NCBI GenBank assembly: GCA_036874045.1
Contig: CM072336.1
Coordinates: 26,053,501-26,117,500 of the forward strand
Reading direction: 5' to 3'
Length of the DNA stretch: 64,000 bases
From: Cymodocea nodosa
Lineage: Eukaryota; Streptophyta; Magnoliopsida; Alismatales; Cymodoceaceae
Shown here piece by piece: positions 1 to 64,000 of the stretch (positions within the stretch are counted from its first letter, which is position 1; every line of letters begins with the position of its first letter). The position numbers and the translations under genes were made by a program. The notes beneath the pieces were generated by a model, which searched no databases, had not been told where the DNA came from, and saw only the letters and a list, made by a program, of their open reading frames with translations.

Positions 1-1462
1 AGGAACATTCCAATCAGAGAGGCCAAGAAGACATGAGAAGCATCGTAAGGATAATTTCAACATTTTCCTTTCCTTTATCTGATGAATGGATTTACAGGAT
101 GGAACAACCTTTGAGGTGTATTCATCGCATGTCAGTGGAGGAAACAAACAAAATCTTTAAGGTGTGGCCACAAATTGGTTCAAGAAGATAAGCAAAGATC
201 TAAGTACAAAGGGGAGAACATGTAGAGGAAATCAAGGCAAGATTCAGGATTCAATCCTAGAGTTGCAAGTATACATACCCAGAAGAGGAAAGGAAGGGGC
301 GGTCGGATGAAAAAAGAAAAAGCAAATCTGAATTTCCAAAAACGCCCCTATACGTCCTCACTGCTCCCGCTCTCCCGTCCCTTTCTGGCTCCCGCACTCT
401 CCGATGATTCCTTTCTGATCCCTAAATCCACCGTAGCGGAGAAATTCGACCGCGAGGAGGTGAACGATCCGAACTTCGGGGTTGTCCCGTTCGGCGATTC
501 CGGCATCGTCGTATCGAAGGAGAACGAACATCCACCTCCACTGTCGACAACAACCGCTGCGATTTCTTCTCCCCTCCTGCGCGTCCTCTTCTTCTCTCGG
601 TTCTCCTCCTCTTCGATTTCCCAGTCGTCTTCATTTTCCACCTTTTCTTCTTGTCCACCTTCCCCGTGTTCTTGTTGATCTTGTACGTTGCCGTCGGGTG
701 ATGGAACCGTACTCGTCGCAGGAAGGATTTCGTCGTCGTGGGGAGGAGATGGAGGCCACATCCGACATTCTTCCGCTGCCATCGGTACGTTCTTGGGAGT
801 GGGAACTCGAGGAAGCTTCAAGCTTCGTTTGGTCTGGGTCTTTCCTGGTGTGGGGAGGCGCGAATGAGATGCCCGTGGAAAATTTAAAAAAAATTCACTT
901 TTTTCTTTACTCTAGTCTTCTTTACTTTCTACCGTAAAGACGAAATAAAATCAATAAATGATAATACACTTGTTATATTTATCGGGTGCATTAAGGAAAT
1001 GACTTTTGTTAAACAAATAAGAACGCATTAAGGAAAAGTGCCAGGTGAAAAAATCACCGTTCGAAGAAGGAAAAATATGAAGCGAGGCGAACTTTGGAAA
1101 AAGTTATTTCTTCAAAAGATAATTTTATATTTTTACCCTCATTTTAAAGTTTTTTTTTTTTTGTGCTCGATATTTCTCATTTACGTCGATGACACTTCAC
1201 AAAGACAACATTTGATGGATTTAAAGTTTTCGACAAATTCAAGTTATCAAATGCATATTTAGCATACAATTTAAATAAAATATCTTAATTTTAAATCCAA
1301 ACAAAGAAATAGCATTATGAAAAGCCAACACAACAATCGGATCCAACACAACCCGTTTATCACACCCGAACCCAAGCGATAAGGCGAGAAAACCCCTCTC
1401 CCCGTTTCCATCTCCCTCGCGTTTTCTTCTGGATAAACCAACGAAGAGGAGGGCGCGTTCCA
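1..1462. other. Upstream spacer with GC-rich island
   Basis: No gene is recognised here. The stretch from about 300 to 860 is GC- and CpG-rich, while the flanks at 1-300 and 880-1300 are AT-rich. Both strands of the island are open: 307-678 on + (123 codons) and 348-821 on - (157 codons, acidic and E/K/R-rich). Neither translation matches a family I know, and openness on both strands is expected in GC-rich DNA. On + there is an ATG near 701 whose frame runs to a good splice donor (GTACGT) near 783. This could be the first exon or 5' leader of an unrecognised transcript, or a CpG-rich promoter region. A GATAAGG I-box-like site at about 1378-1384 lies 80 bp before the bS20c start codon, which would fit a light-regulated plastid-protein gene but is only a short match. 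Confidence 0.4.
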
Positions 1463-3783
1463 ATGGCTTCGCTCCAGCTGCTGTCTTCCACTTCAGCATG
1501 TTGCTTCTCTCTTCCCTGCAAACCCAAGCCCTTCACCATCAGCCGGAGCTTCTCCCTCCCCTCTCAGACGTACAAGCCCCTGGCTTTCTCGGCCAGTGTC
1601 TCCATCGCCGCTTTCCCCAAAGGTGAGCCACTCTATTCCATGTTTCGACCGTGACGTTGGGTTCTTTTTGGGTTTGATGGCTCCGTCTGGGTTTATTTGG
1701 TTTGGGTAGCGGTTCTTGTGGTTTGTGCTCGAGTAGCCTAGACGTTGGATCTTTGTGCTATCCAATTCGCTACATGCTCTGAGCAAGCGTTGGTTGATCG
1801 TGATTAGGAATGGTGAAAGGTGAATTAAGAAAAATGTAAGCTTTAGTGCGGCGGTATTAGTTGTCTTTCTACGGATGAATCTAGAAATGAGGCCCGTGGT
1901 TTAGAAATTAGGACCAGAGAGCCACGTTGTATAATACGTTGGATAAATGTATCCTGCTTTTGTTGTTGTCTTCCAGCTGATCTTTGGAGGGGGCAAGTGG
2001 AGAAGAAAAAGCCTATTCGTAGGCCGGTGGTATGCGAGGCTGCTCCCAAGAAGAAGGCAGACTCTGCAGCAAAGAGGGCTCGGCAGGCTGAGAAGAGACG
2101 CATCTATAATAAGGCCAAGAAGTCGGAGATGAAAACTCGGATGAAAAAGGTGAGTTCAAGTTCAACCATTTGATATTGGATGTTGTATACGTGAGACAGT
2201 TTATTGCTGCATTCCAAGAATCCTGATGTGCTACTTGTCAGTATGGTTTCCAATGTTTTGCATACACACCCTTAATTTAAGAAAAGACGTTTTAAGTGTC
2301 GGCATTTGGCTACTCCATATGAATGAGATGATTGTATGTCCCCTCCCACTTCGACAGAACATAATGCTTTCTAGTGATTTTGTTTGTGTTATTTTCCTCT
2401 CCAAAGATCTGGATTTTGTAAAAGTGAAATGTTTCAACACCTTTGGATACGTGATTCAACTTTAGATTCTTGTTATAGATATAATGATCCAATTGGAAAG
2501 GCCATCACTGTAGAGTTCCTTACTATTGTGCACCAAGCATCAATCTCCCTGAGAATGGCTAAATGACTGGTCTTTTTTAGCTTTAACTTTTCTTTTTGAG
2601 GCCATATTCTAGATGTTAAATGTTCCTGAATGATGAATGGTAGAACATGCTACTTTCCCTAGAGATGTCCATAAGAAACATTCCCAGAGGTGCCCGCATA
2701 CCCCCTTACGTACATGGGAAGGAGGAAATAGATGGAAGTGACTATATGGATTTTATTACTGTATGACTAATAGATACATGGTGAAATTTTTACTTAAATT
2801 AATTAATTATTGCTCTTTGATCCATAGGACTTAAAATCCACTAATTTTTATTAAATTTTAGTCATTGATTTTTAAAGAAAAAAAATATATATAACTCGGA
2901 TTATATTAACACTTTAATATATCGTAAAATACACTATAGATTAAGTGATTATATTATTATATTTTGGTTTAAAAAGGAAAAAATAACCAAAGATAAGCAA
3001 TGCCTCTAGGAACACTTTTCTAATGGTAATATAGGTTTTTTTCTGGAGGAGCTCTCTAAGAAATGTTCAATATGTGAAAAACTGAAACTAGGATATTTGT
3101 GTTTTTGTAAAAATGCTTATCCTGATCTTTACAAAAATGAGAAGAATTTTTTCATTGCTCGCCATATCACATGTCAAGTCCTAAATGAGAATTTTTATGT
3201 GAGGCTTACTCTATCAAAATGTTCTCATGTAGTTGTGTTTTTTGCTAATGGCGGTGTTTCTAATTAGATTCAAATTGGTCTTCTTCCTTTATAAAGAGAA
3301 GACCAACTACGTTGGTTTTTATGTAGTTGTGTAGAATTGGAAGTTTTACACAATTGGGAGGGAAGTAAACGAGAGCAAAGTACCATCTCTTTCCCAAAAG
3401 TCCAATGGTTTGTGTTCTTTTGTCTTCACTTGGGAGTACCTCATTCTTTATTGTTACTTTCTTAGGACTTTGTTAATCATGCTTTGATATGTTTATCAAC
3501 ACATAGTAGAAACCTTGAGGTCCTAAAATTTACTGTACTTCCGTTTTATGATTAGGTCCTTGAAGCATTGGACGTGCTCAGAAAGAAACCAGAAGCACAA
3601 GCTGAAGAGATTCTTCCAATTGAGAAGCTGATCGGAGAGGCATATTCAGCTATAGATAAAGCCGTGAAGTCGGGCACATTGCACAGGAACACAGGAGCCA
3701 ACCGGAAGTCTCGCCTTGCAAGACGGAAGAAAGCTGTTGAGATGCACCATGGCTGGTATACTACTGCAGCTACCACTCCATAA
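1463..3783 (+). CDS. RPS20: Plastid 30S ribosomal protein bS20c (nuclear-encoded)
   Basis: This is a component of the small subunit of the chloroplast ribosome; bS20 binds 16S rRNA early in 30S assembly. Three exons, 1463-1622, 1977-2149 and 3556-3783, join in frame (phases 1 and 0) to give 186 aa. All introns are GT-AG, and the second is 1.4 kb. Residues 1 to about 75 are a Ser/Ala/Pro-rich, acid-poor transit peptide starting MASLQLLSST. The mature part is very basic and matches bacterial S20 in order: an Ala/Lys/Arg-rich helix (AAKRARQAEKRR, YNKAKKSEMKT), a middle helix, then the family signature GTLHRNTGANRKSRLARR near the C-terminus. The short tail MHHGWYTTAATTP is plant-like. The first ATG of the open exon was chosen because it starts a typical transit peptide. 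The identification is firm. Confidence 0.95.
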
Positions 3784-5954
3784 GGTGGAAAGGTGAGGGA
3801 ATGGGGGTGTGCGTCAATGGATATATTAGGATGTGGGTGATACAGAAGCATGTTTTTGTTTTTTTTCCTTGTACCAGATATTGCAACATTTTTTTTTTTT
3901 TCAATATTAGGGCTTGGTTTCGAACTGATTGTGGTTTATGGCCTGTTTCTTCCTAGCGCTTGGAGCATTGAACGCCTTTTAATTTTGATTTCAGCCAATG
4001 TACAGATTCATGACTGAGTGCTTGTTCAGTGTTATATTTAAGCCGAAGTTCATAATCTAATTTACATTGTATATTGATCCACCTTATCTTCACAATTTTC
4101 TGAAGGTAAAAAATTGTTCTTCCATATACTTATCCCCAAATTTGGGAAAATTGCATGGCAATTAATTCAATATTATTATTTCAATGAGGTGGACTCCCAA
4201 GCAAGTAGAGATTTGTTGAGGAAGCCAACTTGCAGATGCAGCTTTGCATGACCACCCAAGAGTTCTAGGCTTATCACCAACTGGTGATGGTTTCAGACGA
4301 AGGATTTGAAGATCTTAATCTTCAGAAGACATCCAATAAGGGTCAACCACCTTTTAACTACTGGCAAATTCAAGTAAGACCATGAAGACCTTAACTCTCA
4401 ACCAATGTCGGTCAGGGTTAGTCTCCCTTGATTATCAACAATTTTAAGCGAGGATGTGAAGACCTTGAACATTCAAAAAAAATCTAAGAATGGTCAATTG
4501 TCTTTGACCATTGCCAGCTTTAAACAAGAACGTGAAGACCTCAACCCTCACATGTTTGAAAACTTCGAACAATGTTTGATTGCCTTTAATCGTTGACAGT
4601 TTCAAACAATATTTTGATGGCAGTTATCACTCCCTACCTCAAAGGAGACATATGACAACAAAATTTCCCTAATTGTTGAAAATAATAGAAATGGAGGTGA
4701 TGATCATGGTCGTTGACTGGCAATTTCCACTCTCTTCCAAACCAAGATCGATCGGATCATGCTGCTCCTTCAATCTACTCAGCTTGGTCTCGCTCGATGG
4801 TTGGTGACTTGAAAAGTTTCATGAGCATAAGCTGAGAACTTATTCTCCCCCCCCCCCCCCCTCCTTCCCACTATTTATAGAGATCGATTAATGCTTCTCG
4901 ACCACTAGACAAGATGTTGGGTGCTTTTCTCCTACTCCACACTTGCCTAGTGCAATGCATTGCCAAAATTGATGTAACATCGTTAGCTATAAACACCACA
5001 GCAAATGTAAAATTGTGATGTTAGAAGTACACCATATAACCTGAACTTTATCAACCATTCATCCAACCTAACATATATTACAAGAGATCGTTCAATTCAT
5101 CCAATTGACCATCGATATAACCAATTCTACCCAACGAGAAGAACAAAACCCTTATAAAATTTGTGGAAAAGTGTATCGTCGTTGTGGAGATGTAATGGAA
5201 ATTTAAGTTTTTATTTATTATTATATTGATAATGTTCTTGTTTGAATAACTTTCTTTGAATGAAGACCTTCTTCACCGATTATACCATTGTGTAGCAGAA
5301 AGTAAAATTACACACACGACAAATAAGGAGTTGCGTTAAACATAAACTTGTGTATTTTATTATTTATATCTTCATGCAGAAATAAGGAGTTTTGGCGCTA
5401 TTTCATTGTGTTGCTAGTGTAATAAGGAAGGCAATGATGGTGTGAGTGCTTGGATGCTCTTTGTTGTATACTTTGAGGTTGAATCATGAAAGTGGAGGTT
5501 GTTGATCTTGAACCACGGTTGAAGTCTTACCTGACGTGAAATATATACTTCATGGAGGATCAAAAGGACATAGGCTTTAAATTTGATTTCTGATTCTTTG
5601 TGATCGGCCCATTCGATGTTACTGAAACTAACATCATACGCTTGTGGTTATTATTTGGGACTTAATTTTTCCCAACAAGGTGTAAGAAAAATTCAGTAAT
5701 CACCTCATAAGATCATATAATATCAAAATAGTGTTCTGCACAACCATATAACCCTAATCTTTTTCTAGCATGGCCAAACAAAAATGTGTTACAGATCCTC
5801 AGATGTTTGCATACAAATGCATTGTACACAATATAACTAACCATTAGACACACCAGCAAACCTACATCTGAAGGCGCCAGCCAATGTTTATAGTCTACTC
5901 TTCCAGGTTTTTATGTTGAGATATTCAGAGTTCTGTGGATTGCATATCACCCCA
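3784..5954. other. Spacer between bS20c and the GT92 gene
   Basis: The 3' UTR of bS20c occupies roughly the first 250 bases. The rest holds no gene I can support. It contains the ~75-bp tandem repeat listed separately, a C homopolymer at about 4849-4861, and AT-rich DNA. The 3' UTR of the convergent GT92 gene probably takes up the last few hundred bases. Confidence 0.6.
4309..4612. repeat. Diverged ~75-bp tandem repeat, about 4 units
   Basis: The recurring anchor (T/G)GAAGA(C/T)CTTAA occurs with AAGAYC starting at about 4309, 4385, 4459 and 4535, so the period is 74-76 bp. Units also share a following CTCAACC/CATTCAA-like segment and a TTGACC..TTTAA(A/G)C segment before the next anchor. The copies are much diverged, so this is an old minisatellite or the remains of a repeat-rich transposon or LTR segment. 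Confidence 0.7.
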
Positions 5955-8900
5955 TCATATTTCCAAGTGTACATCACTCATTGTTGGTGGCGACAACGGC
6001 GGTATGGCGGGCTGGTGGTCATTGGTCGCCTCCAATATCCTTCTTGAAGCTGTCTTAAAAGCTCCTTTACCAAATTTCCTCATGTGTGTAGCTCGGGCTG
6101 TGTGTGACCCACTTGAGTTTTCATTGGAGGCATCAGAAGAAGTGTTCAGCTGCAGGTGTTGCTGCATCGAATGTGACTTTGCAGCTGATATAATAGAGTT
6201 GTATATGCCAGACTCCCTCAAACTTTGAATGATGGTCTGCAGATGTATTTCATAGATTCAAACTCCAGTGTTATGGAATTCTAATCACCAAACAAAAAAA
6301 GAAATCACGATACATAAAAAATCCAAGAGTTACCATTGGAGCATATATTCGGGTCAAGATGCCCCTCCGAAGAAGCTTTAATTTAAGTTGCTTATCAGTC
6401 CAGACGACACGTTCGCGAAACCTGCATGTAGGGGGAAACAAAAAAAAAAAAAAAAAAAAACTTAGAAACAGAACTATATTCCATATCCATGGATTAGTGA
6501 TTCAAACACAAGGGCAAGTAAAAGCAGAAATTCATTAACGAAGAGAGATTACGGTACCAGCGGAACATTTCTTCTTCCGTGGCGGTGGATGCGATGATGA
6601 AAGCCTGAAATATAAAGAGAGAATTTGACATGAAACAGCATAATGGCGTGTTCCTTCAATTTAGGAGCTTCTGTAAATCCTGGACATGATGGCATTCGCT
6701 TTAGAGTTGTGTGTAAACTTACAGCTCGGTCAAATTCTAGCATGAAGCATCTCTTCACATCTTCCTTTGTTGGTTTACACCCACACCGATCGCGTCTAGA
6801 TGTCAGGTCAGAAAACTTTGTGTATGTGAAATGCAGAACAGCAGCTTCCTCCAATTTTATCTCACTGTGTCACACACGAACACATATAGCCATCAATCAG
6901 TTAATTAGTTAATCCATGCGATCCACAAATATATTTCTGAAAATAACCAACATAGACCAATGAATCCATCATGACACGTGACAGAAGAAATATTTGGTTT
7001 GAAGATAAACATAACCTTTGAATGAAAACCTACTTTGGTGTTTTCATGTAGTTGTGCCATCTGTGTGCACCATTAGGGCGAAGATGATCTTGAAGTCGCG
7101 CAGCTGATTTTCCATTTCCGTAAGTTAGGAAGTAATTGGGATTACCACGTGTTGCTTCCTTGTACAAGCTGAAGTAGGTTTCTTTCGTCAAGTGATCATA
7201 GTTCTTTTTGAACATAGACACCTGTTGATAAAGGGATTACATTGGCAAATTTCTCATTGATAATGCACCAAACCAATTGATACACATCCTAAATTATGCA
7301 TATATGGTATGCTTTACAATGTTTCAGTTGAAGCTCTTCTTTCTGGAGGACAATTCCTAATCACTAGACAACTTTTTAGTTATTTACGGTTAGCCTCCAA
7401 CCTTGATCAAACCATCCATTATTGAATTAGTACCTGGGCTAAATTCTATACATAAGTGAGTGTAAGAACTTAAATGTACTTTATCCTGGAAAATCGTTGA
7501 AAAAGATCAAATAAATGAGTACCTCGCCAAAAGGATCCTTTATGTCTTCCCGTTCAATACTACTCTCCTATAGCAAAGAAAACACGGCTAAGTTTATTGA
7601 TGATATATTACTTTGTGGAAATGTTACCATTTAGTTGTTTAACTTACATAGTTGGGGAAGACAACCATATCAATATTCCCAGGGACTTCAGATAACAACT
7701 GCCGCAAGGAATACTCTTTGGCACCTGCTGGATGCATGAGCTCATCTGTGTCCAAATGGATTATCCAATCCATACCAGCATCCTATGGATGGACAAGAGA
7801 TGTAATAATTAATCATAAGAGTGACGAATATCAAAAACACAATAACCAGGATGGTAATAAAAAATGAATTTTGAAATTTAATGGAAGCTACTAAAACGCT
7901 ATTGGATAAACATCATTAAACTCGACAGGCTCTTTAAAAACACAATCAATGATGACAACAATGGATCACAATTATTATGACTATCAACCCCCATTAAGTT
8001 GTAATCTTACCCGTGCCATGACAATTGCCATCTCCATGTTAAGTGACTGCTTCACAAATAATTCATAGTTACATGGTTTGAAGAAAAAATTTGAAAGCCA
8101 CGTCTCGTTCCATATGCGACTGCAACACAAAATGTTGGTAACAATAACAATTTAAGATGATGCCCATGTTGAACCTATTCTACTAAATCTATTCATTTGT
8201 TTATATCAAAATATTCAAAGTTCAATATGTATGCTATCCTTTAGAGTACAAAAATTGATAAAGAAGTAAAAAATAACCTTGTTGATGAAAAATGACAAAT
8301 AATTATACCAACATAATAACAGAATTATACCAATGATACATGCTTGCCAAATAAATAAAAATTTAAATGCTCAGTATATTTTGTTACCATCCTGGGAGTA
8401 TATTGACCCATGCATACAAAATAACCCTTGATACTTAGTAAGGCTTAACTATTACTAATATAAAAAACCCATTATCTTGGAAAGAACGATCATCAAACAA
8501 GACTAAAACCAATTTTGTACATAGAGCATTCAGATAAAAACATAATCACGAACTACAGAGCACAGTAACCATTTTCATTCAATGGAAGCCTAATGGCATA
8601 GATGCCAGAACAATGCTCTAGTGGTATGTATATTTGTGTGTGTGTGTCTATATGATAGATATCTAGTACACTTTGCCTCACAATTATACTAAGTGAGGCC
8701 AAATCTTCTCCATCAATTTGATCAACACATTAACAAAACCACTTAACAAAAAAAGGAGAAAAACAAATAAAATTATTTTTAACAAGGATAACTTTTTTAA
8801 AAAAAATTATCCAAATTTGGTAGTGACCAATTAGCAACCGATGACACTAGAAAGATGGTGGATATCAAATAAAGTCTGTGGTATCAAAGAACAAATCTAA

Positions 8901-11900
8901 ATTATCCAATAAAATAATTATGAAATACAGAAAAACAAGTGAAATAAAATAATAATAATCAAATGATTATTTTTGCTCTAACTAGAAATCTAATTAGTAA
9001 ACTAAAATTGATTTCCTACAAGTTTTTATGTTTCATTGTAAATGATTAAGAGGTTTGCCACACTACAAATTAGGATGAGTCTGGTACCATTGATGGTACC
9101 ATAGAATTCCTTACATGCCAAAATCCTTTGATCTTAGTCATTCATTGAAATTCATGGATGGTGAGATTTAAATTTAAAAATAGCATTTGTAACTACCAAA
9201 CAAGGTGGTCATTTCTTTGTGAGAGAATTCATTTTTACAGGAATTTTCCTATAAATTACTTGAAAGTCCATTTCACTATTTTAGTTTTAAAATTATAGTC
9301 AAAACATTTTTAAATTGAAAATGTTTATTATTTTTATTTAAAATACTTTCGTTTTAGTTTTAGAATACAAAATTAAAGAAATTTAAAAACAAGCTAATGT
9401 TGCTCATACATACTTAGAAAACTAAAACTAACATAACAATTAAATCAAACGTCAACACATTTTGTTGGAATTTCACCAACATGGGTCATTTTTTCAATTT
9501 GTTGACACAACATCAAAATTGATGTCAACACTATAATTCTGTTTAGACATGTCTTTTTTTCTTTCCCACATTTCCATTGACATGTACTAATATATTGATA
9601 TTTTACCAACGGTCTTTTTTAAACTCATTGAAGTCCGACACAAAATTGAAACTGAAACAATCAGAAATTAATGTAAAATGTATTGATAACCACTTTCTCC
9701 ATTTTATCAAAAAAATTGAAATAATTATTTACACTAACACAAATTTAGTAATCATATCTCACTTTCCTAAAATTTAGCATCTGCTAGAAAAAAAATATAG
9801 TCACCACAACCACTCAGACTTAATAAGTGGTTTCATTGATGGTTGTTGGATTGGCATCTAACATAATTGAAAATTAATAGCTGATCCTAAAATAACTGAT
9901 TTCCCCACTTTCTCAAATATGATTTGTTAAAAAATTATATTATCTTAAATCTAGCAAGATGATGTTGATATTACATAATTGGAAACTTCTGAAAACTAAT
10001 TGAAAATTAAAAGTAAATGTATAGATAACTGCTGTCCACTTTCTCAAAAAAAAATTGAAATAATTATATTAACACAAATTTAGAAAAACAAGATAGCCAC
10101 CAAACCACTTTCCTAATATTTAAGAAAGTGGAGAGATTGGTTATTAATTTCTGATTATGTTTAGGAATGTGGCTACGTCAGACCACCAAATGAATGGGCA
10201 CCATTCTGATTGATGCTGAAGCTCAAGTTCTTCTTTCTCCCTTCCCTCCTTGTCTACTTGAGGTTAAGGGTGATGTTCTTCTTTCTCCCTCCCTCCCTCA
10301 TCAATCATTGGGTGTGACCTCTACACTAGCCAAGTCCAAAGATCAGGTTTGAATCCAGAGCAGGACATTACTCACTACATCATGTGTGACCAATTCTCAA
10401 TGTGCCATTACTCACCAAGTGGTATCAAGGCATAGATGGTTCTTTGGCTAGACCTGATTCAATGATGATGGAACAAGGCATGGAAACAGTGAAGGAAAAG
10501 AGGTGGATCACCAAAATTTCTTGAAGATTTGTGGTGAGGTTCCATTGAAGTTTAACCAGAGAGTAAAATGCAGTATAGGACCCTTGAATTCATAAATAAA
10601 TGTCATTTCCCTTGAATGATTGAATTAGTGGCCATACATGTGTGTTCACTTGTATGTAGGCTTGAGGTAAGCTTGAATGATCATCCCAAGGAATCGTAGA
10701 AAATGTAAATGAGATGTTTGAGAAAATTCTCCCATTGGATTATGCAAAAAAAGGGATTTGCTAGGACAAAATCAGAGTAAAAACATGAGCTTGTATATGG
10801 AATGACTTTAATTGATGACATAATCTTATGCATGTATATGGATAATGACATATAATAATGTGATTATTATGTGTATAGCTAGGCCTAGTCATGTGAAACC
10901 AACTTAGTGGTAGTTGCATGATTAGGCTAGGTTTTAGCATATAAATCAATATCACACATAAAAGTAATCCGGCATATTTATGGACTAATATAGAATTATA
11001 ATGATTAAACATGTGAAAGGAAATGAAATAGTCAATATAATTAGTGCATAATATGATTATAATCCTTGATTATGGTGCATGTTTTTGTGTGAAAGTGCAC
11101 TGGCAGGTCTTGGTCTCCTTAATTGACATGGAAACATGACCAGCCTAATGGTTGTGGTGTCTTGAAATTTGTGCTTGGTGTGATTGTTTTCTTAGATATT
11201 GTTAAGAGGATGTAATCACCAAAAGTTGACCTTGGTGGAGAGTATGATATCACACAGCCTTAGCCAACACAACTATTTAGAGTTGATTACGCTTGGTGTG
11301 ATTGTAGCTCTTGTATTTCATGCATGCTCTTATGTTAAGATGCACAAGGTGGTTTTGGTTTCCCAGTTTGACATGAGATTATGAGAACATGGAGGGCCTA
11401 ATAATAGTGATGCCTTGAGATTTGTACTTGGTGTGATTATAACCCTTGTGTTTGATGCATGCCCTTGTTTAGGATGCACCAAATGGTTTTAGTCCCCTTA
11501 TTTGACTTAGGTACATGGACGTCCTAGTGATTGTGGCATCTTGAGATTTATGCTTAATGTGATTGTAGCTCATCTTTGCCGTGGGGATGGAGTAGGTGAA
11601 TTTAATCCTAAGATTCTTGGTGTAATCATGTGATTTGTTGTTAGTACTGCTTATAGTTTGCTCCTCTACAGTTTTTCCTTGATGCAAGGATTTCAGTCTA
11701 TGTGGTTCTACTGCAATAATAATACTTTACATTCTAAGTTGTATTTGTATAAGGATTTATGTTTGACATGGGCTTTACAAAATTGTGTTTTTGTGTGTAT
11801 TTTATATCTATTTTAAATGTTTAGGGCAGGTGTGTATTTGGTGAAGTTGTATGGTCATCCATCCCTCTGTTACAATTTTTTTCTAAGTATTGGGTGAATG

Positions 11901-13680
11901 TTGTATAAGTTAAATAGATGTTTGTATAAGTGATGTGATCACCCGAACTAACTATTGCGCAATAAGATTAAACGAGGAGAATTTATACACTGAGAAAATC
12001 ATGAGGGATAATAAACAATAAGTGATAATCTACTTAATTGAATAGTAAATTATAGTTAGGGTAGTGCTCGATAGATTAAGTAGAAATTAGGATTTAGGAT
12101 GTCCCATGGACATACCTAAAATAATGAAATATAAAAAAAGAGAAATAAATAAATATCGGGAAGAAAGAATGAATTATGGAAATTGATATGGACATAAAAG
12201 AAAAGCTTTCCATGCACATGGGATTGACACTGCAGATCTGAAAGTTTATTGAGCAAACCTTTTAGCTTGCTTTTCCTCAAGTTCCCTGGTTCTGAATATA
12301 ACTTTCACTCCCTGCAATATGTGTCTGGCACATAAATTATATAGAAAGAAATCCAACTCTAAAAATAAACAACATGAATGGATATAAAAGATAAAATTTA
12401 GAGGGAAAAGAAATGAAATTTTAATGATTTTTGAGGAAGAATAGTTACAGGTATTGTTTGAAGGACAGATGAAACATGTGGCTTTCCGGCCTTTCCTTCA
12501 ACAAACAGGAAAAATTTTGAGACACCCAGTACTTTGTGATAAAAAAGCCATGGAAGGATCTGCTCTAGGCCAGCCGAAGTGCTTGTTGTGATACATATCT
12601 GCACAAAGCGACATAATTAGACCTTCTATTCTCGTATTTCCCTTTTCACGAGGACCACATTAGAAGCACATGAATTGATGTATTGGAAGCTTAAAATCAA
12701 CAGAAACGATTATTGTCTAGTTGCTACTGAGTTGAAATTAAATTGTGTGCCCCAAGTCACCAACAGATAGACTTGGGTACAATATTAATCGAGTAATGAA
12801 GAAAACAAACAAAATTGGAAATTTTAGAGCACTGGCTGTTGTTTAGAATTCCTAGCTAAGCAAATCATAGTTGATATTCTGGTTCTAGAGTTATATGTTC
12901 ATATTCTATACTCAATTCATCTCCATCCTTGTTGAATAAGACATCCTTATTAAATTGCTGAAGATGAAATACGTAAGATGTTGGAAGAAGTAATGCAACC
13001 ACCGTTATAAAAAAATATCTTCAATTGCATCTCAATTTCACCAACCAACCCAACAATCAGCAATTTCTTTAGCCAACCATCCAAAACAACAAAAAATGAG
13101 AGACAAATCAGATCTTCTATCACTGATACAACTCAAAATCTAAGTGCCACTAATGCAAATGAGAAAAGCGCATCAATAAAGAGAGACGAAGATCTCAACA
13201 TTCTGAACGAAAACACGTATGCAAAACCACACCGAACACAAAAACAACAACAACAAATCTATCTCCACACAAAAATCAAACTCTCCAAAAATAATGCACC
13301 TTTGGCCTCAGATCCGCTCCGGTATCGAAGTTCCACCCTCTGAGATAGGGGAAGCTCGGTCTCCCCCTCTGCCCCAGAATCTGCCGGCAGTCCGACCCAC
13401 CACCACCTCCGATCGATGGGATCGAAAACGAAGAGGAACCCAAATGAGAATTGGACCCGATGGGGCTATTTTCCATCCCGGGGAACCGCTGGTCATTGGT
13501 GGGCCACCGGGACACTGGGTCGTCGATGCCCCCTCGCCATTGGAGGAGGAAGGCGAAGGAGGCCAACGTCAAAGGGAGGGCCGTGAGGAGGAGTAGCAGC
13601 TTGGAGGCGAACGAATGGGAGGAGGACGAGGAGGAGGTGGTGGGCTGTTGAACCCGGGAATGGAGCCCGAGACCAGCCAT
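5955..13680 (-). CDS. Glycosyltransferase family 92 (DUF23) protein
   Basis: A predicted type II membrane glycosyltransferase of the plant GT92 clade often annotated as 'glycosyltransferase family 92 protein RCOM_0530710-like'. The acceptor is not known to me; the plant GT92 relatives GALS extend pectic beta-1,4-galactan in the Golgi, but this is a different clade. Eleven exons in transcription order: 13680-13300, 12598-12449, 12311-12259, 8119-8011, 7782-7648, 7567-7523, 7221-7034, 6864-6723, 6604-6558, 6421-6334, 6236-5955. All junctions are GT-AG and keep frame, giving 539 aa. Residues about 28-48 form one membrane anchor ([19 protein letters not shown]), followed by a Gly/Ser-rich stem. 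The catalytic domain starts near residue 128 ([18 protein letters not shown]). The DxD-type motif is HLDTDEL at 240-246. The basic, Cys-containing block [18 protein letters not shown] comes from exon 8. The last ~60 residues are low-complexity. Intron 3 is 4.1 kb and repeat-filled. Confidence 0.93.
9458..10165. repeat. Composite direct and inverted repeat in GT92 intron 3
   Basis: Two ~115-bp blocks in the same orientation, about 9664-9777 and 10004-10122, share segments such as TTGAAATAATTA, ACACAAATTTAG and CACTTTCCTAA. In addition AATCAGAAATTAAT near 9659 is mirrored by ATTAATTTCTGATTA near 10146-10163, with matching ..AACCA..CTCC inner parts, so the block has inverted ends. The left part, 9458-9665, resembles 52437-52635 in the first E2 gene's intron 2. 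This looks like the remains of a non-autonomous DNA element or MITE cluster; I cannot name the family. Confidence 0.5.
11040..11590. repeat. Diverged ~118-135-bp tandem repeat in GT92 intron 3
   Basis: The anchor GCTTGGTGTGATTGT, with variants, occurs at about 11173, 11291, 11426 and 11552. Between anchors the units share CATGC(A)TG..TT, GATGCAC..GGTNTTGGT, TTGACATG and CCTTGAGATTTGT segments in the same order. The spacing varies (118, 135, 126 bp), so the array is an old minisatellite with indels. It sits inside a 4.1-kb intron with no coding potential. Confidence 0.7.
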
Positions 13681-16050
13681 GAAAGGGAGAGCAATGGGAA
13701 ACGTAGAAGTAGGACTCTTTCGGTTCAGTTTATGAAGAGAGGGAGGGAGAAGGCAATAGTGGGGTGGAACGGAGTAAAACCATGGGACCGTGGTTTTTTC
13801 TTCTTTTTTTTTAAAATGATGATAATTTTTTTATTTATCAAAATTTAAATTTTAAAATTTGTTAATATTTTTATTTTTTTAATATATCAAACTATTAGAA
13901 TTGATTTATATATACCTTTTAATATATTAAAATTGTTATAAATTTTTAAAGAATATGTACACAGGCTACGTACACATGTAGTTTACCGTTTACCATTATT
14001 AATAACCATATATATGCAAAGTTACCATTTATCATTTTTTTTTACTTTTAAATAGAAATAATTTTTATCTAGAAGAGGGAAATTTTAAGAGCTGTATTTT
14101 TATATTCTTATAAATATATAGAAAGGTAAAGGCAATCATATATGTAAAGTTATTAAATGACTAGAAATGTATGATAAATTTTGTATGAATCAAATAAGTA
14201 TCAATTTGTAATCTGAAAAATCACCATTTTGGTTGAATTACAATCATTAATTTTATAATCAAAATATCTTGATGTACGTTACTCGAAATAAGTTAGAATT
14301 TTAATCATAGTAGATGATATATACCTAATTATGTAATTAAATGTAAATTTTAAAAAATGATGATAAATTAAGAGTTGTTTCTTGGGAAAAAAAGAACGAT
14401 CCTAAACTTTAAAGTTTTATTTGTATACTTAGAATTGAATTTGACGGAATTAAAATTCTAATTAAAAATAAAATTAAATAGAATTAGATATAAACAAAAA
14501 TTAAAATTTAGGTGTTTATATATATTTAATAATTAAATGAAAATTAAAATTTAAGTATTTATGCACATGTAAGAAAGTAATAGAATTAGAATTTTATGTT
14601 TATGTGTGAAAATAATGTAACACAAATGTTATTAATTAATTAATTTAACTAATTTAATAATAATATATTTAATTAAAAAATTTGATATATTAATTAAATA
14701 TTTAATATGTCATATAATGATACCATTAGATGTTCATATGTTATTAATATAACTTTACATTTAATAACAAAGTCCAAATATTTGCTTAAAGAATGGGTAG
14801 AAACAAAATTCTCATTTAAAGGGATGAAAATTTAGATTTACATATTTATCCTAGAACTACATTTTTTTTTGAAATTATAATTTCTTGTTTGCAGACACTT
14901 TGACATTCAAAATTGAATAGAATTTAAATTTTTTTTTTAATTTCAAATACACAAATCTCACCTAAATATACATATAAAATGACCATGGTGGTAATTAATG
15001 GACATGGAATTTTGATCTTAGTTGTGAACAATGAATGCGAAAAGTAATTGATGAGATTCATACCTTTTTGGAAACCTAATCAATGACATGAAAATAACGC
15101 TCGAACCGTTATATGTTCTGTTGGATCTTTAAATAACGTATGTCCTGAGGAAGGGTTGAGATTACTCTTGCAATAAATTGCATTTGGACCTTTTCATGAA
15201 TAGCATGTTCTTATTTAGAATTTTTTTTTTAATGAAATAAAATATATATATTAGATGTGAGATGCAACAGTTGTATAATCATAACTAGGTTAGAGAAACA
15301 AAGATAGTTTTAGAGTATAACAATAATTAGATCCTGAAAGTAGGATGTAAAAGATAGTAGAACAATACTAGATTTAGGAAACAAGAAGGAAATGGAATTA
15401 ATTATTTTCTTCGTTTTCAACAATTTCGGTCTAGCGCTTGAAAATCAATCCTTCAAGGAGTCCACAAAAAAAATTGAAGTTATCAACATTGACCATGTTG
15501 TTATTGTTATTTGTTTTTTAGGAAGCGTATTTTGTGGGAGATTTTTAAGGTTTGTTTTTGTATTTCTTTATAAATATATGATAATATAGAAATAATTATA
15601 TGAATTTAGTTATTAGATCGATAATCATAAATATATGATAAATTCGTCATTTCAATTCAATAAATATCAATCCTTCATCTAAAGGTTTAAAAATTCTCCA
15701 GTTTTATGAAACTCTGTCAAATATTGATTTGTTAACAGAAAATATCCTAATGAATATAACTCAGATTAAAGTTAAATTTTCAATACATAATAAATTATAC
15801 CTTCTCTTAACACATTGAATCATTTTTACTTCTACACTTGGACATTTTTCAACCATCATATTTTGGTGCATGGATATGACAAAAATTGCTCTCCATGCTT
15901 TTTAGTGGTTTTTCATGAAATTTTTAAATGTTTGATATAATATTACTCGCAAAAAGAATAACAAGTTGATCGTAAATAGGGTATATCTTTTCCTTACATG
16001 ATTTACATTCAAGATGTGCCTAAATAATAAATAAATAAATTCTTATCAAT
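13681..16050. other. AT-rich spacer upstream of the GT92 gene
   Basis: The first ~110 bases upstream of the GT92 start codon are purine-rich (AGAGAGGGAGGGAGAAGG) and probably its 5' UTR and core promoter. From about 13800 the sequence is strongly AT-rich with long A and T runs. I see no conserved protein, RNA gene or clear transposon ends. The open stretch at 15392-15589 (+) is short and matches nothing I recognise. Confidence 0.55.
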
Positions 16051-16059
16051 TACGTTTAT

Positions 16060-16610
16060 TCGACAAGAAATAATTATAAATTATATAAATATTATCTTAA
16101 CAAATTCCTCCCACACTTCAATAGAAATATCAACATGACCGTAGACATAATTTCGCCTTCATCAACTTTGTTTACAAATTTTTGAATAGTTTTTATATTA
16201 AGTTGTTAAGTCTTTATCTAATAATCAACAATTTTCTTCTCAATATCACTTCTCGTTGCCTGATTACATTGTACAATAACTTTTTTCCATATCTCTAATT
16301 TTATTTTACTGTCGTAAGTGTTTCCATTCTCTTCTTTCAAAACATTACATAATATATTTAAAAACAATTCATCATTTTGACTATTTTAACTAATATAACT
16401 CTTTCCTCCTACCTCTTTGTTTTCTGAATTATCCATAAATACTTCACTAGCTTATCCAATTAATCTTGTTTGCACAACGGAAAGAGCTACTGGCTTGTCC
16501 TTCTATCCAATTAAATTAGCTAAAGGTGTACGTTCATGAACCCATGCTAAAGTTTTAATCAATTCTTGCCAATATATCCACACTTAGGCAATTGGTTTTC
16601 TGCAAGATTT
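16060..16610 (-). pseudogene. Broken host-type coding fragment, family unidentified
   Basis: The minus strand carries a continuous protein-like reading of about 150 codons, interrupted by in-frame stops. It includes the readable runs HERTPLANLIG, KDKPVALSVVQTRL, ASEVFMDNSENKEVG, DELFLN, NVLKEENGNTYDSK, KLEIWKKVIVQCNQATR, SDIEKKIVDY and NKVDEGEIMSTVM. The composition is that of an ordinary soluble eukaryotic protein, unlike the AT-rich surroundings. I count about four internal stops (around 16196, 16213, 16452 and 16504, roughly), and no introns are obvious. It may be a decayed processed pseudogene or the last exon of a lost gene. I could not assign the family with confidence. Confidence 0.55.
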
Positions 16611-17090
16611 CTTCATTAATAGAAAAACCTATTTCTTCATTTCATATGACAAGCCTATTGATTTTATATGAAATTAAAGATGAACATATTTCTTCATTTC
16701 ATGTCGATTTTATGACTGTATGGTCAACGTTAAAAAATAAAAGAACCAAAGATAGGTGTTGAGCAACTACAATATAGGATTGACAGGACAATTAATCCTA
16801 CAAGAAAAAAAAAGAAATGTAAAAATTACAAATCAATAAATAGGTACCCTTCCCCCACAATGTTAAAATTACAATTGTTCATGTTTCTTATGATAGATGA
16901 ATGTTTCCACAGCCAAATCGATTGCTAATTTTATCTCCTATCTTAATTGACAGAGCACTAGAGTGGCTACAGGTACCGTTGCAACTTCACGACTGTTGAA
17001 GAAGTATGCATGACTAGGAGTTTTTTTATGACGTGGCAATGAAGAAGGTGAAAGAATTTAAAAGGAAAAATTAGGAAGAATGTGAAAAAG
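16611..17090. other. Spacer between pseudogene and copia element
   Basis: AT-rich DNA with no coding signal. It contains a short repeated segment (TTTCTTCATTTCAT near 16632 and 16689) and nothing else I can name. Confidence 0.4.
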
Positions 17091-17397
17091 TGTTAGAACA
17101 TCATCGAACAATGTTCTTCACTGTTACAGAACAAGTAAAGAAATAACTAAGATTACAATATTTTTTTCACATGACCCTTTACATTTATTTATACATACAT
17201 GACTTATGAAAGGATGTACCCATACGATAAGGGGCACAACCTTTAATACACATAACTAACAATATAACTATTATTAGCCAGAGATGTGGTCTTACATATA
17301 TAACTAACACCATCAAAGCCTAACTCATGATTTCTTATGTTAACTATATATAAAATCATGGTAAACAACACTTAATATCTAAAGCAATTAAATAACA
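17091..17397 (-). repeat. Copia 3' LTR (left copy)
   Basis: A 307-bp direct-repeat partner of the block ending at 20416. It begins TGTTAGAACA and ends ..AATAACA on the + strand. Shared landmarks are GTTCTTCACTGTT, TGACCCTTTACATTTATTTATAC and ACTTAATATCTAAA. Confidence 0.85.
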
Positions 17398-20131
17398 CTC
17401 CCCCTTGCTTTATATATTTCCAACACCCAATCTCTTCCTAGAAGTTTAAACAAGTAAAGGTTTTGTAAATATATCTATCAATTGATCCTTCGACCTGTAG
17501 TGAGTCAAGAACGCCTCACTCTTGCTTTGCATATCCCTCACTGCATAAAGCTTTGCATGGAAATGCTTTGTTCTATCGTGGAACTCTAGGTTGTGAGAGA
17601 TGGTAATGGCAACTTGATCATCAATCAACAGTTGTGTTACTTCTTTTTACTCTAAATGCAAGTTGGTTAATATTTTCCTTAGCTATACAGCCTGATTGGT
17701 AGTTGCATTTATTGCTATTATCTCTGCTTCTATAGTTGATTGGATACAAAGATCTTGTTTCTTGGAGCACTAAGAAAAGATGTTTGAATCAAATCGAAAA
17801 TAGTAACCTGAAATACTTTTATAATCAACTAGTGATCCACCCCATTCACTATCTGAATAACCAAATAAAATATCATATTGTGTTCTTTGAAACTTTAAAC
17901 TAAAGTTTACAGTTCCCTCTACATAACTGATCACCCTTATTGTAGCTTGAAGATGCTCACTGTAAATACTATGCATAAACCTAGACAGAAAACTAATAAC
18001 ATACAATATATTTGGTCTAGTTGCTATGAGATATAAGAGACATCCAATCATGCTCCTATAGAGACTCTCATTAGTCCTAGCAATAGTCAAAATTGTGCTT
18101 AACTTCTCCTTATAGTACACAAGTGTATTCACAAATTTACTATCAACCATATTAAATCTTTTCAGCAAGTCTCATGCATATTTCCCTTGAGAAACTGTAA
18201 TTTCTTCATTTCCTGAATGAACCTCCAATTCCAAAAAATAGGACATTAATCCTAGATCCGACATTTCAAGATTCTTTATCATATGATGTTTAAAGGCTTC
18301 CACTTACTAAGTGCTACTGCTAGTCACCAACAAGTCATCAACATATAATAAAACAATCAAAACATCCTTTGTTCTCTTCTTTACATATATTGTAGCTTCC
18401 GAGAAGCTTCGAGCGAAGCCTAATTTGAGCAAAATTGATTACCAAGCTTGTGGAACTTATTTTGAATCATAGAGTGCCTTCTTTAGTTTATATACTTTGT
18501 TGTCCTCACCTGCAACTTCAAAACCTTATGGTTGATCAACATATACATCTTCCAACAAATCTTCATTTAAGAATGAGAATTTTACATCTAAATGATGTAT
18601 TTTCCACCCAAACTGTGAACTAAGTGCAAGTAGCAATCAGATGGTTTTGAACCGAACCACAGGTGCAAATGTATCTAGGTAGTTTACACCAAATTCTTAA
18701 GCATAGCCTTTAACCACTAACCTGACTTTATGCTTGTGAATGAAGTCATCTTGATTTAACTTGATTCTAAACACCCACTTTACACCAATTACCTTTTGAT
18801 TTTCAGAAGAAGCTACAAGTTGCCAAGTTCCATTTCTTTCTATTACAGATATTTTGTCTTCCATTGCCTTCTTCCAATGTGGATCCTTTAAAGCCTACTC
18901 AACTGTTGTTAGTTCTTGTTTGACTATATTAGACCTCTGGTAAATGTCAGTCAGAGATCTAATTTCCCTCACTAAGATATTTTCTTCATTGTCCGCATCA
19001 TGGTCTTTCAAGGCTTGGATCAATCTGCACTTCTTCTTCCTCATTTTTAAAAGAGTTTGCCTCCTCAATTAAGTTATCCTGTGTGGTAGTTGGAGAACCT
19101 TTGACAACCTCCCGCTTCCAAGGTATATCTTTAACAAAAGTAGAAAATTTCTGTAAGATTTGGTACTAGGGTGGTATCTGATAAATACTCCAGAATTTGA
19201 TTTTGAATCTAATTTATTTCTTTTTTCTGTAGGTATGTGTGCATAACATAGGCATCCAAAAATCCTTAGATGCTTCACAGAAGGTTTGTACCCAAACCAT
19301 AACTCGAATGGTATAACTTTTTCCACTATTTTTGTAGGTAATTGATTTTGAATGTAAACTGAGGTGTTGTAAGCTTCTGCCCAAAATTCTTTAGACAAAT
19401 TTCTCTCATACATTATACACCTTACCATCTCCATTATGGTCCGACTTTTTCTTTCACTGATACCATTCTGTTGAGATATGTATGGTGCTGTTAATTGATG
19501 TTCTATACTAGATTCATAACAGATTTTGTTAAATTCATTTCAAGTATACTCAGATTCATTGTCAGTCCTTACACTCTTGATTTGATGACCTGACTGATTC
19601 TCCACTAATTGTTTTAACCTCCAGAAATGTTGAAAAACTTCTAATTTAGAATTCAGAAAGTAAATCCAACATAGTTTAGTATAGTCATCAATAAATGATA
19701 CATAATACAAACTATAATTTAAAGGTGGTAAACTCATTCGAATTGCAACATCTGAATAGATCAATTGCAACTTTTAAGAAGCTCTCCATGATGCAGAATA
19801 ATTTTTTTTTCCTGCACTATTTCTCCAACTAGTAAGTATTACAAGTTGATGAAATTTTCTTCAACTAAGGAACCCCTACAATTAAATTATCACTATTGAA
19901 TTTCAGTAGCGTATTAATGTGACAATGCTCCATTCTTTTATGCCATATTTCAATAACCTGATCTTCAAGATGAACAACTGCACTCTGGGTCTTAGTTGGA
20001 TTTAAAAGAAAACTTCTACCTTTCATTGCTACTCGAAACATCTCCTCACCTTGACAGTCTAGAATTTGACAAAATGGATTTTCAAAGACAACTTGAAAAC
20101 CTCTCTCCATCAACTAACCTACAGAAAAGAA

Positions 20132-20416
20132 ATGTTCTTCACTGTTGTAGAAAAAGTAAAGAAAAATTTGCAATAACAATTTTTTTTTTCACGTGACCCT
20201 TTACATTTATTTATACCTATGTACGAAGAGATGCATCCATAGAACAAGAGACAACTTTTCATACACATAACAAACAGTATAGCCATCATTATACACAAAG
20301 AGATGTAACCTTACACATATAACCAACACCATCAAAAACTAACCTATGATTTCTCATGTTAACCATACATGGAATCATGATAAATAACACTTAATATCTA
20401 AAACAATTAAATAACA
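20132..20416 (-). repeat. Copia 5' LTR (right copy)
   Basis: The direct-repeat partner of 17091-17397, sharing the same landmarks in the same order and the same ..TTAAATAACA outer end. By eye it differs from its partner at a good fraction of sites, which supports an old insertion. Confidence 0.83.
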
Positions 20417-21190
20417 CAAAGGCAGAGAATCCCAAATGACAAATGATTTGCTGCAGAACGTCTAATGACAACAAGCAACCCAAAATTGCAAGAAGTAGGG
20501 TACAGTGAAGGGATGTAAAATTAGGGGATATCAAGTAGTTTTGCGATTTATTCAACAAGAATGCTAAAGCAAATTGAATATAACGAAAATGGCACAAAAT
20601 CGACACTTGAACCCAAGATAGACTATTGATGCAAGAGGAAGAGCAATTGGTGTTTTCTACGAAAGAATTGACTTCACCGGAAGATGAGAGGAGATTTCGT
20701 AACAATAGCCTACCACGATGTTGGCGAGATATTCCGAGATAGGTGAGAACAAGATCAAGATGAAGACAGCAAAGTTGATTTTCGACTACCGATGAAAATA
20801 TGGAAGTCAAGTAGTACAGATGTAGACGAGGATGAAAAGAGGAGGGTTATCGAGACTTTTGAAGGATATGAGATGTGAAAGTTCAAAAAATCTAAATTGT
20901 TATATGTAAAAAAATTTAAAAATAAAATTTTAACTTTTTATTACGATACAAATACTAATACTAGAAAAGTTAAAAAAAACTTTTTTCACACTTTTCTTTA
21001 ATACGTACGATACAAATTCTCCCTTGATTTACTTCACAGTCTCCCGTAACGAAGACGGCAATATAGAAAATATGATGAAATTAATAATTCCACATAACAA
21101 ATATGAACGTGATCTTGACATGGGGCGAGACGAGACGGATTCTTATCACACATCGGCATCCCTCGTCCCGCCCTTCCCGAGACGAGACGG
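20417..21190. other. Upstream region of NFS2
   Basis: From 20417 to about 20830 the DNA is of middling GC with a minus-strand open stretch (20391-20810) that matches nothing I know and overlaps the LTR, so I do not call it. The last ~180 bases before NFS2 become GC-rich. The 15-mer CGAGACGAGACGGAT occurs twice, at 21126-21140 and 21178-21192, the second copy running into the NFS2 start codon. No TATA box is obvious close to the gene. Confidence 0.5.
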
Positions 21191-42488
<21,298 letters not shown>

Positions 42489-45400
42489 TCTACACATTAT
42501 TTCTCTTTTACGTCTCGCCTTCTCAATGGGATTTTGCTGCTGTTCTGAAGAAGCTTCACCGTGTCTGTCATTGAAATTTTTGTGGCGAGAAATACCGTTA
42601 AGATTTGGCCGCAACATGTGGAGTTCAGAAGTTTTTTGATCTCCTCTCTGTTGATGGCATGGATAGAAGTTTCCTTTGCAGTGATTATTATACAATGTGA
42701 TTCTTCCAATGTTGTGAAATGGCTTCTTCCTCATCGCAGGAGAATATTTGGTCAACCATCTTTGGCACCAATAGGCTTGTAGATAGATTGTATGATCAAC
42801 AGTGAAGCCAACCAATAGGCTTTTCCATGGCTATTCTTTCCACATTGTATATTGGATCACATTTAGCATAATGGCTGACTTATCACAATACATTGTAGGC
42901 TACGGTTTTCATCGATGGATGATGGGATTTCACGCGTTCGATGCCAAGCTTGTGTGGTACACGTATCAACTGAAAGGGATAGGGATGCGCTTATGTTATT
43001 AAAATTTAAGAACTGCATTTAAATGCTCGAAATTCATTGGGTAATTAGGTTCTCATATTTTGGTGGTATCATTAGAAGTATTTTCCTAGGTGATTCTTTT
43101 AAATATTTTATTTTTAAAGTAAAATTTATTTAACTAATTATTTAATCTAGGTATAATCTCTTCTGTATCGAAATTTTAATTTTATTGGGTATTATTCATT
43201 AATAATTTTTATTTAAAAACTAATAGTTAAAATATAATGAAAATTGTTGAATTTTAAGATCTTTAAATTAAAGATTGATTTTGTAATGTACGTATGATCA
43301 TTTCTCTAATATTAGGAAGTTGACCTCTACTTGGAAACCTTAAGCAACATATGTTCAATCGTTCAAATTTCTCATTATTCTTGCACTCAACGCGCGTCAT
43401 CAAACTAATGCAGTTTTCACAGGGGAAATAATTATCATCTAGTTATCAAAACTAGATTTTTTCCGGAATTCATTTCCACAAATACGTGTGGGAACTAGGT
43501 TACGATTCATAAGCCGCATAAATAAACTAATTAATTTTAAGTTTTGACGTGTCAACATTGCTCACAAGTGCATCGAACTAAAAATCTTCTTGGAATAACC
43601 ACCCTCAAATATTACGAGGTATAAAATCTTCCATAGCATAGTTCATCTACGTTAGCAAAATTGCAGTATTATAATGTTATAATCTTATTGTATTAATATC
43701 AGAAGTAGGGATAGGATTATCTTTTGATCATATATGTAATTTTCTTTATAATATCAGAATGTGTAGTTTGCAATCCAAACGCATTTTCTATGATGACATG
43801 TATAGTTTGAAGACTTTTTCTACTTTGAAATTGATGCAAGCACTCAGAATTCATCGCAAATACTACGTTAGGCAAAAATAATACCAATATAAGAGAACGA
43901 TCACCCGCGTTGCTTTTCTGATCAACAATGACCCTACCACGGAAAAGGAATGAGGCAGCTTCCCTTGAACCCCATTGATGGTGATGACACAAATGAAAAT
44001 TTGATATTTCCTTTTTTATGTCGCCAATGAAATCTGGAAATAATGACCATCAGAAGCCATTTTCTTCCTCATTCTTTCCCAATTTGCTCCTTTTCACACC
44101 TCTTGCAAACTCAAGACTTAACTAGCACGACACTCCCCCATGCTGCTATCATGCCTTCGATATGCATAGGGTCGTTAGAGACCAATCCTTGTCACAAAGC
44201 AGCTTGAATCTCCAGGAGCAGAGTCGCAGGAGGTGCATATCATCTTGATGACCACCAAAGGATGAATTTGAGGCATACTTAATGAGAGATCGAATCCAAA
44301 GATTGGTGGAAACTGCAAGTTGTCAGGTATGGCAATTATAATCCTACAGCTTGTGATATTTTGACCATTCCTACGTCTATTGTAAGGTGCCTCAGAGTGT
44401 AGTGATTAATATGTAACTACAATCATTAATATACCAAGTATTAATATCTTACAGTTAATAATAACAATTTTTAATGATAATTATTGTCAATAATATTAGA
44501 TCTTAAAAAAACTGGAATCTAATTTCTAAGAGCTTGAAGCATTGAATGCAAAGGATAAACTACAATCTTTGAAACTAGTTTTAGGAAAGACTTGTGGACC
44601 ATATGGATATTTTCTCAAAAAAAATTCAAATATTAGGAAAATGATCACCATAGCTAAAAATGCAAAGATTTTATTTAAAATAAACAAATCCCGCTTTTTT
44701 GTAAACACTTGTTTCAAATAAAATATTCACTGTTGATAGATTTTAAATTGATATATTTAAGATATAAGATGAATACCTATAACATTTTTAATTTGAGTAC
44801 TCACACAAACATTGAACTCTCCAAATATACCCATCCAATTCCAACACCTAACTATATATTCAAAAAAATTCAAACAAGGAATTCTGAAAAAATAATTTAA
44901 ACTTCTTAATGAAATAGTAACTGAAAATATTTATCCATAATACTCTACTTTCTTCTTCATAATTACACTTCGTATTGTACATCTAGAATTGCATGGGCTT
45001 ATTGCTTGTATAAGTAAATTTGATTATTAATAGCAGAAAATACATGGTGCACCATCGACCAACACACTACCAAGAAATAATTTTCGAATCACGCAATCAA
45101 ACAATAGTTTTGGATGCTGATGCTGCTAATATGAAATGCTTCAGACACAATAAAAATATGAGTCTGAAGTTCCAGCCGAGATATATGTGAGACTCAATGG
45201 GTAGGTTAAAACCATTCCAGACCACTCTAGTTCAAGTTGAGAATACATATAAAAAGCACAAACTTCGTTTATTGAAGAATGAGAGAATCCAATGTAGAGT
45301 TGGATACACCAACCAGTAGGTATTCCATAACCCAAGGTATAGTCACCACATCCAACATTTTGGATTCAACCACAAACGAGATCAATAACATCTAAATCTA

Positions 45401-45560
45401 TAGACTTTCCCATGATAAAACCCTGTGCACTAGTTTACCACATTCCATATCAACAGTTCAACACCATTGCCAAACCTGCTTTATTCGAGAAAGAAGAGAA
45501 TCGAATATACCTACCCAATAGGCATTCCCAATTATTCAGTAACCCTACCATAGGCACCGC
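42489..45560. other. Spacer downstream of NFS2
   Basis: About the first 300 bases are likely the NFS2 3' UTR. The rest is AT-rich, and I find no gene, RNA or transposon with support. Near 45250-45360 and 45480-45560 two segments resemble each other (AATCCAATGTAGAG..CAGTAGGTATTCC..AACCC against AATCGAATATACC..CAATAGGCATTCC..AACCC), a diverged duplication about 220 bp apart that borders the clean 140-bp tandem repeat. Confidence 0.5.
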
Positions 45561-45840
45561 ATTCAAACAAAAAAAATAGACAACTAGCATCAAAATCTCT
45601 AGATTAAGTTCCCTTCTTCGCTCCCATTCCACGGCTAAAATGACAAACTTAAAGAAACAAAAAGCGAAACGAACAAAAGAGGCAGAAACCAAACCCTTGA
45701 ATTCAAACAAAAAAAATAGATAAATAGCATGTAAATCTATATATTAAGTTCGCTTCGTCGTTCCCATTCCACGACTAAAATCACAAACTTAAAGAAACAA
45801 AAAGCGAACCAAACAAGATTGGCAGAAACCGAACCCTAGC
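45561..45840. repeat. 140-bp tandem duplication, two units
   Basis: ATTCAAACAAAAAAAATAGA starts at both 45561 and 45701, and the two units stay in register at a constant 140-bp offset to the end: ..CCCATTCCACG(G/A)CTAAAAT.., AACTTAAAGAAACAAAAAGCGAA.., GGCAGAAACC(A/G)AACCCT. The copies differ at only a few sites, so the duplication is fairly young. The right unit ends at the stop codon of the small acidic-protein gene; the duplicated piece is thus essentially its 3' UTR. Confidence 0.9.
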
Positions 45841-46210
45841 GCTCTTCGTCATCGTCCGCCCCATCGGAGAAATCATCGCAATCTCCGTCGTCGTCGTCGT
45901 CGAACGGCATAGTGTCGGGTTTGTAGGTATCGAAGTCCGAGTAGACGTCGCTCGGCTCGAAGTCCGACCTCGACTCATACTCCGAATCGTCGTCCAAGTC
46001 TTTGTCAGAGTTCTGGGACCTCCGTTGCGCGTACCCGCGGTTGAAGGAGAAGGAAGGGCATATTCGGGAACAGGGAGGAAAAAGGGTACGAGTGGGGCGA
46101 CAGGTGGAGGACGCGGTGGAGATCATCCCGGTGAGGGTTGGCGACGGGCGAGAGATGACTGATACCGCCGTCGCCAGCCTCAGCGCCGCCGCCGTCACCG
46201 ACCGGGCCAT
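45836..46210 (-). CDS. Small acidic protein with a possible organelle presequence
   Basis: A single-exon reading frame of 124 aa. I do not recognise the family. The N-terminal ~65 residues are rich in Arg, Ser, Thr and Ala with no acidic residue (MARSVTAAALRLATAVSVIS...), typical of a mitochondrial or plastid presequence. The part after about residue 66 is strongly acidic (Asp/Glu runs, EYESRSDFEPSDVYSDFD) and ends DDDEER. The frame is GC-rich in an AT-rich region, the start ATG is preceded by a short GC-rich leader, and the presequence/acidic split is hard to get by chance, so a real gene is likely. The first in-frame ATG was chosen. Its role is unknown. The antisense frame at 46002-46265 is a shadow. 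Confidence 0.65.
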   Translation of the reverse strand: MARSVTAAALRLATAVSVISRPSPTLTGMISTASSTCRPTRTLFPPCSRICPSFSFNRGYAQRRSQNSDKDLDDDSEYESRSDFEPSDVYSDFDTYKPDTMPFDDDDDGDCDDFSDGADDDEER

Positions 46211-48096
46211 GGGATCTCCTCCGAAGTTGCTGGAAGGACCGTGTGCACGGGTTTGCAGTTCCTAGACGTAGACATTGTTAGGGTTTTAGGCTGCTATTTA
46301 TAGGAGGCAAGGTCCGTTTTTTTTTTTTTTTTTGACCGGGCCCGCGGGCCGAGGTTTGTTATATGGTTAATAATATTATTCTATTATTGGAAGAAAAAAG
46401 TACCGACTTATTTATTTGTGTTTTTAGTTTTTATGATTTTTTTTTTGTATTAGTAGGTTTTTTTCTTTTTCAATAAATTCACAAGCATCTATTTGATTTC
46501 ATTTTTTTAAATATAGTTTTTAATACTTATTATCAAGTTTTAAAAAAGAGTTTTTAAGTATTTATTTTATAATTTAGATTTGAGAACATAAAATCTGTGA
46601 ACGATAAACATTTAAACTAAAACAAATATATGCACTTACTTTGTAAATATTTGTTTCAATAAATTTTAATTTGATGTATCCAAATTAAGATAAGTACCTT
46701 TAGTATTTTTAGTTGTAAATTTCTACAACTGCATTCTATCGTTAAAAAAATTACTTTAAGAAACAAAAAACAAATGTGCCCATCTTTCAACTATTCGAAT
46801 TAAGTAAATTCCAAGAAAGAAAATGCTTTGGAAAAGTTGCTTATTTAAAAAAAAAAAATCAGACAGCCGAAAGAATGATGACATTTGAATATGAGAGGGG
46901 ACAGTTGTTAGAAGTCCTTCCTCTAGAAAAATTATTAGCATTACTGCTTGTTTTAATGGTTGAGTTGGACATGTTGATGACAGTGATTAGGGTAATTAAT
47001 TAGATCAAATTTATGGTTTGGCGAGCCAAATTCCATTTGTTTAAATTTTACTCATCGCACAAATTAGGTTGAAGGCCACTTAGATGCTAATAATGATTTA
47101 AATGATTGACAACAAATTTATGGATGGGATTTTCATTTACAACCTGCTTACCTTAAATGCAAGGTGGATTTATTAATAAGGATGATTACCATCATGTGTT
47201 CTTTCCTTGTTCGTGTAAGATTTCTATGGTTTTCGAACAATTTTTAACCATTTGAATTTCTATGGAAAATTACAATTATATGAATAATATAAAAGTAATG
47301 CAAAATTATGTATAAAAATATTTAGTATTACTGATTTACTGTTTTCACATATTTGATTAAACAAAATTATGATCAACAAAGGTTGAATTCAACATTTGAT
47401 TTTGGTGTTACCAAAACTCGTACGGCATCGTAGGAGGAAGAATGGGTTGTCCCACGATTTGATTTAACCTCCATCAGTTTATGACCAATCGGATATAAAT
47501 TAAATGCGTTAAATGGATTGTGAAGCATTTCAATTCATGATTGTACCGCATTTTAAACGAAAACTGGTTTCCAGAACAGTGGTTTTTCAATCAAGGTCAA
47601 GAGCTTTAACATGTGCCATTTCCAATTTTGCAATGTTTCCAACCAACATTTGAAGATCGCATATTTTGATTTACTTGGCTTTCGTTTTAGACCACACCAT
47701 TGAATTTACCAAACATATTATTAACATATCAGCAAGGTAAAGAGGAGAGCATCCAATGAAAATCACACTACCGCAAAAGGAAGATGATGTCAACCTGTAA
47801 AGAGTAGTTTCCTATTTGATTACTGCTGTGAGTGTCAAAAATAGGATCCCCACCTCAGGACATATCATGCCTTTATTTTGGAATATGCAGCATATCATGC
47901 TGTCCTTTTATCATATTTATAGTGTATAAAAGGTTTTGACTTTTGAATTATTGGGATACCATATACAAGTAATACGACTCCCTAGAACACTAACTATACG
48001 ACGTCTATGCAGTTAGGTCAATACCAATACCAACAAAAGAAAAATGTAAAGTTCAGCCCCTATAGCAAGATAATTACCTAAAGGTGGCAAGTGGAG
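46211..48096. other. Spacer between the acidic-protein gene and the first E2 gene
   Basis: The first ~100 bases are the leader and promoter of the acidic-protein gene, with a T run at about 46318-46333 followed by a GC-rich GGGCCCGCGGGCC patch. The rest is AT-rich without coding signal. The last ~200 bases probably hold the 3' UTR of the first E2 gene. I see nothing else that can be named. Confidence 0.5.
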
Positions 48097-51000
48097 TTAT
48101 CCACTTGGCTTCAATGCTGTGGCATCTGGTGAGTTGGCTAACCCACCTTTCGCTTTCTCTTCCAAGAACTCATCACAGTCAGCTCCCTTTACTGTAAATT
48201 CCATCAAGAGTTCTTCATAAATCACCCTCAACGAGTTTTTGAATGTACTCGAACAGCCCTTATCACCCAGGTCGACATCTTGAATGCCCTTTTCATCAAC
48301 GCACCCAACCTGAGCACCATTCATGTAAGCCTTGCATGCAGCTAGAATGTGACGCCCTCTCTTGCAGAAATGCCCAGATACAAAGCACTCAAAGTTCTGG
48401 AAGCACATAGGCAATTTTTAGGAAGGGTTAAATGAAGAAAACACGGGTACTTTCATTTATGCCATACCAATCAAGCTTTTATTAAGTTCATACATAAGCT
48501 CTAAAACGATATAGCATGAAAACAAAACATAAACTACCATGCCTTAACCCCACTCTATTGTGTTAGCTTCATATCAAGATAAATGATTCTCTGCTCCATA
48601 GGATGCACCTGAAGGTCTTCTCCAAAAAATGTTGGCAATCTTAAGATTGAAGTTTATCATTTTTCTTGCTAATCCTTTCCCACTGAATCTAAATCTTGAC
48701 TGATCACTATAAATACCTTTCTTAAATGCAGATATGATGATTCTAATTAAATAATAAACATCATAAGCATATGAAAAATAAATACCATTTGACCCTATAT
48801 GAGTTCCTCCAAGATGTACAACCTCATGCCCGGCCTCATAGATTAGGGAGATTATATAATTCACTAATGGACATTGGGGTTGAATGCTTTTACTCTAATT
48901 GCATCTCTTAGGCCCTTTTAGACTTTTTAGTTATTGTTTTTGTCTTGTCTTGTTTAGGTGGGTTTGCCCACCTTGTGGGGTATAGGAATGCTAATAATTG
49001 CATATCAGTTTGAAGTACAACTTACCCATCTTATGTTACAACATCTTTTTTCAGTTGCATTTTCCTTTTGAACAAAAAACAAATTTAAACAGAATACTTC
49101 AAAATGTTACCGAACAAAAGCTGCTGAAGTGAATTCCAAAAGTAGAATGAAAGTAATGTGGTTAGACAATAACCTACCTTTGGTGGCCTTCGAATTGAAT
49201 ACATCATTGTCTTGCATGATAACAAGAAAACCTCTTCATTATAAGCCACCGATTTCAGCTCCCCTTGAATGCTGCCGACTGAAGTTGCATAACAAGGTTC
49301 ATTGAAATATGGTTTTGAATTCAAAACTAAACCCTGGATAGAAACCAGGACCTGCAGTATGGTTGATTTGCCTGGGTTCCATTTCTCACAACCATTGCCA
49401 CCCCAAGTGCCAAGTAGGCTAAGGCACACCTTGCCGCAATGATACAAGTTAGGATTCAAACGTAGGCCACCAGAGTGGTAACTCACTAGCTACACAGATA
49501 GAAGATGAAGTTTGTGAATGATTTCATTTCATCGATCTAGCTAGAATTGAATAAAGTAAGCATAGATTAGAAAAGCAAATCACCACGTACTGGAGGTCTA
49601 TTGGGATAGGTTGCAGGAAATAACACATCAAAAAAGAAAAGTCCATCATGATAAGGAGTCCCAGCTGGTCCAATGATGACAGCTCTTAGAAGATCCATTC
49701 TCAATTCACAAGTTCTAACATATATTGACTCTGTTGAAAATCAGAAAGAGAAGCAAATCAATAACTTTTAATAGGAAATGAGAAATTATGGTTCCTCAAA
49801 TAATTTTATCCAAATAATAGATGAGCAAGATTAATAATACATGGTGACAGAAAACCTGAGGAAAGTCAGTGAACACAAGCATGAAAACTGAATTGAAATT
49901 GTCTTGCTTATTTGACTTCTAGCACCAACAATATTAAAGAGAGTTCACCAATATCATGCACTACAGTATGTTCAGATGTATACTCACCTGGCAAGTCACT
50001 TTCCAGTATCTTCCACTCATATTGAATCCTCTTTGCCCACTCCTTCGGTGGCTGCCATTAAGAAATTATCACACAACATAAATTTAAATTGAAATTGTGA
50101 AAATTTTGAACTACATGCCTTTTGAACTTCATAAGTGCCTCCACTCATTGATTTTTGTTGGACATAATAATGGTCGGAAAAATCCTGAACGGTATCAAAT
50201 TGTTTGAATTCACTGTAGCATTTCAGAGCTTCCACATCTTTCACTATTTTCTTCGATGGCTGTCATAAGAAATTATTATGCATCAAACATAAATATAAAT
50301 AGAAAATGCGAAAACATTGAAGTACACACCTTTTGAAATATATGGGTAAGTCTCTTGGATTTTTTCTGAGCGTAATGGTGGTCAGATAAATCCTGAACAG
50401 CATTAATTTGTTTAAATTCACTATGGCTTTTCAATTCCACATCTTCCACAATTTTCTTGCTGTCATTCTCAGGTTTCTGCAGCCATGGTACAGTAACCTC
50501 CACTCCTGGAGGCAGGCGCATATCATCAAATTGAGCAGCCAAATTAGAAGTACTGGCAATTGCATCATCATCATCATCATCATATAAATATTCCCCAACA
50601 TCCATTAAAGCATCCTCATCATCATCAGAGTCAATTATGTATCCATAATCCTCAGCATTACCATCACTTGAGTGAAGAGGCACAAAAATTTTGACGTCAT
50701 GGCAGTTACTAGAACCTGTAGGATTTTTGGATGAAACATTCTGAAAGAAGAGCATCAAAGTAAAAAAACATGTCAACTGTTTGATAAGTTATATTGAAGC
50801 AAAGTTCTAAATTTTTTTGCAAACCTTAAAATGCTTCTGAGAACCATTGCCAAATACCATAGTTTGCTTATTCTTTCAAGGAATCAAAGAAATTTTGAGA
50901 AAAGCAAAAGCTTTGTATCAGAAGATTACAATAACTAGTTTATCACAAACTAAAGGACTAAAAACATTCAAGTGAAAAAACCAACTTAAACCATTTAAGT

Positions 51001-54000
51001 ATTTGACTGAATCACTAAATTGACTATTAATCAAGGTATTTAGTATCAGTATCATTTTGAGTATCAGTGTATCAAAAAAAGTAGAGGTATCAAGTATTGG
51101 TGGAAATTTCAACAGAGCTAGGACAAAGTCACAGAAATGTTGAATTTCAAAGGAAAAATCAAAATTTTCAACTTGAAACTCCAAGATAAAACAAAACAAA
51201 TTATAATAGGCATTTAAAATCAATTAGATTTAATTTTTAGACAATTATATCGAAAAAATTATATACAATGAATTATACAGTGTAGACGTCCACAACTAAA
51301 CAATAAAATGTAAAAAATAAATTATGACATACCAACCTTGAAAAATACAATTTAATACCATGTGGATTGTCTAAGGGGAGGGGTCATAGTTATTATCGTC
51401 ACCTTCTAGATGCTGTTAGCATAGACACACAAGTTAGACATACTTCATATGACTGTCTAATGCTTCTTTCCATTCTCCAAAATAAGTCCATAACGTGGAG
51501 TGACATAACATCTCCGATAGTAGATAACTATCTCATAATATTCAGTACTGGGTGCATTCTGGAGATAACTCACACATGGATAATGCCGTTTATATCCTAA
51601 AAGCTTTTTTACCATTTTTCTATATATCACCATCCTTTGTCTTTGATGGTTGTCGTGTGCTCTCTAAATGATAATCAAATTGATAATAAAGACTACCACC
51701 AAATGAAGTCTAGTTATATAGATTACAGGCGTTCATTCCCCCATTGATTGTGCTAAGTTTACATCTTCCACATCTGTCTGTAGTTCTTTTCCTTTTCTTT
51801 TGTAATAGTAAGAGAATGGTACAAAAAAATGAAAACTACAAAAAGGAATATAATCTGCAAAAAATCGAAAATTACAAAAAATTCTGAAATGAAGAAAAAT
51901 CATCTTAGATCTAAGGTAACTAGGTAATATCTAGCCTAAACATGAGAAACACTTAAGAAGAGTTTAGAGAGAAAGTAGAGAAGAAGAGAGAGAGAGGGGA
52001 TAGAAGAGGGTGCTGGTGGTGCTGGTACTGCAGAAACATTTGTCTTACAAGTATCCACTAAAATTTCAGTATTCTTAGTTGAAATGGCATTTTAAAGACA
52101 TGATATAGGGTCACATGTCAAGATGGACCAATATTTGTCGAAATATTGTCTGATCCTATGCCGATGCCAATAAGGTGGACCTTATTAATATCAACCCACA
52201 GAAGATCCAAAAGTATCAGCGAAATATCACCGATATGCCTTGATACAGAAATTCAGCTATTAATCACATCTTTTCATTTGATAATCTTAATCAGTTTATT
52301 TTCTATTTGCAGCCTTGTAGCATGTAAATTGAAAGTTTGTAACCTTGATCAACTCTAAAGGAATGTTTGGTTTAGACCATTTGATCCAATTATGAGACTG
52401 AATATAAAATAACCACATGCTTTTTTGATATAATGCATGTTGCAAAATTTCGCTAGCATGTGTCATTTTTTGAATTGTTGAAATGATATCAAAATCAATA
52501 TTGACATGGTTATATGTTACCAAAAAGTGATTTTCTTTAGCATATTTCCATCAACGAACTTTAATATTACAAAATTTTACCAAAACATGTCATTTTTTCA
52601 ACTTACCAAAGTCCAATACAAAATTGAAGTTGAATTCCTTGTGCCCATAATCTACATAATCAAACTTTAGCCCACTTATGAAATTATGGATTCAATTAGG
52701 AGTTTTCCCTCTGAAATGCTTGCACAACCTTGGTCTTAAGTGTCGCTAGTGCAACAACGCAGAAGATGACAAAAGAAGCGTACAACTAAGCAATTATCAC
52801 AATTATTAAAAGTATCTAAGCTTCTAAAAATAGGGCAACAAATCATGCTAAGTTAGTATGTTGCACCTTCACAAGCCTTGTTTTAGGTTACAGAAAATTG
52901 GTAAGTACTAGGAAGTATCTATTTTCTCTATCCATATTTCGTATGGATCATATTGGAAGCAACATGAGTTAGATCTGGAATGTTGAGAGCGAATCATGCG
53001 TATCATGGTGCCAAGGTGCCTTAGGCAACCAGACAACCAGGCGGTGAAGACTAGGTGAAATTTTTTGATATATATATAGTATGTTTTTATTTAAATACGT
53101 CAATTAAATTTCGTAAATAATACCAACAATCACTAACATATTAGCCAATAACAAAAAAAGTGTTAAGTTTGTTACCAGACGTTTCAAGAAGTTCCTAACA
53201 ATTGTAAAAATTAAAGAAAAAGAAAAATATATGAAGATTGAAGGAGCCAAACAATTGAAAAAGATCTACAAACACGTTAATAATATAAAAAAGAAAAAAT
53301 TAAACAAAAATGTGTAAGCATGTGGAACTAAAATGAAAATAATTGTAATACTGAAGCCAAAACATATTGGTGAAACAAAAACGTAAAAAATAGTAAAACA
53401 ACAGTTACAGAAAGTTTTTACCCGAAAACAGCATAGTAAAGTGTACCAAATGCCTTCCGTCCATGTGTGCGTAAAGTTAAGCACGTGTGATCAGTTCATA
53501 GGGATTATTCAATCACATGCAATGTCATAGCAGAAGAACAACACCAAAGCAGTGTGATGCAGTGATGCCTGAGAATAAGTAACCTTGCAGCACCAAAAAT
53601 AACACCTTACAAACAGCACCAAATAAGTGACGCATCTCGATCTAGTCGAAGCAACACAACAAACCCAAAATCCCAAGATGGGATCCAGCCTTTCCTCGAA
53701 CCCATCAAACACCCAACATCCCGGGATCGCAGAACACAACGAAACCCCCGCCACCAGCCAAAAAGGGAAAGTAACAAATAACAACAGCAGCAAAAACAAA
53801 GATCGCAACTTCGATAGACAACTACAAGTATCCTCTGTTTCAAAATGAAATGGTAATAATAAAACAAAAAACAGCGAGTATTCTCTAACCTTATCCCGTT
53901 TCCTTTTCTGCTGGCTACTCGACGCCCACGACGACGACGACGACGACACCAGCACCACATCCTGGTCTTCGAATGGGGCCTCCCTGCACCACCGTCAGGC

Positions 54001-54155
54001 CGAAACGATTAAAAAAAAAAAGGGATCGACAATATTCTCGCCAAAAAGGAAAACCAAACCCCCCAAACCCCTCGTCCTTACTCGATGCTGTCACCATACG
54101 TTGGCGACATGTTGGCGCCGACGGTGCCCAATGTGGGGGTGGAGAACGCGTCCAT
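48097..54155 (-). CDS. Large E2 ubiquitin-conjugating enzyme (UBC25/26/38-like), copy 1
   Basis: A ubiquitin carrier enzyme of the plant class with a long N-terminal extension before the UBC fold, related to the BIRC6 and UBE2O E2 domains. Exons in transcription order: 54155-54082, 53983-53890, 50740-50330, 50259-50119, 50051-49988, 49730-49591, 49489-49178, 48396-48097. All are in frame, giving 511 aa. The extension has a Ser run and a KRKRDK basic patch (a possible nuclear signal), a DSDDDED..YDDDDDD acidic region, and LPPGVEVTVPWL. The UBC domain starts near residue 241 (PPKEWAKRIQYEWKIL). The active-site cysteine is C330 in NLYHCGKVCLSLLGTW. A helical tail with CKAYMNGAQVGC is family-typical. 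Exon 4 repeats the end of exon 3, and its donor appears to be GC. The start is the first ATG of exon 1 (MDAFSTPTLG). Neighbour: a related E2 gene upstream on the same strand. Confidence 0.92.
50119..50259 (-). other. Duplicated in-frame exon of E2 copy 1 with GC donor
   Basis: This 141-bp exon parallels the end of exon 3: SKKIV(K/E)DVE, YSEFKQFDTVQDFSDHYY here against HSEFKQINAVQDLSDHHY there, and both end QK at the splice site. The introns that follow (50260-50329 after exon 3 and 50052-50118 after exon 4) also match each other (AATTTCTTA..CAG ends, TTTATGTT cores). The exon 3 donor is AAG|GTGTGT, but the exon 4 donor at the same place reads AAG|GCATGT, a GC-AG intron. Exon 4 is a multiple of three and both borders are phase 0, so it could be included or skipped without breaking the frame. 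Confidence 0.78.
51033..51420. repeat. Repeat in E2 copy 1 intron 2, shared with E2 copy 2
   Basis: This block aligns in the same orientation with 63633-64000: AAGGTATTTAGTATCA, GGTATCAA.TATT, GGAAATTTCA, CATTTAAAATCAATTAGATT, TTTTTAGACAATTATA and AATACCATG...GTCT.AGGGG occur in the same order. Similarity is obvious but with many differences. Either a dispersed repeat landed in both 5' introns, or it dates from the gene duplication. Confidence 0.75.
52437..52635. repeat. Dispersed repeat in E2 copy 1 intron 2
   Basis: Related to 9458-9665 in the GT92 intron: CAT(G/T)(G/T)GTCATTTTTT.AAT, the ATCAAAAT..ATGTCAACA-like core, TTTTACCAA and AAGTCC.A.ACAAAATTGAA follow in the same order. No protein is encoded. 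It is likely a non-autonomous element family; I saw no clean ends. Confidence 0.5.
53005..53070. repeat. MITE-like fragment
   Basis: The string GCCAAGGTGCCTTAGGCAACC followed by CCAGGCGGTGAAGACTAGG resembles the end of a common plant repeat built around GCGCCTTAGGCG-type palindromes. Only one end is visible, so the extent is a guess. Confidence 0.3.
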
Positions 54156-56402
54156 CGATCAGCAGTGGGAAGACTGAAGAGGGAAATGGAGTGGATTAGG
54201 TTATTTCGAGAATTCTGGGTTTTCGCCGACCAAGTTTGGCCATCTGAACGTTCGATGGAGCCGGAGTTTGATTATTAATTTCCGAAACAACAACATTCAA
54301 CTTTTCAGGATGAACGAGTCAAAGTTTAATTCAGTTCCAGTGAATACGGTTCGTTATTTATTACTATTATTATTATTACGATAAAAAGATGAAAAATAAC
54401 TAAAAATGTTGTTAAGATTACATCAGAAACAAATATTTATAAAAGATGGAGAAATGTTTACAATGGTAAATGTTTGTCATACTTAAGGGTACGTACATCT
54501 TAATAGTGACATTTTTTTATTTATGATATTAATAATGCAAGTTAAGTCTTCAAACTTTAAAAATTTTTACGATTGAATTTCTTATTTTAGTAAAAAAAAA
54601 TATTTATTACCTTAACTTTAATATTATTTACGTTACATGACTTTTAAGATTTTTGTTGTCAATTTACATGATTAAATACATTCTTATTAAACACTACTAA
54701 TAAATAAATTCCTGCATAATAACTAATTGTGGTTATTACGTGAGAGGGACCTCTGTCACGTGCGTAAACATGGAAAGCTCTTCTCGTCGTTCGCTGTTCT
54801 CCGCAAATGGATCGTTTATTATATCCGTATTTTTTGTTTTTTTATTATTAATAGGCATATGGATGTCGTGCAAAAAAAAAAAAGGCATATGGATGTTTAT
54901 TATTAATAGAAATATGGAAAATTAAAATTATATTTGGAAAGATTTAGACATGGATAACTGTGGAGTATTGAATGCGAAAGTAAAACAGCACGTATGACTT
55001 CAATAAATTATAAGTATTCATCGAAAAATTATAAATCAAGAACGTTTTAAAATAAACTAATATCATGAATTATACTATTTTGTATTTATTTTGATTTTTA
55101 AATGTTTATATGAAAAGTACACCTTAGGACGGAACAATTTTATGTTTTGTTTGAATAAAAGTAAAGTACGGACAAGATTTAATCAGGCATTCGGTAATCT
55201 AAAGAAAAGTTATTCTACTTATTATTATCATATTATTTTTCAAATGCTGGTCAAATAGATTTCTTATTTATTAGAAAAATAGATGAAAGAATATTTAAAC
55301 ATTGTAATATTATTTTAGAAGAAAACTTAATCACACAACATTTGTAGATTACGAAGGAAAAAAATTAAAGTACATAAGAATTCAATAATTTGGCGATGGA
55401 ATCTAAAAGGTGAAAAGAAGATGATATTTAGAGATAATTTGTTAACAGAAAGAACAGGAGAACTAAATATAGTGGTAAATAAATTTTGAAATGAAATAAC
55501 TGGTATTAAAAAAATTGTTATGAAAATTTTAAGGGAGTTTTATAAGATAAGTCTCTCACGTAAAGAAAGTTGGTAGTCGAATGAATATGCACAAATGATA
55601 ATTAGAAAAGACGCTATGAAATTTGCCATAAATATAGGAATGAGAAAAATTTAGAGAAGTATAAACTAATAAAAAAGAATATTAAGAAAATTACTATTGA
55701 AGTTAAAAATTAAGTTTATAATGAATTATATGAATGTTTAAATATGAAATAAAAAATAAAAATTAACCCAGGATAGACAAAGAAAATCTATGATTTAAAT
55801 TCATTCGTTATCATCGTATCATTCATTTCACTATCGAACCCATCATTTAACTTGAATGACTCTTCATTTTCGCTGCTTTAAGAGGACTTTGCCGTTATGA
55901 AAAACACAAAAATATTCTTAGCAACATCGCTAAAAATATTCTTTACATGCATAAATTTTGATCTTTTTACATAACCTAGATCTCTCTCTCTCTATATATG
56001 AGAAAATCTAGTGGTGGAAAACATCCACCAGTAAGATATTTTTCTAGTGATGACACCAGAAAATATACCCTATATCAAAAAAGAAAAAGCATCAAATACA
56101 GTTTGAGTTCTTTTTAATATATTAAATATATTATACAAATCAACCCATTCCACAAATCTCAAACTGGTGGCATATTATACAATACAACATCCATAGGTTT
56201 AACCAGCACCTTGAACTTCGCTTATTATACATACTTATCAAACAGGAATACCGCGCGGTACTTTCATGGCAAACCACCCAACAAAGTATACATAACATAT
56301 GGTATAGGTTTTCAACAAGCTTATGTGGAAATTTAAATATCCCACCATTACTCATAACCAAGCACATATGCGCATCAGAAACTTCACTAATATGAGATTG
56401 GT
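54156..56402. other. Spacer between the two E2 genes
   Basis: About the first 120 bases upstream of the copy 1 start are GC-moderate and likely leader and promoter. The remainder is AT-rich. A small local duplication, GGCATATGGATGT, lies at about 54854 and 54882 beside a TTTATTATTAATAG repeat, and a (TC)n run is at about 55982-55994. The last ~250 bases are probably the 3' UTR of E2 copy 2. No gene or named transposon is supported. Confidence 0.5.
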
Positions 56403-59400
56403 TCAAGTGGAGTCGTCTGGTTCAAGAACCAGAGTTGGCTGGTAATCCAGAAACTGGCTGCAGTTAATCCCTTTTTCTGCGAAAGCCGAGACAAGCTTTG
56501 GAAAAAGCTTAGAAAGCATGATTTTGAAGCCAGCGGAGGTGGTTCTCTGACCTTCAGCTATTACGTCATTGCTAGCAAATTCATCACTGACATGTGCGCT
56601 GTCCATATATGCTTTGCAAGTTTGAAGAATTTGATGTGATCGAGAAGCAAAATGTTCCATAACAAGCTCTTCAAAATGCTGCATGACAGAAGAAAGCCAA
56701 ACTGTGTTGGTCAAGTAGCTAATTTGACAGCATTGTTGCATGTAAGCCTATAAATGGAAAAAGTTCATGTTACAGTTAATTAGCTATGAGTGAAAAGATC
56801 TAACGTTATATTGATAGTATAAATTTCCTTCCTATTTTTAATATGAGATTATTCTGATACTTCCTCATTTATAGTCTTCTTTCAAGTCTTACAGTTACTT
56901 TTATTTTTAAATCAGATGGATGTGTAGGGATTTAAGCTCAGAAGACCATAATAGGCTTTATTACCATAATAAAATATGGGCATTCAACTCAAAACCAATT
57001 GGATGTTCACATTTCAATAATTTGTATTTGCTACCATTTCAATAGTTTGTAGTAGGGTGTTCACATTTAATGTGGGTAAATGTATAATTTTTGTTAACGT
57101 TGTTGTCGATTTAACTATCTCTTTGGCTAATTACTGACAGGTCTATCATTTAACCCACAATTTTACCTGTTAATATGAAGGATAAGAATAAAGGTAAGTA
57201 TAAGCCAATTCTATACTCATCTCATTTACAAACGTAAATGTGATGGGCCACCTAGAGATGCCTAAAAAGAGGTTCATGGATCACAATGGTATTTATTTAC
57301 TTTTGAGTAAGGTTAAAATTCTATTTACGGTATTTACCTTTGGAGACTTGTGTAGCTGGTACAGCATTGACTTGCGAGATAGAAGGAAAGCATTCTCGTT
57401 GTAAGTAACAGAGTTCTTTTCTCCTTCAGCTCTACCAATTTGTTTATCGTAACCGGCTTCATTAAAATATGGTTTGTCATTTAGCACAAGTGCTTGAAGG
57501 GACAAGAGGACTTGGAGAATGTTTGAACTTTCCGGGTTCCATACTTCAGTTCCGGTGCCAGTCCATGTATTAAGGAGGCTAAGACATACTTTCCCAGATT
57601 CATAGAGGTTTGGGTTCAAGCGGAGGCCACCAGAGATATAGTATACTAACTGCAAAGCAAGTACAGATCAAAAGGTTTATGATTTGCTCCGCACAGATAT
57701 AAGGAAATTTTATGGCACAAGGTGTTAAATTATTTATTTGTAATTATAGATCCTACCATACATGCATTTGCATGAATAGTTAAGATTAAAAATTAATGAC
57801 AACTAAAAAAATATTATGATACTCATGCGGGCACAATAATCATATTATATGTATATCGGATTAATGTACACAAGAGCTTTCCAAGAATATAAAGTAATTT
57901 GGAAAGCCTTTCTTCCCTCCATTAATTTCATCTTAGCACTACATTTTCAATTTAAGGAATGGTCTATGAGAGCATGCTGAAAATCTAGCACAAAACAAAA
58001 ATTAAAATATTTAATATGCACTAAAGCAAACATTAAAATAAGAACTAGGTTCAGATGATAATTTTTATTCATGTCGATGGATAGATCTTAGAGTATGGTT
58101 GCAAGACAAGTGTCCTGAGAATAAAAATCACGGAAATATTTCAGTACCGGTACAACAAGCCCAAACTGGAATAACAAGTCAAATTCCTACCATCAGTATC
58201 TGACAGAACAGAAGTACGACTTTTTGCCAGAAAACAAGCCTAAGGCTGCTTGGAAGATCATATAAATAACAATCAGTAATACCACAATAACAATCAATAT
58301 TGATCTACCATGTGGGTCAACAAAAATCCTTTCCTTCCTAATCCCACCCATCACTAAATATTTTGTTAGATCACGCAATTTGAAATATTTTTTACTATTT
58401 TAACCCAAGTAGTTGTTTATCTTCCCCCAACTCCTAGTTCCACTTAAATTTATTAAACATTTTTTTAATTATAGATGCATCTATAACAGGTACATTTATA
58501 AGCCTTATATGGACTCAACTAAACCATCTGAGATGTTTTTGTCATATTATACTCAATTGGTGTAAGTTCGGTGAGAATTCTAAAACATTCAAATAAAATC
58601 ATATTTTATGTCGTAATTTCTGCAACACTTATTTTTTTATATATTCATATTTGACAGTTCAACACTCCATGTCATAAAGCATAGTTACACAAATGAATGT
58701 CACGTAGCTATTTTCTTTTATTTTTAGGAACATTTTTCATCACACAATATTCCAAATGAATTTCTCTACTTTATTCAACATAATTTAGTTTTACAGACAT
58801 TTTCAGTAATTGCCCCGTTGCTGCTTATCATAGATTTTAAGTCTGTAAAATTTTTACTTTTACGAATCTTGTGACCATTTACTTTTATGCCTTGCACCCT
58901 TATTATTATCCATGTCAATTTGTATTCCATATATTCAGTCATGGTATATTGCTTAGTGTCAATCTTTTTTGCTTTATCTCTTCATAATTCTATTAAGAGT
59001 TAATTTCTACTTTGTGTCATCTATAAATAACATATGCCAAAAAATTTCTTGTTAAAGTTCTTTAGTTATTTATGTAATATAACAATCAGCAATACTTTAT
59101 TAAATTAGATGACAATAAACTGGACTAAACTAGCAAATTACCTATCATCAGATGGCCAAAAATTCAAATTACTTACAGGTGGTTCATGGGGATATTCAGA
59201 AGGAAGACATATGTCAAAGAAGAAAAGAGCATCTTGGTAGGGAGTTCCAGCTGCTCCAACAATGGATGCCCTCAAAAGATCCATTCTTCCTTCATAAACT
59301 CTCACATAGATGGTATCTGTTGAAAATTCAACGCATATACTTAATAATCTCAAAACAATAATGAAGAAAAAAAATGCCACAAGGTTTCAAGTATGCAGAT

Positions 59401-61934
59401 TCAATAGTCTCATGAAAAGTGCAACTTCACTCAAAATTCAAATGTACGTTAGCTGTATTCTGTAATTAACCAAAATATAAAATTTTCTAAAAGATTTCCC
59501 AAACTACCACACAAAAAATACATAAGGATTTGATATAACTCTTGCATGTTTCTCTGATATGTGAAACTAACATATGATACATCTTGGAATTGATTGATGG
59601 GACCATACGTAATTAGCTTGCATGTCATTGTAAAATGTTTAATTGTCACGTATGTCATTGTAAAGAATATTTATTGGTATGCCCTCCTAAAAATTAAATC
59701 TTTTTAAAAATTCCATCACGATTACTAATTGATAAGATGGATTAAGTTAGAATAAGATGATAATAGAGATAATTTCGTAATTTCTCAAGTACGTAAAGAA
59801 ACAACCCAAAGTTAAATATTTTAACATATAGTCATGTTTTAGTATGACAAACCAATAAAAAGATATTTTATAGTGAAATATGTAACAATATAGGATTTTA
59901 CAATGATGCATGAAATTCCAACTCAAAAATAGTATGAGAGATTCATCATTTATTAGTCTTCCACACTATCAATGTAGGATTATTTCAACATTCTTCCTCA
60001 CTTATGATTTATTTTATGCCGGTAAGTTTTTTTTTTTTATTCAAATAAATGTATATAAATTTGCTTTGATATCATGTGAAATTTTAAATTAAAATCAATT
60101 GATATTGAGTGAAAAGATATATCATATATTAGTTTAAGTTCAGTCTTTACATGATCAATGTAGATTATCCTAACGACATGCAATTAAAAGAATCCTAAAA
60201 ACACTAAACAATTGTTATTAATCCAAAAGATGCACAAGTAACAAAGGCCAAACTTGTAATAATCAGACAACTTCTGTCTTTACTTGTTATATCAATCAAG
60301 TCTACACTAGAAGCATAATGACACCTCAATCATCCCTGCAAGTTCAGAGTTTTATGGTCCAGGGATAATGCGGTAGATATAGTTTTATCTTATGAAATGC
60401 CTTTTTCGGTAGATAATATGGGACTCAGAACGATTCAACTTAGTGACATGTACCATGTCGGGAGGTGAAGCTGCAAAGTTGTAATTTTTTGGATCTTAGC
60501 ATCAACGAAAGGACAATAATTCTAACATAAGATAGTTTTGTCTTCAGTTGTTTTATCAATCAAGTCTACACTAGCACCTAAATCATTGCTGCAAATTGAG
60601 AGTTTTATGGTTTGGGGATAATATGATAGATGCTTTATCAAAAGGTAGTTGGTATTATCTTATAAAATGCCTCTTTTGGTAGATATTACAGGACTTGAAC
60701 GATTCAACTTAGTGACATGTATCTTTTTGGGAGGTGAAGCTCTAAGGGTATAATTTTTAGGATCTTAGCATCAATGGAAGGACAATAATTTTAGGATGAC
60801 CTAGCTTTTGAGAAAACATGAAAGAGGCGCTAAAAAATAAAATGGCAACAAAGTGAATGAGTAATTTATTTACAAGAGGATTGAATTGAAGGAAAAATAT
60901 AAAATATGATTATCCAAGAACATCGTGTCCATGCATTATTAATTAACAATTTCACAACTGTGACCTAAAGGACTTCCTGAGTTCTTAGAAAACCATATTC
61001 TAATTTTTTTCCCCTTCAATCTATGCCCAGATTATCATAATAATTTCTTAAGTTCAGGTACTCATGGTGTAGAAAGAAACAAATATCAAATGATAATAAT
61101 CAATGTAAATAATATAAGGAAATTTCATTCTTTTTCCAGACTTGAGAGTGAATAACCTGGGAGATCTTTTTCTAGGATACTCCATTCTTGCTGGATCCTT
61201 CTACACCAAGATCTTTTCATCTGCAGAACAAAAAAAATCTAATTTTAATAAAGGTAAAACAGTTTCTTGAAGAATGTGGAGAAAAATGATAAACTTCTAA
61301 CCTGGGAAGAAATCAATTCCTTTCCACCAACACCAACAAAATGATGGTCTGAGTAGTCATCTACCGCATCAAACTTCTTGAATATTTTATTCACATTCGC
61401 TGGGGAATCAATACCCAAGTTCACTTTTCTTGAAACCTGCTTATCTACATGTTCTGTCTTAAAATCTGGCTTGAAGGATAGCTTTTCATATTGATTGAAG
61501 TTTTCTGTGCTTTCTAAATCGTGTGATTCTACATGTGAATTGCAGTTTCTGTCAGGATCATCAGTATAACCATTAGACAACAAACTTGAACCATGAAATC
61601 CGAAATATCTTGCAGCAGATGTCATAATGAACCTAATTGTTGCAGGAGGAAACCAAAGAGAACTAGAAGAAAAAAGGTACTCCATGCACTCTTCCCTAGA
61701 ATCATTTAAGTCCAACTCCTGCAAACAGAATTCACAATTAAGAGGTTCCATGTGAACTTAAAATGAATAGCAACTAGGTAAACAAAAAAATATTACCTTT
61801 TGTTTCTTTTGGGATGATGGTATTTCCTGGTCAGGCATTTCTTCACTGGTTCCCTCAATTTCTTCACCATTGATTAAAGAAATTGCAGTATTAACATCAA
61901 AATTTTCTATACCAAAGACTTCAGATGGGTTAAC
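56403..61934 (-). CDS. Large E2 ubiquitin-conjugating enzyme, copy 2 (5' end outside the window)
   Basis: The tandem relative of copy 1. Exons found, in transcription order: 61934-61797, 61718-61302, 61220-61157, 59316-59177, 57649-57338, 56678-56403, giving 448 codons plus stop. Earlier exon(s) are needed because the first block begins at an acceptor in phase 0 without a start, so the gene runs off the right edge or starts in an exon I could not see. The three core exons have exactly the same lengths as in copy 1 (64, 140, 312 bp) with the same phases. The catalytic cysteine is in NLYESGKVCLSLLNTW (codon near 57586). A single SDHH-type box (DAVDDYSDHHF) precedes the UBC domain. The N-terminal part (VNPSEVFGIENF, ECMEYLFSSSSLWFPP) is unlike copy 1, and the tail EPDDST differs. 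By eye about two thirds of residues match copy 1 in the catalytic exon. The duplication is therefore old. Confidence 0.88.
58640..59075 (-). mobile_element. RTE-type LINE fragment in E2 copy 2 intron
   Basis: Minus-strand readings in several frames match plant RTE: a MLFIDDT-like piece near 59020 (usual MLFADDIVLV), YMEC-like remains, then VNGHKIRKSKNFTDLKSMIS, SNGAITENV and FGILCD near 58650-58850. It parallels 29620-29940 in NFS2 intron 4. It is truncated at both sides and frame-broken. Confidence 0.65.
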
Positions 61935-63632
61935 CTGGAGAAAACAGTGAGGATATATTTTGGAATGAATTCTGATACAAAGACATAAGATGGTCACAAA
62001 ATATTTAATTTTTTTGGACGCAAAATACTGAATTATCATGGTGAGTTCTTATGAAAGAAAAGATGGCTTGTTCCCCAAATTCACTAAAATTGTGTCGGAG
62101 GAAAATTTTGGTTTGAAAAGATCTCAAACAAAAGTAACACCATCAAGGAATATTCCCGAGGACTTACAGTTAGAATCCAATCTTCTACGTAAGTGTAATA
62201 GGTGATAATAATATGTTTGATTCGAAAGGTTCTACTGTCTAAGATTGTGAGATGAAAACCTTCAAATCCTAACAAAGACCTGTTTGTGGACCAAATTTGA
62301 AAGAAAATAAAATTGTGAAGCCAACAAGAAAAAGTAAAAAATGATTTCCTGTTGTCCAACTTTTCTAATGTTTTCTCCTACTTGAGTAAAAAAAGGAAAT
62401 TTAATTTAATTTTCTTGTAAATCATTTCTTTGCATTTATGCATGTTATGCAGATTACTAGAAATTCAAAATTCAATTTGCTAATAACAAAGAAAACAGAC
62501 GAAAACTTATATATTATTGATTAAATATTATTCAATGTATTTATTTTTTAATTAGTTAACTAAGAAAATTACAATTATCACCGTAATGGTAAAAGGCATA
62601 ACATTATGTCTAAGAACAATGATGCATTTATTTTCAATGTTCGGATTTTTTAAGGTAAGAATACTTGCTAAGATTGAGGGTTGTTTAAGCCACAATGTCC
62701 TTTATTGTCAGATGGATTTTAATGTGAACCTTATAACCATGAAAAATCTTATTCAATTCTTTTCTTTTGGATCTACAATGGACGAAAACAAAGAGATTGG
62801 GCAATGGATTTGAACACATGTAGACATTTGAATGGATATAATGTTCAATTGATACTTGGATGACTTCAATTGAGTCATTGTGAATCTTTTTCTTTTCCAA
62901 TGATAGGCACTACATTCAAGATGACATAATTGCTATTCCATTAATAGTAAACAAAACATTATAATATAGACTAGTGTCATAATATGTATGGAAAGATCAC
63001 GATACTCAAAAAAAATAAAATAAAATGAAGTACACTCTATTTTTTGATTAAAAGTTCATTAATAATTTTATAATAACTAAATGATAAAATACAAGTCGTT
63101 TGACAAAAAAATTAGTAAAACAATTCAGGCATTACCAAGTAAAATATAATATTATGATTCAAAATAAATGGAATTATATTTCAAATCTGTATGATGGAGT
63201 TAAACATGACATATTAAATTATTATATTTCTAATTATAGTATTATAATATTTTTAAAGTCTATTTTATGATTCTAAAACAGTCATAAATGACGCTATACT
63301 ATTTTTATCTAAATTTAAAAATAGCTAATATTAAGAGAATATCATCATTGTAGAAATCATTAATTTAAATTAAAAACATTTAGATGGAAATGAACATATC
63401 AACACCTTAATTATATATTCTTCTGAATTTTTTTGAAATTCAATGGCTAGGAAGAGAAATGGATACATTAGATTTATACATGCATGGAAAGTAAAGGAAT
63501 TCATTCCTTTATGTAATTAATTTTATAATTTAAATGGTTCTATGTCAATTCCTATTCTTTCAAGTTGTATAGACCCTCTCTTATAGTAGGCATTGCCAAA
63601 TTGTGGAAATGTTGATAGCATGCAACATAACT
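61935..63632. other. Probable 5' intron of E2 copy 2
   Basis: AT-rich sequence upstream of the first recognised exon. The frame of that exon happens to stay open to an ATG at 62039, but the stretch reads like intron (TTTTCTCCAG acceptor at its end) and the encoded residues are hydrophobic noise. Minus-strand open stretches at 62084-62359 and 62685-62900 match nothing. No transposon ends were seen. Confidence 0.45.
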
Positions 63633-64000
63633 AAGGTATTTAGTATCAATATTGCATCTGGTCTTATAGAAAAAAGACACGTATCAAATATCAATGGAAA
63701 TTTCAGTAGAGATGGTACAAAGTCATGAAAAAGTAAAATTTCAAAGGAAAATTCTCAAATTTCAACTTAAAACTCTAAAATAAGATAAAAAGAATTATAA
63801 TAGACATTTAAAATCAATTAGATTAATTTTTAGACAATTATACAAAAAAGTGTTGTTTCATTTTACGGTCCATAACTTGTAAATAACCACAAAATTAAAT
63901 AAAAAAATATAACTTAAATTAAAAAAATATCATTCAATACCATGAAGGGAGTCTGAGGGGGGCTCATGTTTATTGTTGTCTCCTTCCAGTTGTTGTTATT
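63633..64000. repeat. Repeat shared with E2 copy 1 intron 2
   Basis: The partner of 51033-51420, same orientation, extending to the window edge. Key shared strings are AAGGTATTTAGTATCA, TTTCAAAGGAAAA, GACATTTAAAATCAATTAGA and CAATACCATG. Where it ends is unknown. Confidence 0.75.

Follow-up and report, generated by a model that had tools for sequence, protein, structure and literature searches.

A tandem exon and intron duplication that may place two boxes ahead of the UBC fold in a PHO2/UBE2O-like E2 gene

The window analysed here, a stretch of 64,000 nt (C2:26053501-26117500) in a 374.6-Mb genome of 28 contigs whose genes suggest a flowering plant, contains two related E2 genes, called hereafter copy 1 and copy 2. 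Copy 1, the gene under study, lies on the minus strand, and window coordinates are used for all its exons. The ATG of MVFGNGSQKHFK is probably its start. The features are the following.

50825..50860, minus strand: first coding exon (assumed start), MVFGNGSQKHFK, with a GT donor, read and translated
50330..50740, minus strand: exon 3, acidic N-terminal region with box A at its end; AG acceptor, GT donor, frame 0 open
50330..50458, minus strand: exon part of duplicated block A (KKIVEDVE...SDHHY...QK), from the unit and codon alignments
50260..50329, minus strand: intron A, 70 nt, GT-AG, from the alignment and the reading of splice borders
50119..50259, minus strand: exon 4, 141 nt or 47 codons, encoding block B with box B; phase 0 on both sides, AG acceptor, GC donor
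50251..50259, minus strand: opening 9 nt of exon 4, CCATCGAAG, similar to the start of exon 5, CCACCGAAG, and read as the duplication breakpoint from the junction alignment
50052..50118, minus strand: intron B, 67 nt, GC-AG, a copy of intron A, from the alignment and the reading of splice borders
49988..50051, minus strand: exon 5, where the UBC fold begins (PPKEWAKRIQYEWKILESDLP), from translation and Pfam
49591..49730, minus strand: exon 6, UBC fold, from translation
49178..49489, minus strand: exon 7, UBC fold with GKVCLS, the catalytic-cysteine site by homology, from translation and homologue searches
48097..48396, minus strand: last coding exon, C-terminal region and stop, from translation
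61302..61718, minus strand: box exon of copy 2, with a single box, given for comparison, from translation and a profile search

Exon 4 begins at 50259 and block B proper at 50253. All internal borders of copy 1 have AG acceptors and GT donors, the sole exception being the GC that follows 50119. Once joined, the exons give one frame of 467 aa with GKVCLS intact, which confirmed both the phase-0 borders of exon 4 and its open frame, as proposed in the first-pass annotation.

Copy 1 is, by its sequence, a PHO2/UBE2O-like E2 of the group XI type, an assignment to the class rather than to a given UBC ortholog. Its top PDB matches were the UBC domains of UBE2O and BIRC6 (E 6.7e-48 and 1e-45), and Pfam reported UQ_con (E 3.4e-21) starting at residue 204, so that the N-terminal extension ahead of the match is about 200 residues long. 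Exon 7 encodes GKVCLSLLGTW, a GKVC(L/V)SLL context that is also present in the UBE2O alignment of copy 2. The plant group XI E2s named in PMC4641371 are UBC23/PFU2, UBC24/PHO2, UBC25/PFU1 and UBC26/PFU3. Copy 1 resembles them as a large E2 with an N-terminal extension and a UBC fold of the UBE2O/BIRC6 type, but differs by the doubling of the box that precedes this fold. UBE2O and BIRC6 (9mcb, 7un6, 8gxr, 3ceg and others) are the best solved relatives of the catalytic part.

The unit formed by the tail of exon 3 and intron A (50458-50260) and the unit formed by exon 4 and intron B (50259-50052) are tandem copies. Their local alignment spanned 219 columns, of which 160 were identical and 16 gapped, and scored 198, whereas the maximum reached by 1000 dinucleotide shuffles was 44 (mean 26.4) and the best tile elsewhere in the window scored 54. 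The earlier claim that the end of exon 3 and the whole of exon 4 encode the same block twice thus holds in coordinates and in content. The exon parts shared 99 identities in an alignment of 135 columns, 6 of which hold gaps, and, as had also been noted, the following introns align as well, with 53 identities over 71 columns, 5 of them gapped. Each of the two exon gaps spans 3 nt, and the intron gaps span 4 and 1 nt. The pair was recovered by self-BLAST of the window (73.7% over 228 nt, E 3.9e-31). The copies lie about 205-211 nt apart, and a repeat search found separate ungapped pieces at a spacing of 208 to 211 nt. The adjacent exon and intron copies are therefore above chance in the alignment and in self-BLAST, and the copy is in frame with functional-looking splice sites.

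Seven direct-repeat pairs with a spacing under 1500 nt, including the one in copy 1, were detected by self-BLAST of the window at E <= 1e-8 and a length of 60 nt or more, so that tandem duplication of 100-300 nt is an ordinary event in this window. One of the pairs (60272-60524 and 60536-60793, 75.9% over 270 nt) sits in the long intron of copy 2, bounded by an exon end near 61158 and an exon start near 59317. Another (45561-45697 and 45701-45837, 87.6% over 137 nt) adjoins the end of a small minus-strand ORF.

Inspection of the junction revealed how exon 4 may have been formed, and placed a breakpoint in exon 5 that the first-pass annotation had not mentioned. Exon 5 starts with CCACCGAAG; exon 4 opens with 8 of these 9 nt, where it is unlike exon 3, and then tracks exon 3 from AAGAAAATT. 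Because exon 4 begins like exon 5, one break is placed in exon 3 and the other 9 nt inside exon 5. The simplest reading is that the duplication had its breaks at an AAG in exon 3 and at an AAG nine nt into exon 5. The ATGACAGC directly before the AAG of exon 3 resembles the end of intron A, a likeness that could have aided misalignment. The tandem duplication would have covered some 205 bp, from within exon 3, through intron A, as far as the ninth nucleotide of exon 5. Because this segment contained an acceptor toward its far end and a donor midway, one step would suffice for a complete phase-0 exon of 141 nt together with another short intron; on these borders, the new exon and intron were evidently created by a single event. 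Both borders of exon 4 were automatically in phase 0, since the duplicated intron was itself in phase 0, and they are by themselves no evidence for a cassette. The in-frame junction within exon 4 had a one-in-three chance. The case illustrates at the base level how a small duplication with breaks inside two exons can give rise to an entire additional exon in frame.

Duplication of exons in tandem is an established type of event (Kondrashov and Koonin 2001, as cited in PMC2674458). Copy 1 conforms to it in having a neighbouring in-frame copy of an exon and intron that could be spliced in or out. It differs in that the piece copied comprises just the end of a longer exon and 9 nt of its neighbour, and in that the new exon owes its existence to the breakpoints. 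A mutually exclusive use of the boxes was considered and rejected: box A has no exon of its own, and shares one with the acidic region, so that such use is unavailable through a simple choice of exons. Among the open-access texts, as far as these could be seen, a literature search returned no paper on a doubled box or on exon duplication in a plant E2.

A search of the genome with exon 7 gave four family genes at E <= 0.001: copy 1, copy 2 and one gene each on C9 and C13, the last three sharing 61% to 65% identity with copy 1. A profile search counted two boxes in copy 1, one in copy 2 and one in the C9 gene. Boxes A and B aligned with each other, in agreement with the first-pass annotation that an SDHHY-type box stands twice before the UBC fold. 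Its companion statement, that copy 2 and the other family genes have a single box, stood for copy 2 and the C9 gene, the two of the three other family genes in which a box was found. The UBC exons of the third, the C13 gene, lie at about 5027-7453, plus strand, of locus L028 (C13:20011500-20021400), and motif, tblastn and profile searches of about 15 kb upstream revealed no box exon (best E 3.7, the level of chance). This exon may be further off or lost; the gene is possibly truncated, or has a very long intron.

No further boxed family member was found among 13 other UBC loci fetched from 65 listed UQ_con matches (best box E 0.79, as expected by chance). The remaining matches were covered by genome searches of limited reach; one of them, run with box A plus the acidic region, did not return even the box of copy 2. 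A homeologue of copy 1 on C9 was rejected, as the expected 7 kb contained no copy 1 exon (best tblastn E 1.8).

Outside the catalytic domain, no other piece is as well conserved as the box in the four copies compared. Nine columns, all before the UBC fold, are invariant across A, B, copy 2 and C9 (S1, K3, F16, K17, V22, D24, S26, D27 and H28, numbered after the first alignment row). Three other positions vary, reading I, N and L in box A, F, D and F in box B, and F, D and Y in copy 2 and C9; box B also has a Y where box A, copy 2 and C9 all have H. The distance to the UBC fold is about equal for either box placed next to it. No Pfam model or solved counterpart of the box was found, Pfam covering residues 204-329 only (UQ_con). 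When the box and UBC fold of copy 2 together served as the query, the matches at E <= 1e-30, UBE2O and BIRC6 among them, stopped short of the box in all cases (0 of 19 extending to it), and the box and linker alone gave two matches to unrelated proteins (E 0.12 and 0.87). We suggest that the box may be a short linear motif that docks with a partner or with the UBC fold. Two natural boxes in one gene, with the key residues kept in both, provide a ready-made test of the role of the box, of its number and of its distance to the UBC fold.

Blocks A and B were then compared as codons. Over 43 codons they differ at 31 of 129 exon sites, with 13 silent and 18 replacement differences distributed as 14, 4 and 13 over the three codon positions (9, 1 and 11 in the core). 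NG86 estimates were dS 0.93 and dN 0.195, a dN/dS of 0.21, and dN reached or exceeded dS in 0.06% of 5000 codon bootstraps; with a transition bias of 3 the values became 0.59, 0.213 and 0.36. For the 34 codons of the box core, ending at ..KS, the ratio was 0.115, and for the last 9 codons 1.06; no constraint is visible in the 14 residues past the core (1.06). The differences being mostly silent, A and B diverged as coding sequence.

Several controls limit this conclusion. Random changes simulated from either block left the frame free of stops in 28% and 22% of runs, and with such a chance of meeting no stop the open frame of exon 4 is weak evidence by itself. Replaced residues numbered 16, for a mean expectation of 20.3, and as few were obtained in 3.2% and 2.7% of simulations. 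Tests on silent counts, whose P ranges depend on the transition bias assumed, rejected the hypothesis that both copies were unconstrained (P 0.0005 to 0.0099 for the core, 0.003 to 0.040 for the whole block), and weakly disfavoured one unconstrained copy (0.016 to 0.14 and 0.08 to 0.39, respectively). Between introns A and B, 13 of 66 sites differ, a divergence no higher than that of the exon block (31 of 129), which makes the constraint look weaker; the difference from third positions (13 of 43) was not significant (P 0.25). Coding constraint since the duplication, as read from these substitution patterns, is well supported for the A-B pair though not for each copy separately.

The silent divergence of 0.93 between A and B is near the 0.88 found for the box exons of copy 2 versus its C9 paralogue (58 codons), the UBC exons of these two genes giving 0.40; with 24 silent sites these figures are rough. 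The duplication thus looks old, not recent, in which case relatives should share the two-box structure. Divergence between the copies ruled out a recent slip as the origin of the second block. Tandem repeats are general trouble spots for assemblies, and the second block could in principle be a misjoin, or lie outside any gene. However, differences at 31 of 129 exon sites, together with gaps, are far beyond those of a duplicated read or an allele, and a genome search with the 435-nt region, which skips common words, matched a single place, so that the same DNA is present once in the assembly. No observation spoke for an artefact or a false gene model; we give this explanation next to no credence, and the divergence between the blocks largely rules it out.

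Our preferred reading, which we hold to be probable, is that of an old in-frame tandem duplication whose new exon and intron were kept open as coding sequence, exon 4 being mostly included, so that a two-box protein is made, perhaps with incomplete inclusion. It is favoured by the alignment score of 198, the match at the breakpoint, the dN/dS, the nine invariant columns, the 467-aa frame and the kept spacing. Against it stand the weak one-copy tests, the ratio of 0.36, the divergence of the introns, the chance of a stop-free frame, the 14 unconstrained residues and the GC donor. Exon 4 would most likely be included in the main mRNA, and the protein would carry FKx[FI][DN]xVxDxSDH twice, in a flexible segment linking the acidic N-terminus to the UBC fold. 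The two boxes could do the same binding job twice, or one of them could be free to drift.

The GC donor of exon 4 (AAG|GCATGT) was absent from the first-pass annotation, although no other feature has a closer bearing on the cassette proposal made there. GC donors are a known minor class and are often constitutive, which speaks against using this one as a sign of regulation. Its predicted U1 pairing was -4.3 kcal/mol, versus -7.6 for the donor of exon 3 and -8.4 for exon 4 if it had a GT. The ranking of these energies is weak evidence, since two GT donors of copy 1 are also low, those of exon 6 (-2.5 kcal/mol) and of the first coding exon (-4.9 kcal/mol). If exon 4 were skipped, a frame of 420 aa with one box would result, in frame with the UBC fold. 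Skipping of exon 4, or retention of intron B, is possible, and the GC donor would make alternative isoforms of copy 1 more plausible.

Exon 4 could be a regulated cassette whose GC donor lets tissue or condition decide between skipping and inclusion, a reading that we regard as unlikely. The 420-aa and the 467-aa forms both keep the frame of the UBC fold, the pairing of the GC donor is weaker than that of exon 3 or of a GT at the same place, and, according to PMC2490688, GC donors are over-represented among genes with alternative splicing in human, nematode and Arabidopsis, with one regulated exon of C. elegans let-2 under GC donor control. Two GT donors of the same gene, however, pair no better or little better, and in rice the skipped form was the minor one in 61.0% of cases (PMC1769492).

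Intron retention, reported as the commonest kind of alternative splicing in Arabidopsis (PMC4128822), would give a third outcome beside the cassette, a truncated form, because it leads to an early stop. Retained intron B, whose 67 nt are not a multiple of 3, would put a stop at codon 230, and retained intron A one at codon 167, both ahead of the catalytic site. Exon 4 or intron B might be an inefficiently spliced relic, mostly mis-spliced, the useful product being the skipped, one-box form and the rest being truncated and degraded. These early stops, the very short length of both introns and the compatibility of the rate tests with relaxed constraint on one branch all fit this proposal, but box B keeps the F and D of copy 2 and C9 where box A has I and N, which makes B, within the box, more typical than A, and the frame, the acceptor and the in-frame gaps survived considerable silent divergence. 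We consider such a relic quite improbable.

Under the preferred reading of a mostly included exon 4, the GC donor would probably lower inclusion below completeness, with some one-box or intron-retained transcripts. A more speculative proposal, which we rate as very doubtful, is that the change from GT to GC made exon 4 a switch, by which the lineage would set one or two boxes through regulated splicing and so tune the hold of the E2 on a substrate or on its own UBC fold.

Two further similarities were observed around the family genes. The regions upstream of copy 1 (51033-51418) and copy 2 (63633-63998) are 72% alike over 388 nt, which may either go back to the duplication that produced the two genes or represent a repeat. 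Two segments of the window (26346-26696 and 29151-29691) belong to a dispersed repeat common to the C13 and C9 loci, 71-77% alike, and probably a transposable element. It was matched in L028 (3590-4144), L037 (1306-1486) and L047 (6589-6916), and its L028 copy lies immediately upstream of the first UBC exon of the C13 gene.
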